Origin: Verrucomicrobiaceae bacterium
Lineage (GTDB): Bacteria > Verrucomicrobiota > Verrucomicrobiia > Verrucomicrobiales > Verrucomicrobiaceae
Direction: 5' to 3'
DNA length: 64,000 nucleotides
Assembly (NCBI GenBank): GCA_947458455.1
Contig: CANGYJ010000002.1
Location: forward strand, 372,001 to 436,000
Part shown: in pieces, positions 1 to 64,000 of the stretch
Numbering within the stretch: position 1 is the stretch's first letter
How the letters are laid out: each line of letters starts with the position of its first letter
Program-made: the position numbers and the translations under genes
Notes under the pieces: model-generated
What the model saw: only the letters and a program-made list of their open reading frames with translations
Told to the model about the DNA's origin: nothing
Databases searched by the model: none

Positions 1-1
1 G

Positions 2-874
2 CTGGCGGATGGCAGCATCGTGGAGGCGGGTGGTCGTTGTCACAAAAACAAGACGGGTTTTGACCTCGTGGGCCTCATGGTGGGCAGCGAGGGGTTGCTC
101 GGCGTCGTCACGCAGGCCACGCTGCGCATCATCCCGCATCCGCCGATGCGGGCGATGCTCTCGGCGGGCTTCAATTCGTTCGCGGAAGCCGCGAACGCCG
201 TGCAGCGCATCCTCGGCAGCGGCTTTTTGCCCTCGGCGCTGGAGATCGCGGATAAGTTCACGCTTCGTGCGGCTCGCGAGTATCTCGGCGAATCCGTCAC
301 GCCGAAGGGTGATGCCCATTTGCTTGTCGAGATCGATGGCCAGAGCGAATCGGTCAAAGGTGAGCTGCAATTGCTGGCGAAGCTCGTGCGTGAACTCGGC
401 TGCATCTGCCTCGAAGAAGCGATGGGCGAGGAAGCGTGCGAGGCGTTTTGGAAGCTGCGCCGTGAGTTCAGCTATAGCCTGCGCAACACAGGCCTCATCA
501 AGCTGAACGAGGACATCGTTGTGCCACGTGGCAAGCTGGTGGAACTGGTCGAGTTCGCCGAGCAGCTGCAGACCGAGTTTGGCTTTCCCGTGGCTTGCTT
601 TGGCCACGCGGGCGATGGCAACATCCACGTCAACATCATGGTGCCCACGATGGACGATCCGCCCATCCGCGAGCGTGCCGAGGCCGCTCTTGACCGGCTT
701 TTCCATCAGATCATCGCCTGGAAAGGTGCCATCACGGGCGAGCACGGCATCGGCATCGCGAAAGCCCGCTGGTATCCGCATGCGGTGCCTGAGGCGGCTA
801 GGGCGATGCACACCGCGTTGAAGAAGGCGCTCGATCCGAACGGGATTTTGAATCCCGGGAAGTTCATTTCTTGA
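2..874 (+). CDS. glcD: FAD-linked oxidase, GlcD type (5'-truncated)
   Basis: This is the C-terminal part of a flavoprotein 2-hydroxyacid dehydrogenase; the reading frame runs in from the left edge, so the real start is outside the window. What remains is the end of the FAD-binding PCMH domain (MVGSEGLLGVVTQATLRI) and the whole C-terminal cap domain. Family signatures are HAGDGNIHVNI, GEHGIGIAK and the terminal LDPNGILNPGKF. Enzymes of this type oxidise glycolate or D-lactate to the keto acid and pass electrons to quinones or a partner Fe-S protein. The missing N-terminus and lack of visible glcE/glcF neighbours prevent choosing between glycolate and D-lactate. Its last 11 bases overlap the convergent gene on the other strand. 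Confidence 0.88.
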   Translation: MADGSIVEAGGRCHKNKTGFDLVGLMVGSEGLLGVVTQATLRIIPHPPMRAMLSAGFNSFAEAANAVQRILGSGFLPSALEIADKFTLRAAREYLGESVTPKGDAHLLVEIDGQSESVKGELQLLAKLVRELGCICLEEAMGEEACEAFWKLRREFSYSLRNTGLIKLNEDIVVPRGKLVELVEFAEQLQTEFGFPVACFGHAGDGNIHVNIMVPTMDDPPIRERAEAALDRLFHQIIAWKGAITGEHGIGIAKARWYPHAVPEAARAMHTALKKALDPNGILNPGKFIS

Positions 875-1208
875 GCTTCGAGAGCACATCCTCTGCCTGC
901 GGGGCATTCTCATCCAGCGGGGCGATCTTTTCGGCAATGCGGAAGATGACGAGGATCAGCTCCACCGTCACGCGGGCCACGATGGCATAGGCCAGCAGAG
1001 CCAATGGGGCCGTGATGAAGCCCAGGAAGCTATCCATCCAGCGCCAGGTGTAGATCACCGCACCCACGAGGCTCAGCGCATAGACCACCCGGATGAGCTT
1101 TGGCGTCACGAGGCGCTTAAAGCTCAGATCGAGCACGAGATCGAGGATGGCCCGGATAAAGGACCATAGGCGGGTCACGGGGGAGCTGGAGGAGGGGTCA
1201 GTGCTCAT
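864..1208 (-). CDS. DUF4282-like small membrane protein
   Basis: A 114-residue protein. The frame stays open far upstream, but that extension is a low-complexity Gly/Ala/Phe shadow of the Lys/Ala/Pro tail encoded on the other strand, so the ATG at 1208 was chosen. A short basic segment is followed by two hydrophobic helices (about residues 40-57 and 62-80), a third amphipathic stretch and an acidic/basic tail ending KLKK. Length and two-helix architecture fit the DUF4282 family, whose function is unknown. It converges on and overlaps the glcD-like gene by 11 bases and is divergent from the DksA-like gene, with 187 bp between them. Confidence 0.6.
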   Translation of the reverse strand: MSTDPSSSSPVTRLWSFIRAILDLVLDLSFKRLVTPKLIRVVYALSLVGAVIYTWRWMDSFLGFITAPLALLAYAIVARVTVELILVIFRIAEKIAPLDENAPQAEDVLSKLKK

Positions 1209-1395
1209 GGCGGGGAGCTTACGGCAGGCTGGAAACGCGGCAACCGGCCAAAATTCGGGCTTCCAAAGCATCGTGACGCTTCGGAATATCCGTTTGCGCT
1301 TTCTGGCAAGCGAGACAGAATCCGCGCCTCTTTTTCCGGCCCGCCGATGCGGGCTGCTTGAAAACATCCTTCGGAACTCAACACCCTGCCCGTCC

Positions 1396-2469
1396 ATGCC
1401 TGCGAAAAAGTCCAAAGCAGCGGCCAAGAAGCCTGCTGCGAAGCCCGCCAAGAAAGCGCCTTCTAAACCGGCAGGGAAGCCGAAAGGGAAACCTGTCCCT
1501 GTTAAGAAACCCGCTTCCAAAAAGCCTGCCCCCAAACCTGTGAAGAAAGCTCCTGCGAAACCCGCACCCAAAAAAGCCGCCCCGGCCAAGAAGCCAGCGG
1601 CCAAGCCGGCCCCCAAAAAGGCCGCTCCTGCGAAAAAAGCAGCGCCAGCGAAAACCGCCGCCCCAGCTAAGAAGCCAGCGGCTCCAGCCAAAAAAATCCC
1701 GGCACCAGCCCCGGCCAAGCCCGCCCCCAAAGAGCCGGTGAAGCCAGTCGTGAAAGCTCCTGAAAAGAAGGCTGCACCAGCTCCTGCACCCGTTTCTCCG
1801 GCGAAGCCTACTGCTCCAGCAAAGTCTGCCAAGCCCTCCTCTAAGTCTCCCGTGACGATTCCGAAGGGCAAGGTCAGCACCGGCCCAAAGACCGGCACGC
1901 CGCGCCGCGTGGCCGAGGAAGAAGGCGCCACCATCGAGATCGCCAAAGGTCCGGTGAAGATGACCCCTTTCCTCAAAAAGCAGAAGCAGCGCCTCATCGA
2001 GCTACGTGATGCCTACATGAACTCCATCGAAGGCGTGGCCAGTGAGACCATGGGCGGCGGCGGTGATTCCTCCGCCTTCGGCATGCATCAGGCCGATGCT
2101 GGCAGCGATGCCTACGACCGCGATTTCGCTCTCAGCCTTCTCGGCAAGGAGCAGGACGCCCTTTACGAGATCAACGAGGCGCTCAAGCGCATCGATAACG
2201 GCACCTACGGCATCTGCGAAGGCACCGGCGAAAAAATCATGGAGGAGCGCCTCGAAGCCATGCCCTTCGCTCGTTACGGCATTAAATGGCAGGAGAAAAT
2301 CGAACGCGAAGGCCGCCGAAGCTCCTGGAATCGCCCCGTCCACAGTCTCTTCGGCCTCGATGACGGTGCCGATGACGACAAAGACGACGACAAAGACGAA
2401 GAAGAAACCACCACCAGCAGCTCGAATTCGAACAACTCAGGAGAGTCGCTTGACTTTAGTAAAGAGTAA
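1396..2469 (+). CDS. DksA/TraR-like protein with histone-H1-like tail and degenerate zinc finger
   Basis: A 357-residue protein from the ATG at 1396, where the Lys-rich reading begins. Roughly the first 170 residues are Lys/Ala/Pro repeats like histone H1 tails. The C-terminal half has a coiled-coil-like segment from MTPFLKKQKQRL, a linker and a DksA-type finger region (NGTYGICEGTGEKI ... RYGIKWQEK). Canonical DksA fingers have four cysteines; here only the first remains, the other three positions reading T, G and W. The end is acidic and Ser/Asn-rich. DksA proteins bind RNA polymerase through the secondary channel; the basic tail suggests additional DNA or RNA binding, which is inference. 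The ribosomal genes rpmG and rpsR follow directly. Some zinc-less relatives are known, so the loss need not mean loss of function. Confidence 0.75.
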   Translation: MPAKKSKAAAKKPAAKPAKKAPSKPAGKPKGKPVPVKKPASKKPAPKPVKKAPAKPAPKKAAPAKKPAAKPAPKKAAPAKKAAPAKTAAPAKKPAAPAKKIPAPAPAKPAPKEPVKPVVKAPEKKAAPAPAPVSPAKPTAPAKSAKPSSKSPVTIPKGKVSTGPKTGTPRRVAEEEGATIEIAKGPVKMTPFLKKQKQRLIELRDAYMNSIEGVASETMGGGGDSSAFGMHQADAGSDAYDRDFALSLLGKEQDALYEINEALKRIDNGTYGICEGTGEKIMEERLEAMPFARYGIKWQEKIEREGRRSSWNRPVHSLFGLDDGADDDKDDDKDEEETTTSSSNSNNSGESLDFSKE

Positions 2470-2493
2470 CCTAGCCTCCGCGCCCCAAAATTT

Positions 2494-2667
2494 ATGCCGC
2501 GAGACATCATCATCCTTGAATGCACCGAAGCGAAAGCCGCAGGAATGCCGACTTCACGCTACGTGACCACGCGCAACAAGAAAAGCGTCCGCACGCCGAA
2601 CCGCCTCGAGAAAGTGAAGTTTAATCACTTCATGAAGAAGCGCACCTTGCACCGCGAAATCCGCTAA
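2494..2667 (+). CDS. rpmG: 50S ribosomal protein L33
   Basis: A 57-residue basic protein, short enough to be missed by gene finders. The central pattern SRYVTTRNKK followed by RLEKVKFN and the ending LHREIR are typical of L33. It has a single cysteine (residue 10) and so resembles the form without the four-cysteine zinc ribbon. It lies 24 bases after the DksA-like gene and 13 bases before rpsR, so the three are probably co-transcribed. The start is preceded by CCCCAAAATTT with no Shine-Dalgarno sequence. Confidence 0.9.
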   Translation: MPRDIIILECTEAKAAGMPTSRYVTTRNKKSVRTPNRLEKVKFNHFMKKRTLHREIR

Positions 2668-2680
2668 TCCGTCCCTTACC

Positions 2681-2920
2681 ATGCAACCGAAGACCAAAGA
2701 ACGTCTCTCCAACCTGCGCCGTCACAACCGCAAGATGCCCCGCCGCCGCGTGGACATCCCCGTGGAGAAGGTCGTCTATACCAACCCTGAGATCCTGGCC
2801 CGTTTCACCACGGAATCCGGCAAGCTCATTCCCCGCCGCGTCACCGGCCTCCCCGCCTGGCTTCATCGCAAGGTCGTCCGTGAGGTCAAGCGTGCGCGCT
2901 CCATCAACCTCCTGCCCTGA
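2681..2920 (+). CDS. rpsR: 30S ribosomal protein S18
   Basis: A 79-residue protein with the S18 core: YTNPEILARFTTESGK, then IPRRVTGLPAW and a C-terminal EVKRARSINLLP, matching the conserved IPRR-TG and RAR-LLP blocks of the family. S18 sits on the platform of the small subunit next to S6. It follows rpmG by 13 bases and is itself followed by a strong hairpin-plus-T-run terminator, marking the end of this small operon. The pairing of L33 with S18 is common in bacteria. The leader (GTCCCTTACC) has no Shine-Dalgarno motif. Confidence 0.95.
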   Translation: MQPKTKERLSNLRRHNRKMPRRRVDIPVEKVVYTNPEILARFTTESGKLIPRRVTGLPAWLHRKVVREVKRARSINLLP

Positions 2921-2948
2921 TCCGGTTCGGCGTTGATTTCCCATCTTG

Positions 2949-2982
2949 ATCCCACTGTTGCTCCGGCGGCAGTGGGATTTTT
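2949..2982 (+). terminator. Rho-independent terminator after rpsR
   Basis: A perfect 9-bp stem (ATCCCACTG / CAGTGGGAT) with a 12-base loop is followed directly by a run of five T residues. It lies 28 bases after the rpsR stop and 20 bases before the folE2 start, so it separates the ribosomal protein operon from the folE2-sua5 operon. Confidence 0.9.
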
Positions 2983-3002
2983 GTCTCCCAGCTTTTCCTT
3001 CC

Positions 3003-3791
3003 ATGTCCGCCCTTACTGACACCCAGAGCGAACGCGACGACCGCCAGCTTCCCATCGACCGCGTGGGCGTTCGTAGCCTGCGCTTCCCCCTGCGCATCCG
3101 CGATCGTGATAGCGCCGTGCAGCACACCGTGGCCACGGTCTCCCTCGCCGTCGATCTGCCGCATCAATACAAAGGCACGCACATGAGCCGCTTCGTCGAG
3201 GTGCTGCATGCCCACGGCACCGAGCTCACCGTCAGCACCGTCGCTGCCATGCCGCGTGAGTTGATCAAGAAACTCCATGCGGATAAAGCGCACATCGAGC
3301 TGCGCTTCCCCTACTTCCGCGCCAAAAAAGCGCCCGTCAGCGGAGCCGAGGGCCTGCTCGATTACGGCGTCATCTTCGAAGTGAATGCCGACAAAGAGCA
3401 GACGGACTTCGTTTTGACCGTCGAAGTGCCCGTGACCACGCTCTGCCCCTGCTCAAAGGCCATCAGCGCCCGCGGAGCACACAATCAGCGCGGCATCGTC
3501 ACCCTCGCCATCCGCTTTAATGAGCCAGTTTGGATCGAAGACCTTATCGAACTCGTCGAAACTTCCGCCAGCGCCCAGCTTTACAGCCTGCTGAAGCGTC
3601 CTGATGAAAAATTCGTCACGGAAGCCGCTTACGACAATCCGGTCTTCGTCGAGGATCTCGTGCGCAACGTCGCCCAGAAGGTCAAAAGCCATCCGAGGAT
3701 CACTTGGTTCCGCGTCGAGGCCGAAAACTTCGAGTCCATCCACAATCACAACGCCTGGGCCATGATCGAAAGCCCGGCACGACCCTCATGA
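3003..3791 (+). CDS. folE2: GTP cyclohydrolase FolE2
   Basis: A 262-residue type IB GTP cyclohydrolase, which converts GTP to 7,8-dihydroneopterin triphosphate for folate (and queuosine) synthesis. The family blocks are visible: KGTHMSRF near residue 62, TTLCPCSK with the conserved metal-binding cysteine near residue 147, and GAHNQRG just after. The start at 3003 was chosen because it begins the conserved protein; the frame is open further upstream only through the terminator. The last base pairs overlap sua5 in an ATGA arrangement, implying translational coupling. FolE2 is often used under zinc limitation in organisms that also have FolE; whether this one does cannot be seen here. Confidence 0.93.
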   Translation: MSALTDTQSERDDRQLPIDRVGVRSLRFPLRIRDRDSAVQHTVATVSLAVDLPHQYKGTHMSRFVEVLHAHGTELTVSTVAAMPRELIKKLHADKAHIELRFPYFRAKKAPVSGAEGLLDYGVIFEVNADKEQTDFVLTVEVPVTTLCPCSKAISARGAHNQRGIVTLAIRFNEPVWIEDLIELVETSASAQLYSLLKRPDEKFVTEAAYDNPVFVEDLVRNVAQKVKSHPRITWFRVEAENFESIHNHNAWAMIESPARPS

Positions 3792-4867
3792 GCGACATCC
3801 AAACGACCATCCTCCCTACCGACGAGCCACCGCTTCTGCACCATGCCGTCGAGGAGGCGGTGCGTTTGCTGCGCAGTGGAGAGGTTGTCGCGCTGCCCAC
3901 GGAGACTGTTTACGGCCTTGCCGCCAATGCGCTCGACGCCGCCGCCGTCGCGAAGATCTTCGAGGCCAAAGAACGGCCCACCTTTGATCCGCTCATCGTG
4001 CATCTGCCGCATAAAAACCAGCTCGATACCGTCGCCGAGGTGCCGGCGGAGATTGCGCAAGTCGTGAAGCAACTCTCCGAGCGCTTCTGGCCCGGCCCGC
4101 TGACGATTTTGCTGCCGAAAAAACCCATCGTGCCCGATCTCGTCACCGCTGGGCTGCCCAACGTGGCCGTCCGCGTGAGCAGCAATCCCGTTTTTCGCCG
4201 CATCATCGCCGCGCTGGACAAACCGCTCGCCGCGCCGAGTGCGAACCGCTTCGGCTCCATCAGCCCCACCAGCGCCGCCGCCGTGCAGGCGGAACTCGAT
4301 GGGCGCATCCCGCTCATCGTCGATGGCGGCGCCAGTCTCCACGGCCTCGAATCCACCATCATCCGCATCGAGGCCGGCAGTCCAAAGCCCCTCATCACTA
4401 TCGTGCGGCCCGGCCCGCTCACACCGGAGGATTTGAAACCCTATGGCAAAGTGCAGCTCGCCCCGCGCACCTTGCTTGATGAGGCCTCGGATGCTCCCGG
4501 CCAGTTGGCGAAGCATTACGCCCCGCGCACCCCGCTGCGCCTGCTCACCCGTCCCTCCGATTTTCAGCCGGAGGAAGGTAAAACCTATGCTCTGCTCAGC
4601 CTCAGCGGGGAGGAGCGTGATGGCTATGCAGGCCTGCATGATTGGGAAGAGGTCATGATGCTCAGCCCCGGCAGCGGAAAGCTCCCGGAGGCCGCCGTGC
4701 GCTTCTTCCACTGCCTGCGCCGCCTCGATGAACTCGGCGTCGATGAAATCATCGCCGAGCCGATGTTTGAGCACGGCATGGGCATTGCCATGATGGACAA
4801 GCTGCGCCGCGCCTCCATCAACAAGCCCAAGCCTGTTCACGGTCATCATCCACAGCAGCGCCGCTGA
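3788..4867 (+). CDS. sua5: L-threonylcarbamoyladenylate synthase, two-domain Sua5 type
   Basis: A 359-residue protein that makes threonylcarbamoyl-AMP from threonine, bicarbonate and ATP for the t6A modification of ANN-decoding tRNAs. The N-terminal YrdC domain (about residues 15-210) carries ALPTETVYGLAANA, FEAKERPTFDPLIVH and the SANRFGSISPTSA block. The linker PGQLAKHYAPRTPL and a C-terminal Rossmann-like Sua5 domain follow, which distinguishes it from single-domain TsaC. It starts inside the folE2 stop codon (ATGA). The convergent methyltransferase gene begins immediately after its stop. Confidence 0.92.
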   Translation: MSDIQTTILPTDEPPLLHHAVEEAVRLLRSGEVVALPTETVYGLAANALDAAAVAKIFEAKERPTFDPLIVHLPHKNQLDTVAEVPAEIAQVVKQLSERFWPGPLTILLPKKPIVPDLVTAGLPNVAVRVSSNPVFRRIIAALDKPLAAPSANRFGSISPTSAAAVQAELDGRIPLIVDGGASLHGLESTIIRIEAGSPKPLITIVRPGPLTPEDLKPYGKVQLAPRTLLDEASDAPGQLAKHYAPRTPLRLLTRPSDFQPEEGKTYALLSLSGEERDGYAGLHDWEEVMMLSPGSGKLPEAAVRFFHCLRRLDELGVDEIIAEPMFEHGMGIAMMDKLRRASINKPKPVHGHHPQQRR

Positions 4868-5722
4868 TCACTTCTGCCACTGGGCAAAAGCGCCGCAGGC
4901 CGCTGGTGGCACGCCTTCGGCACCACGCAGCAAAAGCTCACCGCTGGCAAAAGTGCCGCCGAAGATGCTCAGCTCATGCTTCATGAGATTTTGCAGCGTC
5001 GTGGGCGAGAGATTGCCCTGACGACAAACCACCACAAGGCCTAGCGGCGAGTCACTGAGCAAGCCGCTCGCCGTGGCGATCAGCGGTGCGAGATCGCGCT
5101 CCGGCTCGAAGCCATGCTTCGCTTCCCGCGAGCTGTGCGGATCCACGATGACGAGGTCATGGCGGGCATTTTGAGCCTTTTCACGCTGCGCAAATTTCAC
5201 CGGATCATCCAGCACCCAGCGGATGTCACGACTGGCGAGCGTCGTGGCATTCAGCGTGGCATTCTCACGAGCACGCGAGAGCGATTCCTGATGCGCCTCC
5301 ACATGCGCCACGCTCGCTCCGCCTTGAGCGGCGGCTAGTGTGTGACCGCCCACGCCGCCAAACAGATGCAGCACCCGTGCTGGCCGACGCATCTTCGCCG
5401 AAAACGCCGCGCACATCGCCGTGACGCGATCCCACGATTCATGCAACTCGGGGCCAAGAGCACGCGGGCTGCCGCCAGGGCCGCCGATGAGAAACACGAG
5501 CTGCCCGAAGCGCACCTTCTGCGGCTGCTTCAGATCGCGTTTGAGGTCCAGCGCCTTCTTCCACTCGCCACCGGGCAGCTTGCGCCGCCACCAGATTTGC
5601 TGGCCCGGTCTCGCAAAGACCGCGCGACCCCATTTTTCGAGCACACGACCTCCGCCGCTGTCCAGCAGCTCGTAATTGTCGTTCGGGGCATCGGTTGGTT
5701 GCGTTTCGTCCATCACGGTCAT
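4868..5722 (-). CDS. Class I SAM-dependent methyltransferase, RlmI/RlmK-like
   Basis: A 284-residue protein with an N-terminal beta-rich segment and a Rossmann-type methyltransferase domain. Motif I is LHLFGGVGGHTLAAA, followed by the acidic VEAHQESLSRARENA (ribose-binding loop), and motif IV is DLVIVDPHSS, where DPH stands in place of the usual DPP. This layout resembles the 23S rRNA cytosine-C5 methyltransferases RlmI/RlmK, but the PUA domain is not evident and the substrate is not established. ATG 5722 was chosen; ATG 5713 is an alternative. It is divergent from the protease gene with 37 bp between the two starts and tail-to-tail with sua5. Confidence 0.78.
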   Translation of the reverse strand: MTVMDETQPTDAPNDNYELLDSGGGRVLEKWGRAVFARPGQQIWWRRKLPGGEWKKALDLKRDLKQPQKVRFGQLVFLIGGPGGSPRALGPELHESWDRVTAMCAAFSAKMRRPARVLHLFGGVGGHTLAAAQGGASVAHVEAHQESLSRARENATLNATTLASRDIRWVLDDPVKFAQREKAQNARHDLVIVDPHSSREAKHGFEPERDLAPLIATASGLLSDSPLGLVVVCRQGNLSPTTLQNLMKHELSIFGGTFASGELLLRGAEGVPPAACGAFAQWQK

Positions 5723-5759
5723 CACTGCATCGCTGCCCTTCCGGCTCAAGAACCTTTCC

Positions 5760-6647
5760 ATGAAACCCCATCTGCTCCTGCCCCTCCTTTCGCTCCTGAC
5801 CTCCTGCGTCATGCCCGGAGCCTATCTGCCCTCGCGAAGTGGTGCGGACCTCGTGCTGCCGCTGCATTTCCGGGCGGATGCGCCGCATGTGAATGCCAGC
5901 ATCAACCGTCACCGGCCCGTTTCCATGTTGCTCGATACCGGAGCCTCCGTCAGCGTCATCGAGTCCAATCTCGCTGCGATGAATGAGATCGCTCAAACGG
6001 GCCATGGGACGAGCATCAAAGGCATTCACGGCAGCGCGGCGGCACAGCAGGGCATCATGCGCAGCTTCGATCTTGGCCCCTGGCACACGGAGAATGTGAG
6101 TTGCTACATCCGGGCCAGCACCAGCCAGCGGCCAGGCGGACTCGGCAGCGCCATTTTGGGCATCGATCACCTCCTGCGGTCCTGCAGCTTCGTCACCTAC
6201 GATTACCGCGCCCACCGCGTGGAGCTGGGTTTTGGCCGCTCCTTCATTCCCGATGGCCGCCGCCTCACGCGGACGCCTTTTCGCCTCGTGAACGGCCTGC
6301 CGATGATCCGCGTGAGTGCCGGAGGCATCTCCTGGGATGCGGTGGTCGATACCGGCTCGTCGTGGGGCATTGTCATTGATCAAAGCACCGCCGCACGGCT
6401 CGGTCAGGCACAGGGAGGACTCGGCATGGGACGCGGTTTGATGCTGAAGGGCGTGGGCGGCAGCGTGCGGGCGGATCAGGCCGGTGCCCGCATCATTCGC
6501 GGACCTGCCGTCTCGCTCTGCGGGCAAACGTATGACAGCCCGCAGCTCTACGTCATGCCAGGGCCAAAGCGCATCGGCTCCCGCTTCTGGCATGGCAGCC
6601 GCATGACGCTCGACTTCCGCACCAGTACGCTCTGGCTGGAGCGGTGA
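5760..6647 (+). CDS. Exported bilobed retropepsin-like aspartic protease, probable lipoprotein
   Basis: A 295-residue protein with a hydrophobic N-terminus ending in a lipobox-like LLTSC (Cys16), suggesting a lipid-anchored envelope protein. There are two aspartic protease motifs: LLDTGASVSVIES with Asp59 and VVDTGSSWGIVI with Asp197. Each is followed by a typical retropepsin-like beta-strand pattern, so one chain seems to hold both halves of an active site that in single-lobe members forms by dimerisation. The substrate is unknown. A relative with only one lobe is encoded at 44582-44950. A long cruciform-forming repeat follows the stop codon. Confidence 0.75.
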   Translation: MKPHLLLPLLSLLTSCVMPGAYLPSRSGADLVLPLHFRADAPHVNASINRHRPVSMLLDTGASVSVIESNLAAMNEIAQTGHGTSIKGIHGSAAAQQGIMRSFDLGPWHTENVSCYIRASTSQRPGGLGSAILGIDHLLRSCSFVTYDYRAHRVELGFGRSFIPDGRRLTRTPFRLVNGLPMIRVSAGGISWDAVVDTGSSWGIVIDQSTAARLGQAQGGLGMGRGLMLKGVGGSVRADQAGARIIRGPAVSLCGQTYDSPQLYVMPGPKRIGSRFWHGSRMTLDFRTSTLWLER

Positions 6648-6649
6648 GG

Positions 6650-6709
6650 CTGACAGCAAACGGGGACAGCAAAACCGAGACAACATTGTCTGTCCCCAGG
6701 TGCTGTCAG
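6650..6709. repeat. Cruciform-forming inverted repeat between convergent genes
   Basis: Nested arms CTGACAGC (6650-6657) / GCTGTCAG (6702-6709) and GGGGACAG (6662-6669) / CTGTCCCC (6690-6697) are perfect, with symmetrical 4-base internal loops. The apex contains a further palindrome, GACAACATTGTC. It lies between the convergent protease and sulfatase genes and may end transcription in both directions, although no T-run follows. Confidence 0.8.
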
Positions 6710-6748
6710 AGGCCTTGGAATCGATGTAGAGAAGAGCCGGGCAGCGGC

Positions 6749-8266
6749 TTACTGCCGCGTCGGTTTCGCGACGATCTTGTCCATCTTCGCGATCATCGTT
6801 TTCAGTCGCTCGGGCTGCTCGGCGCTGAGGTCTTTGAGCTCGGCGGGATCATCCGGCAGATGGTAAAGGCGGTGCAGCGGGGCCTGGCTTTCATCGCGGG
6901 TCTTCATCGTGACCACGGCCTGGGATTTGCCCTTCGATTTCATCCGCACGAGCTTCCACTCGCCCATGCGCAGGCCGAGGTTGTTGCCGTTGTTGTCTTG
7001 CTGAAGTAGCGAATCGCGGCCTTTGGCACCTTTTTCGCCTAGAAGAGCCGGGAGGATGTTTTGGCTGTCGAGGCAGGCGTTTTCAGCGAGAGGAGTCTCG
7101 GTCAAAGCGGCAAAGCTGGCGGCAAGATCGACGGTGCAGACGACTTCATCGGAGATGCCGGGCTGAATGCGAGAAGGCCAGGTGGCGATGAACGGCGTGC
7201 GCGTGCCGCCTTCATAAACGCTGTATTTGCCGCCGCTAAAGGGGCCGGCAGGCGTATGGGAGCCGAGTTGGGTCACCGCGCCATCCACATAGCCGTCGTC
7301 GAGCACCGGACCGTTGTCGGAGCAAAGCACGATGAGAGTGTTGTCGGCCAGTTTGAGGCGTTCGAGCGTCTTCACGATCTCACCGACGCTCCAGTCGAAC
7401 TCGACGATGGCGTCACCACGGTAGCCGAGCGTGGTTTTGCCCTGAAAACGCTCGTGCGGCATGCGCGGTACATGGATGTCGTGGCTGGCGAAGTAGAGGA
7501 AAAAGGGCTCTTTCGCATGGGCTTCAATCCAGCGGTTCGTTTCGTTGATCCAAGCATCGCCGAGGTCCTCATCGCGGAAGCGTGCTGCCTTTCCGCCAGT
7601 GTAGAAACCGATGCGGCCGATGCCGTTGTGGATGCTTTGGTTGTGCCCATGCGTCCAGTTCATGCGCAGCGTGTCGCGATGCGTGATGCCGGTGGGATGG
7701 TTTTCATCCGGGGCCTTGTCACCCACCCACAGCGGGTCCTTGGGGTCGAGATTTCGCACGCGATGATCATCCACATAGACCTGCGGCACGCGGTCGTTCG
7801 TGGTGGGCAGCAGCAGGCAGTGATCAAAACCGATCTCCAACGGGCCGGGCTTCAAATCGCCGTTCCAGTCTGGTTTTGGATCGCCGAGGCCGAGATGCCA
7901 TTTGCCAATCACTGCCGTGGCATAGCCTGCTTTCTTCAAAATGGAGGCGATGGTCTCCGTGCCTGATTTGATCAAGGCGGGACCATTCGGTGGAGCCACG
8001 CCAGTGCCTTTTTGACGAAACGCGAACGTGCCGGTGAGCAGGGAAAACCGTGTCGGCGTGCAGGTGGAAGCCGAACAGTAGCCACTGGTGAAGCGCAGAC
8101 CTTTCGCGGCCAGTTGGTCGATGTTCGGCGTCTGCACGGACTTCGCCCCGTAGCATCCCAGATCGCCGTAACCGAGGTCATCGGCCATGATGACGATGAT
8201 GTTGGGCTTTGCCGCGAAGAGCGAAGGGCAAAGCGCGAAGAGTAGAACGGCAAGGAATCGAGTCAT
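6749..8266 (-). CDS. Secreted sulfatase (CTPTR type)
   Basis: A 505-residue family S1 sulfatase with a signal peptide (about residues 1-18, ending LFA). The metal-binding start of the fold is NIIVIMADDLGYGD. The formylglycine signature is C69-T-P-T-R followed by LLTG, matching CxPxR, so Cys69 should be converted to formylglycine. Further family blocks are VIGKWHLG, SDNGPV and GGTRTPFIA. The enzyme probably removes sulfate esters from an external polysaccharide or glycan; the exact substrate cannot be read from sequence. It is divergent from a second sulfatase with only 46 bp between starts. No sulfatase-maturing enzyme is present in the window. Confidence 0.9.
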   Translation of the reverse strand: MTRFLAVLLFALCPSLFAAKPNIIVIMADDLGYGDLGCYGAKSVQTPNIDQLAAKGLRFTSGYCSASTCTPTRFSLLTGTFAFRQKGTGVAPPNGPALIKSGTETIASILKKAGYATAVIGKWHLGLGDPKPDWNGDLKPGPLEIGFDHCLLLPTTNDRVPQVYVDDHRVRNLDPKDPLWVGDKAPDENHPTGITHRDTLRMNWTHGHNQSIHNGIGRIGFYTGGKAARFRDEDLGDAWINETNRWIEAHAKEPFFLYFASHDIHVPRMPHERFQGKTTLGYRGDAIVEFDWSVGEIVKTLERLKLADNTLIVLCSDNGPVLDDGYVDGAVTQLGSHTPAGPFSGGKYSVYEGGTRTPFIATWPSRIQPGISDEVVCTVDLAASFAALTETPLAENACLDSQNILPALLGEKGAKGRDSLLQQDNNGNNLGLRMGEWKLVRMKSKGKSQAVVTMKTRDESQAPLHRLYHLPDDPAELKDLSAEQPERLKTMIAKMDKIVAKPTRQ

Positions 8267-8312
8267 GGCTTGCAAACGAGCCGTGGATCGGCGGCATTGC
8301 GAGGAAGTTTTG

Positions 8313-9935
8313 ATGCAGGCTCGCGTTGCCAGTGCTGCCATGCGTTTGCTGCTTTTCCTCTTTGCCCTCTGCCCTTCGCTCTTGGCGTCCCAGCCGAACT
8401 TCCTGCTGGTCATGGTCGATGACATGGGCTTCTCCGATCTCGGCTGCTACGGCAGCGAGATCGAGACACCCAATCTCGACAAACTCGCCGCCAACGGCCT
8501 GCGATTTTCGCAGTTCTACAACACGGCGAAGTGCCATTCATCCCGCGTGAGCCTGCTCAGCGGCCGCTGGTGCCGCCAGGCAGGTGACACGGCGTTGAGT
8601 CGTGCAGTCATCATCCCCGAGGTGCTCGCAACGGCTGGCTACTTCACGGCGATGACGGGCAAATGGCATCTCAGCAAAGAACCCACGAATTTCGGCTTCC
8701 AGCGCTACTTCGGCCATCTCTCCGGTGCCACGAACTACTACCTCGGCGACAAGACCTTCCGCCTGAACGGCCAGCCCTTCACCGTTCCCGACAAAGGCTT
8801 CTACACCACCATCGCCAATGTCGATCACGCGTTGAAATTCATCGCTGAAGCTCGTGCCGCGAAGAAGCCGTGGTTTCAATACATCGCCTTCAATGCTCCT
8901 CATGCGCCGCTTCAGCCGCTGGAGCAGGATTTCAAAAAGTACCTCGGTCGTTACGACGCTGGCTGGGATGTCATCCGCGCCGCTCGTGTCGCCAAACAGA
9001 AGCAAATCGGCCTGCTGCCTGCCGACAGCGCCGAATCGCCACGCCCCGAGCACATTCCCGAGTGGTCGAAGCTCAACGACGAGCAACGCAGCGAGGAAAC
9101 TCGACTCATGACGGCTTATGCGGGCCTTATTGACCGTATTGACCAGGAAATGGGGCGTCTTATCGCCGACCTCGAACAAGCAGGCGAACTCGACAACACC
9201 GTCATCCTCTTCGTTTCCGACAACGGTGCGTGCCCCTTCCATCGCGGCGGCGCCACGCCGAACACCGAGCCGCACGATCCCAAAACGCACTGGGGAGATA
9301 GCACTGGCTGGGCCTGGGCGCGGAATTCGCCCTTTCGCTTCTATAAACAGAACCAGTTCGAAGGCGGCATCTCCTCGCCAGCCGTGCTGCATTGGCCAGC
9401 GGGCTTGAAGCAGAAGCCTGGCAGCGTCGTCAGCAGCCCCGCGCACCTTGTCGATGTGCTGCCCACCTTTGCCGAACTCGCCGGAGCGAAAGTGCCCGCG
9501 ACCTTCCCCGACCGCGAACCCACGCCGCTCGCCGGCGTTTCGCTCGCCCCCATCCTCGCGGGTAGTGAAATCAAAGCCCGTCCGCCCATTCACCTGCTAT
9601 TTTCCACGGATCGCGGCCTGCGGGATGGCGAATGGAAGCTCGTCAGCTTTCAAAGCCAGCCCTGGGAGCTCTACCACATGCCCGACGACCGTGCCGAGCT
9701 CCATGATGTGGCCGCCCAGCATCCCGAAATCGTCCAGCGCCTGTCCAAACAATGGCACGACATGGCCGCGAACGTCCTCGTGACCAAGGGCAAGGAAGGC
9801 CAGCCCGTGTCCTCCGAGGCCACGCCGAAGTTCAATCCGAGCTGGTCGGCCTATGGCGATGCTTTACCCGGCCAAAAGAAGCCCAGGGGCAAAGGCAAAA
9901 AGATGGCCGCGAAGGCGGCGGGAAGTCCACCTTGA
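8313..9935 (+). CDS. Secreted sulfatase with atypical CHSSR active-site motif
   Basis: A 540-residue S1 sulfatase. ATG 8313 was chosen because it is preceded by GAGGAAG five bases upstream, one of the few clear Shine-Dalgarno sequences here; ATG 8340 is an alternative. A signal peptide ends near SLLA. Sulfatase blocks are FLLVMVDDMGFSD, MTGKWHLS, FVSDNGACP and GGISSPAVLHWP. The active-site motif reads C74-H-S-S-R, with Ser in place of the Pro of CxPxR. It may form a distinct subfamily or be poorly matured. The C-terminus is a Lys/Gly/Ala-rich tail. It shares a 46-bp divergent promoter region with the other sulfatase. Confidence 0.87.
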   Translation: MQARVASAAMRLLLFLFALCPSLLASQPNFLLVMVDDMGFSDLGCYGSEIETPNLDKLAANGLRFSQFYNTAKCHSSRVSLLSGRWCRQAGDTALSRAVIIPEVLATAGYFTAMTGKWHLSKEPTNFGFQRYFGHLSGATNYYLGDKTFRLNGQPFTVPDKGFYTTIANVDHALKFIAEARAAKKPWFQYIAFNAPHAPLQPLEQDFKKYLGRYDAGWDVIRAARVAKQKQIGLLPADSAESPRPEHIPEWSKLNDEQRSEETRLMTAYAGLIDRIDQEMGRLIADLEQAGELDNTVILFVSDNGACPFHRGGATPNTEPHDPKTHWGDSTGWAWARNSPFRFYKQNQFEGGISSPAVLHWPAGLKQKPGSVVSSPAHLVDVLPTFAELAGAKVPATFPDREPTPLAGVSLAPILAGSEIKARPPIHLLFSTDRGLRDGEWKLVSFQSQPWELYHMPDDRAELHDVAAQHPEIVQRLSKQWHDMAANVLVTKGKEGQPVSSEATPKFNPSWSAYGDALPGQKKPRGKGKKMAAKAAGSPP

Positions 9936-9943
9936 AGCACTGG

Positions 9944-9971
9944 TTGACAAACCTGCCCTTCCCGGTAGTCT
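9944..9971 (+). promoter_or_regulatory. Sigma-70-like promoter for rpmH
   Basis: TTGACA (9944-9949) and TAGTCT (9966-9971) are separated by 16 bases and lie 80 bases upstream of the rpmH start. The -35 box is perfect; the -10 box matches TATAAT only at the first two and last positions. No DnaA boxes are visible nearby. Confidence 0.5.
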
Positions 9972-10050
9972 CTCGACCCTTTTTCCGGGGTCATGGCCGT
10001 CGCGGTATGACTCTGCTCCTTCGAGAACCCTTTAACCACCCCAGAACACC

Positions 10051-10239
10051 ATGCCCAAGACCTTCAGGACCTACCAACCCTCCAAGCGCACCCGGAAGCA
10101 GCAGTTCGGCTTTCGTGCCCGCATGAAGACGGAAAACGGCCGCGACATTCTCCGCCGCCGCCGTGCCGCTGGCCGTAAGCGCCTCATGCCGAAGGGCGTG
10201 GAAATCCACTTCAAGCGCCACACGCAGCAGCACACCTGA
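10051..10239 (+). CDS. rpmH: 50S ribosomal protein L34
   Basis: A 62-residue, very basic protein with the L34 pattern [17 protein letters not shown] and [11 protein letters not shown]. It is longer than the usual 44-47 residues because of a C-terminal extension, [13 protein letters not shown], also seen in some related bacteria. It begins the conserved rpmH-rnpA-yidD-yidC-jag block and lies 17 bases before rnpA. The leader AACCACCCCAGAACACC contains no Shine-Dalgarno motif. The usual dnaA neighbour is absent; a sulfatase gene lies upstream instead. Confidence 0.95.
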
Positions 10240-10256
10240 TTTTCCGCCCGCCGGGC

Positions 10257-10634
10257 ATGCCGGCCATGCGCCTTCCCTCCCATCTGCGGTTGAAGCACGC
10301 GAGCGACTTCGCTCGTGTTCGGGAGAAGGGGGCGAGTTACGCAGGAAAGTATTTGGTTTTAGGTGTCCTCAAAGACGAAGACGTAGCCGAATTCGGCTAC
10401 GGCCTCATCACGGGCAAAAAGCTAGGCATTGCGGTGAAGCGAAACCGCATCCGCCGCCTACTCCGTGAGATCGTCCGGGCTCATCAGGCGGAAATCGCCC
10501 CCGGTTGGCATTTTGTTGTCATCGGGCGCTGGCGTGCCTCGGGAGCCACCTTGCAGGAATTGGAACGCGACTGGCTGAAACTGGCCAAACGCCTGGGCAT
10601 CCTCCTCTCTCCCGCCGCGCCACCCGCGTCATGA
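10257..10634 (+). CDS. rnpA: Ribonuclease P protein component
   Basis: A 125-residue basic protein that binds the RNase P RNA and helps process tRNA 5' ends. The N-terminal [16 protein letters not shown] and the central signature [19 protein letters not shown] (the RNR motif that contacts RNA) identify the family clearly. ATG 10266 is an alternative start three codons in. Its stop codon overlaps the yidD start in an ATGA arrangement, typical for this gene pair. The catalytic RNA gene rnpB was not seen in the window. Confidence 0.93.
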
Positions 10635-10873
10635 AATGGGTCGTTCGAGTCCTCATCCGCTTCTACCAAAAGATCATCTCCCCGGTGATTCACGCTTTTG
10701 GAGGTCCCGGCTCCGGTTGCCGCTACACACCGACCTGCTCTGCCTACTTTCTCGAAGCCGTCGAGACCTACGGCGTGCTTCGTGGCTCCTGGATGGGCCT
10801 GTGCCGCATCGGCCGCTGTCACCCTTGGGGTGGCCATGGTCACGATCCGGTGCCACCCAAAAACCCGTCATGA
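10631..10873 (+). CDS. yidD: Membrane protein insertion efficiency factor YidD
   Basis: An 80-residue protein with the YidD signature: [17 protein letters not shown], then [19 protein letters not shown] and the ending [19 protein letters not shown]. The conserved cysteines of CRYTPTC and GRCHPW are all present, as is the amphipathic N-terminal helix. YidD assists membrane insertion with YidC, which is encoded 212 bp downstream. Translation is coupled to rnpA through an ATGA overlap. Confidence 0.93.
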
Positions 10874-10885
10874 CGCTGTCAAATG

Positions 10886-10956
10886 GCCGCCAAACAACGC
10901 AAGGATCGCAAAGAACCTCGAATCTCCTCTTTGCGCTCTCTGCGATCCTTTGCGGC
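10886..10956. repeat. Imperfect inverted word repeat (GCAAAG/GCAGAG family)
   Basis: The left part reads CGCAAGGATCGCAAAG and the right part, read as reverse complement, contains GCAAAGGATCGCAGAG and GCGCAAAGAG. A short word (CGCAAAG-like) is repeated in one arm and reversed in the other. It lies in the yidD-yidC gap; the rest of that 212-bp gap holds no gene. Confidence 0.6.
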
Positions 10957-11085
10957 GATTACCTCGGCTTGGCCGGATCGCTGAAATCCAAATGATTCCT
11001 GATTTTTCCGTCGCCACCGGCGCATTCACGGCCATTCATCCGGCCCGCTAATTCCCAAACCTCACTCTCCTCTCCTCTTAATTTC

Positions 11086-12885
11086 ATGGATCGCAAAGGC
11101 TGGATCGTCATCGTCACCTGCATTCTCCTCATGGGGGTGAATTTTTATTACATGCAGGAGAATCAGAAGCTCGTCGCCGCCCAGCGGACCGCCGAGGAGG
11201 CCAAAAAGAAGGCCGAGGCTCCCCAAGAAGCCGCCGAAGCCACGCCCGAGGCGGCCAAACCCACCGCCCAAGCCACTGCCGCAGTTCCTTCTACCCCCGA
11301 GCAGAAGCACACACTCAAGACCGCCACGGTCAGCTATGAGTTGAGCACCAAGGGCGGCGGGATCGCCCGTGCCATTTTGGGCGCGGCGGACCACATCACG
11401 CTCAACGAGCATGCCATCGAACCCATCGGTGCCATCCGTCGCGAGCCTGCCGGCGCCGATGTCATCACTTACCAGATGCTGGAGCAGAGTGATCGTTCGG
11501 TGAGCTTTGAAGGCACCACCGCCGAGGGTGTCCGCGTGAAAAAGACCTTCATGCTGACCGAGGGAGCTTCCAGTGATGACCATTTGCTGAATCTCACGGT
11601 GACACTGACGAACACTGGCACCGCGCAGCATCGCTCCGAGGAGTATTACCTCTTCGCGGGAGCCTCCACGGCGCTGAATCATGCCGATGAGCGCTACCAG
11701 AGCTTCTTCTGGAACGACAATGGCAATGCGGACTACAAGATCTCCAGCTACTACGGCAAAGGCTGGCTCAGCGAGGCCACCACGGAGTTCCGCCAGTCCT
11801 ATGCCAACCTGCGCTACGCGGGGGTTTCGAGCCGCTTTTACTCCCACATCCTCACTCGAACGACGGATGACAAAGGCGTGCCGGCCAAGTTTTGGTCCTC
11901 CCGCCGTCGCCTAGCTGCACCGCTCGCCGGGCATCCGCAGAACGCAGCCATCGAAGACTACGCTTATGAGGGTTCGATGAGCCTCCCTGTCATCGATCTG
12001 GCCCCCGGCGCTAGCAAAACGGAAACGTATCAGGTTTACCTCGGCCCGAAGGAGTATCACCGCCTCAAGAAGATCGACGAGGAAACGGACCGCCAGCGCC
12101 GCTACGCGATGTTTTACGGCTGGTTCAAGCCGGTGAGCATCGTCCTCGTCAGCGTGATGCGCTGGATGCACGGCGTCACGGGGAACTGGGGCGTGGCGGT
12201 GATCCTCCTCACCATTTTCGTCCGTCTTTGCATCTGGCCCATCCACGCCAAATCCATGCGCACCATGAAGCGCATGGGCCTGCTGGCTCCGATGATGAAG
12301 GAGCTGCAGGAGAAGTATAAAGACAACCCGCAGCAGCAGCAGATGGAGGTGATGAAGCTGTATCGTGACTACGGTGTGAACCCGCTCGGCGGCTGTCTGC
12401 CGCTCCTGCTCCAGTTCCCCATCTTCATCGGCCTTTACAGCATGCTCGAATACGCCGCCGAGCTTCGCGGCCACGGCCTCTGGTGGGTGAAGGATCTCTC
12501 CGCGCCGGACACCGTCGCCCAACTGGCTGGCTTCAACATCAACCCCCTGCCAATCATCATGGGCATCACCATGGTGGCGCAGATGAAGCTCACGCCACAG
12601 CCGCAGACGGTGGACAAAATGCAGCAGCGCATCTTCATGTTCATGCCGCTGATCTTCCTGTGGATCAGCTATGATTTCGCCTCCGCTCTCGCCCTTTACT
12701 GGTCCACCCAGAATCTCTTCAGCATCGCCCAAACGTGGATCATGAAGCTCTACGTCCCTGATCCAGTGCTCGAAAAGGTGAAGCGTGAGCCCAAACCGGC
12801 TCCGCAAAGTCCCTTCTTCAACCCCATGGGCCACCAAAAGGACAAGAAGAAGCCCGGCAACAAGCCGCCGAAGCTCGGAGGTTAG
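11086..12885 (+). CDS. yidC: Membrane protein insertase YidC
   Basis: A 599-residue YidC/Oxa1 protein. The N-terminal helix (residues 5-24) is followed by a coiled, Ala/Glu/Lys-rich linker and a large periplasmic beta-sandwich (about 70-330). The conserved insertase core begins around WMHGVTGNWGVAVILLT, with FVRLCIWPIHAKSMRTMKRM, NPLGGCLPLLLQFPIFIGLY and the late helices around FMPLIFLWISYDFASALALYW. The C-terminus is basic and ends KPPKLGG. It inserts respiratory and other membrane proteins, alone or with SecYEG. It sits between yidD and jag as in many bacteria. Confidence 0.96.
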   Translation: MDRKGWIVIVTCILLMGVNFYYMQENQKLVAAQRTAEEAKKKAEAPQEAAEATPEAAKPTAQATAAVPSTPEQKHTLKTATVSYELSTKGGGIARAILGAADHITLNEHAIEPIGAIRREPAGADVITYQMLEQSDRSVSFEGTTAEGVRVKKTFMLTEGASSDDHLLNLTVTLTNTGTAQHRSEEYYLFAGASTALNHADERYQSFFWNDNGNADYKISSYYGKGWLSEATTEFRQSYANLRYAGVSSRFYSHILTRTTDDKGVPAKFWSSRRRLAAPLAGHPQNAAIEDYAYEGSMSLPVIDLAPGASKTETYQVYLGPKEYHRLKKIDEETDRQRRYAMFYGWFKPVSIVLVSVMRWMHGVTGNWGVAVILLTIFVRLCIWPIHAKSMRTMKRMGLLAPMMKELQEKYKDNPQQQQMEVMKLYRDYGVNPLGGCLPLLLQFPIFIGLYSMLEYAAELRGHGLWWVKDLSAPDTVAQLAGFNINPLPIIMGITMVAQMKLTPQPQTVDKMQQRIFMFMPLIFLWISYDFASALALYWSTQNLFSIAQTWIMKLYVPDPVLEKVKREPKPAPQSPFFNPMGHQKDKKKPGNKPPKLGG

Positions 12886-12889
12886 CTGG

Positions 12890-12997
12890 AAAATGACGAA
12901 ATCCGAATGACGAATGCCGAATGGGCCTCACAAGGCGTCATTCGGCATTTGTGCTTCGTCATTCATTCGTCATTCTGGTTTCGTCCTTCGTCATTTT
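12890..12997. repeat. Inverted word repeat (ATGACGAATG family)
   Basis: The left arm starts AAAATGACGAA and ends ATGCCGAATG; the right arm, read as reverse complement, starts and ends with the same words and has extra GACGAATGA units between. It begins four bases after the yidC stop and could form the 3' end of its mRNA. Half-words of the same family appear at 40430-40455 and 51626-51652. Confidence 0.75.
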
Positions 12998-13051
12998 GAA
13001 GCTCCGCCGAGCATTGGGCTCCGTCACCTCACTTCCCGCTCTCTTTCTCCC

Positions 13052-13513
13052 ATGAACGCCTCCGCCCTCGAACACGCTCAGCACATTCTCGATGCCATGC
13101 TCGGTTATCTGGGCTTCACCGCCCAGATCGAGCAGGATGACGGCCAGGACGGCCCCACACTCCAGGTTTTGACGAAAGACAGCGATGCTCTCATCGGCCG
13201 CCGCGGCGAGGTGCTGGAGGACATCCAATACCTCGTGAACCGCATTCTCTACCGCCACATGCCGAAGGCTCCGCGCATCCGGGTGGATGTGGAGTTTTAC
13301 CGTTCCATGCGGGAGGACAAAATGATCGCCCGCGCCAAAGAATTCGCCGAAAAGGTGCGAGCCACCGGCCAGCCTGCCGAGCTACCGCCGATGAATAGCT
13401 ACTACCGCCGCCTCATTCACAATGTCTTCGTCGATGACCCCATGGTCGCCAGCGTCAGCGAAGGCGGCGAGGCTCGCTTCAAGCGCATCATCCTTCAGCG
13501 TCGCCAAAAATAA
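13052..13513 (+). CDS. jag: KH-R3H RNA-binding protein Jag/KhpB, short form
   Basis: A 153-residue protein with a type II KH domain (IGRRGEVLEDIQYLVNRIL around residues 47-66) and a C-terminal R3H domain (ARAKEFAEKV ... PMNSYYRRLIHNVF). It lacks the N-terminal Jag_N domain found in Firmicute Jag. The start at 13052 was chosen because upstream sequence belongs to the repeat at 12890-12997. Jag-type proteins bind RNA and are commonly encoded after yidC; in Gram-positives they take part in cell-wall and division control. The role here is unproven. Confidence 0.88.
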   Translation: MNASALEHAQHILDAMLGYLGFTAQIEQDDGQDGPTLQVLTKDSDALIGRRGEVLEDIQYLVNRILYRHMPKAPRIRVDVEFYRSMREDKMIARAKEFAEKVRATGQPAELPPMNSYYRRLIHNVFVDDPMVASVSEGGEARFKRIILQRRQK

Positions 13514-13607
13514 TCCCTTCCAGCTCGAATCCTCTCTTTACGAGCGAGGTGCTTTTTGATTATTTTTCCCGTTCGTCCCGACTTTTCCCGAAATCATTCC
13601 CAACACC

Positions 13608-15188
13608 ATGAAACTGAGCCGTTCCCTGCTTTTCCTAGCGCTTGCCGCCACCTCCACCGGCCTGCTTCGCGCCGATATTGTTACCCTCAAGGATGGCAAG
13701 AAACTCGAGGGCACCATTTTGGAGCAAAAGCCGGAAGGCGTGCTCATGAAGTACAAGGTCACCGCCAAGATCATGGATGAAAAATTCATCCCCATGGCGG
13801 AAATCGCCCCGGGTGGCATTTTGAAGGAGATGCCCGAGGAAGTGGAGATCAAGGAACTGCGCAAGCTGGTGCCTACCGTGGACCTGATGACCGCCGAAAA
13901 GTATGAGCAGCTTATTCAGGACCGCCTCCGCCCCTTCGTGAACCGCTATCCCGGCACTCCGCAGGCCGATGAGATCAAAAAAATGATCGATGAGCTCCAG
14001 TTGGAAAAGGAAAAGGTCGTCTCGGGAGGCATCAAGCTGGAAGGCCGCTGGCTCACTGCCCAAGAAGCCCGGGCGGAGAAAGCCAATGTGGATGCCTATC
14101 TGATCCGCCAAGCCATGAATGACAAGGCTGCCACAGGAGACTGGAGCGCCGCGCTGCGTGAGTTTGATCAGCTTACGGACAAAAAGAAATTTCACCTCGC
14201 GTCGATCTACTATCCCAAGGCCGTGGAGGAAGCTCTCGCCATCCTGACCAACTACGACGCGAAGCTCTCGCAGATGATCAAGGACCAGCCCGTGCTTCAA
14301 AAGCAGCGTGACGAAAGCCTCAAACGCCTCATCGAGCCTGATCTCACCCGTGCCAAATCAGCCATCGACAAAGAAGTAAGCGATGCGGATACCAGGGAGG
14401 AGCTGGAGCGAAAAGACAGCAAATGGCTCACACCTTACAAATACAATCTCAAGCTCCTGCAAGACCTGCAGAAGAATGTCTTCGCTGAGAAGACCAAGCT
14501 ACAGAAGGTGAATATCCCTCAAATCACCAAAATCTGTGAGCACCTGCATCAAGCCACTATTCACTTCTACGCTGACAAAATCGTCGATGGTGAGTTGGCG
14601 CTGGCGGAAGCCATCAAGGCTGCACCGGCAAACCCGGAGTATGGGCCCATCATTCAAATCTACATGAACGGCTTCAAACAGAAGCGCATGGAGTATGCCA
14701 TGAAGCAGCAGGCTGCCGCCACCAATGCCGTCATTGGTGCTCCAGCCGTTAATCCTGCTGCACCGGGCGTTGGCGCACCGGGAGTCGATTCGGCCGTCGC
14801 TCGTGCCTTGGCCGTGGCGGGTGGTCAGGCGCCGCCTGCCCAACCCACAGCGGCCATGCCTCAGCCTGTCAACGCCGCCCCTCAGGGCGTCGTCGGCCAG
14901 CCTCAGCAGGTGCCTGTTGGCACCGTGCCCGTGCAGCAGCCGATCAATCCTAGCATGACACCGCCACCTGCCGGTGGTGTTACGCCGCAGGCAGGTGTCC
15001 CAATGCAGCAGGCTGCTTACGCTCAGCCGGTGGCTCCCGCTCCTGCTCCTGCTCCAGTCGCACCAGCTCCCGTTGAGGAAGAGTCCACCATCAGCATGGA
15101 TACCATTCTCACGGTCGCCGGTGGGGCCGTGGTGCTGGTTCTCCTTCTGGTGGTCCTTCTGGGCAAAAAGAAGCCGAAAGGGGAGTAG
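13608..15188 (+). CDS. Secreted protein with Pro/Ala/Gln linker and C-terminal membrane anchor
   Basis: A 526-residue protein with no recognised enzymatic domain. A signal peptide (cleavage likely after LLRA, residue 22) is followed by a short beta-rich module (DIVTLKDGKKLEGTI, resembling SH3-like repeats of verrucomicrobial exported proteins) and a long charged helical region to about residue 385. A roughly 110-residue Pro/Ala/Gln/Val linker leads to one transmembrane helix (about 498-520) and a basic tail, KKKPKGE. The arrangement suggests a periplasmic protein tethered to the inner membrane by its C-terminus. A terminator follows 28 bases after the stop. Function unknown. Confidence 0.7.
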   Translation: MKLSRSLLFLALAATSTGLLRADIVTLKDGKKLEGTILEQKPEGVLMKYKVTAKIMDEKFIPMAEIAPGGILKEMPEEVEIKELRKLVPTVDLMTAEKYEQLIQDRLRPFVNRYPGTPQADEIKKMIDELQLEKEKVVSGGIKLEGRWLTAQEARAEKANVDAYLIRQAMNDKAATGDWSAALREFDQLTDKKKFHLASIYYPKAVEEALAILTNYDAKLSQMIKDQPVLQKQRDESLKRLIEPDLTRAKSAIDKEVSDADTREELERKDSKWLTPYKYNLKLLQDLQKNVFAEKTKLQKVNIPQITKICEHLHQATIHFYADKIVDGELALAEAIKAAPANPEYGPIIQIYMNGFKQKRMEYAMKQQAAATNAVIGAPAVNPAAPGVGAPGVDSAVARALAVAGGQAPPAQPTAAMPQPVNAAPQGVVGQPQQVPVGTVPVQQPINPSMTPPPAGGVTPQAGVPMQQAAYAQPVAPAPAPAPVAPAPVEEESTISMDTILTVAGGAVVLVLLLVVLLGKKKPKGE

Positions 15189-15216
15189 CTTGGTCATCGC
15201 ATCGATTTTTTCCCGA

Positions 15217-15248
15217 GGGGGCTGTCGCATCTGCGTCAGCCCCTTTTT
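15217..15248 (+). terminator. Rho-independent terminator
   Basis: A 7-bp stem GGGGCTG / CAGCCCC, extendable by a G-T pair, is followed by TTTTT. It ends the transcript of the secreted anchored protein. The next 230 bases up to 15478 hold no gene that I can support and probably carry the promoter of the 3D-domain gene. Confidence 0.85.
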
Positions 15249-15478
15249 CGTGAGCTGGGAAGGATGCGAACTTACGCCACAGCCGGAAAACAAGCTTTCA
15301 AAGTGTCACGGCGGCATTGAAATAAGCCGTCATTATTAAAGTCGAGTCGGATGGAGGGTCTTGGAGACGGCCAAATCACGGTTTGACACCCCCCGGTGCA
15401 CTCGACACCATCGCGGCCCCTTCGCCGGGCTGGCTCTTCTGCCTGCCTGGCGGAGCGTGAAAATTACCCCAGCTCATC

Positions 15479-15991
15479 TTGATCGTCTCCGTTCCCCTCT
15501 GCATCGCGTTTGTGTGTGCCAGCACGCTCGCTGGAAAGCTCCAGACTCCGCCAGCCACCCCCACGCCGATCCGCTCAGCCGGACAGATCATCCCAGGCGT
15601 CAGAACCACCGCCTACACCCATTCCGAGGCGGATCACCTTCAATACGGTGCCCGTTCTGCCGTCGGCACTCAGTTGAAAGCCGGCTCCATCCGAAGTGCG
15701 GCCGCAGATTGGTCGATCTATCCTTTGGGCACGGTCTTCCAAATCCAGGGTGATCCCAGCGTCTATGTGGTGGATGATTACGGCCGCGCCCTCGTCGGCA
15801 CCCGCACCATCGATATTTATCAGCCCAGCACTGGACTGATGAATCTTTGGGGCACTCGAAAGGTGAACATCCGCGTCCTGCGCTGGGGCTCGCCCGCCAA
15901 AAGCCTCGCCGTGCTCAAACCGCGTGCTTTTAAGGCCCAGCATGTCCGCGAGATGATCTCCCGCATTCAGCCCCAGGTCCGCCCGAGCTGA
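15479..15991 (+). CDS. Exported 3D-domain protein
   Basis: A 170-residue protein. An in-frame stop at 15458 and the absence of an ATG make TTG 15479 the likely start, which yields a good signal peptide (VSVPLCIAFVCASTLAG). The C-terminal half is a 3D domain, a double-psi barrel related to MltA and RlpA: IYPLGTVFQIQG, then VVDDYGRALVGTRTIDIY, holding conserved Asp residues, then WGTRKVNIRVLRWG. Such domains occur in murein-acting proteins; here no other catalytic domain is present. It is convergent with the creatininase-family gene. Confidence 0.75.
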   Translation: MIVSVPLCIAFVCASTLAGKLQTPPATPTPIRSAGQIIPGVRTTAYTHSEADHLQYGARSAVGTQLKAGSIRSAAADWSIYPLGTVFQIQGDPSVYVVDDYGRALVGTRTIDIYQPSTGLMNLWGTRKVNIRVLRWGSPAKSLAVLKPRAFKAQHVREMISRIQPQVRPS

Positions 15992-15999
15992 AAAACGGC

Positions 16000-16773
16000 T
16001 CACGGCCGCTCGTAAAGCGCCGTGATGTCCGCCTGCGCCAGTTCGACAAGGTAAGAGCCGATCTTGGCTCCGAGAGCTTCGAGGTAGCGCTGGCCTTTTT
16101 CAGCGGTGGAATGCTGCGGATCGCCGCTGCCGGTGTCGTTGGTGGCTTTCAGCCAGTCACGCTGGGCCCAGGCCCACTTCTCGTTGATGGCTTGGAGCTT
16201 CCAGCGGTTGTCCGTGCCGGGTCCCCACTCGCTTTTCGGCAAAACGAGGTTCGGGTGAAGGTGGAGGATGAGGCTCGTTTCACGCTCGTCGGCGTGATCT
16301 CCGAGGATGTCGAAGATGTCGTCGCCTTTCACGGCGTTGAACCAGCTCACGGTGCTGAGAAACATCTTCGGATGCTTACCTTGCAGCTCGCGGAGCATCT
16401 GACGGAAGTCATTGCCGCCGTGGCCGTTAAGGATGACGAACTTTTTCACGCCCACGCCTTCGAGGCTGGCGATCACATCTTCGAGCACCATCATCTGGGT
16501 GCTCGGGTTCATGTTGATGCAAAACGGGATCTCAAGCTGGCCGGTCTGCACGCCGAAGGGAATGTTGGGCAGGATGGCCACCTTCGCTCCGGCCTCCCAG
16601 GCCACGCGACCTGCCTCGGCGGCAATGGCGTCATTTTGCAGCGAATCCGTGGCGTAGGGGAGGTGCCAGTTATGCGCCTCCGTGGCCCCCATCGGCAGCA
16701 CAGCCACTTCGTAACGCGTCTCTTTGACTTGCTTCCAGTTCGTTTCGGCGATGATCCAGGGACGAGGGCACAT
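16000..16773 (-). CDS. Creatininase family amidohydrolase
   Basis: A 257-residue protein with the metal-binding blocks of the creatininase fold: LPMGATEAHNWHLPYATD (normally GS-E-HG-HLP-TD), VILNGHGGN and DHADERETSLIL. The His, Asp and Glu metal ligands are all present. The family includes creatininase and the mycofactocin and riboflavin-pathway amidohydrolases; the position beside msrA gives no clear hint of substrate. The start at 16773 is a plain ATG. It lies 17 bases downstream of msrA on the same strand, so the two may be co-transcribed. Confidence 0.87.
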   Translation of the reverse strand: MCPRPWIIAETNWKQVKETRYEVAVLPMGATEAHNWHLPYATDSLQNDAIAAEAGRVAWEAGAKVAILPNIPFGVQTGQLEIPFCINMNPSTQMMVLEDVIASLEGVGVKKFVILNGHGGNDFRQMLRELQGKHPKMFLSTVSWFNAVKGDDIFDILGDHADERETSLILHLHPNLVLPKSEWGPGTDNRWKLQAINEKWAWAQRDWLKATNDTGSGDPQHSTAEKGQRYLEALGAKIGSYLVELAQADITALYERP

Positions 16774-16790
16774 GAGGGAAGGATGGCGGA

Positions 16791-17471
16791 TTATTTCTTC
16801 TCGTCCTTGAGCTTGCCTTGGTCTTCCAGGGTGTGCTTGAACTTCTCCGCCTTCGGCGTCACCACACCGCGAACGTAGCCTTGGTTGGGATTCCGCTCCT
16901 GGAAGTTCTGGTGGTAGTCCTCCGCCTTGTAAAACTTCACCAGCGGCACGATCTCCGTGGCGATCGGATCTTTGAACTTCGGCTGGAAGGCGGTCTTGGA
17001 GGCCTCGGCGATCTGCTTCTGTTCGGGGTTGGTGTAGAGAATGATGGAGCGGTATTGCGTGCCGTAGTCATTGCCTTGGTAGGGGGTGCCTTTCGGGAGG
17101 AATTTACCGTGCTTCTCCATCGGCTCCTTCGTCACGCTGGTGGGATCGTGAGCGTCCCAGAAGAGTTCGACGATCTCTTTAAAGGTCGTCACCGCTGGAT
17201 CGAACTCGATCTCGATGACTTCCGCGTGCCCGGTTTCTCCAGTGCAAATGTCCTCATAGGTCGGGTTGATCGTTTTGCCGCCCGAGTAGCCGCTGACGAC
17301 CTTCTTCACGCCCTTGAGCATCAGGTACTGCGCCTCGACGCACCAAAAGCAGCCGCCACCAATGTAGGCTTTTTCGGTTTTGGCAGCAGCAGAGGGAGTA
17401 TCAGCGGCGGAGGCAGGAAGGCTCATGGCGGCAAAGAGGGCGGTGGTGAGGAGTTTAGCGAGGGATTTCAT
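16791..17471 (-). CDS. msrA: Peptide methionine (S)-S-oxide reductase, exported
   Basis: A 226-residue MsrA with a signal peptide (about residues 1-22, SLPASA). The catalytic motif GGGCFWCVEA places the nucleophile at Cys41. Other family blocks are GYSGGKTINPTYEDICTGETGHAEV and YHQNF. It reduces methionine-S-sulfoxide in proteins. The N-terminal signal suggests it repairs oxidised proteins in the periplasm, unlike the usual cytoplasmic enzyme. A partner MsrB domain is not fused and was not seen. It is the upstream gene of a likely two-gene operon with the creatininase-family protein. Confidence 0.93.
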   Translation of the reverse strand: MKSLAKLLTTALFAAMSLPASAADTPSAAAKTEKAYIGGGCFWCVEAQYLMLKGVKKVVSGYSGGKTINPTYEDICTGETGHAEVIEIEFDPAVTTFKEIVELFWDAHDPTSVTKEPMEKHGKFLPKGTPYQGNDYGTQYRSIILYTNPEQKQIAEASKTAFQPKFKDPIATEIVPLVKFYKAEDYHQNFQERNPNQGYVRGVVTPKAEKFKHTLEDQGKLKDEKK

Positions 17472-17543
17472 GGCTGGTGTGATGGCGTGTGCATCATGCG
17501 TGGTGTGAGATGAGAAACTTTCGCCGGAATTCCCGGCCTGGAG

Positions 17544-18161
17544 TCATTTTTTCATCGGAGCGGTCTTCCAGAGCGTCCACAACTCCGGCGGAGCGGCGCT
17601 GCGATTGACCGGTCGGAGGTGCTGCACCTCGAATCGTCTCGAATCGAGGCCGGCGGCCCATTTGGCGATCTCGCGGCTTTCTTCCGCACCCCCTTCATGG
17701 CCGGGATACACCGCCAGCGTGAGGATACCGCCCGGCTTTAGCAGCTCGATGGCCTGCGCCAGAGCCGCCAGCGTCGTTTCCGTGCGGGTGATGCAGCTTT
17801 TATCTGAGCCGGGCAGGTAACCGAGGTTGAACATGATCGCCGCGATCTTGCCGTGAAGCTCTAGCGGTAGGTTTTGCGCCATCTTTTCATGCCCGGCATG
17901 GAGAAGCGTGCTCATCTCTAGCGGCACCCTCTTCCGCGTCTCCTCCAGCGCCGCCGCCTGCACATCAAAGGCATACACCTGACCGCCTGGCGAGACGCAC
18001 TGGCTCAGGAAGAGCGTGTCATGCCCATTCCCCATCGTGGCATCCACCACCACATCACCGGGCCTCAGGCGGTCCGCCAGCATGAGCTGCGCCCAGCGGA
18101 CAGAGGAGGGCAGGCCGCCGGTGGGGCTGGCTAGGTGGGGTAGGGGAGAATCGGGGGGCAT
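17544..18161 (-). CDS. mnmM: YtqB/MnmM-like tRNA methyltransferase
   Basis: A 205-residue SAM-dependent methyltransferase. Motif I is VVVDATMGNGHDTLFLSQ and the later block MFNLGYLPGSDKS is the hallmark of the rRNA_methylase/YtqB family. YtqB of Bacillus was later identified as MnmM, which methylates 5-aminomethyl-2-thiouridine at tRNA position 34; assigning that substrate here is by family only. ATG 18161 was chosen because it begins the conserved sequence; the frame is open upstream only through the structured region before rpsA. It is divergent from rpsA. Confidence 0.7.
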   Translation of the reverse strand: MPPDSPLPHLASPTGGLPSSVRWAQLMLADRLRPGDVVVDATMGNGHDTLFLSQCVSPGGQVYAFDVQAAALEETRKRVPLEMSTLLHAGHEKMAQNLPLELHGKIAAIMFNLGYLPGSDKSCITRTETTLAALAQAIELLKPGGILTLAVYPGHEGGAEESREIAKWAAGLDSRRFEVQHLRPVNRSAAPPELWTLWKTAPMKK

Positions 18162-18167
18162 GGGGGC

Positions 18168-18337
18168 AGAGGGCCGCCATTGAAACGGCTTTCGTCGAGG
18201 AAAGCAAGGCAGCGCCCCACCCCGAACTTCGGCCTTGCCAAAACGACGTTCGCCCCGACTATGGCGGCCCTCTTGTCCGGGCACCCTCTGGTGCTGCGGG
18301 ACGAAAGCCCGCCGTGTGCCTCCGGAGCGGAAGCACA
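18168..18337 (+). promoter_or_regulatory. Hairpin-rich structured leader upstream of rpsA
   Basis: A perfect 13-bp inverted repeat, AGAGGGCCGCCAT (18168) and ATGGCGGCCCTCT (18261-18273), encloses hairpin GCTTTC/GAAAGC (18188-18205, loop GTCGAG) and a stem formed by GCAAGGC/GCCTTGC. Three more hairpins follow: GCACC/GGTGC (18281-18294), GCGGG/CCCGC (18296-18312, loop ACGAAAG), and TGTGC/GCACA with inner TCCG/CGGA (18315-18337). It ends 46 bases before the rpsA start, which has no Shine-Dalgarno sequence. It could be an rpsA control leader, a small RNA, or a dispersed repeat; orientation is inferred. Confidence 0.45.
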
Positions 18338-18383
18338 TCAGCGGTTCACCCACCGAACGCTCCCAACCCGTAAATAACATCAC

Positions 18384-20063
18384 ATGAGTGCAAACGCATC
18401 GCTCGCCGACCTGATCGCAGGTTCATTCCGCGAGCTCTCCGAGGGGTCCATCGTCAAGGGCCGCATCCTCGAAATCAAACCCCAAGTCGTCCTCGTGGAC
18501 ATCGGCTACAAGTCCGAAGGCGCCATCCCGTCGAACGAATTCGAAGACGAAGACATCCAGGTCGGCGACGAAGTCGAAGTCCTGCTTGAGCGTCTCGAAA
18601 ATGACGAAGGCATGGTCGTTCTCTCCAAAGAGAAAGCCGCCCACCGCCAGAACTGGGAAAAAATTTACCACGTCTTCAAGGACGGCGGTCTCGTCAAAGG
18701 CAAGATCAAGAGCGTCGTCAAAGGCGGCCTCATGGTCAACGTGGGCGTCGAAGCCTTCCTGCCCGGCAGCCAGATCGACATCATCCCGCCGAAGGACCTC
18801 AACGAATACGTCGGCAAGGTGTTCGAGTTCAAGATCGTCAAGATCAACGACGAGCGCAAAAACATCGTTCTCTCCCGCCGCGAAGTCATCGAGGCCGAGC
18901 GTTCCGAGCAGCGCCAGAAGTTCCTCGATTCCGTCACCCCGGGTGACCGCGTCACCGGCATCGTCAAGAACATCACCGATTTCGGTGTGTTCGTGGACCT
19001 CAGCGGCATGGACGGCCTGCTTCACATCACCGACATGTCCTGGGGCCGCCTCAACCATCCTTCTGAGATGGTCGGCATCGGCCAGGCCGTGGACGTCGTC
19101 ATCCTCGAGGTCAACCGCGAGAAAGAGCGTGTCTCCCTCGGCCTCAAGCAGCTCCAGAACAATCCCTGGGAAAACATCGAGAACCGTTACCCCGTGGGTC
19201 ACAAGGTTCGTGGCAAGGTCACCAAGCTCGTCGCCTACGGTGCGTTCGTCGAAGTGGAAGAAGGCGTTGAAGGCCTCATCCACGTCTCCGAGCTCTCCTG
19301 GACGAAGCGCATTGCCCGCCCGTCCGATGTTCTCGCCGTCGGCCAGATCATCGAATCCGTCGTTCTTGGCATCAACAAGGACGAGCGCAAGATCAGCCTC
19401 GGCGTGCGTCAGCTCGATGCCAATCCGTGGGACGATATCGACGCTCGCTACCCTGTGGGTACGAAGATGACCCGCCCGGTCCGCAACCTCACCGCCTACG
19501 GCGCCTTCGTCGAACTCGAAGAAGGCATCGACGGCATGATCCACGTCTCCGACCTCAGCTGGACACGCAAGATCAACCACCCGTCCGAAATGCTCAAGAA
19601 GGGCCAGGAAGTCGAAGCCGTCGTGCTCGGCATCGACAAGGCCAATCAGCGCATCTCCCTCGGCATGAAGCAGCTCGAAACCGATCCGTGGAGCGAGATC
19701 GACGGCCGCTTCAAGGTCGGCGAAGTCGTCAAGGGCCGCGTCTCGAAGATCGCCAGCTTTGGCGCCTTCATCGAGCTCGAGGACGACATCGACGGCCTCG
19801 TGCACATCTCGCAGATCAGCGAGGAGCGCATCGAGAAGGTCAAGGACAAGCTCAACGTGGGCGACGAAGTCGAAGCCCGTGTCATCAAGGTGGACAAGGT
19901 GGAGCGCCGGATCGGCCTCTCCATCAAGGCCATGAACTACAGCGACGCCGACATCCAGAAGGAAAGCGCCGCCTTCGAAGCCCTCAAGCCCAGCACCGAC
20001 CTCGTCGGCCTGGAGCAGGCCTTCAAGTTCGCCACCGAAGAATGGCGCCCCGGCGGTTCGTAA
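18384..20063 (+). CDS. rpsA: 30S ribosomal protein S1
   Basis: A 559-residue protein with six S1 (OB-fold) repeats, beginning near residues 20, 105, 190, 277, 364 and 451. Repeats 3-6 carry the strong RNA-binding consensus (YGAFVEVEEGVEGLIHVSELSW and variants), while repeats 1 and 2 are more divergent, as expected for the ribosome-binding part. S1 helps unstructured or Shine-Dalgarno-less mRNAs onto the ribosome, which is relevant because most starts in this window lack such a motif. The leader is hairpin-rich and its own start (CCGTAAATAACATCAC) also lacks a Shine-Dalgarno sequence. A very strong terminator follows. Confidence 0.96.
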   Translation: MSANASLADLIAGSFRELSEGSIVKGRILEIKPQVVLVDIGYKSEGAIPSNEFEDEDIQVGDEVEVLLERLENDEGMVVLSKEKAAHRQNWEKIYHVFKDGGLVKGKIKSVVKGGLMVNVGVEAFLPGSQIDIIPPKDLNEYVGKVFEFKIVKINDERKNIVLSRREVIEAERSEQRQKFLDSVTPGDRVTGIVKNITDFGVFVDLSGMDGLLHITDMSWGRLNHPSEMVGIGQAVDVVILEVNREKERVSLGLKQLQNNPWENIENRYPVGHKVRGKVTKLVAYGAFVEVEEGVEGLIHVSELSWTKRIARPSDVLAVGQIIESVVLGINKDERKISLGVRQLDANPWDDIDARYPVGTKMTRPVRNLTAYGAFVELEEGIDGMIHVSDLSWTRKINHPSEMLKKGQEVEAVVLGIDKANQRISLGMKQLETDPWSEIDGRFKVGEVVKGRVSKIASFGAFIELEDDIDGLVHISQISEERIEKVKDKLNVGDEVEARVIKVDKVERRIGLSIKAMNYSDADIQKESAAFEALKPSTDLVGLEQAFKFATEEWRPGGS

Positions 20064-20090
20064 GAGCCTCCAGCCTCCAGTTCCATCCCG

Positions 20091-20123
20091 GAGGGGACGC
20101 CGCGAGGCGTCCCCTCTTTTTTT
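20091..20123 (+). terminator. Rho-independent terminator after rpsA
   Basis: A perfect 11-bp stem (GAGGGGACGCC / GGCGTCCCCTC) closed by a GCGA tetraloop of the GNRA type is followed by seven T residues. This is an unusually strong intrinsic terminator 27 bases after the rpsA stop. Confidence 0.95.
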
Positions 20124-20132
20124 GCCGGGGAA

Positions 20133-20200
20133 ATGGAGGGGTGGAGTTTGGGAGTGCTGAAAGTGGCATGCTCACTACTCCATCACTCCATCACTCCCTC
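20133..20200. repeat. Inverted word repeat (GGAGTGATGGAG family)
   Basis: The left arm contains ATGGAGGGGTGGAGT and GGGAGTG; the right arm contains CACTACTCC and tandem ATCACTCC units, which are reverse complements of the same words. It lies directly after the rpsA terminator and before the DUF255 gene. Confidence 0.65.
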
Positions 20201-20258
20201 TCCAACCCTCGAAGCGCCCCTTGCAACTCCCGCCTGCATGCGGACGTTCCGCTCCCCC

Positions 20259-22436
20259 ATGAGTGCCCCAGCCACCAGCACGCCGAAACACACGAACGCC
20301 CTCGCCCAGGAACGCTCGCCCTACCTACTCCAGCACGCCCACAACCCCGTGAACTGGCTGCCCTGGGGCGAAGAAGCCTTCCAACTCGCCAAAGAGCAGG
20401 ACAAACCCATCTTCCTCTCCTCCGGCTATTCCACCTGCCACTGGTGCCATGTCATGGAGCGTGAGTCCTTCGAGAACGAAGACACCGCCAAGCTGCTCAA
20501 CGAGAGCTTCATCCCCGTCAAAGTCGATCGCGAGGAGCGGCCCGATGTCGATCTCACCTACATGACCTACGTCCAGGCCGCGAGCGGTCAGGGCGGCTGG
20601 CCGATGAGCGTCTTCCTCACGCCGGAATTAAAACCCTTTTACGGTGGCACCTACTACCCGCCGGAGGACACACCCGGCCGCATCGGCTTCAAACACCTGC
20701 TCACCGAGCTCACGAAGATCTGGAAGGAAGATCGCACCGGCGTCGAGGAACGCGCCAGCAAGTCCGTCGAGAAGCTCCAGGAGCATCTCGACAACGAAAA
20801 CAAAGAAGTCACCGACATTGATCCCGCCGCGGTCATGCAAAAAGCCTACGACGACCTCAGCGGCAGCTTTGACTACCACGAAGGCGGCTTTGGTAGCGCT
20901 CCCAAATTCCCCCGGCCCACCGGCTTGAACCTCCTCATGCGCATCCACCGCGCCTTCGCGAAGCGCGAGGACAAGGAAAGCAGCCACGAGAGTGATTGGG
21001 CCATGGAGATGACCGCCAAAACGCTGCGTGCCATGGCCAATGGCGGCATGCGGGATCACCTTGGCGGCGGCTTTCACCGCTACAGCGTCGATGCCTACTG
21101 GCACATCCCGCACTACGAAAAGATGCTCTACGATCAGGCGCAGCTCCTCAGCGCCTACGCCGAGGCCTGGAAGCTCACCGAAGGCAATGCGCTCTTTGAA
21201 ACCATTCTCCGCAGCACCATCGAGTATTTGAAACGCGATCTCCGCCACGCCGACGGCGGCTTTTTCTCCGCCGAGGATGCCGATAGCCTCGCCACCGCCG
21301 AGTCCGAGCACAAAACCGAAGGTGCCTTCTACGTCTGGAAAGCCGCCGAGATCGACGAGATCCTCGGCAAGGAGCACGGCAATATCTTCCGCTACGCCTA
21401 CGGTGCCCGTCGCGATGGCAACGCTCGTCCCGAGAGCGATCCACACGGCGAACTCAAAGGCCTCAACACCCTCTTCCGCGCCGTCTCCTTCAAAAAGACC
21501 GGCGAATACTTCAAGAAGACCGCCGACGAAGTTAAAACGATCATCGATGAAGCCATCGTCAAACTCATCGAGGCCCGCAACAAGCGCCCGCGTCCGCATC
21601 GCGACGACAAAATCATCGCCGCCTGGAACGGCCTCACCATCTCTGGCCTTGCCCGCACCGGAGCCGCCCTCGGCGATGCCGAAATCATCACCCTCGCCAG
21701 CCAGGCCGCGCAGTTCATCCACGATCATCTCTGCGCCGCACCCGGCAAAGAGCTGCACCGCTCCTGGCGTGAAGGTCAGCGTGGCCCCAAAGCCTTCTCC
21801 ATCGACTACGCCTGCCTCATCCACGGCTTGCTCGACCTGTATGAAGCCACCTTTGACGTGAAATGGCTCCAGTGGGCCGTCTCCCTGCAAAGCGAGATGG
21901 ACGCGCAGTTTCTCGACAAAGAAAACGGCGGCTACTTCAGCGTCCACACGGACATGGCGCACAGCGTCCTCCGCATCAAAGAGGACTACGACGGCGCCGA
22001 GCCATCCCCGAACTCCCTCGCCGCCCTCAACCTCGTGCGCCTCAGCGCCCTCCTTGCCAAGGACAGCTACCAAGCACAGGCCGAGAAGATCTTCGCCCTC
22101 TTCGGCAACACGCTCCAAAACAGCGCCTCCGCCGTCCCCGTCATGTCGATGGCCTTCGACCTCCTCCACCGCGGCAAAACCCAAATCGTCCTCGCCGGCG
22201 ACCAAAGGACCCCCGAGTTCCAAAAGCTCGCCGCGCACCTCCGCCGCCAGTTCCTGCCCAACGCCACCCTTTTGCACGCCGATGGCGGTGAAGCCCAAAA
22301 ATGGCTCTCCGAGCACAACGAAGCCCTCGCCGGCATGAAACCTCTCGAAGGCCAACCCGCCGCCTACCTCTGCCAAAACTTCACCTGCCAGGCCCCCGTG
22401 ACGACGGTGGAGGAGGTGGAGAGGCTATTGAAATAG
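20259..22436 (+). CDS. DUF255 thioredoxin-domain protein (YyaL/SPATA20 family)
   Basis: A 725-residue protein. The N-terminal thioredoxin-like domain has the family hallmark [22 protein letters not shown] and the Cys pair in [15 protein letters not shown], followed by [10 protein letters not shown] and [13 protein letters not shown]. The rest is an (alpha/alpha)6-barrel-like domain related to N-acylglucosamine epimerases, with [28 protein letters not shown] and DGAEPSPNS. Members are widespread and conserved but their reaction is unsettled. ATG 20259 was chosen; ATG 20238 is an alternative. It stands alone between rpsA and a small membrane protein. Confidence 0.88.
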
Positions 22437-22449
22437 CAGCCGAGTTACG

Positions 22450-22761
22450 ATGGAACTCTTTCTCTCCATCCTCCCATTTCTATTCACGAGTATGGTGATC
22501 GGTATTTGCTGGCGCTGGAGCCTTCTCGGACTCCTGTGCTTTTGCGCTGCCGCAGGATTCACCCTGGCTCTTTGCCTGCGTGATTGGTCTGATTTTCATT
22601 TCCAGGCGATTGTGGCAAATGCACGTCAAGGAGGCGGAGCTTGGTCTTCTTGGCTGCTAGGAATGCTAGTCTATTTCATGTTTTCCGGCCTGCCAGCAGC
22701 CGTTGGTGGAGGCTTGGGGTATGCTTTGCGTCAGATCAAAGTAGCGGATTCGAAGCACTGA
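22450..22761 (+). CDS. Small three-helix membrane protein of unknown function
   Basis: A 103-residue protein with three predicted membrane segments: residues 3-22, 25-44 and about 67-92, the last Gly-rich. There is no recognisable domain. It starts 13 bases after the DUF255 gene, so it may be translated from the same mRNA, but codon usage (more A/T at third positions) differs from that gene. It could also be a stand-alone accessory gene adjoining the toxin-antitoxin pair. The 104 bases that follow hold no gene. Confidence 0.5.
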   Translation: MELFLSILPFLFTSMVIGICWRWSLLGLLCFCAAAGFTLALCLRDWSDFHFQAIVANARQGGGAWSSWLLGMLVYFMFSGLPAAVGGGLGYALRQIKVADSKH

Positions 22762-22865
22762 CTTCACCGCACGAATAGATTCATCGACCGTAACACCGGA
22801 GCCAGAATCAAAGAAACCATTCTAGCATGTTGACTCATTTATAACGCTTCAATAACCTCATCCAC

Positions 22866-23084
22866 ATGATCTCCGAACGCTACCCTGAACTCGCGCAACT
22901 GCCTGACGAGGACAAGCTCACCCTCATGGTTGAGCTGTGGCAGGATGTGATGGATGACTCGCCTGCGGAGAATCCAGCACTGGCGGAGTTTGTGGAGAAG
23001 CGCTGGCAAGAATATCAACTGCACCCGGAGCGCGTTTCGACTTGGTCTGAGGTCAAATCCCGCCTCCTCGCCTCCAGAGCATGA
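22866..23084 (+). CDS. Antitoxin, addiction module component (TIGR02574-like)
   Basis: A 72-residue acidic protein resembling the putative addiction module component family: short N-terminal helix (YPELAQLPDEDKLTLMVELWQDV), a break at DSPAENP, a helix and the ending VKSRLLASRA. Such proteins are encoded just before a RelE/ParE-family toxin, as here. Its stop codon overlaps the toxin start in ATGA, so the two are translationally coupled. The antitoxin would bind and neutralise the toxin and probably repress its own promoter. A weak TTGACT/ATAACC promoter-like pair lies about 30 bases upstream. Confidence 0.78.
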   Translation: MISERYPELAQLPDEDKLTLMVELWQDVMDDSPAENPALAEFVEKRWQEYQLHPERVSTWSEVKSRLLASRA

Positions 23085-23395
23085 AAAGGGAGGTCATCTG
23101 GACCTGGGCTGCAGAAGCAGATTTGCAGCGCTTGTTCGCCGAAGTGGAAGATTCTTCGGATGGCAATGGTCTTCGGCTGCTTACCGAGATCGAAAAGGCC
23201 ACGGTGTTGTTGCTGTGCTTTCCTTTGCTTGCTCCGAACTGGCGTTTGCCAGTGCGCAGACTGGTGCTGCGTCGTCGTCACTTGGGGCTTTTCTATGTTC
23301 CAGAGCCCCGTGGCATTGTCGTCATCGGCGTGGCGGATCTCCGTCGCGATCCCGAAAGCCTCAAGAGTGAGATGCTCGGTCGTCTGCCGCGGTAG
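23081..23395 (+). CDS. RelE/ParE-family toxin
   Basis: A 104-residue basic protein with the layout of the RelE/ParE superfamily: an N-terminal strand and helix (VIWTWAAEADLQRLFAEVE), a second helix, then the beta-hairpin core (VRRLVLRRRHLGLFYVPEPRGIVVIGVADLRRDPESL). The ending, with a strand leading to Arg-rich D-L-R-R-D-P, matches the family's catalytic sheet edge. RelE toxins cleave mRNA on the ribosome and ParE toxins poison gyrase; sequence alone does not decide which. It overlaps the antitoxin stop by four bases. Confidence 0.75.
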   Translation: MKREVIWTWAAEADLQRLFAEVEDSSDGNGLRLLTEIEKATVLLLCFPLLAPNWRLPVRRLVLRRRHLGLFYVPEPRGIVVIGVADLRRDPESLKSEMLGRLPR

Positions 23396-23451
23396 GTGCC
23401 AGCTGAAACCTCGCAAGAGCCAGCGCCCGGTTGGCGATTCCTGCCACCATC

Positions 23452-24726
23452 ATGAATCGCCGCTCTTTCCTTCATCAAACGTCTGCGCTTGCCGCAGCCT
23501 CTGCCGTTACCCAACTCCGTGCGGCGGATGCGGCGCAGAAAAAGCTCAAGGTGGCAGTCGTCGCACTCGGCCGCGGCATGCAGCATGTCAGCGCCTTGCT
23601 GAAGATCCCGAATGTGGAGATCGCCTACCTGGCGGAGGTGGATTCGAAGCGCCTCGAAAGCGGTCTGAAGATGGTGAATGCCACGCAACAGGTGTCCTGC
23701 CAGGGCGTGAAGGACTTCCGCAGCTTCCTCGATGACAAGACACTCGACGCCGTCTTCATCGCCACGCCGAATTTCTGGCACACGCCCGCCGCGCTGCTTT
23801 GCATGCAGGCAGGAAAGCACGTCTATGTCGAGAAGCCAGGCAGCCAAAACGCCAACGAGGCGGAGATGATCGTGGCTGCGGCGAAGAAATACGACCGCCT
23901 CGTGCAGATGGGTAATCAGCGCCGCACCTGGATGAAGGACGCCATCACCGCGCTGCACGAAGGCGCTGTCGGTGAGGTGCGCTTTGGCCGTGGCTTCTAT
24001 TACAACAGCCGCAAAACGCTCGCCACGAATGAAAAGCCCGCGCCAGCGGATCTCGACTTCGATTTGTGGCAAGGTCCTGTGCCGGATGACGCGAAGCACG
24101 ACCCGAAAAAGATGGCTCACTACGACTGGCATTGGTTCTGGCACTGGGGCAATGGCGAGCTCGGCAACAACGGCATCCACTCGCTCGACATCCTGCGCTG
24201 GGGCCTGAAGGGCGAGTATCCGCTGCGCACCACTTACAATGGCGGCCGCTACTTCTTTGATGACGCCCAGGAGACGCCAGATACCGGCACGGCCGTCTAT
24301 GACTTCGGTCACGCAGGCTGCGAGTGGTTACAAAGCTCCTGCCATCCGCGTACTGCGGAGAAAAACCTCGGCGAAGTCGTCTTCTATGGCGACAAAGGCA
24401 CCATGGCCATCTCCCGCGATACCTGGAGCATCTACGATCCGAAAGGCGTCGAGATCAGCAAAGGCAAAGCCAGCACCGCCGGCACCGGGGATGTTTCTCA
24501 CATGGGCAATTTCCTCGACGCCATCCGAGGCGAGGCCAAGCTGAACAGCCCCATCGAAGAAGGTCAGAAGAGCACCATGATGTGCCACCTCGGGAACATG
24601 GCCTACCGCACCCACACCGTCGTCCGCTGCGATCCGAAGACCGGCAAAATCATCGATAACGCCGCCGCCGAGGCGCTCTGGGGCCGTGAAGGCGGCTACC
24701 GCAAAGGCTGGGAAGTGAAGCTGTGA
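23452..24726 (+). CDS. Tat-exported Gfo/Idh/MocA-family oxidoreductase
   Basis: A 424-residue protein with a twin-arginine signal, MNRRSFLHQTSALAAASA. The N-terminal Rossmann fold (KLKVAVVALGRGMQ) lacks the usual GxGxxG but keeps the family blocks DAVFIATPNFWHTPAA and GKHVYVEKPG, with the catalytic-region EKP. The C-terminal sheet domain contains WHWFWHWGNGELGNNGIHSLDI, whose HSLD His is typical of this secreted subfamily. These exported enzymes are abundant in Planctomycetes and Verrucomicrobia and probably act on sugar derivatives with a tightly bound nicotinamide cofactor. The DUF1905 gene follows after 10 bases. Confidence 0.87.
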   Translation: MNRRSFLHQTSALAAASAVTQLRAADAAQKKLKVAVVALGRGMQHVSALLKIPNVEIAYLAEVDSKRLESGLKMVNATQQVSCQGVKDFRSFLDDKTLDAVFIATPNFWHTPAALLCMQAGKHVYVEKPGSQNANEAEMIVAAAKKYDRLVQMGNQRRTWMKDAITALHEGAVGEVRFGRGFYYNSRKTLATNEKPAPADLDFDLWQGPVPDDAKHDPKKMAHYDWHWFWHWGNGELGNNGIHSLDILRWGLKGEYPLRTTYNGGRYFFDDAQETPDTGTAVYDFGHAGCEWLQSSCHPRTAEKNLGEVVFYGDKGTMAISRDTWSIYDPKGVEISKGKASTAGTGDVSHMGNFLDAIRGEAKLNSPIEEGQKSTMMCHLGNMAYRTHTVVRCDPKTGKIIDNAAAEALWGREGGYRKGWEVKL

Positions 24727-24736
24727 GGCAGGCGTC

Positions 24737-25063
24737 ATGAAACCCGTCCGCGATCCCTTCGAGCTCACGCATCGCTTCACGGCCACCCTCTTTCATACCG
24801 GCGGCCAAGGCGGCTGGACCTTTACGGCGCTGCCGAAGAGCCTCAAACTGCCCGTCACCGGCTCGTGGGGTATGACGCCCGTCATCGCGAGCGTGGATGG
24901 CAAAACCTGGAAGACCACGATTTGGAATGACACCAAGTCCGGCGGGCAGTTTCTGCCCGTGCCGAAGAAGATTCGCGGCAGCAAAGGGGATGGCGACAAA
25001 GTCGAGGTGGAGCTGCGCATGGATCGAGAGCGCATTCTCGCCCCGGTGCATCCGCTGGAGTGA
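24737..25063 (+). CDS. DUF1905 domain protein
   Basis: A 108-residue soluble protein with the DUF1905 beta-barrel pattern: TATLFHTGGQGGWTFTALP near the start, GSWGMTPVIASVDGKTWKTTIWN in the middle and LPVPKKIRGSKGDGDKVEVELRMD towards the end. Its function is unknown; the domain is often paired with a YdeI-like domain, which is missing here. It starts 10 bases after the Gfo/Idh/MocA gene and converges on rapA, with 16 bases between the two stops. Confidence 0.8.
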   Translation: MKPVRDPFELTHRFTATLFHTGGQGGWTFTALPKSLKLPVTGSWGMTPVIASVDGKTWKTTIWNDTKSGGQFLPVPKKIRGSKGDGDKVEVELRMDRERILAPVHPLE

Positions 25064-25079
25064 TCAAAGCATGCCGCCG

Positions 25080-27815
25080 CTACTTCTCCTTCGTCTGGAA
25101 GACGAGGCGGAGGCAGTCGAGGCGCACGTTGGCGGTGTCGAGGGCGGTTTCGATCTCGGTCATGTGGCTCTTGAGGGCTTCGATTTCCTCGGGGCGCACA
25201 TGGTCGTTGAGCTGGCGGAGGTCTTCGAGGCGGTCGATCTCGGTCTGGAGCTGCTGGCGCATCGTTTCCTTGGCGGTGGTCACCAGCTTGGCGAGATCTT
25301 CCTCGGCCAGCTTGCGGGCCTTGGCGAGCATGGCGGGGAAGAGCTTGTTGCGAATGGCTCCTTTCTCAAAGAGGCCGGTGGGCTGGCTCTTTTCGAGGCG
25401 AACCTCCTCCAGTGGATCGTTCTCACGTCGGTCAGCCTGCGTGTGATCGACGATCATGCGCAGCGGCGAGGGCGAGAGGAAGCGGTCCACATGCAATGCG
25501 GATGGTGCCACGCATTCGACGATGAAATGCGTTTCGAGGAAGAGGCACTCGCTCTTCGGATGCTTGCACACGGCGAAGTTGCTGTTGCCGTCCTCGCTGC
25601 CGAGCAGGAGATCGAGCACGACAAGCACGAGCGGATGGTCCTGGGTGAGGAAGGAGACGTTTTCGCGGCTGAGTGCCCGTGTGCGGTCAAAGGTGACCGT
25701 GAGGCCATCCTCGGGCATGGAAGGGAAGCGGTCGGTTTTGATGTCCTCGGGCTTCAGGAAGTAAGTGCGCGGGGCGTGTTCCTCGACGTGCAGGCCGAAG
25801 TGATCGACGAGGCGGATGAAGAAGGCCTCGAAGTCGAGGCTGATGTCTTGCTCGCGGATGACATCGATCACACTGGCGGCACGCTCAGGCTTGCAGGAGT
25901 TCAGCTCGAGCAGGCGGTCGTGGCCGCGTTCGAGTTTCTGCGTCACCTGCTGGCGCAGTTTCTGCGTCTCCTTGAGGAAGGCGGTGAAGCGCTTCGCCTG
26001 AAAATCCGCCAGCAAGGCTTCCAGGCTCTCGGTGAGGCCTTGGGCGATCTCGGTGGCACCATGAAGGTTTTTCTCGAGGGCGTTCAAACCTTCGTGATAC
26101 CAGCGGGCGAGCACTTCCTCGGCGGTTTGCTTCACAAACGGCACATGGATATGAATCGTGCTCGTCTGGCCGATGCGGTCGAGGCGGCCGATGCGCTGCT
26201 CGAGCAGCTCGGGATCGCGGGGAAGGTCGAAAAGCACCAGATGATGCGCGAACTGGAAATTGCGGCCTTCGCTGCCGATTTCGGAGCAGAGCAGCACGCG
26301 GGCACCATCCTCATCGGCGAAGAACGCGGCATGGCGGTCGCGTTGAACCAGCGTGAGGCCTTCGTGGAAGAGGGCAGCGTTGATATTGATCTCACGAAGC
26401 AGGCGCTCGTGGATGTCGCTGGCCAGCTCGCGGGTGCGGCAGATGAGCAGCACCTTTTGATCGCCGAGCTGTTTGATGAGCGAGGCGAGCCATTTCACTT
26501 TGGCTTCAAACGCATCGCTACCCGCATCGATGGGCGCGAGATGCGCCTCACGCTGCGGGAAGCCGGTCAAAGCGGCTCGCGTGTTGCGGAACATCACACG
26601 GCCCGTGCCGAACTCGTCGAGCATCGCGGTGATGAGCTTCTCGCGACTGCCTTCGACTTTCTTTTTGGTCTCCTTCAGCAGATCGCGGAGGTGCGTGGAC
26701 TTCTTGGCGAAGAGCTTCTCGTCCTTCGCCGTGAGGTTTTTGCCTTCGACGAGGCGATCCACTGCGGCGGCCACTTCTTCGTAGTGACTGCTTTCTTCGA
26801 GGAACTGCCCCAAATCCGCGTAGCGAGCCGGATCGAGTAGTCGTAGGCGAGCGAAGTGTCCTTCGGGTCCGAGCTGCTGCGGCGTGGCGGTGAGCAGCAG
26901 GAGGCCGGGCACCTTCGCGGCGAGTTGATCGACGAGCTGATACTCCGCGCTCGGCTTCTCCGGGCTCCATTCGAGATGGTGCGCTTCATCCACGACGAGC
27001 AGGTCAAAGCCGGCTTCGAGGGCCTGCTGAGCGCGGTTGGGGGTATTCGCGAGGAATTTCGTGCTCGCGATGATGAGCTGGGATTCGAGGAAGGCATTGC
27101 TCACCTCGCCATTGGCTTCGAGGGCTTCGCAGCGGTCCTCGTCGTAGATGGCGAAGAGCAGGTGGAAGCGGCGGAAGAGCTCCACGAACCACTGATGCAC
27201 CAGCGCCTCCGGCACGAGAATGAGCACTCGCTCCGCACGGCCGGTGAGTTGCAGGCGATGCAGGATGAGGCAGGCCTCGATGGTCTTGCCGAGGCCCACT
27301 TCATCCGCCAGCAGCACGCGAGGCACGAGACGGCCTGCCACTTCGCTGGCGATGTACATTTGATGCGGCAGCAAATCCACGCGACCACCGCAGAAGCCAC
27401 GCACCGGGCTCTGGCGCATCTCCGCACGGCGCTCCAGCGCCTCCACACGCAGATCGTAGGCACGCAAATCATCCACCTGGCCGGCTTTGAGGCGATCCTC
27501 CGGCTTCGAGAAGGTGATCGTGTCCGACAGCTCCGCCTCGCTGATCTCGCTGTCGTCGCTCAGGTAGAAGAGGATGTTCGAGCGCTCCTCGACGCTGGTT
27601 ACGTTCAATAAGCGGCCGTCATGCGTCTTTACCGCATCACCCGCCTGGAATTTCACGCGACGCAGCGGTGCGGCGGAGAGTGAGTAGGTGCGGGCCTGCT
27701 GGGCGGCAGGGTAGTAGATTTGAACGCGGCCAAATTCAGTTTTGCCGATGACGCCAATGCCAAGCTCGGGCTCAGTGTCACTGACCCAGCGTTGTCCGGG
27801 GAAAGGTTGCTCCAT
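25080..27815 (-). CDS. rapA: RNA polymerase recycling ATPase RapA-like SWI2/SNF2 protein
   Basis: A 911-residue protein that parallels E. coli RapA from its first residues (FPGQRWVSDTEPELGIG). The two N-terminal Tudor-like domains are followed by a SWI2/SNF2 core: Walker A LLADEVGLGKTIEA (about 168-181), DEAHH (about 273), LLLLTATPQQLG, and the second lobe with SEIGSEGRNFQFAHHLVLFDLP and QRIGRLDRIGQT (motif VI). The C-terminal part holds charged helices. RapA binds RNA polymerase and promotes its recycling. The family is best known from gammaproteobacteria. ATG 27815 was chosen as it matches the RapA N-terminus. It is downstream of the acyltransferase on the same strand. Confidence 0.88.
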   Translation of the reverse strand: MEQPFPGQRWVSDTEPELGIGVIGKTEFGRVQIYYPAAQQARTYSLSAAPLRRVKFQAGDAVKTHDGRLLNVTSVEERSNILFYLSDDSEISEAELSDTITFSKPEDRLKAGQVDDLRAYDLRVEALERRAEMRQSPVRGFCGGRVDLLPHQMYIASEVAGRLVPRVLLADEVGLGKTIEACLILHRLQLTGRAERVLILVPEALVHQWFVELFRRFHLLFAIYDEDRCEALEANGEVSNAFLESQLIIASTKFLANTPNRAQQALEAGFDLLVVDEAHHLEWSPEKPSAEYQLVDQLAAKVPGLLLLTATPQQLGPEGHFARLRLLDPARYADLGQFLEESSHYEEVAAAVDRLVEGKNLTAKDEKLFAKKSTHLRDLLKETKKKVEGSREKLITAMLDEFGTGRVMFRNTRAALTGFPQREAHLAPIDAGSDAFEAKVKWLASLIKQLGDQKVLLICRTRELASDIHERLLREININAALFHEGLTLVQRDRHAAFFADEDGARVLLCSEIGSEGRNFQFAHHLVLFDLPRDPELLEQRIGRLDRIGQTSTIHIHVPFVKQTAEEVLARWYHEGLNALEKNLHGATEIAQGLTESLEALLADFQAKRFTAFLKETQKLRQQVTQKLERGHDRLLELNSCKPERAASVIDVIREQDISLDFEAFFIRLVDHFGLHVEEHAPRTYFLKPEDIKTDRFPSMPEDGLTVTFDRTRALSRENVSFLTQDHPLVLVVLDLLLGSEDGNSNFAVCKHPKSECLFLETHFIVECVAPSALHVDRFLSPSPLRMIVDHTQADRRENDPLEEVRLEKSQPTGLFEKGAIRNKLFPAMLAKARKLAEEDLAKLVTTAKETMRQQLQTEIDRLEDLRQLNDHVRPEEIEALKSHMTEIETALDTANVRLDCLRLVFQTKEK

Positions 27816-27902
27816 GTTTTGGGGGTAAAAAACGGGCGCGGAGGGTAAGAGGCCGCACCGTGAGTGCAACGCCTCAAATCGCTCATTTTCAGGCCGAAAG
27901 CC

Positions 27903-28703
27903 TCATTTCTTGCCCAAAGCCTCGATGAAGGTCTCTTCGAGGCGTTTGACGAACTGCTGGGCGGTTTCATCGGCGCCGCAGGCGAGGGGTTCGCCCACGG
28001 TGATGCGCACATGGACGCAGGCGTCCTGCATCCGCCATGGGGGGCAGCCCTTGCAGAGGAAATCGCTATCTGTCTCAATAAACAGCGGCCACACCGGAGC
28101 GCCGGACTGCGCGGCGATGATGCCGACGCCACCTTGGAAAGGGCTCACGAGGCCTTCCTTCTTTCGCGTGCGGGTGCCCTCGGGGAAAACGAGGAGGCGA
28201 TCCCCTTGTCGCAGGGCGTCGATGGATCGCTGGAGCATCCGGTGGACGGGTTTATTCGGGATGAATCCCGCCAGGGTGGCTCCGCCGATGAGCATGGGAT
28301 TCTGCATGAGGGAGGCCTTCAAAATGCAGCGCAGGCCGCGGATGCGTGAGATGATGCACACCACATCCCACATCGCGGGGTGGTTCGGTGCCAGGATGAG
28401 GCCGCCGGTGGCACGCTGGAGCTTTTCGATGCCGTGGTGCTCCACCTTCAGCACGTTGAGGAAGCGTAGCAGGAGCAAATACAGGCGAAACGCCCTTTGC
28501 AGCAGCCACTGGCCGAGGGCTTGGGACTTCACTCGCGGCAGCAGAGGGGCGCAGATCAGGCCCACGAGGACGAACAGCAGGCCTCCGATCATCCAATAGG
28601 TCAGGCTCATCGCGATGGTGAAAAGCTTTCTCGGCCCATGCCTCCAGCGCCAGGTGCTCTCGCCTCCAGCGCCTCCTTGATCGTTGCTCCCGCTCTCGTT
28701 CAT
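27903..28703 (-). CDS. 1-acyl-sn-glycerol-3-phosphate acyltransferase-like protein (PlsC family)
   Basis: A 266-residue protein with one membrane helix (about residues 30-55) and an acyltransferase domain. The HX4D catalytic motif reads NHPAMWD, block II is LVFPEGTRTRK with the conserved Glu and Gly, and GGATLAGFIP plus the ending region complete the fold. It would transfer acyl groups to a lysophospholipid or similar acceptor at the inner membrane. The N-terminus before the helix is unusually polar (Ser, Gly, Asp, Trp), so the true start might be further in. It is divergent from the FabZ-like gene, 16 bases apart, pointing to a joint role in lipid synthesis. Confidence 0.85.
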   Translation of the reverse strand: MNESGSNDQGGAGGESTWRWRHGPRKLFTIAMSLTYWMIGGLLFVLVGLICAPLLPRVKSQALGQWLLQRAFRLYLLLLRFLNVLKVEHHGIEKLQRATGGLILAPNHPAMWDVVCIISRIRGLRCILKASLMQNPMLIGGATLAGFIPNKPVHRMLQRSIDALRQGDRLLVFPEGTRTRKKEGLVSPFQGGVGIIAAQSGAPVWPLFIETDSDFLCKGCPPWRMQDACVHVRITVGEPLACGADETAQQFVKRLEETFIEALGKK

Positions 28704-28719
28704 GTTTATGAGAGCATCT

Positions 28720-29160
28720 ATGGCATCTGAGCCCGACCTTTTCCAAGCCCTTTCCTCTCTCCCGCACGGTCCTGAGTTTCGTTTCATCGACGAGTTGACG
28801 GAATTGGAGCCCGGCATCGCAGGAAAGGCGTGGTGGAAGCTCAAAGGTGATGAGGAATTTCTCCGTGGCCATTTTCCCCATGCCCCGCTGATGCCCGGCG
28901 TGCTCATGATCGAGGCGCTGGCGCAGCTCGGCGGCATTTTGGTCCAAACTCGGCCCGGCATCGCGCCGCTGAAAAACCTGCGCCTCACCGCCGTGCGCCA
29001 AATTAAGGTACTGGGCAGCATCACGCCCGGCCAGAGCCTGCATCTGAGTGCGAAGCTGGATGCGGTGATGGGCACACTCGGCCAGGTGACCGGGGAAATC
29101 CGCGATGACGCGGGGAATGTGGTGCTCACGGGAGCCGTGACGCTGGCCGGGGAGCTTTGA
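28720..29160 (+). CDS. FabZ-like 3-hydroxyacyl-ACP dehydratase
   Basis: A 146-residue hot-dog fold protein with the dehydratase signature FLRGHFPHAPLMPGVLMIEALAQLGG, where the His of GHFP and the Glu of MIEA form the catalytic pair of FabZ. ATG 28720 has a GAGAG five bases upstream; ATG 28708 is an alternative. It would dehydrate 3-hydroxyacyl-ACP in fatty acid elongation, or act on a specialised acyl chain. The divergent acyltransferase 16 bases away supports a lipid role. The main fabZ, if separate, is not in the window. Confidence 0.82.
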   Translation: MASEPDLFQALSSLPHGPEFRFIDELTELEPGIAGKAWWKLKGDEEFLRGHFPHAPLMPGVLMIEALAQLGGILVQTRPGIAPLKNLRLTAVRQIKVLGSITPGQSLHLSAKLDAVMGTLGQVTGEIRDDAGNVVLTGAVTLAGEL

Positions 29161-29212
29161 GCAGGCTTTTTGCTGGCCTTGCGGGCTGATTTCCCCTTAT
29201 CCTGCCGGGGTC

Positions 29213-29539
29213 ATGGAAAACAGCGCTCTTCCTCCTCCCATCGCCTCCCAGGATGACAAAACTCTCGGGATGGTGATGGACATCCTCTGCCTCGTGGGCT
29301 TCCCCATCATCGGCCCGCTGATCATCTGGCTGATGAAAAAAGATCAAAGCCCCTACCTGGATGCGCAGGGCCGCGAGCTGCTGAACTTTCAAATCTCCTA
29401 TTTCATCTATGCCATGATTTCGGCCGTGCTGATCGCCGTCCTCATCGGCATCGCCTCATTCATTTTCACCATCATCGGCCTCGTGAAGGCGGCGGACGGC
29501 AAGGTGTATCGCTTTCCGCTCTGCATCCGCATGTTGTGA
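29213..29539 (+). CDS. DUF4870 membrane protein
   Basis: A 108-residue protein with the DUF4870 (Tic20-like) pattern: a first helix, LCLVGFPIIGPLIIWLMKKDQSPYLDAQGRELLNFQISY, and two further hydrophobic segments (about 60-88). The motif D-x-Q-G-R-E-x-x-N-F-Q is the family core. Its function is unknown; members are small integral membrane proteins. It starts 52 bases after the FabZ-like gene and lies 27 bases before the double-sulfatase gene. Confidence 0.87.
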   Translation: MENSALPPPIASQDDKTLGMVMDILCLVGFPIIGPLIIWLMKKDQSPYLDAQGRELLNFQISYFIYAMISAVLIAVLIGIASFIFTIIGLVKAADGKVYRFPLCIRML

Positions 29540-29566
29540 GTTGGCAAAAAGCCCGGCCTCTCGCGC

Positions 29567-32452
29567 ATGAATTGTCTTTTTCTCACGCTCCTCAGCCTCT
29601 TCGCCTCCTGCGCCATGCTCCAAGCGGCGAGGCCGAACGTGCTCTTCATCGCCGTCGATGATTTGAATGATTGGATCGGCTGCCTGGGTGGGCATCCGCA
29701 GACGAAGACGCCGAACTTGGATCGGCTGGCGGCCAGTGGGGTGCTGTTTCGCAATGCCTGCACGGCAGCGGCTTCATGCAATCCCTCACGCACCGCCGTT
29801 TTCAGCGGGCTGCCGCCGCATCGCTCCGGGCTCTACTCGAACCTGCAAAAGATGCGTGAGGTGCTGCCGGAGGCGGAGCTGCTGCCGCGCTACTTTTCTC
29901 GAAACGGCTACTGGAGCGCAGGCTCGGGCAAGATGCTGCATTACGTCATCGATCCGCCGAGCTGGGACGATTACTTCCCTGACAAAGCGAAGGACAATCC
30001 CTTTCCAGACACCTTTGATCCGAAACAGCGGCCGGTGAATCTGCCGCGAGCAGGCCCATGGCAATACGTCGAGACTGATTGGGCAGCACTTGATGTCACA
30101 GATGAGGAGTTTGGAGGCGATTGGAGCGTGACGAAGTGGATTGGTGAGCAATTGCAGCGCCAGCACGAGCAGCCCTTCTTTCTGGCCTGCGGGCTCTACC
30201 GTCCGCATGAGCCGTGGTTTGTGCCGAAGAAGTATTTCGAGCCGTTTCCGCTCGATTCCATCCAGCTCCCGCCCGGTTACAAAGCCGACGATCTCGATGA
30301 TGTGCCGCCAACTGGTCAAAAACTTGGACGCAATCGCTACTTCGAGCACATTCAAAAGCATGGGCAGTGGAAGAAAGGCATTCAGGCCTATCTTGCGTCC
30401 ATTCATTTTGCCGATGCGATGCTCGGTCGCGTGCTGGATGCGCTGGAAAGCAGTCCTCAGCGTGACAACACCATCGTTGTGCTCTGGAGTGATCACGGCT
30501 GGCATCTCGGTGAGAAGGAACACTGGCAAAAATTCACCGGCTGGCGTGCCTGCGCCCGCGTGCCGCTCATGATTCGCGTGCCGAAAGGCGTGCCCGGTCT
30601 CGCTGAAGGCACCCAGGCTGGCAGCGTGTGTGATCGCTCCGTCAGTCTCGTCGATCTATTCACCACCTTGACCGAACTTTGCGGCCTGCCTGAGAAAGAC
30701 GGCCTCGAAAGCCGCAGCCTCGTTCCGCTTTTGGCGAATCCTTCCGCCGAGTGGCCTCACGCGGCCATCACCCATCTCGACAAGCCCGAGAACTACGCCA
30801 TCACCACCGAACGTTGGCGCTACATCCATTATCAAGGCGATGAGGAAGAGCTCTACGACATCGCGAACGATCCTCACGAGTGGACCAACCTCGCCGCGAA
30901 GCCCGATCACGCTGCCAAGCTCGCCGAGATGCGGACGCTCGCACCCAAGGAGATCAAGGTAACGGAAGCTGCTGCGAAGAAAACGCCCGCCTCGCGGCCG
31001 AACATCGTCCTCATCCTCGCCGATGATCTCGGCTATGGCGATGTGCGCTGCTACAACGCCGAATCCAAAGTGCCCACACCGCACATCGACCGCCTCGCCG
31101 GGCAGGGGATGCGCTTCACGGATGCTCACAGCCCCGCCACGGTATGCACGCCCTCACGCTACAGCCTCATGACGGGGCAGATGGCCTTTCGCGTGCCGAG
31201 CGGCGGCACGGTGTTTCAGGGCACGGGTGGTCCGTCGCTGATCGCCCTGGGTCGGCTCACGCTTCCCGCCATGTTGAAGAAGCAGGGCTACGCCACAGCG
31301 GCGGTCGGTAAATGGCACATTGGTCTCACCTTTCGCGATCAAGCGGGTAAAGCGATTCACTCCGGTGAACGGGCCGCCGTGCAGCGAATCGATTACTCGC
31401 GCCGCATCGAGGGAGGGCCGCTTGATCATGGCTTTGATCAGTTCTTCGGCACCGCCTGCTGTCCCACGACGGAGTGGCTTTATGCGTTCATCGACGGCGA
31501 TCACATTCCCGTGCCGCCCACCGGTCCCATCGATAAATCGAAGCTGCCGAAGCATCCGTATGCCCATGATTGCCGTGCCGGATTCATCGCGCCGGATTTT
31601 CCGATGGAGGAGGTGGACATGGTCTTCTTGAAGAAAAGCCGTGAGTTCATCCAGCAGCACGTGCGTGAGTCACCGGACAAGCCCTTCTTCCTTTTCCACG
31701 CCACGCAGGCAGTGCATCTGCCGTCCTTTGCGGCGCCGGAGTTCAAAGGCAAAACGCTGGCGGGACCGCATGGTGATTTCATTCACGAGTTTGACTACAT
31801 CGTCGGCGAACTCATGTCCACGCTCGAGAAGGCGGGCATCGCGGAGGAGACGCTCGTGATATTGAGCAGTGACAATGGCCCCGAGGTGGCGAGCGTCGTC
31901 CACATGCGTGCGGATCATGCGCATGATGGAGCCAAACCGTGGCGTGGTATCAAACGAGACTCGTGGGAAGGTGGGCACCGCGTTCCATTCATCGTGCGCT
32001 GGCCTGGTCGAGTGAAACGTGGCTCGATCAGCGATCAAACCATCTGCCTCACGGACATCATGGCTACGGTGGCGGCCATCACCGGCACGGAATTACCGCA
32101 CGATGCGGCGGAGGACAGCTTCAACATGCTGCCGGTGCTCGAAAGCAAGGCCACGGCCCCCATTCGACCTTGCCTGATCACGCAGGCCTTCGGTGGTGCC
32201 CGTACGCTTTCGATTCGGCGTGGTGCTTGGAAATACCTCGACCATCGCGGCTCCGGCGGAAACAACTACGACCAAGGTGAGCTGAAGCGTTTTGCCCTTC
32301 CCGAAAGCGCCGCCGAAGCCCCGGCCCAACTCTACGACCTCGCTTCCGATCCTGGGGAGACGACGAACCTTTTCTCCCAGAAGCCCGAGATAGTGAAACA
32401 ACTCAAAGCCCTCCTCGAGCAATCCAAGATCACCGGCCGCAGTCGCCCATGA
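29567..32452 (+). CDS. Secreted double-domain sulfatase (two S1 sulfatases fused)
   Basis: A 961-residue protein containing two complete sulfatase domains. One signal peptide (residues 1-20) serves both. Domain 1 (about 22-465) is iduronate-2-sulfatase-like: VLFIAVDDLNDWIGC, active-site C71-N-P-S-R, VLWSDHGWHLGEKEHW. Domain 2 (about 476-961) begins after a short Ala/Lys/Pro linker: NIVLILADDLGYGDV, active-site C527-T-P-S-R, VGKWHIGL, LSSDNGPEVAS, GGHRVPFIVRWPG. Both motifs fit CxPxR and both should be matured. Domain 2 has no signal peptide of its own, so this is not simply a lost stop codon between two normal genes. The two domains may remove successive sulfates from one glycan. Confidence 0.9.
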   Translation: MNCLFLTLLSLFASCAMLQAARPNVLFIAVDDLNDWIGCLGGHPQTKTPNLDRLAASGVLFRNACTAAASCNPSRTAVFSGLPPHRSGLYSNLQKMREVLPEAELLPRYFSRNGYWSAGSGKMLHYVIDPPSWDDYFPDKAKDNPFPDTFDPKQRPVNLPRAGPWQYVETDWAALDVTDEEFGGDWSVTKWIGEQLQRQHEQPFFLACGLYRPHEPWFVPKKYFEPFPLDSIQLPPGYKADDLDDVPPTGQKLGRNRYFEHIQKHGQWKKGIQAYLASIHFADAMLGRVLDALESSPQRDNTIVVLWSDHGWHLGEKEHWQKFTGWRACARVPLMIRVPKGVPGLAEGTQAGSVCDRSVSLVDLFTTLTELCGLPEKDGLESRSLVPLLANPSAEWPHAAITHLDKPENYAITTERWRYIHYQGDEEELYDIANDPHEWTNLAAKPDHAAKLAEMRTLAPKEIKVTEAAAKKTPASRPNIVLILADDLGYGDVRCYNAESKVPTPHIDRLAGQGMRFTDAHSPATVCTPSRYSLMTGQMAFRVPSGGTVFQGTGGPSLIALGRLTLPAMLKKQGYATAAVGKWHIGLTFRDQAGKAIHSGERAAVQRIDYSRRIEGGPLDHGFDQFFGTACCPTTEWLYAFIDGDHIPVPPTGPIDKSKLPKHPYAHDCRAGFIAPDFPMEEVDMVFLKKSREFIQQHVRESPDKPFFLFHATQAVHLPSFAAPEFKGKTLAGPHGDFIHEFDYIVGELMSTLEKAGIAEETLVILSSDNGPEVASVVHMRADHAHDGAKPWRGIKRDSWEGGHRVPFIVRWPGRVKRGSISDQTICLTDIMATVAAITGTELPHDAAEDSFNMLPVLESKATAPIRPCLITQAFGGARTLSIRRGAWKYLDHRGSGGNNYDQGELKRFALPESAAEAPAQLYDLASDPGETTNLFSQKPEIVKQLKALLEQSKITGRSRP

Positions 32453-32487
32453 AATCCTCATCGAGGCATGAAGCGTCTTGAATGGTT

Positions 32488-32895
32488 TTACACCCAGCTT
32501 GCGGCCTTCTCACGGATCAGGCGACGCACGTTGGCGAGGCCGTTGAGGCGGGTGGGAGTGAGCATTTTGGTGAAGTGGCATTGCTGCCAGAGTTCGGGTT
32601 CCACTTCGACGACCTCGGCGGGCGTGGCATCGCTATACAAATCACACAAAACAGCCGCGAGGGCTTTGACCATCGGTGAATCTGCCTCGCTATCAAAGCG
32701 GGTGAGGCCATCGCGAAGCTCGCCGTGAAGCCAGACGCGGGAAAGGCAGCCGGGGACGAGGTTGGCCTCCGTTTGTTGCGCGGGATCGAGGCGCATGCGG
32801 GAGGCGTAGCTGGTGAGGGCGGAGAGCCGCTCCTGCACGTCCGGGATCAAATTGAGATCTTCGATGAGCTGGCGCTGTTTTTCGGCGAGGCTCAT
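32488..32895 (-). CDS. sufE: SufE-family cysteine desulfuration protein
   Basis: A 135-residue SufE-like sulfur acceptor. Family blocks are LTSYASRMRLDP, NLVPGCLSRVWLHGEL with the sulfur-accepting Cys near residue 50, and the acidic DSEADSPMVKALAAVLCDLYS. SufE takes sulfur from the cysteine desulfurase SufS for Fe-S cluster assembly. The start was set at 32895, where it overlaps the stop of the upstream pseudokinase gene in an ATGA arrangement. No suf operon is nearby; a separate cysteine desulfurase-like gene lies at the right edge of the window. Confidence 0.9.
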   Translation of the reverse strand: MSLAEKQRQLIEDLNLIPDVQERLSALTSYASRMRLDPAQQTEANLVPGCLSRVWLHGELRDGLTRFDSEADSPMVKALAAVLCDLYSDATPAEVVEVEPELWQQCHFTKMLTPTRLNGLANVRRLIREKAASWV

Positions 32896-35468
32896 TTCAG
32901 TCGGGCGAGACGGTCCTTGCTCCAAGTGAGGGAGGTTTGCACCACCTCATCATTCGCGGAGGAGGCGGCGAGTTTTTCCCAGATGGCGATGGCGCTTTTA
33001 AAGGACTCGCAGGCGGCGGGTTTTTGCCCGGCGGCCTCGCTGGAGTGGCCAAGGATGCCGTGAAGCTGGGCGAGCTGGCTTTCCCACATCTTCCGCTCGG
33101 GGGTGAGCTTCGTATCGGTTTGGCCGGCGAGGAGAGTTTGCAGCAGTTCGACGGCTTGTTTGGCGATGGGCAGTGCGGTAGCAGCTTTGCCGAGGTCCGC
33201 CACGATCTCGGCGTATTCGCCACGCAGCTTGGCGAGGAGGAATTGGTAGCGGGCGTTCGTCTTGTCGTCGGCGAGGATCTCGTTCACGAGCAGGATGGCG
33301 TCCTGCTTCTTCTTGCTGGCTTCACTGGGCTGGCCGGCATCACGCGAGAGGGCGGCGAGAGCGCCGTAGTTGCGGGCGAGGAGATACTTCACCTCGGCCC
33401 AATCCGGCAGGAGGCGGTTGAGTTCCAAAAGGATCGGCACGGCTTGGTTGTGCGCTTCTTTGGCATCAGCACCGCTGAAATTCTTCGCGATGAGTTCGGC
33501 GAGTTCGGTGTAGGCCTCCGCGAGCAGCAGCGCCTGATCTTGATTTCGCGGGCTGCTGCCGAGAACGAGCTCGCCCATGTCCTTCACGCTATCGATGAGG
33601 GTGTTGAGGGCTTCTTCGGCCTTGCCGGCATCTCGCTGGCTGATGCCTTTGGCGAATTTGGCGCGGGCGATGATGAATTTCTCGTCGTTGCCGAGATCTG
33701 CACCGATGAGCTGGGGATCGAGCACCACGGGGATGCGTGCGAAGGCGGTCTCGGCATCGGCGGTGTCGCCATTGCGCAGGCTGCGCAGGCCAAATTCGAG
33801 CGAGGCGCGGGCGCATTCGTTGCGGGCGAGGCGGTTCTTCGGATCGGCGGCGAGACCACTTTCGAGATTCGTCGTGGCATCGCGGAGCAGGGCAAGGGAT
33901 TCGCTGTGGCGGCCTTCGCGAGCACGGATGTCCGAGAGCAGCAGGCTGTAGCGGCCGAACCACTGCTGATGCAGCGGCCCCTGAGTGCTTTCTTTGCCGT
34001 TCTTGATGAGTTCGGCAGCCTGCTCGCGGGCTTTCGTGAGGTAGGTGATGGCCTTGGCGGTGTCACGCAGGCGAATGTGGACCTGACCGATGTTGCCATA
34101 GGCTCGCAGGCGTTCGACACCGAGGGCCGGATCAGCTTCCAAAGCGGGCAGGCCTTGCATGCAGTAGTTCAACGCGTCCTGGAGGCGTTCGCGGGAGAAA
34201 TCGGCTTCGACGGCATTGCCGGTGGGCGTTTGCAGGAGCTGCGTGAGGAATTGATCGACGGCGTTTTGGGAGTGCTGGAGGTTCGAATCCGCCGTGGCCT
34301 TGGCCTGACGGGCAATGTCACGCTCGCTGGTGAGCGTGGCGATGCGGCCTTCGCGGGCATCGATCTCCACTTTGTGGACGTCGTTGATGTTTTGGATCGT
34401 CAGCTCGGCGTTCTGAGCCCGGCGGAGCGTGACGAAGCCGTAAATCGTGGCGAGCAACAGCACGGAGAGCAGCGCCACGGCGGTCGATTGCAGCACAAGC
34501 ACCTTTTTGGCCTGCTTCACCCGCTCCTGAATGGTCTGCTCGCGGGATTCTTCGAGGAGGTAATCGCTTTCGAGCACCTCAAACTCCCGCACCATCTCCC
34601 GCACATCGCTCCAGCGAGCGGAGGCGTTCAGGTCGAGAGCCCGTTCGATGATGTTCCGGCGGCGTTCTTCCCATTTCGATTGGGCGGGGCGTGGCCACAC
34701 GATCTTTGGCTGAGATCGCACGGCGGAGAGCAAAGCGGCACCATTCACCGAATACGCATGCCCAGTGGCCGCCTGCCGCTGGGCGATGCTGAGATGCTCC
34801 TGCCAGGCCGCCGCCGCTCTCGGCAGTGTGCCGGTCAGCAAACGATAGGCGATGACGCCAAAGGCATACACATCCCACGAGGAACCGTAACCGGCGAAGA
34901 CGCCGTCCGGGTTCTCGATCTGGTCTGGGCAGAGGTGGATGAAATGATCCGTGAGCTCCAGATGATGGATGCCGCCCACCCAGCCCTGAGCGACATCCGC
35001 GAGGCGGATCGAGGACTCCGCATCATCTTCCAGCAGCACATTGCAGGGGCGCAGATTGCCATGCGGCAGGCCGTGCTTATGCAGCCAAGCGAGGGCATCG
35101 GCGATCTCATAAATGTGCCGCCAGGCCTGATCCGGCGGCAGGCCCGAGCAGAGAGACTCCAGTGTGGGCGTCTGCCATTGGCGGCGGCCAGCGCTGTCCT
35201 TGGTCATCACGCCCACCAGCGGCATGACGCAGTAGTAGGGGCTCTTTTCAAAGCTAAAGCTATCCACCGGCAGCACGCCGCGGTGGTGGGGCATCTGCTG
35301 CACGGCGCGAAAGGCCGTCGAGAGAGCCTTCCGATTGATCGCCATCGAGCTGAAGACTTTGACGGCGCAGGCCTTGCCATTCGCGGCGGAAGCCCGGTAA
35401 ACCGCTCCGCAGCGTCCGCTCCCCACGAGATCCTGGAGTTCATGTCCGGCGATTTCAGGCAGGCTCAT
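32892..35468 (-). CDS. Membrane-anchored serine/threonine protein kinase homologue, predicted pseudokinase
   Basis: An 858-residue protein. The kinase domain (about 8-300) keeps the glycine loop LVGSGRCGAVYRA and the VAIK-type lysine (Lys37 in CAVKVF). The catalytic loop reads HGNLRPCNVLL, so the HRD Asp is Asn138. The DFG triplet reads Asp158-Val-Ala. It is therefore probably catalytically weak or dead. One transmembrane helix (about 340-370) is followed by a coiled coil and a long helical, TPR-like C-terminal domain with many Ala-rich repeats, likely periplasmic. It is translationally coupled to sufE. Confidence 0.83.
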   Translation of the reverse strand: MSLPEIAGHELQDLVGSGRCGAVYRASAANGKACAVKVFSSMAINRKALSTAFRAVQQMPHHRGVLPVDSFSFEKSPYYCVMPLVGVMTKDSAGRRQWQTPTLESLCSGLPPDQAWRHIYEIADALAWLHKHGLPHGNLRPCNVLLEDDAESSIRLADVAQGWVGGIHHLELTDHFIHLCPDQIENPDGVFAGYGSSWDVYAFGVIAYRLLTGTLPRAAAAWQEHLSIAQRQAATGHAYSVNGAALLSAVRSQPKIVWPRPAQSKWEERRRNIIERALDLNASARWSDVREMVREFEVLESDYLLEESREQTIQERVKQAKKVLVLQSTAVALLSVLLLATIYGFVTLRRAQNAELTIQNINDVHKVEIDAREGRIATLTSERDIARQAKATADSNLQHSQNAVDQFLTQLLQTPTGNAVEADFSRERLQDALNYCMQGLPALEADPALGVERLRAYGNIGQVHIRLRDTAKAITYLTKAREQAAELIKNGKESTQGPLHQQWFGRYSLLLSDIRAREGRHSESLALLRDATTNLESGLAADPKNRLARNECARASLEFGLRSLRNGDTADAETAFARIPVVLDPQLIGADLGNDEKFIIARAKFAKGISQRDAGKAEEALNTLIDSVKDMGELVLGSSPRNQDQALLLAEAYTELAELIAKNFSGADAKEAHNQAVPILLELNRLLPDWAEVKYLLARNYGALAALSRDAGQPSEASKKKQDAILLVNEILADDKTNARYQFLLAKLRGEYAEIVADLGKAATALPIAKQAVELLQTLLAGQTDTKLTPERKMWESQLAQLHGILGHSSEAAGQKPAACESFKSAIAIWEKLAASSANDEVVQTSLTWSKDRLARLK

Positions 35469-35641
35469 GCAAAGGCGGCGGGGAGGAGGTGGCGGGGGGT
35501 GGGAGCGGCAGCCGAAGAGATTCGTCCGGCGTGCTGCTAGCCGCAAAGATGGCGGCGAAACGGAAATTTCTCAAACTTCAATTGTTCGGACATCAAAAAT
35601 GATGCGCTCACCGCGATCTTCGGCTCATTCCAGCCCACCGC

Positions 35642-36100
35642 ATGTCCCGCCGCCCTGCCTCCCGCCCTGCCTCCCGCCCAGCGCCCGCCCCTTTCGCGGC
35701 GGAGATCGAGGCTATCTATGCCGAGATCGAGCGCCGCCCCCTCCCGCGTGATTGCCAGCTCCGCAGTGGCTGCTGCCATTTCCGCCTCACGGGAAAAACG
35801 CCGCTCCTTACTCTAGGCGAGGCTTTGTACCTCGCCAAAGGCATCCGCGCCAGTGGCCGCACCCAGCTTAAAGCTCACCCCGAGGGTGCCTGCCCACTCC
35901 TCGGCCGCGATGGCCGCTGCACCGTTTATGCGCATCGCCCCTTCGGCTGCCGCACTCACTTTTGTGAAGCCGCCGGAGGCATGTACCCTCGAAAACACCT
36001 AGCCGATCTCATTCACCGCCTCGAAGCCCTCGACGAAAAACTCGGCGGCGATGGCTCCCGCCCCCTCGAAGCCGCCGCCGCAGATGCCTTGAAGGCGTAA
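35642..36100 (+). CDS. YkgJ-family cysteine cluster protein
   Basis: A 152-residue protein with an Arg/Pro/Ala-rich N-terminus and a metal-binding cysteine cluster: DCQLRSGCCHFRL, GACPLLGRDGRCTVYAHRPFGCRTHFCEA. The C-x5-C-C ... C ... C-x3-Y-x3-RP-x2-CR pattern is that of the UPF0153/YkgJ zinc- or iron-chelating family. Its function is not established; relatives are thought to bind metal, and some are fused to oxygenase-like partners. It is divergent from the pseudokinase, with 173 bp between, and is followed by a long inverted repeat. Confidence 0.84.
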   Translation: MSRRPASRPASRPAPAPFAAEIEAIYAEIERRPLPRDCQLRSGCCHFRLTGKTPLLTLGEALYLAKGIRASGRTQLKAHPEGACPLLGRDGRCTVYAHRPFGCRTHFCEAAGGMYPRKHLADLIHRLEALDEKLGGDGSRPLEAAAADALKA

Positions 36101-36109
36101 CCCTAAATT

Positions 36110-36265
36110 CAGAAATGAGGAACCACGGAAAACACAGAATACACGGAAGGATCAGGCCCATTTCTGATCATGCTCTCTCACCTTTTGAATGAGTCTGGTG
36201 AAGTGGTCACTTCCCTTCTTTTCCGTGTATTCAGTGTATTCCGTGGTCAGTCATTCCCGTTTCTG
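36110..36265. repeat. Inverted word repeat (ACACGGAATACACGGAA family)
   Basis: The left arm (36110-36150) and the right arm (36216-36265) pair over about 45 bases with few mismatches. Both carry CAGAAA at the outer end, ACCACGGAA and a tandem GAATACACGGAA word. About 65 bases lie between the arms. It fills the gap between the YkgJ-type gene and punA, which holds no gene. Confidence 0.8.
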
Positions 36266-36295
36266 AGGTAACTCACCTCTCCACCATCCTCCTGC

Positions 36296-37051
36296 ATGCT
36301 CGCCACCTTCCAAAACGCTCGCCCGGAAACGGCCATCATACTCGGCTCGGGTCTCGGCAGCGTCGCCGAGGCATTTGGCATCGAGGCGGAGGTCTCCTAT
36401 GCTGACGTGCCCGGCCTCAGCGCCTCCACCGTGCCGGGGCATGCGGGACGCTTCGTTTTGGGGCGGCATCAAGGAAAGCCCATCCTCCTCGCTCAGGGCC
36501 GTCGGCATCTATACGAAGGGCTCACGGCATGGGAAGTCACCGCCAGCATCCGCTTCATGCATGAGCTCGGGGTGAAGCGTGTCATCTTCACGAATGCCGC
36601 CGGAGCCATCCGCGATTCCTTCCACGTCGGTGGCCTCATGCTCATTACCGATCACCTGAACCTCCAGGGCACCACGCCCCTCCTCGGCGGCCCGCATTTT
36701 CATGACATGAGCGAGGTGTACAGCCTCACGCTTCGCGAAAAGCTCCTCGCCGCGGCCACGGCGCTCGGATTGACACTTCACCAGGGCGTCTATGCCGCCT
36801 TGCTCGGGCCTCAATACGAAACCCCCGCCGAGATCCGCATGCTCCGCACGCTCGGGGCCGATGCCGTCGGCATGTCCACCGTGCCGGAGGCCATTCAGGC
36901 AAGGGCGCTCGGCATGGAGGTGGCGGGTCTTTCCATGCTCACGAACTGGGCCGCTGGCCTGAAATCACAGACCCTGCACCACGCCGAAGTCGTCGAAGTC
37001 GGCCAAGCCGCCAGCCACGATCTGGCCCGCCTGCTCAAAGAGGCGCTGTGA
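36296..37051 (+). CDS. punA: Purine nucleoside phosphorylase, class I trimeric
   Basis: A 251-residue PNP that splits purine nucleosides with phosphate. Family blocks are AIILGSGLGSVAEA (phosphate loop), TVPGHAGRFVLG, GRRHLYEGL with the active-site His, FTNAAGAIR, GPQYETPAEIRML with the Glu that binds ribose, and GMSTVPEAIQARALG. Length is about 20 residues shorter than the typical 270-residue enzyme, mainly at the N-terminus; ATG 36296 is the first start. It sits between two inverted repeats and forms its own transcription unit. Confidence 0.92.
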   Translation: MLATFQNARPETAIILGSGLGSVAEAFGIEAEVSYADVPGLSASTVPGHAGRFVLGRHQGKPILLAQGRRHLYEGLTAWEVTASIRFMHELGVKRVIFTNAAGAIRDSFHVGGLMLITDHLNLQGTTPLLGGPHFHDMSEVYSLTLREKLLAAATALGLTLHQGVYAALLGPQYETPAEIRMLRTLGADAVGMSTVPEAIQARALGMEVAGLSMLTNWAAGLKSQTLHHAEVVEVGQAASHDLARLLKEAL

Positions 37052-37059
37052 GCAGACTC

Positions 37060-39210
<2,151 letters not shown>

Positions 39211-39241
39211 GTTTCGGCCAAGTTTGACCACAAACAGCTCC

Positions 39242-40114
39242 ATGAAGCATCAGAAGCTCCAAAAGATCAGCCTGAAAGATCACCCTTCTCTGAATGAGAA
39301 ATGGGTTCAGGAGATCATTGCTTCTGATCCTGCGATTCTTGGCCTTGGCGAACTAATTTTGAAGGACAAGGAGCGGATTCAACCTAGCAGCGGCCGCTTG
39401 GACATTCTGCTTCAAGAACCAGAAGCCGCCAAACGCTACGAAGTCGAGCTGCAGCTTGGCGCGACCGATGAGAAGCACATCATTCGCACCATCGAGTATT
39501 GGGATGTCGAACGTAAACGCTATCCGCAGTATGAGCACTGTGCTGTGATCATTGCGGAAGACATCACCTCGCGCTTTTTCAATGTCATCAGCCTGTTCAA
39601 CGGTTCCATCCCGCTGATCGCGATTCAGATGTCGGCCATCCAGCTGCCTGACAATACTGTGGGGCTTCACTTCACCAAAATCCTTGATGTTTTCAGCCAG
39701 GGACTGGTGGATGAAGATGAGGAGGTAGCCGCTGTTACCGATAGAGCGTATTGGGAAAATACCAAAGGAACCCCGGCTACGGTGAAACTTGCTGATGACC
39801 TCCTGACTTTGGTTCGCGGAATTGAGCCAAAGTTGGAATTGAAGTACAACAAGTATTACATCGGCATGGCTGTAGGGGGTGTGGCGACAAATTTTGTCAT
39901 CTGTCGCCCGAAGAAGTCCGCGATGAATCTCGAAATGTTGCTTCCACAAACGGACGAGAACACAGCTCTTATTGAGGAAGCCGGTCTCGATCTCATCAGA
40001 TATGACACAACCTGGGGACGCTACTGTGTCCGGGTGAAAAGTGATGATCTGAAGAAGCACAAAGATGTGCTTCTGGACCTCCTGGCAAAAGCTCACGCCC
40101 TTCGAAACGCATAG
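39242..40114 (+). CDS. PD-(D/E)XK nuclease-like protein, orphan
   Basis: A 290-residue protein with no close family that I recognise. The N-terminal 90 residues fit a PD-(D/E)XK fold: Glu24 in WVQEIIASDPAILGLGEL, then GRLDILL with Asp54, then RYEVELQLGATD with Glu69 and Gln71 in place of the usual Lys. The rest includes GLHFTKILDVFSQ and a C-terminal winged-helix-like part. Base composition is visibly more A/T-rich than dnaK and groEL on either side, suggesting recent transfer. It may be a lone nuclease or a restriction or defence component; no partner gene is adjacent. A hairpin cluster follows. Confidence 0.6.
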   Translation: MKHQKLQKISLKDHPSLNEKWVQEIIASDPAILGLGELILKDKERIQPSSGRLDILLQEPEAAKRYEVELQLGATDEKHIIRTIEYWDVERKRYPQYEHCAVIIAEDITSRFFNVISLFNGSIPLIAIQMSAIQLPDNTVGLHFTKILDVFSQGLVDEDEEVAAVTDRAYWENTKGTPATVKLADDLLTLVRGIEPKLELKYNKYYIGMAVGGVATNFVICRPKKSAMNLEMLLPQTDENTALIEEAGLDLIRYDTTWGRYCVRVKSDDLKKHKDVLLDLLAKAHALRNA

Positions 40115-40170
40115 ATGAAGCCTAGCATCCAGTCATTGCCATCCAGGCAACTGCATCATCGTCCCGGATC

Positions 40171-40417
40171 GCCGATGAACGGCGTCCTGGAAGGACGCGA
40201 GCCATTAGCCGGTGGTGAAACCACCGGTTCAAGCGGCAGCACCCTGATCTCCTCCCGCCGCGCTCCGGCAGGAGCGCGAGAAGCGTGCGGCGACTCCACG
40301 TCACCGTCCTCCGCCCGCCCCTCGCGCCCCTCCAGGGCGCAGCCTTCCCCCACGATGGGTAGTCATCGTGATCCGGTGGTTTCACCACCGGCTAATCTCT
40401 CTCGTGCCTCCGGCACG
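40171..40417. repeat. Hairpin-cluster repeat element before groES
   Basis: A 24-bp perfect inverted repeat (40204-40227 and 40373-40396) has arms that are themselves hairpins (CCGGTGGT-GAA-ACCACCGG). Between and around them are hairpins GCCG/CGGC (40171-40183), GCGTCC/GGACGC, CGCGCTCC/GGAGCGCG (40259-40278), GCGCCC/GGGCGC and CGTGCC/GGCACG (40403-40417). The gap 40115-40584 contains no real gene; its open frames only reflect the repeat. The remaining 160 bases before groES are A/C-rich and carry the groES leader. Similar clusters are, as I recall, widespread in Verrucomicrobia and Planctomycetes. Confidence 0.8.
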
Positions 40418-40584
40418 CCCCGATTCTGAATTCGTCATTCGGATTTCGACATTCCCTCCCTCACTCCCCTTTCCCCCAACAATTCCGACCGACCACCGCC
40501 CCCGTTCACAAACACTCTCGTGGCAGGGCCGGGAGTCGGTCAGACAAACAAACACAACCAACCCAAACACACCCAGCACATACT

Positions 40585-40881
40585 ATGGCTAACACCATCA
40601 CCCCGCTCGGCCGCCGCGTCCTCGTGAAGCGCTCCCTCAGCGAAGAAAAAACCGCCGGAGGCATCTTCCTGCCTGACACCGCCAAAGAAAAACCCCAGGA
40701 GGCCGAAGTCATCGCCCTCGGCACTGGCAAAGACGACGAAGGCAAGGACGTGACCACCCTCTTCACCGTGAAGAAGGGCGATAAAGTCCTCATCTCCAAG
40801 TACGGCGGCACCGAAGTCAAAGTGGCCGGCGACGACCTCCTCATCATCAACGAAACCGACATCCTCGGCATCCTTGGTTAA
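40585..40881 (+). CDS. groES: Co-chaperonin GroES
   Basis: A 98-residue co-chaperonin with the family core [12 protein letters not shown], a mobile loop around [20 protein letters not shown], the roof loop, and the ending [15 protein letters not shown]. It caps GroEL for ATP-driven folding. groEL follows after 47 bases in an A/T-rich spacer. The leader is long and A/C-rich (many CAAACAAACACAACC-like runs), with no Shine-Dalgarno motif. I found no CIRCE inverted repeat upstream, so HrcA-type control is not supported by this sequence. Confidence 0.97.
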
Positions 40882-40913
40882 TCCCCTCTCAAACTTTAAA
40901 CCTGAAACTTTAA

Positions 40914-42551
<1,638 letters not shown>

Positions 42552-42560
42552 GGCTTCGTA

Positions 42561-42582
42561 GAACGAGTTTTCCAACTCGTTC
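42561..42582 (+). repeat. TTCC-loop hairpin after groEL
   Basis: Arms GAACGAGTT and AACTCGTTC pair perfectly around a TTCC loop, 10 bases after the groEL stop. The same element with two compensated stem positions lies after nuoN at 57723-57744, flanked by similar GT-A/G-GAAC and GTTCAT sequence. Confidence 0.75.
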
Positions 42583-42644
42583 ATCCCCCTTTGACCGCGC
42601 GGCGACCCAACCCGCCTCGCGAATCAAAACCCAAAACCCCCACC

Positions 42645-42678
42645 AGCGGCCCGGAAGCAATTCCGGGCCGCTTTTTTT
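42645..42678 (+). terminator. Rho-independent terminator of the groES-groEL operon
   Basis: A perfect 12-bp stem (AGCGGCCCGGAA / TTCCGGGCCGCT) with a GCAA tetraloop of the GNRA type is followed by a T-run (seven T in a row). It is the strongest terminator hairpin in the window alongside that of rpsA. Confidence 0.95.
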
Positions 42679-42743
42679 GTGTTCGGCACCTCTTTTCCAC
42701 CGCCATTGCCAGCTCTTCAAACCGCGCCTAGACTCGACACCGC

Positions 42744-43097
42744 ATGAGCGAAAAGACCCTTTTCCAAAAAATCATCGACCGTGAGATCCCCGCGCCGCTC
42801 GTCTATGAGGACGACCTCGTCGCCGCCTTCAACGACATCAATCCGCAGGCTCCCATTCACGTCCTCATCGTGCCGAAGAAGCTCATCCCGCGTGTCGGCG
42901 AGGCCGTGCCGGAAGATCAGGCCACGCTCGGCGCCTTGCTGCTCGCGGCGGGCCGTATCGCCGAAAAGCTCGGCATCAAGGCGCGGGACAAAGGCTTCCG
43001 CCTCGTCATCAACCATGGCCGCGATGCCGGCGAGACTGTGCCGCATCTCCACGTCCATCTTTTGGCCGGTCGCAGCCTCGAATGGCCTCCCGGTTGA
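42744..43097 (+). CDS. hinT: HIT-family nucleotide phosphoramidase-like protein
   Basis: A 117-residue histidine-triad protein of HinT size. The N-terminus FQKIIDREIPAPLVYEDD and the triad HLHVHLLAG near residue 104 (preceded by GETVPHLH) define the family. HinT enzymes hydrolyse adenosine phosphoramidates. The start at 42744 follows the groEL terminator, so it has its own promoter. A small membrane-protein gene starts 46 bases after the stop on the same strand. Confidence 0.9.
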   Translation: MSEKTLFQKIIDREIPAPLVYEDDLVAAFNDINPQAPIHVLIVPKKLIPRVGEAVPEDQATLGALLLAAGRIAEKLGIKARDKGFRLVINHGRDAGETVPHLHVHLLAGRSLEWPPG

Positions 43098-43143
43098 GTT
43101 TTTTTGCAACTTCAGGCCGACACGTCGGTTTTTGAATCTCGTC

Positions 43144-43563
43144 ATGGAACCGCTCTCACCTCAAGATCCTCTCCGCCAACTGCTCCAGCAGGCCCGGGAC
43201 GTGCAGGTGCGCCCGAATTTCACCCGGAACGTCGTCCGTCTCGCCCGCCAAACGCCGCAGGAGCGTGGCTGGCTGGCCTCTTTGAAGGCTTGGTGGCAGG
43301 AAAACACCGCCCTTGGTGGTCTCAGCCTCGCCGGTGGAGCCGCTGCGGCCCTGGTGCTCGCCTTCACCTTCATGCAGCCCGAGCAGACGATGATGATCGT
43401 CCAAGCACCCGTGCTTGAGACCACTCCTGTTCTTCTCGATGAATCGCCTCTCCCTGCCGAGACCGAGGCCGCTTGGGAAAGCTCTCTGCACACTGAGGCC
43501 CTCCTCGCCGTCGAGGATAGCTCCCAACTCACCGACAGCGAGATCAGCTTCCTGCTCTACTGA
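43144..43563 (+). CDS. Small single-pass membrane protein of unknown function
   Basis: A 139-residue protein with a soluble N-terminus (about 55 residues, rich in Arg, Gln and Trp), one membrane helix (about residues 57-77, GGLSLAGGAAAALVLAFTFM) and an acidic C-terminal domain (LLDESPLPAETEAAWESSLHTEALLAVEDSSQLTDSEI). Topology and size resemble an anti-sigma factor or a similar membrane-anchored regulator, but no sigma gene is adjacent, so this is only a suggestion. It follows the HIT gene by 46 bases. Confidence 0.55.
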   Translation: MEPLSPQDPLRQLLQQARDVQVRPNFTRNVVRLARQTPQERGWLASLKAWWQENTALGGLSLAGGAAAALVLAFTFMQPEQTMMIVQAPVLETTPVLLDESPLPAETEAAWESSLHTEALLAVEDSSQLTDSEISFLLY

Positions 43564-43626
43564 GCGGCGAGCCGCCCGGTGAGAGATCATGGATGACACA
43601 TCCGCGTCCGTCTTTATTGTGGCCGA

Positions 43627-44481
43627 ATGCCCGCCGAGCCTCTCCTCCACATTCGCGATCTGAAAATCGAATTCCGTCGCCACGACGCGGAGCCGACGCT
43701 GGCCGTGAAGGGCATTGATCTCACCCTCCAGCAAGGCGAGTCCCTGGCCCTCGTCGGAGAAAGCGGCAGCGGGAAAAGCGCCACCGCCCTCGCCCTCGCC
43801 CGCCTGCTGCCTGAGCCGCCCGCCACGATTCGTGCGGCCGCGATGACCCTCGCTGGGCATGACATGCTCACGCTGAAGCCCGATGAACTGCGCAAGGTGC
43901 GCGGCAAAGAGATCGCCTACATCTTCCAGGAGCCGACGACCTCCCTCAATCCCGTGCTCACCATCCGCACCCAGATCGGCGAGGCGCTGGCATTGCACCG
44001 CCCCGATGTCTCCAAAGCGGATCGCGATGCCGAGATCGTGCGCTGGCTCGATAAAGTGGGCATCGTACAGCCTGAGAAGCGTCTGCATGCCTACCCGCAC
44101 GAGTTGAGCGGCGGCATGCAGCAGCGCGTGATGATCGCCATGGCTCTCTGCTGCCAGCCCAAGCTCCTCATCGCCGACGAACCCACCACCGCGCTCGATG
44201 TCACCATTCAAAAGCAGATCATGGACCTCCTCGCCGATCTCCGCCGCGAACTGGGCATGAGCATCATCCTCATCACGCACAATCTCGGCATCATCCGCAG
44301 CGTCGCGGATCGTGTCGCCGTGATGTTTCGCGGCCAGATCGTCGAAACCGGCCTCGTGGACGAAATCCTGAAAAATCCCCAGCACGCCTACACCAAGGCC
44401 CTTTTGCACTGCGTCCCTCGCATGGGCACCAAGCAGCCGAGGCTGCATGCGATTGATTACGAGCTGCTGAAGACGGGGTGA
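43627..44481 (+). CDS. ABC transporter ATP-binding protein, oligopeptide/dipeptide (OppD/DppD) type
   Basis: A 284-residue ATPase with Walker [11 protein letters not shown]-loop [12 protein letters not shown], signature [16 protein letters not shown], Walker [14 protein letters not shown] and the switch His in LITHNLG. The [11 protein letters not shown] loop and long C-terminal end ([21 protein letters not shown]) are characteristic of peptide-nickel importers. Its C-terminal oligopeptide domain is short. The permeases, solute-binding protein and second ATPase that it would need are not adjacent, which is unusual for this family. Confidence 0.87.
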
Positions 44482-44529
44482 ACGTCGATGACCCAAAGGC
44501 CGGTAGTTCGTCTTAGAACGCTCAAATTC

Positions 44530-44555
44530 GCCGCAGAGGAGCAAAGAGGCGGAGG
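44530..44555 (+). repeat. Half copy of the GCCGCAGAG word repeat
   Basis: This 26-base stretch matches the arm of the inverted repeat at 48788-48813 (read as reverse complement) at about 24 of 26 positions: GCCGCAGAGGAGCAAAG and so on. No second arm is found here, so this copy is solitary. Confidence 0.65.
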
Positions 44556-44581
44556 ATGACGAGTTTGAAAGGCTCTGCCGC

Positions 44582-44950
44582 TCACGCGACCGGTAGCGGC
44601 CCGGCGGCGACGAGTTTTTTCTGGCGGGAGTCCACGACCAGATTTAGTCCTTCCAAGCTGCGAGCACCAAGCAGGAGAAGATCACCTTTTTCGGCAAAAA
44701 CGACCTCATCAACCGTGAACGCCTTGTCCACTCGCACGATGGCAAAGCCCACGCTGCGAGTGATTTGCTGGCCGTTGGCCATCACGAAGGCCAGATCCTT
44801 CTTTTCGCGGTTCACGCCGATCTTTTCCAGCAAAGGCTCGGGCACCCAGGTGTACTCGCTGCCGGTGTCCACGAGCATTTTCTGAATCGTGAAGGATTGA
44901 TTCCGCTCCACGACATTCTCGACTTTGACGGCGACGTTGAAGGTTCCCAT
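44582..44950 (-). CDS. Single-lobe retropepsin-like aspartic protease
   Basis: A 122-residue protein with one aspartic protease motif, KMLVDTGSEYTWVPEPLL, and later strands GFAIVRVDKAFTVDEVVFAEKGDLLLLGARSLEGLNLVVD, where LLLLGARSLEGLN matches the ILG-x-LxxxG/L end of clan AA. It has no signal peptide, so it is probably cytoplasmic. As in retroviral proteases, the active enzyme would be a dimer. Its start faces the bioA start about 90 bases away. A two-lobe exported relative is encoded at 5760-6647. Confidence 0.75.
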   Translation of the reverse strand: MGTFNVAVKVENVVERNQSFTIQKMLVDTGSEYTWVPEPLLEKIGVNREKKDLAFVMANGQQITRSVGFAIVRVDKAFTVDEVVFAEKGDLLLLGARSLEGLNLVVDSRQKKLVAAGPLPVA

Positions 44951-45039
44951 GGCGGCATTTTGCCCATCACGGGCGAATTGGAAAGGCGGAATCCATGGCA
45001 AAGGTTGCCGTCGGGCTTCCCCTGCTCTCTTTAGGGCCG

Positions 45040-46281
45040 ATGAATCTTGCTGAACTCGAAAAACGCCATTCATGGCATCCCTTCACGCCGATGCAGGCGT
45101 GGACGGCGGAGGAGCATGAGCCGGTGATGATTGAAAGCGGGCAGGGCTGCGTGCTGCGGGATCAACACGGGCGCGAGTATCTCGATGGGAATGCCTCGAT
45201 CTGGACGAACATCCACGGGCACAACCACCCGGCGATCAACGCGGCCATCGCGGCGCAGCTCGGGAAGGTGGCGCACACGTCGTTTCTCGGCTTTTCGCAT
45301 GGGCCGGCGGCCTTGCTGGCGAAGGCGCTCGTCGATTTGCTGCCGGGCGGGAAGATGGAGCGCGTGTTTTTCTCCGATGACGGCTCCACGGCCATCGAAT
45401 GCGCGGTGCGCATGGCCTTGCAGTTCTGGCGGCAGAAGGGTCGGCCCGAACGCGATACCATCGTGGCCTTTGACCGCGCCTACCACGGCGACACGCTCGG
45501 CGCGGCGAGCCTCGGCGGCATTCCGACCTTCAAAGGCAGCGCCAACCAGTTTGGCTATCGCGTGCTCCGGGTCGCGAGTCTTGACGCTCTTGACCTCTTG
45601 ACCGCTGACGATCAAAACCGCCTCGCCGCCGTTATCATCGAGCCGTTGATCCAAGGCGTGGCGAACATGCGCCTCTGGCCGAAGGGCATGCTGAGTGAAC
45701 TGAATGCCTGGTGCGGCCAGAAGGATGTCTTTCTCATCCTCGACGAGGTCATGACGGGCTTTGGCCGCACGGGGAAGATGTTCGCGTGTCAGCACGAGGA
45801 TGTGGTGCCGGATTTTCTCTGCCTCGCGAAGGGGCTGACGGGTGGTTATCTGCCGATGGCGGCCACGTTGACGACCAAACGCGTCTTTGAAGGCTTCCAC
45901 GGGCCTGAAAACACCTTTTTCTACGGTCACAGTTACACCGCGAACCAGCTCGGCTGCGCGGCGGCGCTCGCTAGTTTGGGCGTTTTCCGTGACGAGGCTG
46001 TTTTGGAGCATTTACAGCCCAAAATCGCCCTTCTGGCCGAGATGCTCGCGGAGCTTCAAAACACGCCCGGTGTGCTCGCGACACGTCAGCTCGGTCTCAT
46101 CGCCGGAATCGACGTGGAAGCCAGCGGAGCCGCGGTTTGTCTCGCGGCTCGGAGGCACGGTCTGCTCACCCGGCCGATCCAAAACACCCTCGTCCTCATG
46201 CCGCCGCTTTGCGTGACGGAGGAGGAACTGCGACAGATGGCGAAAGCGATCCGTTTGGCGCTGATTGAGACGCAGAAGTGA
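45040..46281 (+). CDS. bioA: Adenosylmethionine-8-amino-7-oxononanoate aminotransferase
   Basis: A 413-residue class III aminotransferase that makes 7,8-diaminopelargonate from KAPA with SAM as amino donor. The BioA hallmark HSWHPFTPMQAW begins the protein; further blocks are YLDGNASIWTNIHGHNHPAIN, FFSDDGSTAIECAVRMA and the PLP-binding Lys in CLAKGLTGGYLPM. The start was placed at 45040 rather than upstream because AGGG lies just before it and the HSWHPF block begins nine residues in. Other biotin genes are not adjacent; bioF is 15 kb away on the other strand. The downstream gene starts 85 bases later. Confidence 0.93.
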   Translation: MNLAELEKRHSWHPFTPMQAWTAEEHEPVMIESGQGCVLRDQHGREYLDGNASIWTNIHGHNHPAINAAIAAQLGKVAHTSFLGFSHGPAALLAKALVDLLPGGKMERVFFSDDGSTAIECAVRMALQFWRQKGRPERDTIVAFDRAYHGDTLGAASLGGIPTFKGSANQFGYRVLRVASLDALDLLTADDQNRLAAVIIEPLIQGVANMRLWPKGMLSELNAWCGQKDVFLILDEVMTGFGRTGKMFACQHEDVVPDFLCLAKGLTGGYLPMAATLTTKRVFEGFHGPENTFFYGHSYTANQLGCAAALASLGVFRDEAVLEHLQPKIALLAEMLAELQNTPGVLATRQLGLIAGIDVEASGAAVCLAARRHGLLTRPIQNTLVLMPPLCVTEEELRQMAKAIRLALIETQK

Positions 46282-46366
46282 GAAAAGCGCTGTGATTATT
46301 TTTCTATAATTCGAGTGCCTAAAGTGTGGCTGTTCGCAGTTCTGAAAAACCTGCTCACCAACAGCC

Positions 46367-48676
46367 ATGACATCCTCGAATTCACTCCCCCTTTGCATCG
46401 GTCTGCGTGACCGGGCTTCCGCTTGGCTGAAAAGCCTCTGCGCAGTCGCTTTGCTCGGCTCGCCCGTGATGGCGGTGGAGTTTGAGGTGCCGCGCAGCTT
46501 CTTCGTGGATCTCTCGACCCGTCCCGATGCGCTTTCGCTCGCGGCGTTTGACCTCTGCGTCCTGAATGCTCAGGCGGAGGCGGATTTGGAGCCCGGGCAC
46601 ATGCCGGAAACCGCTTCCTCGCGATGCTGAACGTGGCCGAGATGAAGGCCAATACCTTCCAGGAAAAGCTGGCCGCGAGACAAGCGGTGACGCTCACCGC
46701 CGGCAGCGAAAAGAACCAGCTCATCGTGGCGGATCCCTCGCCGCCGGGCTGGCTCGGCTGGGCGGTGGCGACCGATCCGGCCGCGAAAAAGGGTTTCGAT
46801 GGTTTCGTGTTCAGCCTTGGCCATCAACCAGCCAGCAAAGCCTGGCGTGAGGCCGTGCTGGAGCTGGCGCAGGCGCTCAAAAAGCGTTTTCAGGACAAGC
46901 AGATCCTCCTCGATGCCCGCCTCGGCATCGGTGCCGAGGCCTCAGGTATCGCCCATGGCGTACTGGCGCTCGGGGTGCATACCCAGGGTGGCAAAAATGG
47001 CGCGACCGAGCTGGGGGCGCTCAATTCCGCCCGTGAAATCTCCGCCGTGCTGCGCCATGCCCGCGCCGCTGGGATGCGCGTGTTTGGTGTCGAGTTCGCC
47101 GCCGCGCATGATCACCAAACCATCCGCGAGGCCGCTGAGCGTCTTCACACGATGGGCGTGATGCCTTTCATCACCACGCCGCCGCTCGATGGCGTGAATC
47201 TCGGTCCCGTGGAAGAAGTCAGCCGCCGCGTGCTGGTGCTGCACGGCTGGGATGCCTCCCTCACCGGCGAGGCCGTGCCTGCGGCGGATATGACGCTGGC
47301 CGCCCGCTGCCTCCATGCGCCGCTGGAGTGGCTGGGCTTCCGTCTCGAATTCCTCACAATGACGAAGGACGCGCAGCGGCGTGAAGGCCACCGCTCGGGC
47401 GATGGGCTTCCTCGATCTCGAAGCGCCTGCCGATGCGAAGGTCGTCCTTACCGTGCGCGGCCAGGACACCGCCGGCACGGAGCATCGCTTTGATCAGGTG
47501 TTTCACGCGGCCTGGAGTTCCGCCTGGATGGAGCCTGCCGCACTCTGGGCGGGGCCGCAGGCAGACCTCTTTGCTTTCACCGCTGAATGGCTCGCAAAGG
47601 GCGGTATCACTCCCGCGCCAGATACGACGACGCTCGATGGCCGCCGTGTGTTCTTCAATGCCTTCAGCGCCGAGGGTTTCACGATGCCGTCCGCTCTTCC
47701 CGGCTTCCGCCTGTGTGCCGAAGTGGTGCGTGAGCGCATCCTGAGCCGCTACTTTCTGCCGTTCACCGTCGCTGTGTGCGAGGCGGACCTTCGTGGCTGG
47801 CGTCCGGGGCAGAAGCCTGAGGACGCGCCGCACTTTGAGCAGCTCGCCCGCGCCATCTTCGACATGCCGCATGTGGCCGCCGCCTCCTATTCCTTCTCCC
47901 AGCCGACGCAGTGGACTCAAGAGGATAAAATCAACGGCCCGCTCAACGAGCACGCCAAGACCAACCGCTTCGATATGGAACGCGAAGTCGCTGGCTCGAT
48001 GAGTTACATCCACAGCGCTCTGCTCCCGGCTGGCAAAAGCGTCTCGCTCATGCTCTGGCTTGCCACCGGCGCTCCCGGCTCCGAAGCCCTCGATTACTGC
48101 GCTCGCATCGGCGTGCAAAGCCTCACGCCCGCGCCTTCTCGTAGCGCCGGAGACTCCGCCGTGATCGCTATGCCCACGGCGAACGAGGTCACCGCGAACA
48201 GTTGGATGCATGGCGAAAACGTGGAGGTCTTTGCCACCGCCGCCAGCCGTGCCGATGCGCGCCCCACGCTCGACCAGCAGCTCGCCACCTTACAGGCCGC
48301 CGATGGTCAGCACCTTCCCGCGTTGCGCGCGCTGCAACGCATCGCCACCGAAAACCTCGCCGAGGCCGACCTCCGCCACATCGCCACGCTGGGAGAGATC
48401 CTCGACGACACCTCCACCGCGTTGCAGGCCCGTCAGATGATCGTCGAACGTCAGGAAAAGCCCTCCGTTGCCGACCTCATGGCCATCGCCGCCCTCACCC
48501 CGCAGCACGACGATCCCGCCCTCGCCCAGACCGCCCTTGCCGCCGCCGCCGAAAAGGCCCCGCAGATCAAACTCGTCGGCGAATGGCTCCAAAACTCCTG
48601 CCTCGGCACCGCCTGCACCTTCAGCACCGCCGTCGAGCAAGTGAAACCCGCCATCGAAGTGCCGCAGGAGGAGTGA
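46367..48676 (+). pseudogene. Secreted protein, possible TIM-barrel hydrolase, broken by two frameshifts
   Basis: Three consecutive frames together look like one protein of about 770 residues. Segment 1 (46367 to about 46600) has a signal peptide and reads FDLCVLNAQAEADLEPG. Segment 2 (about 46600-47375) continues GNRFLAMLNVAEM and segment 3 (about 47375-48676) continues MGFLDLEAPADAKVV. The first shift is at GGGCACATG, where a duplicated CA would explain it; the second is near CGGCGTGAAG. The shifts nearly compensate. The middle has barrel-like strands (GFVFSLG, QILLDARLG, GVLALGV, GMRVFGVEF, GVMPFITTPPLDGVNLG), loosely like GH114-type TIM barrels. It may be a sequencing artefact, a decayed gene, or a gene requiring recoding. 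Confidence 0.6.
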
Positions 48677-48728
48677 GCTGCTGACTCGGATTTCTCAGCC
48701 ATCCCAAGCTGCACCTGTCACATGGTTT

Positions 48729-48813
48729 GCCGCAGAGGGGCGGAGGAGCAGAGGGCGCAGAGATTAAACAGAAGGAAATCTTGGCTTCCTCTGCCTCTTT
48801 GCCCCTCTGCGGC
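48729..48813. repeat. Inverted word repeat (GCCGCAGAGG family)
   Basis: The left arm (48729-48754) and right arm (48788-48813) pair, with a perfect outer 13 bp (GCCGCAGAGGGGC) and further matches in GCAGAGG words. It lies in the gap between the broken secreted gene and the kinase-receiver gene, a convergent position; the rest of that 181-bp gap holds no gene. Confidence 0.8.
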
Positions 48814-48857
48814 CAAGACGAGCGTGAGAATAGCCTCCTCGAAGACCTGCACCGCCA

Positions 48858-50150
48858 TCAAGCCGTCTTCTTGCTGCCCACGGCCAGCACGCTGTTCACG
48901 AGCTGGATGAGCGCCTCACGCTGATAAGGCTTGGGTAAGGCGGCGGTGAAGCCGTAGGCGGCGCTGTCTTTCATCACGGGATCATCGCGGTAGCCGGAGG
49001 AGACGATGGCGAGGATCTGCGGATCGATACGGCGGAGGTGCATCATGGTTTCACGACCACACATGCCATCGGGAATGGTGAGATCGAGGATCACGAGGTC
49101 ATACGGCTGGCCTTTTTGCATGGCCTCCCGGTAAAGGCGGAGTGTTTCCTTGCCGTCGCCGGTCTCGTGGACCTCGTGCTTGGCCCATTCGAGCGTGTGG
49201 CGGAGCAGGTAACGCACGAGGAGATCGTCTTCGAGGAGAAGAATGCGGTGGGAGGCGGATTTCGGCTTGGCGACGGGGGCGACGGGCTGAAGCAGCTGGC
49301 TGGGCGGCGGCACGAGGATGGCTTCCAAAGCGCGGCGCATGTCCGTGATGCTTTGATAGCGCTGCGCCCGATCTTGGATCATCGCCCGCGTCAAAATGCC
49401 GTCGATGCGGGCATCGAGGCTGGGGCGGAGTTGCGAGGGTGGCAGCCAGGAGCCACGCGGCAGGGCACCGGTGAGCATTTGATACGCCATGACACCCACG
49501 GCGTAGATGTCGGCCCGGTGATCGACCTCGCGCTGCATGTCGTACTGCTCGGGAGAGGCATATTCGGGCGTGCCCATGACCATGTGCGTCTCGGTGACCA
49601 TGGTGGGCGTTTTGACGAAATTCTTCGCGAGGCCGAAATCGGTCACTTTGATCTCGCCTTGGCGAGTGAGTATGAAGTTCGCGGGTTTGATGTCGCGATG
49701 CACGATGCCCTTTGAGTGGGCGTATTCGAGGGCCTTGCAGATCTGCGGGATGAGCTGAAGGGCCAGATCGGTGGTCATGCGGCCCTGGCGCATGATTTCG
49801 CCCATGTCCATGCCATCGACGAACTCCATCACGAAGTAGAGGAACTCGCTGCCGAGATGGCCGTAATCGTAGATGGCGACGATGTTCGGATGGCTGAGCT
49901 GGGCCATCGCCTTGGCCTCGCGGCGGAAGCGGTCTTCAAAGGCGTAGTCGTAGCCATCGCTCAGTCGCAGCACCTTGATGGCGACGGGCCGACCAAGGCT
50001 GAGCTGGGTGCCGCGAAAGACCGTCCCCATGCCACCCATGCCCACGCGGGCCTGCACGGAGTAGCGCCCCAGCGGCATCATGCGCATGATGTCCTCCACC
50101 GAAGGCGGTGAAGGGCGGTTCAGTACCGGGGGAGCGGCGGCGGGAGTCAT
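48858..50150 (-). CDS. Serine/threonine protein kinase fused to a response-regulator receiver domain
   Basis: A 430-residue cytoplasmic protein. The kinase domain (about 27-285) is intact: glycine loop VGMGGMGTVFRG, Lys59 in VAIKVL, Glu78, HRDIKPAN with Asp153, DFGLA with Asp171, and MGTPEYASPEQ. After a Pro-rich linker comes a receiver domain (about 302-425) with the acidic pair Asp308/Asp309, the phosphoacceptor Asp356 in ILDLTIPDG, Ser385 and Lys407 in LPKPY. ATG 50150 was chosen; a GTG at 50189 is possible. The kinase seems to carry its own two-component input, so aspartate phosphorylation may switch serine/threonine kinase activity. Confidence 0.9.
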   Translation of the reverse strand: MTPAAAPPVLNRPSPPSVEDIMRMMPLGRYSVQARVGMGGMGTVFRGTQLSLGRPVAIKVLRLSDGYDYAFEDRFRREAKAMAQLSHPNIVAIYDYGHLGSEFLYFVMEFVDGMDMGEIMRQGRMTTDLALQLIPQICKALEYAHSKGIVHRDIKPANFILTRQGEIKVTDFGLAKNFVKTPTMVTETHMVMGTPEYASPEQYDMQREVDHRADIYAVGVMAYQMLTGALPRGSWLPPSQLRPSLDARIDGILTRAMIQDRAQRYQSITDMRRALEAILVPPPSQLLQPVAPVAKPKSASHRILLLEDDLLVRYLLRHTLEWAKHEVHETGDGKETLRLYREAMQKGQPYDLVILDLTIPDGMCGRETMMHLRRIDPQILAIVSSGYRDDPVMKDSAAYGFTAALPKPYQREALIQLVNSVLAVGSKKTA

Positions 50151-50217
50151 GAGCTGGCTGTTTCTAGCTGTGAAACGGTACTCTGACACACACGGCGGCC
50201 TCCCGCCAAGGGGGAAA

Positions 50218-50565
50218 TCAGATCACCGCCTTGAAATAGCCGAGATAAGCCAGCGCCGCGCCGACGAGGATGGCGAGTTTCACCACGGAGGCGCCGGAGA
50301 GGATCTTTTTCTTCGCCAGCACCGGCAGGAAGCCAAGCACGAGCCACAGGGAGACCTTGATCCAAATCCAAAGCGGCATCGAGCCCATGATGCCCATTTT
50401 CGCCAGCATGCCGAATCCGGACACGAGGCTGATGAGCAATCCAATCCCATGCCACATCATTGCCGATTTGGCCCGTTCGGAAGAAAGCAGTCCGCCGTAG
50501 CCGACGAAGACGAGGATGAGGCCGATGAGATGGAGGTAATGGTAAAACTGGAGGGACATGGTCAT
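50218..50565 (-). CDS. Four-helix small membrane protein
   Basis: A 115-residue protein with four predicted membrane helices (about residues 4-27, 33-54, 63-86 and 92-112) and a single short basic loop (KKK) before the last helix. The layout resembles SirB-like or DUF-type inner-membrane proteins of unknown function. Starts at 50565 and 50559 are both possible. It is upstream of the kinase-receiver gene on the same strand, with 67 bases between, and divergent from the secretin-domain gene, so a shared transcript with the kinase is plausible. Confidence 0.55.
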   Translation of the reverse strand: MTMSLQFYHYLHLIGLILVFVGYGGLLSSERAKSAMMWHGIGLLISLVSGFGMLAKMGIMGSMPLWIWIKVSLWLVLGFLPVLAKKKILSGASVVKLAILVGAALAYLGYFKAVI

Positions 50566-50694
50566 CGATGATGCCGCCGATAGCCGTCGGCTCAAGCACC
50601 AAGGGCGCAAATTTCGCGGCATGGCGGACAAGATCGGCACGGCACAGATTCCTGCTGACAGGGGCCCTCCCGGCATGGCAGCCTCCGCTTTGCC

Positions 50695-51486
50695 ATGAAA
50701 ATGCTGCTTTTCACCCTGCTAGCGGTCACGGCCGCCCATGCTGCTGATCCACAAATCACCCTCAACGCCAAGGTGCTCAGCATTCCGGCTCGTTCCCCGG
50801 CCCTCCTTTCCGCTGGCCTGGTAATTGATCCTGCTGGCGGCATGCAAAACCTGGGCCTCCTGAGTCCAGAGCGTGCCAAGGCTGTCATCGAGGTTTTGAA
50901 CTCGGCCAAAGGCGTGGAACTCCTCAGCACGCCGACCGTAACGACAAAGGACCAGCATCGCGCCACCATCGAGATGGTGCGCGAGTTCATTTACCCGACC
51001 GAGTTTGATCCCGGCACGATCAAAAACCTGCCCGAGGGCAAGCCGATCACATTGAAGCCTGGGGAGACGGTGACGGCCATACCCGCCACGCCCACGGCCT
51101 TTGAAATGCGCCCGCTGGGCATCCGCATCGAATTCCAGCCCACCCTGCTGGCCGATGGCAGCATTGATCTGGTCTTGGCACCGGAGCTGGTGTCCTTCGA
51201 GGGCTTGGTGAACTTCGGCAAACCCATCCAGGCCGTCTCCGCCGATGAGGAGGGCAACCTGCGGCAAGCCACCGTCGCGGAAAGCAACATCCAGCAGCCC
51301 GTTTTCCAGTCGCTGAAGACCACGACGACCGTGAATCTCCAGCCTGGCCAGTGCCTCCTGCTCGGTGGTCTCGCCGGAGGCCCCAACAAGCTCCCCTTGG
51401 ACAAACCCTTCCAAGGCCAGCCGCAGCCTGCCAAGCCAGACCAGCTCATCTTTTTCATGATCGAGGCCAAAATAAGCGGGAAATAG
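50695..51486 (+). CDS. Exported secretin-like (type II/III secretion) domain protein
   Basis: A 263-residue protein with a signal peptide (about residues 1-17). The rest matches part of the secretin homology domain of type II/III secretion systems: NSAKGVELLSTPTVTTKDQHRATIEM near the middle, IRIEFQPTLLADGSIDLVLAPELVSFEG, and the C-terminal SLKTTTTVNLQPGQCLLLGGLAG. The N-terminal N0-N3 domains of a normal secretin are missing and the protein is half the usual length, so it may be a partner or a divergent pore subunit rather than a full secretin. Nearby genes give no secretion context. Confidence 0.7.
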   Translation: MKMLLFTLLAVTAAHAADPQITLNAKVLSIPARSPALLSAGLVIDPAGGMQNLGLLSPERAKAVIEVLNSAKGVELLSTPTVTTKDQHRATIEMVREFIYPTEFDPGTIKNLPEGKPITLKPGETVTAIPATPTAFEMRPLGIRIEFQPTLLADGSIDLVLAPELVSFEGLVNFGKPIQAVSADEEGNLRQATVAESNIQQPVFQSLKTTTTVNLQPGQCLLLGGLAGGPNKLPLDKPFQGQPQPAKPDQLIFFMIEAKISGK

Positions 51487-51526
51487 ACCCTGCCTCTACA
51501 TCCGGCAGCGGCTTCACCGGGCGACT

Positions 51527-51544
51527 TTGTGAAATTTTTCACAA
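51527..51544 (+). promoter_or_regulatory. Putative Rex operator upstream of nuoJ
   Basis: TTGTGAAATTTTTCACAA is an 18-base palindrome matching the Rex consensus TTGTGAAWWWWTTCACAA exactly; its flanks extend the symmetry to TTTGTGAAA-TT-TTTCACAAA. It sits 120 bases before nuoJ. Rex senses the NADH/NAD+ ratio and controls respiratory genes in other bacteria. No rex gene is in the window, so the regulator is inferred. Confidence 0.65.
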
Positions 51545-51664
51545 AATGCGGTTGCCGCCCCTCGCCCTCGCTCGCATCATCGGCTTCCCGTGTGCTTTTT
51601 GGCCTTTGGCGTGCTTCACCAGCCCCATCCGTCATTCATCATTCGGATTTCGACCTTTCCCCGC

Positions 51665-52255
51665 ATGCCTCCGCTTCTGTTTTACCTCCTCGCTGCCATC
51701 ACCCTGGGCTTTGGGCTCATGGTGGTCACGGCGCGGAACCCGGTTTCCAGCGCCCTCGCGCTGGCCTCGTGCTTTGTGGGGCTGGCGGCCCTGTTCGTGA
51801 GCCTGGATGCCTACTTCATCGGCACGATTCAAATTCTCGTTTATGCCGGCGCGGTGATGGTGCTGTTTTTGTTCATCATCATGCTGCTGGACATCAAGGC
51901 GGAGGAAGGCAAGCAGCCGAATCTGGCCGCCATCGTCAGCGGCATCGTGGTGGCCGTTTTACTCGTGACGCAGATCATGACCGTCGTGAGTCACACGAAA
52001 CTGGCGGAAAAATCGCTGCAAAACACCCCGCTTGCCCTCGTGGAGGCCGCCAGCAAGGCGGAAGGCGCGGCGAAGCTGCCGACCATCGCGAATGATTTGA
52101 AGGCCGGGACGCTTCCCGATGCCAAATTGATCGGCTTCACCCTCTTCAACCAATACGGCTTCCACATCCAAGTCGTCGGTCTGCTGCTGCTCGTGGGCAC
52201 GGTGGGCGTGGTGGTGCTGAGCAAGCGTGAAAAGACCTCAGGAGGTGCCGCATGA
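51665..52255 (+). CDS. nuoJ: NADH-quinone oxidoreductase subunit J
   Basis: A 196-residue membrane subunit of complex I with five hydrophobic helices. Conserved parts are the N-terminal FYLLAAITLGFGLMVVTARNPVSSALAL and YFIGTIQILVYAGAVMVLFLFIIMLLDI. A loop of about 60 residues after the fourth helix, rich in Ala and Lys, is longer than in E. coli. Its last bases overlap nuoK in an ATGA arrangement. It is the first gene of the J-N cluster. Confidence 0.95.
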   Translation: MPPLLFYLLAAITLGFGLMVVTARNPVSSALALASCFVGLAALFVSLDAYFIGTIQILVYAGAVMVLFLFIIMLLDIKAEEGKQPNLAAIVSGIVVAVLLVTQIMTVVSHTKLAEKSLQNTPLALVEAASKAEGAAKLPTIANDLKAGTLPDAKLIGFTLFNQYGFHIQVVGLLLLVGTVGVVVLSKREKTSGGAA

Positions 52256-52569
52256 TCACATTGGGCCATTATCTCGTCGTCAGCGGCATGCTTTTCGCCC
52301 TCGGTTTGGCCGGGGTGATCGCCCGCCGGAACATCCTCATCATCTACATGTGCCTGGAGATGATGCTCAGCGCCGCAAACTTGGCGCTAGTCGGCTTCAG
52401 CCGCTTCCATCTCGTCAACGGCCTGCCGGATTACACCGCGCAGTCGCTCGTCTTTTTCACCATCACCGTGGCCGCCGCCGAGGTGGCCGTGGGCCTCGCC
52501 ATCATCGTCGCTCTGTTCCGCACGAAGCAAAGCGTGGAGACCGAGGCCATCACCAAGCTCCAAGGCTGA
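52252..52569 (+). CDS. nuoK: NADH-quinone oxidoreductase subunit K
   Basis: A 105-residue subunit with three membrane helices. It contains the family stretch MLFALGLAGVIARRNILIIYMCLEMMLSAANLALVGFSR, with the conserved membrane Glu (in CLEMM) of the proton path, and TVAAAEVAVGLAIIVALFR, with the second conserved Glu. An unusually clear Shine-Dalgarno sequence, GGAGGT, lies eight bases before its ATG inside nuoJ, and the start overlaps the nuoJ stop. Confidence 0.97.
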   Translation: MITLGHYLVVSGMLFALGLAGVIARRNILIIYMCLEMMLSAANLALVGFSRFHLVNGLPDYTAQSLVFFTITVAAAEVAVGLAIIVALFRTKQSVETEAITKLQG

Positions 52570-52593
52570 CCCGCACCTCTCGAACGCCGCTCC

Positions 52594-54501
52594 ATGCCTC
52601 CCGCCGACGCCCAATCCCCAGGCCAGTTCCTTCCCACGATCCTGCTGCTGCTGCCGTTTTTCTCGGCGCTCATCATTTTGCTGGGTCATCGGGCCTTGAA
52701 AAACGCCAGCGTGCTCATCTCGGTGGGTTCCTCTGTCATCTGCTTCCTCGCCAGCCTCGCGCTGCTCGCCACCAAGGGTGCTGAAGGCACCGTGAGCATC
52801 CTTCCTTTCATCGACGTGCCGGGCTTCCAGGCCGGGATCGATGCCATGATCGACGATCAAAGCCGCGGCATGATGTTCATCGTGACCTTCATCGGCATGC
52901 TCGTGCACATCTTCTCGCTGGGCTACATGAAGGACGACGAGGCCAAGCCGCGCTTCTTCGGTTCGCTGTCTCTGTTCATGTTCTCCATGACCGGCATCGT
53001 GCTGGCGGGGAATCTGGTGATGATGTTCATCTACTGGGAACTCGTCGGTCTGAGCTCCTACCTGCTCATCGGTCACTGGTATCAGAAGGCCAGTGCCGCC
53101 GAGGCCTGCAAAAAAGCCTTCCTCACGAACCGAATTGGCGACTTTGGCTTCATGATCGGGATTTTGATCCTCTTCGGCCTGAACAAGGGCGATCTGAACA
53201 TCGACAACCTTCGCGACGCCTTTGTGACCGGCGGCCCATTGGCTGAGGTGCTGAAAAACAATCCCGGCATCATCACCGTCGCCGCGCTGTGCCTCTTCAT
53301 GGGGGCCGTTGGCAAATCGGCGCAGTTTCCGCTGCATGTCTGGCTGCCGGACGCGATGGAAGGCCCCACGCCGGTTTCCGCGCTCATCCACGCCGCCACG
53401 ATGGTGGCTGCGGGCGTCTACATGCTCGTCCGGGTGAGCTTTGTGATCGTCACACCGCTGGCTGCCGAGACCATTGCAGGCATCGGCTGTTTCACCGCGC
53501 TGCTCGCGGCGCTGATGGCCACCCAGCAGGGCGATATCAAACGCATCCTGGCCTACTCCACGCTCAGCCAGCTCGGCTACATGGTCATGGCCGTCGGCGC
53601 TGTCTCGATGGCCGCCATTGATGGTCACGCCGCGCACGGTGCCCATCCCGGCCACCCGGCGATGTTCCACCTTTATACGCATGCTTTCTTCAAGGCGATG
53701 CTCTTCCTCGGCTCCGGTGCCGTCATCTACGCCTGCCACCATGAGCAGGACATCTGGAAAATGGGCGGCCTGCGCAAGCACATGCCGATCACCTTTTGGA
53801 CCTTCGCCATCGGCACTGCCGCCCTCATGGGTGTGCCGCCGCTGAGCGGTTTCTGGAGCAAGGAAGCCGTCCTCGGTGCCGCCTTCGACAGCGGCTGCCG
53901 CGTGCTCTTCATCGCCGGTGCCGCTACCGCCGCGCTGACCGCCTTTTACATGACGCGACTGCTCGTCGTGGCCTTCTTCGGCAAAGCCCGCACCGAATCC
54001 GCGCACCACGCCGTCGAAGTGCCGCTCGTCATGGCGCTGCCTCTGGCCCTCCTGGCCATCTTTTCGATCTTCTCTGCTTGGGGGCCTTTCTCCGACTTCC
54101 TCCAGGCGATGAAACCTGAGCATGTCGAAGGTCACGATACCGTCCTGTGGACCTCCGTTGCCGTGCTGCTCATCGGCTCCATCAGCTCCTTTCTGCTCTA
54201 CAAGGGCAAGGATGCCGACCCGATCCGCATCAAGCTCTTCGCCAACAAATTCTACTTCGACGAGATCTACGCCGTCATCGTCCGCGAGTGCCAGGATCGT
54301 CTGGCATGGTTCGTGACCGGCATTGAGCGCATTTTTGTCGATGGCCTCGTCGCCCGACTTCCAGCGGCCATCGTGGCCCGCATCGGCTCGGCCACCCGCA
54401 TGCTCCAGGGCGGGCATCTGCAAGGTTACACCTTCCTGCTGGGCGGCGGCATCATCGCCGTGGTTTATCTCGTCGTGTTTGTGCTGCCCCGCACCCATTG
54501 A
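52594..54501 (+). CDS. nuoL: NADH-quinone oxidoreductase subunit L
   Basis: A 635-residue antiporter-like subunit with about 15 membrane helices. Hallmarks are MIYWELVGLSSYLLIGHWYQK with the conserved Glu, QFPLHVWLPDAMEGPTPVSALIHAATMVAAGVYMLVR and AYSTLSQLGYMVMAVG. The C-terminal region (from about 540) contains the lateral helix that ties the proton-pumping subunits together. The gene begins 24 bases after nuoK without a Shine-Dalgarno sequence and is followed by nuoM after 12 bases. Confidence 0.97.
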   Translation: MPPADAQSPGQFLPTILLLLPFFSALIILLGHRALKNASVLISVGSSVICFLASLALLATKGAEGTVSILPFIDVPGFQAGIDAMIDDQSRGMMFIVTFIGMLVHIFSLGYMKDDEAKPRFFGSLSLFMFSMTGIVLAGNLVMMFIYWELVGLSSYLLIGHWYQKASAAEACKKAFLTNRIGDFGFMIGILILFGLNKGDLNIDNLRDAFVTGGPLAEVLKNNPGIITVAALCLFMGAVGKSAQFPLHVWLPDAMEGPTPVSALIHAATMVAAGVYMLVRVSFVIVTPLAAETIAGIGCFTALLAALMATQQGDIKRILAYSTLSQLGYMVMAVGAVSMAAIDGHAAHGAHPGHPAMFHLYTHAFFKAMLFLGSGAVIYACHHEQDIWKMGGLRKHMPITFWTFAIGTAALMGVPPLSGFWSKEAVLGAAFDSGCRVLFIAGAATAALTAFYMTRLLVVAFFGKARTESAHHAVEVPLVMALPLALLAIFSIFSAWGPFSDFLQAMKPEHVEGHDTVLWTSVAVLLIGSISSFLLYKGKDADPIRIKLFANKFYFDEIYAVIVRECQDRLAWFVTGIERIFVDGLVARLPAAIVARIGSATRMLQGGHLQGYTFLLGGGIIAVVYLVVFVLPRTH

Positions 54502-54513
54502 TCCCATCTCCGA

Positions 54514-55986
54514 ATGAGCGTTCTCGAAATCGTCATCCTGCTCCCGATCCTCGCCGCTCTCGCGGTGCTGTTCGGAGCGCCTGCCCGTGCCGCCTCCGTC
54601 GGAGCCACGCTGGCGAATCTGGTCATCGTGCTGGCCCTGAGCTGGCAATACGCCGCCAAAGGCAGCACCGGCCTCGCCTTCACCCAGGCTCGTGAAGTCC
54701 TCGCCAATCCCGCGATCAGCTTTTCCGTCGGCGCGGATGGTGTCTCGCTTATTTTGGCACTTTTGACCGCCATCGTGATGTTTGCGGCCGTCTGGCAGAT
54801 CCAGGACCGCCCGGCCATTTTCTACGTCGCCTCGCTTTTGATCGGCGGCGGCGCGTTGGGAGCCTTCCTGACAACCGATGTTTTCTTCATCTACGCCTTC
54901 CACGAGCTGGCGCTCATTCCGACCTTCCTCATGATCGCCCTCCACGGCCACGCGGAGCCGATCGAGCGCAAAAAAGTCGCCTGGAAAGCCACGGTGTATC
55001 TCGGCGTCGGCAGTTTGGTGCTGCTCGCGGGCCTTGTGTGGCTCGTCGTCGAGTTCAGCGGCGGTCGCGATCTCACCTTCGACCTCGAAGCCCTTCGTGC
55101 GCAGGCCAAGCTGACCCCGCTGCCGGTCGAAAAGCAGGGCGTAATCTTCTTTGTGCTGCTGCTCGGCTTTGGCACCCTCGTCAGTCTCTTCCCCTTCCAT
55201 AGCTGGGCCGCTCCCGCCTATGCCACCGCGCCCACACCCGTCGCCATGCTGCATGCGGGCGTGCTGAAGAAATTCGGTCTCTACGGCCTGCTGCGCATCG
55301 CTCTGCCACTGCTGCCGCAGGGCGCGAATGTCCCCTGGGTGCAAAACGCGCTGCTCCTGATGCTCTTGGGCAATATCCTCGTTATGGGGCTCGTCACCAT
55401 CCGTGCCAGCCGCCTCGACGACACGCTTGCCAACTCCAGCGTGATGCACATGGGCTACATCTTCCTCGCCCTCGCCGCAGGCAGCGAGATCGCCCTCAAA
55501 GGCGCGGTGCTTCTGATGTTTGCGCACGGCGTGTCCATCGCGCTGCTCTTTGCCCTGTCTGGCAAGATGCGCAACCAACTCGGCACCCTCGAATACAGCA
55601 AGCTTGGCGGTCTCGCCTCTCACGCACCGGCCTTCACCGTGCTGTTTGCCTTTGGGGCCTTCGCCAGCATCGGCCTGCCGGGCCTCAGCAACTTCGCGGG
55701 CGAGGCCATGGTCTTCGCCGGCAGCTTCACCACCTTCAGCGGCACGCTCACGAACCTGCACTGGACTGTCATCCTCGCCCTGTGGGGCGTCGTGATGAGC
55801 GCCGTCTATATGCTCCGCGCCTACCGCCACATCTTCCACGGCAGCGCCACCACCGGCCTCTTCATGAGCGACCCCGCCCTGCCGCAGCGCCTTCCCCTCA
55901 TCCTCATGGCCGCCACCCTCCTGCTCACCGGCTGCTGCCCCTGGCTGCTGCTGAATTTGCTGAAGGGTGCTCTGGCGGCCTCCTAA
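54514..55986 (+). CDS. nuoM: NADH-quinone oxidoreductase subunit M
   Basis: A 490-residue antiporter-like subunit with about 13-14 membrane helices. Hallmarks are FFIYAFHELALIPTFLMIALHG with the conserved Glu, LVSLFPFHSWAAPAYATAPTPVAMLHAGVLKKFGLYGLLRIALPLL and SSVMHMGYIFLALAAGS. It belongs to the proton-pumping arm of complex I. The stop is followed after four bases by the left arm of a 30-bp perfect inverted repeat, which separates it from nuoN. Confidence 0.97.
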   Translation: MSVLEIVILLPILAALAVLFGAPARAASVGATLANLVIVLALSWQYAAKGSTGLAFTQAREVLANPAISFSVGADGVSLILALLTAIVMFAAVWQIQDRPAIFYVASLLIGGGALGAFLTTDVFFIYAFHELALIPTFLMIALHGHAEPIERKKVAWKATVYLGVGSLVLLAGLVWLVVEFSGGRDLTFDLEALRAQAKLTPLPVEKQGVIFFVLLLGFGTLVSLFPFHSWAAPAYATAPTPVAMLHAGVLKKFGLYGLLRIALPLLPQGANVPWVQNALLLMLLGNILVMGLVTIRASRLDDTLANSSVMHMGYIFLALAAGSEIALKGAVLLMFAHGVSIALLFALSGKMRNQLGTLEYSKLGGLASHAPAFTVLFAFGAFASIGLPGLSNFAGEAMVFAGSFTTFSGTLTNLHWTVILALWGVVMSAVYMLRAYRHIFHGSATTGLFMSDPALPQRLPLILMAATLLLTGCCPWLLLNLLKGALAAS

Positions 55987-55990
55987 ATCC

Positions 55991-56193
55991 TCCTCGTCCT
56001 CCTACTCGAACTCGTCCTCGTTTCTCCCGCTCCGCCGCCCCAGAACCACAGAAGTCAGAAATCAGAGCCGCAGATCGCCTAGCGCCCCATTTTCATTTTT
56101 CAGTTTCCAATTCTCAATTTTCAGTCCCGCGCCCCCGAAACACCTCTTCCCAGCCGATTTGATCGAGGACGAGTTCGAGTAGGAGGACGAGGA
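55991..56193. repeat. 30-bp perfect inverted repeat flanking 143 bp, between nuoM and nuoN
   Basis: The arms at 55991-56020 and 56164-56193 are exact reverse complements over 30 bases. They are built of the word CTCGTCCT-like units (TCCTCGTCCTCCTACTCGAA and so on). The 143 bases between contain further repeated words, among them CAGAA/CAGA units and a stretch of TTTTCAGTTTCCAATTCTCAATTTTCAG-like words. The gap 55987-56246 holds no gene. Confidence 0.9.
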
Positions 56194-56246
56194 CGACAAA
56201 AAGCCTCCCCGATCTCTTAGCTCTTCGCCCTTTGCCATTCGCCCCG

Positions 56247-57710
56247 ATGTCCGTCTTCACCCTCGAAGCCAGCCTCGCCCTTCTCGGCCTCGTCCTCCTC
56301 TTGCTGGAGGCCTTTAAGCCGGAGATCTCCCGCCGCACGCTCGGCTACACAGCCATGGCCGGCACCGCGCTCGCGCTCGTGCTGCTGCCCCTTTGCGGCA
56401 CGCAGCTTCCCGAGTTCATGCAGCCCTGGCACCAGATCGATACCCTGGCGCTCTTTTACAAAGGCTTCGCCCTCGTCATCACGCTGCTCGTGCTTTGGCT
56501 CACGCTTGAGTGCGCCCCCTACCTTACGCGTTTCACGCTCGATGGAAAACTCGCCGAGATGTTCAGCCTGCCGCTCATCGTCTGCGCTGGCATGATGTGG
56601 ATGGCCTCCGCCCGCGACCTTGTCACGATCTTCATCACGCTCGAACTCGTCACCATCAGCTTCTACGTCCTCGTCGCCTTTGCCCGCAAAAGCGCCCTCA
56701 GCCTCGAAGCCGGCGTGAAATACCTCATCCTCGGCGCTTTGAGCACCGGCGTGCTCGTTTATGGCATTGCCTGGATCTACGGTGCCACCGGCAGCATGAA
56801 TTTCGACGCCATCGGCAAGGCACTCGCCAATCCCGCCACCAGCAAATCCGCCGCGCTCTTCGGCGCCGCCATGCTGCTCGTCGGCCTCGGCTTCAAGGTC
56901 GCCGCCGCACCCTTCCACATGTGGGTGCCGGATGTGTATCAAGGTGCGCCCACCCCGGTGACCACCTTCCTCTCCGTCGGATCCAAGGCCGCCGGCTTCG
57001 TCGTCCTCACCCGCGCTCTCGATGCCTTCGCCGCCCCCGGTTCCATCATCGGCAGCGAGGTGCAGAGCCTCCTGCTCGTCGGCGGCTCGCTCACCGTCCT
57101 GCTCGGCAGCCTGCCCGCCATCTTCCAGACCAGCGTGAAGCGCCTGCTCGCCTATTCCAGCATCAGCCACGCCGGCTACCTGCTCCTCGCGCTCGCCTGT
57201 GGCAGCGGCGGCCGCTTCGACATCGGCAGCAACGGCATCGTCGCCTTCTACCTCGCCACCTACCTGCCCATGACCGTACTCGGCTTCCTCGCGCTCGGCC
57301 TCATGCGTGTGAACGGCCAGGGCGAGGACCTTGGCGACTTCCAGGGTCTCGCCAAACGCTCGCCGCTCCTCGCGCTCGTCATCACCATCGCCTTCGCCAG
57401 CCTCGCCGGCCTGCCGCTCACTGCTGGCTTCATCGGCAAGATGTTCGTCTTCCTCAGCCTCGTCGATCACGGCTACTGGGGAGCCCTGACCTGCGCCGTC
57501 ATCGCCGCCGCCGCCGGGTTCTACTACTACTTCCGCATCATCCTGGCGATGTACACCACCGAAGGCAGCGAAAAGCCCGCCCTCACCCTCACTCCGCTCA
57601 CCAAAGCCATCGCCTGCGGCCTCGCCCTCGTGATCCTCGCCCTCGGCGTCTATCCCCGCCCCCTGCAAAAGGTTCTCACGCCTCCCGCAGCCGCTGTCGT
57701 GGTGAAGTGA
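56247..57710 (+). CDS. nuoN: NADH-quinone oxidoreductase subunit N
   Basis: A 487-residue antiporter-like subunit with about 14 membrane helices. Hallmarks are TIFITLELVTISFYVLVAFARK with the conserved Glu, GLGFKVAAAPFHMWVPDVYQGAPTPVTTFLSVGSKAAGFVVL, AYSSISHAGYLLLAL and FASLAGLPLTAGFIGKMFVF. ATG 56247 was chosen; a TTG at 56232 is possible. It is the last gene of the cluster; a TTCC-loop hairpin lies 12 bases after the stop. The gap from nuoM, filled by a repeat, is far larger than other gaps in the operon. Confidence 0.96.
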   Translation: MSVFTLEASLALLGLVLLLLEAFKPEISRRTLGYTAMAGTALALVLLPLCGTQLPEFMQPWHQIDTLALFYKGFALVITLLVLWLTLECAPYLTRFTLDGKLAEMFSLPLIVCAGMMWMASARDLVTIFITLELVTISFYVLVAFARKSALSLEAGVKYLILGALSTGVLVYGIAWIYGATGSMNFDAIGKALANPATSKSAALFGAAMLLVGLGFKVAAAPFHMWVPDVYQGAPTPVTTFLSVGSKAAGFVVLTRALDAFAAPGSIIGSEVQSLLLVGGSLTVLLGSLPAIFQTSVKRLLAYSSISHAGYLLLALACGSGGRFDIGSNGIVAFYLATYLPMTVLGFLALGLMRVNGQGEDLGDFQGLAKRSPLLALVITIAFASLAGLPLTAGFIGKMFVFLSLVDHGYWGALTCAVIAAAAGFYYYFRIILAMYTTEGSEKPALTLTPLTKAIACGLALVILALGVYPRPLQKVLTPPAAAVVVK

Positions 57711-57722
57711 TCCCGGAACGTG

Positions 57723-57744
57723 GAACAGGTTTTCCAACCTGTTC
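57723..57744 (+). repeat. TTCC-loop hairpin after nuoN
   Basis: Arms GAACAGGTT and AACCTGTTC pair perfectly around a TTCC loop, the counterpart of 42561-42582. The two stem positions that differ are changed on both sides (GA/TC against AG/CT). The rest of the 145-bp gap up to ilvD holds no gene. Confidence 0.75.
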
Positions 57745-57855
57745 ATGCCGCGAAGATCTGACGGACTTAATTTCTGAGAGCCGATCTAGCTCGAGTTCAT
57801 CTTCGAGGACAAAAGGGTCTCACCTATCACCTCGGGCAGAGGCACTTCCAGGACG

Positions 57856-59556
57856 CTACGGCGTGATCTGGAGTGACGGGGGGCGTGAGAGCGTCCACTT
57901 CGGTACGCAACCTTCATGAGCCTGCGAAACGGTGGCGGCGAAATCGGCGAGGTAGCCGAAGGGATGCGAAACTTCGACGACTTCGGCTTTTCGAGCTTCG
58001 AGATCGGCTTTGACCTCGATGGTGCCTTTCAGCAGGTCGAATTCGATTTCGTCGTCGTCCTGCACTTTGGCGATGGGGCCGCCCAAAACGGCCTCCGGGG
58101 TGCAATGCACGCCTACCGCACCGGCGGAGACTCCGGAGACGCGGCCATCGGTGATGAGCGCGACTTTACCATACAGTTCCGGCACAGCGAGCGCGGCGCT
58201 GGCGACGTGCATTTCCGGCATGCCGAGTGCCACGGGGCCGCTGCCGCGGATGAGAACGATGTGGCCGGGCTTGATGCGGCCTTGCGCGGCGGCTTCAAAG
58301 ACGCCTTTGCTGTCGTTGAAGCAGATGGCACGGCCGCTGAAGCGCGGCTCTTTGAGGGAGGACACTTTGAAGACCATGCCGTGCGGCGCGAGGTTGCCAA
58401 AACACACCTGGATGTCGGCATAGTCTTTGAAAGGCTGGTCGTGCGGGGCGATGAGGGCGTTTGGAAAGGGCACCGCTTTGGCGCTGGCGAGATTTTCGGC
58501 CAAAGTGCGGCCGGTGACGGTCAGGCACGAGCCGTCGAACAGTCCGGCATCAAGGATGTGCTTCAAAAGCATCGTGGTGCCGCCGAGGCGGTGCAGATCG
58601 ACCATGGTGCCGCGTCCGCGTGGCGCGAAGCTGCACAGCACTGGCACTTTGCGGCAGATGGCCTGCACATCGCGCAGCGTGAAGTCCACACCAGCCTCGC
58701 GGGCGACGGCGAGGAGGTGGATGACGCCGTTCGTGCTGCCGCCGATGGCGGCGATGGCCGTCATGGCATTCGTGAGCGACTGCTTGGTGATGATATCACG
58801 CGGGCGGATGTTCTTTTCGAGAAGGTTCCGCACGGCTTTGCCGACGCGGAGGCATTCCTCACGCTTTCCGGCCTCGATGGCCGGCATGGACGAGGTGTCT
58901 GGCAGACTCAGACCCATCGCTTCGAGCGTGATGCCCCAGGTATTAAAAGAAGCCGCGATGCCGCAGCCGCCGGGCCCCGGGCAGGCGGTGCGGATGATCT
59001 GCTCGCTCTCGTCCCAGCTCATCGTGCCCTGCGCTTCCTTCGCGGCGGCGTCATAGACATCGAGGATGCTCGTCGCCTGACCTTTATGGCAGCCGGGCAT
59101 GATGCTGCCGCCATTGACGATGAGGCCGGGGAAGTTCGTGCGTGCCAACGCCATCGCGAAGGCCGGCCCGTTCTTGTCACAATGATGCAGGCCGATGATC
59201 GCATCGTAGCTGTGTGCGGTGCAAATCATCTCCGCGCCATTGGCCATGAGGTTGCGCGAGCAAAGCGAAGCTGCACCGCCGATGTTGCCCTGGGTGATAT
59301 TGTCACTAACCGGCGAGACGCCGAAGGGAAAGCCGATCATTCCTGCCTCGGCGCAGCCTTGCGCGAGGAGCCTCGCCAGCTCGTGCGCGCGCACGTTACA
59401 GATATTGCCATCCAGTAGCGGCGTGCCGATACCGATTTGCGCCCTGTCGAAGTCTTCCTCTTTGAAGCCTAGCCCCCAGTAGAAAGCCGTGATGCCGCGC
59501 TGCCAGCCACGGGTGACGTTGCGCGAGTTCCAGTTGAGGGATTTTTGGTCTGCCAT
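57856..59556 (-). CDS. ilvD: IlvD/Edd-family dehydratase, probable dihydroxy-acid dehydratase
   Basis: A 566-residue Fe-S dehydratase. Cys53 (DGNICNVRAHE), Cys126 (HHCDKNGP, with the conserved Asp-Lys) and Cys198 (CPGPGGCGIAASFNT) match the three cluster ligands of dihydroxy-acid dehydratase by spacing. The C-terminal block GRVSGVSAGAVGVHCTPEAVLGGPIA holds the catalytic-region Ser. The CGGMYTANT motif of typical IlvD reads CGIAASFNT, so a related sugar-acid dehydratase is possible. IlvD makes the keto acids for valine and isoleucine. The last 18 residues look like read-through into intergenic sequence. ATG 59556 begins the conserved protein. Confidence 0.78.
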   Translation of the reverse strand: MADQKSLNWNSRNVTRGWQRGITAFYWGLGFKEEDFDRAQIGIGTPLLDGNICNVRAHELARLLAQGCAEAGMIGFPFGVSPVSDNITQGNIGGAASLCSRNLMANGAEMICTAHSYDAIIGLHHCDKNGPAFAMALARTNFPGLIVNGGSIMPGCHKGQATSILDVYDAAAKEAQGTMSWDESEQIIRTACPGPGGCGIAASFNTWGITLEAMGLSLPDTSSMPAIEAGKREECLRVGKAVRNLLEKNIRPRDIITKQSLTNAMTAIAAIGGSTNGVIHLLAVAREAGVDFTLRDVQAICRKVPVLCSFAPRGRGTMVDLHRLGGTTMLLKHILDAGLFDGSCLTVTGRTLAENLASAKAVPFPNALIAPHDQPFKDYADIQVCFGNLAPHGMVFKVSSLKEPRFSGRAICFNDSKGVFEAAAQGRIKPGHIVLIRGSGPVALGMPEMHVASAALAVPELYGKVALITDGRVSGVSAGAVGVHCTPEAVLGGPIAKVQDDDEIEFDLLKGTIEVKADLEARKAEVVEVSHPFGYLADFAATVSQAHEGCVPKWTLSRPPSLQITP

Positions 59557-59592
59557 GAGGCCGCTGAGGCTAGCGAGCATGTCTCCTCACGG

Positions 59593-59632
59593 CAAAAGAA
59601 AAGCTCCCGGCCTGCGAACAGACCGGGAGCTT
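59593..59632 (-). terminator. Rho-independent terminator of the porin gene
   Basis: On the minus strand a 10-bp stem (AAGCTCCCGG / CCGGGAGCTT) with a 12-base loop is followed by TTCTTTTG. It lies 50 bases after the porin stop and 36 bases before the ilvD start, so it separates two genes on the same strand. Confidence 0.8.
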
Positions 59633-59681
59633 CCTAACCATTTGATCAGTGCTGAAGCGGGAGAACCAGTCCCGCGACGAA

Positions 59682-60641
59682 TTAGAACGCGATGCTCAAG
59701 CGAGCACCCCAGAACACTTCGTTGTGCTCGGTCAGATTGAGCGAGGAGCGAAGGTCAAGGCTGTGATTCCAAGCCACATAAGGCGTGAAAGTGGCAGACT
59801 TGGTGAGCTTAATGGGAGCAGCCACGGACACGAGGAGGTGGGTGAAACCGGAGGTGTTCGCATTCAAAGGCTGGCCGTTCAGGTGGGTGAGGACAGGAGA
59901 CTGATTACCGGTGTAGTAATCGAGGCCATAACCAGCCTGAAGGGAGGGAACGATGCTCATCCAATCGGTGACCGCGAAGGTGTAATCAGCACCGGCTTGG
60001 AAGTAGGAACCACCGACCTGGAAGTCGTAGTAATAGCCAAGGTAAATATTGGCAGCTCCGAGAGGGATGGCCATGGTGAAACCAAGCTCGTGAGCGCCAC
60101 TGATGCCGAATTCTGGGTCATTGCCAGCATTTGGGCCACCGGTGCCGAAACCGCCAGGACCAACACCGTAGGGCGAGGAGCCAGCATAGGAATCCGGATA
60201 GTAGTAGTACTGGTACTGGACGCCAAACTTGGCCCAGCCGGCGTTGTAATTGAGGGAGGTGATCAAATCGAGCTCCGAGTAATCGAAGCCTTTGTCAGCC
60301 GAACCCAAAGGAGCGACTGCTGCGGCCACGAAGGGAGTGTCGAACGTGGAGATGTAGGCAGCGCCCACGCCCCAGGTCAGCTTATCAGTGACTGGGATGG
60401 AGAGGTTCAGCGCGGTGGTGACGATGTTGTCAGCGAACCAGAGGCCACGGAAGTAGTAGCGTGAGTCGTAGGCGACGTCGAGGGTAGCACCGATGCTGTC
60501 GAAAAGAGCCGTGGGGGCGGGTTCGATAGGGGCGGGGTTTTTTGGGGCAGGAGCGGTGCCTGCCGTGGCGTTCAGGGCTGTGCAGACGGCGAGAGTCGCC
60601 ACCGACTTGGCCATGATCGAGTTGAGTCGATTGAGCTTCAT
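59682..60641 (-). CDS. Outer membrane porin-like beta-barrel (TorF-like)
   Basis: A 319-residue exported protein with a signal peptide (about residues 1-28, ending NATA) and a short Pro/Ala-rich stretch. The rest is a series of alternating amphipathic strands rich in Tyr, Gly and Asn, ending in ARLSIAF, whose C-terminal Phe is the usual BAM recognition end of outer membrane barrels. DVAYDSRYYFRGLWFADN resembles the TorF family of putative porins. It probably forms a diffusion channel. It starts 70 bases after the bioF stop on the same strand; a 14-bp self-complementary sequence (60681-60694) sits between them. Confidence 0.8.
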   Translation of the reverse strand: MKLNRLNSIMAKSVATLAVCTALNATAGTAPAPKNPAPIEPAPTALFDSIGATLDVAYDSRYYFRGLWFADNIVTTALNLSIPVTDKLTWGVGAAYISTFDTPFVAAAVAPLGSADKGFDYSELDLITSLNYNAGWAKFGVQYQYYYYPDSYAGSSPYGVGPGGFGTGGPNAGNDPEFGISGAHELGFTMAIPLGAANIYLGYYYDFQVGGSYFQAGADYTFAVTDWMSIVPSLQAGYGLDYYTGNQSPVLTHLNGQPLNANTSGFTHLLVSVAAPIKLTKSATFTPYVAWNHSLDLRSSLNLTEHNEVFWGARLSIAF

Positions 60642-60711
60642 TATGTTGGTCGAGTTTAGTTTGTTGGTGTTGAGGTTGCCGCCTGCCGGCAGGCAGACTG
60701 ACTCCACTTGC

Positions 60712-61893
60712 TTAGCAGCCCCCGTGCCAAACTGGGGCTGTTTTATGATTTTTTGAAACAACTGGGCTTAAATACCTGCCGAGGTTCAAAATTTGCTCCG
60801 GCAGATGCCCGGCACTGAGCGTGATGCGCAGCCTCGCTCGGCCCCGCGCCACAGTGGGGAAACGGATGGCTGGCACGAGAAAACCGGCCTCCAGAAGGTC
60901 TTTCGATGCTTCTAGGGCCACGGACTCACCGCCGAGGATGATGGGCAAAATCGCCGCCGGGTGCGCAGGAGTCTGAATCAGTCCGCTGAGCATCGAAATG
61001 TGCTCGTGAAGTCTTTGGCGGCGTTTTTCGCCCTCCTCGCCCGCGATGAGTTTTAGCATTTCACCCGCCGCGTAGGCCAGATGAGGTGGTGGCGCCGTGG
61101 AGTAGATGAGGCTGCGGGCACGATTGATGAGAAGATCGATCGCCGGCCGAGACGCGGCGAGGTAGCCGCCGCTCAGGCCGAGAGCCTTGCTCAGCGTGCC
61201 CATGTGTAGTTCGATGCGGTTTTCCAGTCCCAGCGCTGCCGCAAGGCCCCTCCCCTGGGGTCCGAGCACGCCCACCGCATGCGCTTCATCAAGCAGCAGC
61301 CATGCGCCGTGCTTGTCTTTGAGCTCCACGATCTCACGCAGGGCCGCCGCATCGCCATCCATGCTGAAAATAGACTCCGTGATGATCAAAACGCGGCCGG
61401 CGGCGGTTTCGAGCAGGCGGGAGAGCTTGTCGAGATGGTTGTGTGGGAAGATGCGGATCACCGCGCCGCTCAGCCGGGCGGCATCGACGAGGCTGGCATG
61501 GCAAAGTTTATCGAGAAGGATCGTATCACCGCTACCCATGAGGGCTGGAAGGGTGCCGAGAGCCACGGCAAAGCCGCTGCTGAAGCACAGCGCCGCCTGA
61601 GTCCGCTTAAAATCCGCCAGCGCCTCCTCCAACTGCATGTGCGCCCGATGCGTGCCGCAGACGAGCCGCGAGGCACCCGAGCCGCCGCCGTGCTTCGCCA
61701 CACCATCCGCCAGCGCTTCGCACATCTCATCGGAGCCAGCGAGAGCGAGGTAGTCGTTGGAGGAAAAATTCATCAACTCACGGCCTTCTCGCTTCACGAT
61801 CACGCCGTTCACCTCATCGAGCGGTCGCAGCTCACGCCAAAGCTCCTGCGTATGCAGATCGTCGAGTTCAGAGATGAGGTTCCAGTCTCTCAT
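60712..61893 (-). CDS. bioF: 8-amino-7-oxononanoate synthase (KAPA synthase)
   Basis: A 393-residue PLP enzyme that condenses pimeloyl-ACP or -CoA with alanine in biotin synthesis. Landmarks are FSSNDYLALAG, GGGSGASRLVCGTHRAHMQLEEALA, ITESIFSMDGDAAALREI, LDEAHAVGVLGPQGRGL and the PLP Lys in GTLSKALGLSGGYL. The ATG at 61893 shares its A with the stop of the upstream TPR gene (TGATG), a sign of coupled translation; a GTG at 61896 is also possible. bioA lies at 45 kb and other bio genes are not in the window. The close relatives Kbl and CqsA are less likely given the LSGGYL signature. Confidence 0.9.
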   Translation of the reverse strand: MRDWNLISELDDLHTQELWRELRPLDEVNGVIVKREGRELMNFSSNDYLALAGSDEMCEALADGVAKHGGGSGASRLVCGTHRAHMQLEEALADFKRTQAALCFSSGFAVALGTLPALMGSGDTILLDKLCHASLVDAARLSGAVIRIFPHNHLDKLSRLLETAAGRVLIITESIFSMDGDAAALREIVELKDKHGAWLLLDEAHAVGVLGPQGRGLAAALGLENRIELHMGTLSKALGLSGGYLAASRPAIDLLINRARSLIYSTAPPPHLAYAAGEMLKLIAGEEGEKRRQRLHEHISMLSGLIQTPAHPAAILPIILGGESVALEASKDLLEAGFLVPAIRFPTVARGRARLRITLSAGHLPEQILNLGRYLSPVVSKNHKTAPVWHGGC

Positions 61894-62558
61894 CACTCTT
61901 TGAGTCTCCGCTCCACCGCTTCATCCTTCGCCACGCCGAGCGAGAGCGCCTTTTCGTAGTGCCGCTTGGCGAGCTCGATGGAAGGCGGGCGCTGCTCCAG
62001 CATCATCAAAGCTAGGTTGAAGTGTGCGATGCCGTAATCCGGTTTCAGTTCGAGGGCCTTTTGCAGCTCCGCTTCCGCTGCTCCTGCCCAGCCGAGGTTT
62101 TTCGCGGCGATGGCGAGGTAGTTATGTGCCCTTGCATCTTCGGGATCTTCGTGAATCGCCCGCGAGAGCGCGGAGACCGCTAGATAGGTATCACCCGCCT
62201 CCAACCGCAGCAGTCCGAGCGCCACCCAGGACTGAGCGAGTGCCGCATTGTGCTCCACGGACTGCTCGAAGCATTCGATGGCCTTTTTCGCATCACCTGC
62301 CTGCTGCTCCACCGCACCGAGGTTTGCCCACACGAGGGCGTTTTTTGGGTCCATCTCGATCATCTCGTTGTAGGCCTTGCGTGCACCGGCCCAATCACCC
62401 TTCGAGAAGGCCACGGCGGCCTTCTCATTGAGCGCCTTCGTGAGAGGCGGCAGCTCACCCACCTTCTCAACAGCTGCGGGCGTCAGCGGTGAAGTCTCCT
62501 GAGCAGGGAGGAGTGGGCAAAATAGTAGTGTGCAGAGCCATGGAGAGAGCCATTTCAT
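61893..62558 (-). CDS. Exported TPR protein
   Basis: A 221-residue protein with a signal peptide (about residues 1-19, CPLLPA) and at least four tetratricopeptide repeats between about 45 and 195, marked by AFSKGDWAGARKAYNEMIEMDPKN, WANLGAVEQQAGDAKKAIECFEQ and NYLAIAAKNLGWAGAAEAELQKALELKPDYG. It probably works as a periplasmic protein-interaction scaffold. It overlaps bioF by one base. Its start faces the lexA start across 92 bases that contain a LexA box, so it might belong to the SOS response. Confidence 0.85.
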   Translation of the reverse strand: MKWLSPWLCTLLFCPLLPAQETSPLTPAAVEKVGELPPLTKALNEKAAVAFSKGDWAGARKAYNEMIEMDPKNALVWANLGAVEQQAGDAKKAIECFEQSVEHNAALAQSWVALGLLRLEAGDTYLAVSALSRAIHEDPEDARAHNYLAIAAKNLGWAGAAEAELQKALELKPDYGIAHFNLALMMLEQRPPSIELAKRHYEKALSLGVAKDEAVERRLKE

Positions 62559-62621
62559 CCTCCCACCATGCCTTCATTTGAGGGGAGTAAAACCTCTTGC
62601 TCAATTCCTGTTGGTCGCGAA

Positions 62622-62635
62622 TGTTCGAGCGAACA
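62622..62635 (+). promoter_or_regulatory. LexA box (SOS operator) at lexA
   Basis: TGTTCGAGCGAACA is a perfect palindrome of form TGTTC-N4-GAACA, centred 22 bases before the lexA start. As I recall, this is the LexA motif reported for Verrucomicrobia. It would give autoregulation of lexA and could also control the divergent TPR-bioF unit 64 bases away. Confidence 0.82.
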
Positions 62636-62650
62636 ACAAAACGCGCCGTT

Positions 62651-63292
62651 ATGAACCCCATCCTCTCCGCCAGCGCCCCTCAGCTCACCGCACGTCAGCA
62701 GGAACTGCTCGATTACCTTCGCGGCTACCAGCGCACCAACGGCGTCATGCCCTCCACGCGGGACATTCAGCGTCACTTCGGCTTCTCGAGTCAGACGGCC
62801 GCGATGAGTCACCTGAGAGCTTTGGAGAAAAAAGGGGCCATTCGCCGCCATCCCAACATGGCCCGCGCCGTCGTTTTTCCGGAAGACCTCGATCGTGCTG
62901 AGATCATCGACATTCCCGTCTTCGGCAGCATTCCCGCCGGCATGCCGAGCGATGCAGCCCAGCACGCCGAAGGTTGCATCTCGGTCGATATCAACACGCT
63001 CGGCATCCCGCGTGCCTCGAAAAGCTTTGCCCTCAAAGTGCGTGGTGATTCGATGATCGAGGCGCACATCTGCAGCGGTGATCTCGTCATCCTCGAAATC
63101 AAGGAACCGCGTGAGAAAGACATCGTCGCCGCATTGATCGACGGTGAGACGACCCTCAAACGCTACCTCGTCAGCAACGGGCAGCCCGTTCTCAAAGCCG
63201 AAAATGAGGAGTATCCAGACCTCCTGCCCGCTCGCGAGCTGCTCATCCAAGGCGTCATGATCGGCATGATCCGCCATTTCAGAAGAGATTGA
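62651..63292 (+). CDS. lexA: LexA repressor
   Basis: A 213-residue SOS repressor-protease. An N-terminal winged helix (PQLTARQQELLDYL ... SSQTAAMSHLRALEKKGAIRR) binds DNA. The self-cleavage site is Ala96-Gly97 in IPAGMPSD, and the catalytic pair is Ser134 in RGDSMIE and Lys170 in TLKRY, all conserved. RecA filaments trigger cleavage after DNA damage and release repression. The start lacks a Shine-Dalgarno sequence and the operator lies just upstream. It is transcribed away from the TPR-bioF pair. Confidence 0.96.
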   Translation: MNPILSASAPQLTARQQELLDYLRGYQRTNGVMPSTRDIQRHFGFSSQTAAMSHLRALEKKGAIRRHPNMARAVVFPEDLDRAEIIDIPVFGSIPAGMPSDAAQHAEGCISVDINTLGIPRASKSFALKVRGDSMIEAHICSGDLVILEIKEPREKDIVAALIDGETTLKRYLVSNGQPVLKAENEEYPDLLPARELLIQGVMIGMIRHFRRD

Positions 63293-63308
63293 GCCTCCCA
63301 GTGGTGCC

Positions 63309-64000
63309 ATGACAGGCTACTTCGACTTCAATGCCACCACGCCGCTGCTGCCCGAGGCACGCGAGGCTTGGCTGCGAGCCGCTGAAAAGCACTGGCACAA
63401 TCCTTCCAGTCTCTACCGTGAGGCGGGCATCACCAATCAGAAGCTCGAGACAGCACGGGAGCGGCTGGGTGAATTACTTCGGGTGGAAGCAGAGCGTATC
63501 GTCTTCACTTCGGGAGCCACGGAGGCAAACAACCTGCTCTTTTCAGCCTTCACAGGCCAAAAAACGGCGATTTCCACTATCGAGCATCCCAGCGTCCGCG
63601 AAGCCGCACGGCAATGGACGAAGGTTTCGACCTTCGAGGCAGAGGGTGAGATGCCTGAAGGCGTGGCACTCGTCTCCGTGATGGCGGCGAACAATGAAAG
63701 CGGTCAGCTTTTACCTTGGCGGGAGCTTTCGCTACTTTGCCGTGCCAAAGGCATCCCCTTTCACACCGATGCCACTCAATGGCTTGGCAAGCTGGAGGCC
63801 GATTTCAGCACCTGCGATTACCTCAGCGGCTCGGCGCATAAATTTGGTGGGCCGAAGGGTGCGGGCTTTCTCGTGCTTCGCGATGAAAACGAGCGCATCC
63901 GCCTCATCCACGGCGGCCCGCAGGAAAATGGCCGCCGCGCTGGCACGGAGAACTATCCCGCCATCGAGGCCATGGTCACGGCATTGGAGACGATCACGCC
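63309..64000 (+). CDS. Cysteine desulfurase-like class V aminotransferase (3'-truncated)
   Basis: The first 230 residues of a PLP enzyme that continues past the right edge of the window. It begins YFDFNATTPLLPEARE, then FTSGATEANNLLFSAF, TIEHPSVREAA, FHTDATQWLGKL and the PLP-binding Lys in GSAHKFGGPKGAGFLVL, followed by GGPQENGRRAGTENYP, typical of NifS/IscS-type desulfurases. These enzymes release sulfur from cysteine for Fe-S clusters or tRNA thiolation. The active-site Cys lies in the missing C-terminal part, so it cannot be checked. It starts 16 bases after lexA and may be in the same transcript. Confidence 0.85.
   Translation, partial: MTGYFDFNATTPLLPEAREAWLRAAEKHWHNPSSLYREAGITNQKLETARERLGELLRVEAERIVFTSGATEANNLLFSAFTGQKTAISTIEHPSVREAARQWTKVSTFEAEGEMPEGVALVSVMAANNESGQLLPWRELSLLCRAKGIPFHTDATQWLGKLEADFSTCDYLSGSAHKFGGPKGAGFLVLRDENERIRLIHGGPQENGRRAGTENYPAIEAMVTALETIT

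Follow-up and report, generated by a model that had tools for sequence, protein, structure and literature searches.

Judged from sequence comparison, the spacer between nuoM and nuoN in a Prosthecobacter-like genome (5.35 Mb, 28 contigs) holds a real, recent, gene-less insertion. We assign a probability of roughly 0.7 to the reading that this unit belongs to a family of small intergenic elements, as a non-autonomous copy that carries no gene, and that its gene-bearing relative codes for an S23/IVP protein. The insertion is of interest mainly because it brings to light how strongly S23/IVP genes are associated with inverted short-period arrays. Proteins of PF05635/TIGR02436 are found across many environmental bacteria and their structures have been solved, but descriptions still give their function as unknown, and to our knowledge the origin of short degenerate tandem arrays (e.g. 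cyanobacterial STRR) is unsettled. The association of IVP genes with inverted arrays joins these two questions and makes both testable.

Within the window, the whole 64,000-nt stretch of DNA analysed, the region is laid out as follows:

54514-55986, plus strand: nuoM, the upstream gene
55991-56020, minus strand: left arm, a degenerate hexamer array reading CGAGGACGAGTTCGAGTAGGAGGACGAGGA on the minus strand, with its outer end 4 nt past the nuoM stop
56021-56163, no strand: loop of 143 nt between the arms, with no gene called by the gene caller used
56049-56067, plus strand: short heptamer-like text CAGAAGTCAGAAATCAGAG in the loop, judged by eye
56088-56128, plus strand: degenerate heptamer array in the loop, TTTTCAT TTTTCAG TTTCCAA TTCTCAA TTTTCAG (z 12.8)
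56164-56193, plus strand: right arm, a hexamer array as in the left arm, with the full unit GATCGAGGACGAGTTCGAGTAGGAGGACGAGGACGA at 56161-56196
56211-56245, plus strand: second, weak heptamer-like stretch between the right arm and nuoN, TTAGCTC TTCGCCC TTTGCCA TTCGCCC
56247-57710, plus strand: the downstream gene, which we take to be nuoN from the initial annotation and its sequence

The nuoM stop (55986) and the nuoN ATG (56247) leave a spacer of 260 nt, whereas the remaining nuo joins comprise a 4-nt overlap (J-K), 24 nt (K-L) and 12 nt (L-M), in agreement with the disparity described in the initial annotation (260 bp against at most 24 bp). The arms are exact reverse complements of 30 nt each, 143 nt apart, at the coordinates given there, and grow to 33 nt (55988-56020/56164-56196) when one mismatch is allowed; when the window was simulated 30 times with a first-order Markov model, exact inverted repeats within 300 nt reached at most 11-15 nt. 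The CTCGTCCT-like words that had been noticed in the arms are present, although they are properly GAGNNN hexamers read on the opposite strand. Text similar to the loop heptamers CAGAAGTCAGAAATCAGAG adjoins a hexamer arm at three further loci (L118, L116 and L112), and the loop array at 56088-56128 matches the arms bracketing another IVP gene (L375 in G013; hit 56087-56117). When compared with the arms flanking L349, an IVP gene of G016, the stretch at 56211-56245 reached a z of 2.7, no better than the best shuffle. Named relatives of NuoM, with 94-96% identity over the whole protein, come from Verrucomicrobiaceae and Prosthecobacter MAGs.

That the arms mark an insertion inside the nuo operon, as first annotated, is borne out across the genus: the insert is absent from all 28 other genomes in which both flanks were placed, and a site empty in every placed relative indicates a recent insertion. 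Flank placement, here and at the other sites described below, took only genomes with the locus (30, 30, 30 and 21 used). The three closest relatives, whose flanks are 86-94% identical, have 12 nt from stop to start (TCTCGTCCTTCC), and this spacer itself resembles an arm. A plain spacer is unlikely, since gap length is not conserved among relatives and a genome-wide search recovered further copies of the arm. The insert spans about 250 nt and exceeds the 203-nt arm-to-arm unit, which counts against the reading as a gene-less element.

The spacer RNA is predicted to form a single long stem (-83 kcal/mol, z -5.0 against shuffles), and the initial annotation had proposed that such a hairpin could attenuate transcription. 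An attenuator or terminator selected for its effect on the operon would fit a 30-bp perfect stem and a transcript that folds better than shuffles. However, no terminator-like site (a short-loop GC stem with a T-run) was found in 55900-56320, no T-run follows the stem, and there was no Rfam match at E<=1 across 54000-58500, so that attenuation is unsupported by the sequence. The site is also empty in the other genomes placed, and a matching element occurs at unrelated genes. We therefore regard selection as an attenuator as very unlikely, and the association of IVP genes with arrays would make this operon insertion something tolerated, not something designed to regulate.

The arm belongs to a dispersed repeat with the unit GATC(GAGNNN)nGAT, in which an invariant GAG is joined to a variable triplet (GAC, TTC, TAG, AAC and others) and length changes from copy to copy in steps of a whole hexamer. 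A 27-mer core, GAGGACGAGTTCGAGTAGGAGGACGAG, has 23 matches in the host genome at up to three mismatches, 12 of them exact, versus none for the reversed pattern; the regular expression GA[GC]NNN in at least four units proved too loose (7 hits in 400 kb versus 5 reversed) and was kept out of the counts. Of 35 genus members examined, 22 have matches to the 27-mer, often letter-identical, and the 21 genomes from other genera have none; the lone match in G025 looks coding. According to our own gene caller, retrained on known genes, 22 of the 23 host copies are intergenic, the exception being the right arm on contig C3, which overlaps the C-terminal frame of an IVP gene. In 22 of 23 copies a gene boundary is found no more than 77 nt from the GACGA end, compared with 2 of 23 for the GATC end (3 of 23 counting the overlap with the IVP frame). 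Four pairs of arms are less than 600 nt apart, with their GATC ends facing each other. The arms of a fifth pair, 2.3 kb apart on C4, are opposite in orientation and enclose a 704-aa ORF, presumably mnmG/gidA.

Repeats that are dispersed, intergenic and at times paired in inverted orientation resemble REPIN/BIME, in which a pair of REP sequences is mobilised by a RAYT (Y1) transposase, a suspected trans-acting protein being a further likeness. The host genome has 12 Y1_Tnp matches, including several RAYT-like or IS200-type transposase genes, and one study reports REP families in the verrucomicrobium Opitutus terrae (PMC3733652). However, a REP has its own stem-loop, whereas a single arm unit here folds no better than shuffles (z -0.7 and +0.3) and is a period-6 array; the gene that such arms bracket carries PF05635. 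Furthermore, no GAGNNN array of at least four units was found in the 11 regions (L145-L155) covering the 12 Y1_Tnp matches. REP/RAYT membership was rejected as unsupported, given an arm unit without a stem and no array beside the Y1_Tnp matches, and a REPIN origin appears highly improbable.

Other insertion sites also differ between species. The arm pair on C15 is absent from all 18 genomes placed. At the C1 site, with 18 other genomes placed, several are empty and G031 has a single array, while in G032 and G004 the site holds inverted hexamers of other words (GAGGAG/GAGTAA), paired across loops of 28 and 26 nt. G008 holds an inverted pair, seen by eye, whose arms differ by one hexamer, and G015, G033 and G005 have heptamer arrays of the TTCGTCA type. 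Arm and loop text at the left of the nuoM-nuoN insert, 140-150 nt together, are 71-76% identical to loci in G029, G016, G011 and G009 that carry another copy of the arm, and composite stretches have thus apparently been copied. By eye, no clear target-site duplication was found at the nuoM-nuoN, C15, C1 or moxR-DUF58 junctions. A different small inverted element, approximately GCCGAAAAA...TTTTTCGGC, occupies site C1 in G027 (L214) and the moxR-DUF58 junction in G004, G030 and G031 (L411, L418 and L416); its presence at junctions that hold hexamer elements in other species suggests preferred sites.

A gene-bearing relative of the nuoM-nuoN unit was found in the same genome. The arm pair at C3:56924-57454, with arms of the nuoM-nuoN type, encloses a 152-aa ORF that matches PF05635 (23S_rRNA_IVP; 44 bits, cut-off 33.8) and TIGR02436 (four helix bundle protein). 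Cognate IVP homologues with 63-100% identity are present in 12 of 48 genus genomes including the host, and all 12 genes sit between moxR and a DUF58 gene, bracketed by GAGNNN-type arms with a score of at least 15 (at L297, which scores 32, a second IVP stretch also lies between the arms). A cognate gene found at one place in 12 genomes indicates that this copy has not recently moved. Among 17 other genomes placed at this junction, the IVP element is present in 9, the site is empty in 4 with a projected gap of 48 nt, the different small inverted pair is seen in 3, and G012 has a truncated IVP start. A genus-wide dispersed repeat, empty sites and arms bracketing a gene elsewhere in the genome together support the small mobile element that had been offered as a second possibility for the hairpin.

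Terminal inverted arms, gene-less copies and sites empty in relatives are likewise expected of an ordinary MITE, a short non-autonomous derivative of a DDE-type insertion sequence for which the arms would serve as terminal inverted repeats. Nevertheless, the heads-inward pairs examined enclose no transposase, their sole gene being the PF05635 gene for a four-helix bundle protein, and the ends are degenerate short-period arrays without a clear target duplication by eye. A MITE of this kind is therefore quite unlikely.

The cognate gene and the scattered repeat tend to occur together. Matches to the 27-mer are present in all 10 genomes with a cognate gene (at least 63% identity) versus 12 of the 25 without one (one-sided hypergeometric 0.0035 over the 35 genomes, treated as unrelated). 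Among these twelve genomes with matches and no cognate gene detected, G004 and G025 need 2-3 mismatches to match. In G008, the IVP gene and the gene-less C1 pair have arms with variant words in common. However, the gene arms of G008, G015 and G023 are of the GAGGAG/GAGGAA type, whereas the GAC-type 27-mer matches 13, 10 and 19 times, respectively, in these genomes, so that gene and scattered copies are not always in agreement. Over ten moxR-DUF58 elements, similarity of the left arm to its own right arm is 0.87 versus 0.71 to the right arms of other species (p 0.0004, kinship uncorrected); the two arms may be rewritten together, as if one were copied from the other. The element in G001 has unlike arms.

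In order to determine how general this arrangement is, PF05635 genes were scored for bracketing, defined as an inverted repeat scoring at least 15 within 450 nt. The host genome has nine such genes over the cut-off, seven of which are bracketed by inverted arrays, each different in sequence; the other two (L285 and L287) have no bracket at this threshold. All 20 genus genomes searched contain PF05635 genes over the cut-off, 91 in total. One at a contig end (G006:C322) was left out, 90 were scored, and excluding 6 with a flank shorter than 300 nt gave 84; 11 hits below the cut-off and loci L391-L398 also stand outside this count. Of these 84 genes, 60 (71%) are bracketed, 45 with a score of at least 18, and 24 are not. 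By comparison, 2.9% of 1647 combinations with right flanks swapped between genus loci are bracketed, as are 1 of 300 ordinary genes of the host genome (0 of 106 small ones). When loci are grouped by shared flanks, 25 of the 34 clusters are bracketed in at least half of their members, and so are 13 of the 20 singletons. The best period in the 60 bracketing arms is 7 in 35, 8 in 8, 6 in 8, 10 in 5 and another value in 4.

The association extends beyond the genus. In the phylum, 37 of 59 genomes contain PF05635 over the cut-off; for its other genera, taking the best hit per genome (29 loci, 1 clipped), 12 of 28 are bracketed and 16 are not, versus 6 of 785 with swapped flanks. Of 25 matched records from named plasmids, 17 were scored (fifteen cyanobacterial, one Riemerella and one Azospirillum), leaving out the near-duplicate-looking H2, H4, H5, H9 and H19 as well as H21, H23 and H25. 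Here 13 of 17 score at least 15 and 16 at least 11, compared with 12 of 639 swapped flanks at 15; the 13 are cyanobacterial plus the one from Azospirillum, and Riemerella and Picosynechococcus score 14. For example, TAGGGAG heptamers in Nostoc edaphicum bracket an IVP gene that has a ribonucleotide reductase gene on either side, and AAGCTAA heptamers on a Pseudanabaena plasmid (L437, score 24) surround one between cas6 and cas4. On the Picosynechococcus plasmid (L436, score 14), an IVP gene with array ends has cas10 on one side and a gene of the cmr3 family on the other. A figure legend in PMC10910872 that relates to CRISPR likewise names IVP. One IVP query found no match in phages.

Arm sequence loosely tracks IVP protein subfamily. 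For 1831 pairs of bracketed genes without shared flanks, arm similarity and protein similarity correlate modestly (Spearman 0.28; maximum of 999 permutations 0.117). Of the 16 pairs with a normalised protein score of at least 0.6, half exceed an arm similarity of 0.6, versus at most 1% of pairs in each protein-score class below 0.45. These observations bear on whether the arrays are passive short tandem repeats, shaped by slippage and gene conversion, in or between which IVP genes merely lodge or are tolerated. Consistent with this, arrays change by whole units, one arm can be replaced alone (G001), in G008, G015 and G023 the arms of the gene are of another type than the scattered copies, and local homology to the already arm-like TCTCGTCCTTCC of the relatives could have guided copying. 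However, slippage by itself leaves unexplained the inverted pairing around one gene family, the tendency of arm class to go with protein subfamily at unrelated sites, and an exact 27-mer common to many species. Passive repeats are accordingly an unlikely account.

The predicted structure of the IVP protein (AlphaFold, mean pLDDT 66, used for fold alone) is a bundle of four long helices. Foldseek matches this model to S23 (2gsc, 2rld) and to Avd, an accessory protein of diversity-generating retroelements (4dwl, 8ub7), at a probability of 1.00, although E is only 0.01-0.12 (0.05 and 0.12 for the two Avd entries); this suggests a fold in common with Avd, and the sequence profile matches 2gsc at E 1e-4. 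We know of no catalytic site or role for IVP/S23 proteins. On the reading of a small mobile element, the protein would recognise its cognate array, as DNA or RNA, and might aid the spread of copies in trans together with a host or other enzyme; for such array specificity, the evidence is the arm-protein correlation. Once transcribed, the 30-bp stem would form dsRNA that RNase III could cut, by analogy with the S23-encoding intervening sequence of Coxiella. Such a cut would separate the nuoM and nuoN mRNAs rather than end transcription, and the element could thereby be tolerated within the operon at little cost.

Alternatively, the arrays could be RNA sites through which the IVP protein autoregulates its gene, the scattered copies being targets of a regulon rather than mobile DNA. 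The arms do adjoin gene boundaries, and proteins of the IVP fold work in ribonucleoproteins (DGR Avd). Against this, close relatives have gained or lost sites, the genes next to the sites are unrelated, and twelve genomes have 27-mer matches with no cognate gene detected. We find a regulon rather improbable.

Among known systems, the closest parallel to the mobile element proposed here is the 23S rRNA intervening sequence (IVS) of Coxiella, Leptospira and others, in which an S23/IVP ORF lies within an inverted stem, as it does in the moxR-DUF58 element. According to PMC4990558, the S23 ORF of Coxiella sits in an intervening sequence of 23S rRNA that has heptameric repeats ahead of the ORF and is excised by RNase III, and the inverted repeats and mobile origin of such sequences had been under discussion earlier; likewise, PMC11270868 reports PF05635 in rRNA insertions of CPR bacteria. 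While those sequences lie in an rRNA gene, the elements described here occupy operons and intergenic DNA (nuoM-nuoN, moxR-DUF58), have degenerate short-period arms and leave gene-less copies scattered genome-wide. The nuoM-nuoN unit in particular lacks the ORF of an S23-carrying IVS, and its excision by RNase III is predicted from the 30-bp stem by analogy. It would be best filed as IVS-like in its working, although it lies outside the definition of an IVS (not being in rRNA) and outside that of a REP.

More tentatively, and with less than even confidence, we propose that S23/IVP proteins are specificity factors of widespread minimal mobile elements ending in inverted 6- to 11-mer arrays, and that the scattered short tandem repeats of verrucomicrobia, cyanobacteria and others are gene-less copies or remnants of these. 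Their arms would be copied from each other, possibly via RNA excised by RNase III and reverse-transcribed, a route that kinship with DGR Avd would allow. This suggests a possible job for the S23/IVP protein of the gene-bearing members and a possible origin for puzzling short bacterial repeats. STRR are tandem arrays of a heptamer unit, and Vioque is said to have described them in 1997 within an RNase P RNA gene. Both the hexamer arm and the loop heptamers share with STRR the character of degenerate short-unit tandem arrays, dispersed and intergenic; this is a likeness by description rather than by published STRR consensus sequence, and the unit is a 7-mer in STRR and a 6-mer in the arm. In contrast to the tandem arrays described as STRR, the heptamers of the cyanobacterial plasmids form inverted pairs around IVP genes. 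Dispersed short repeats in cyanobacteria (PMC2408588) and heptamer arrays in Beggiatoaceae (PMC4679880) are already known. Among open-licence PMC papers, we found none that ties inverted periodic arrays to PF05635/S23 genes located elsewhere than in rRNA.

Several arm types have gene-less copies between genes, the heptamers in the nuoM-nuoN loop among them. Twenty inverted repeats from the window and 400 kb of C1 were compared with IVP arm classes, leaving out one of the 16 from C1 (225861, which overlaps another); six reached a z of at least 8, two a z of 4.7, and twelve fell below 3. The six are:

C1:51139: inverted repeat
C1:52207: inverted repeat
C1:377631: inverted repeat that falls inside a predicted gene
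window 8213-8387: inverted pair whose arms CGCGAAGAGCGAAGGGCAAAGCGCGAAGAG consist of 7-mer words and match those of the G016 IVP gene L349 (z 8.8)
window 12895-12985: intergenic inverted pair GACGAAATCCGAATGACGAATG, of the class of the arms of host IVP gene C4:282435 (L293, z 8.3)
window 55991: the nuoM-nuoN inverted repeat

Matches to the arms of the host IVP genes in 464 kb, with those to the reversed pattern in parentheses, number 9 (0) for L288, 8 (0) for L293, 6 (2) for L291, 6 (1) for the hexamer arm, 3 (1) for L286, 1 (0) for L289 and 0 (0) for L290. Two further inverted repeats of the window show no such match. An inverted pair at 36122-36247 consists of 9-mer-like text (ACCACGGAAAACACAGAATACACGGAA) without a matching IVP arm class (z 1.4), and an imperfect inverted repeat of 51 nt at 40181-40419, with a loop of 137 and an inner palindrome CCGGTGGTGAAACCACCGG, looks REP-like and fails to match the IVP arms.
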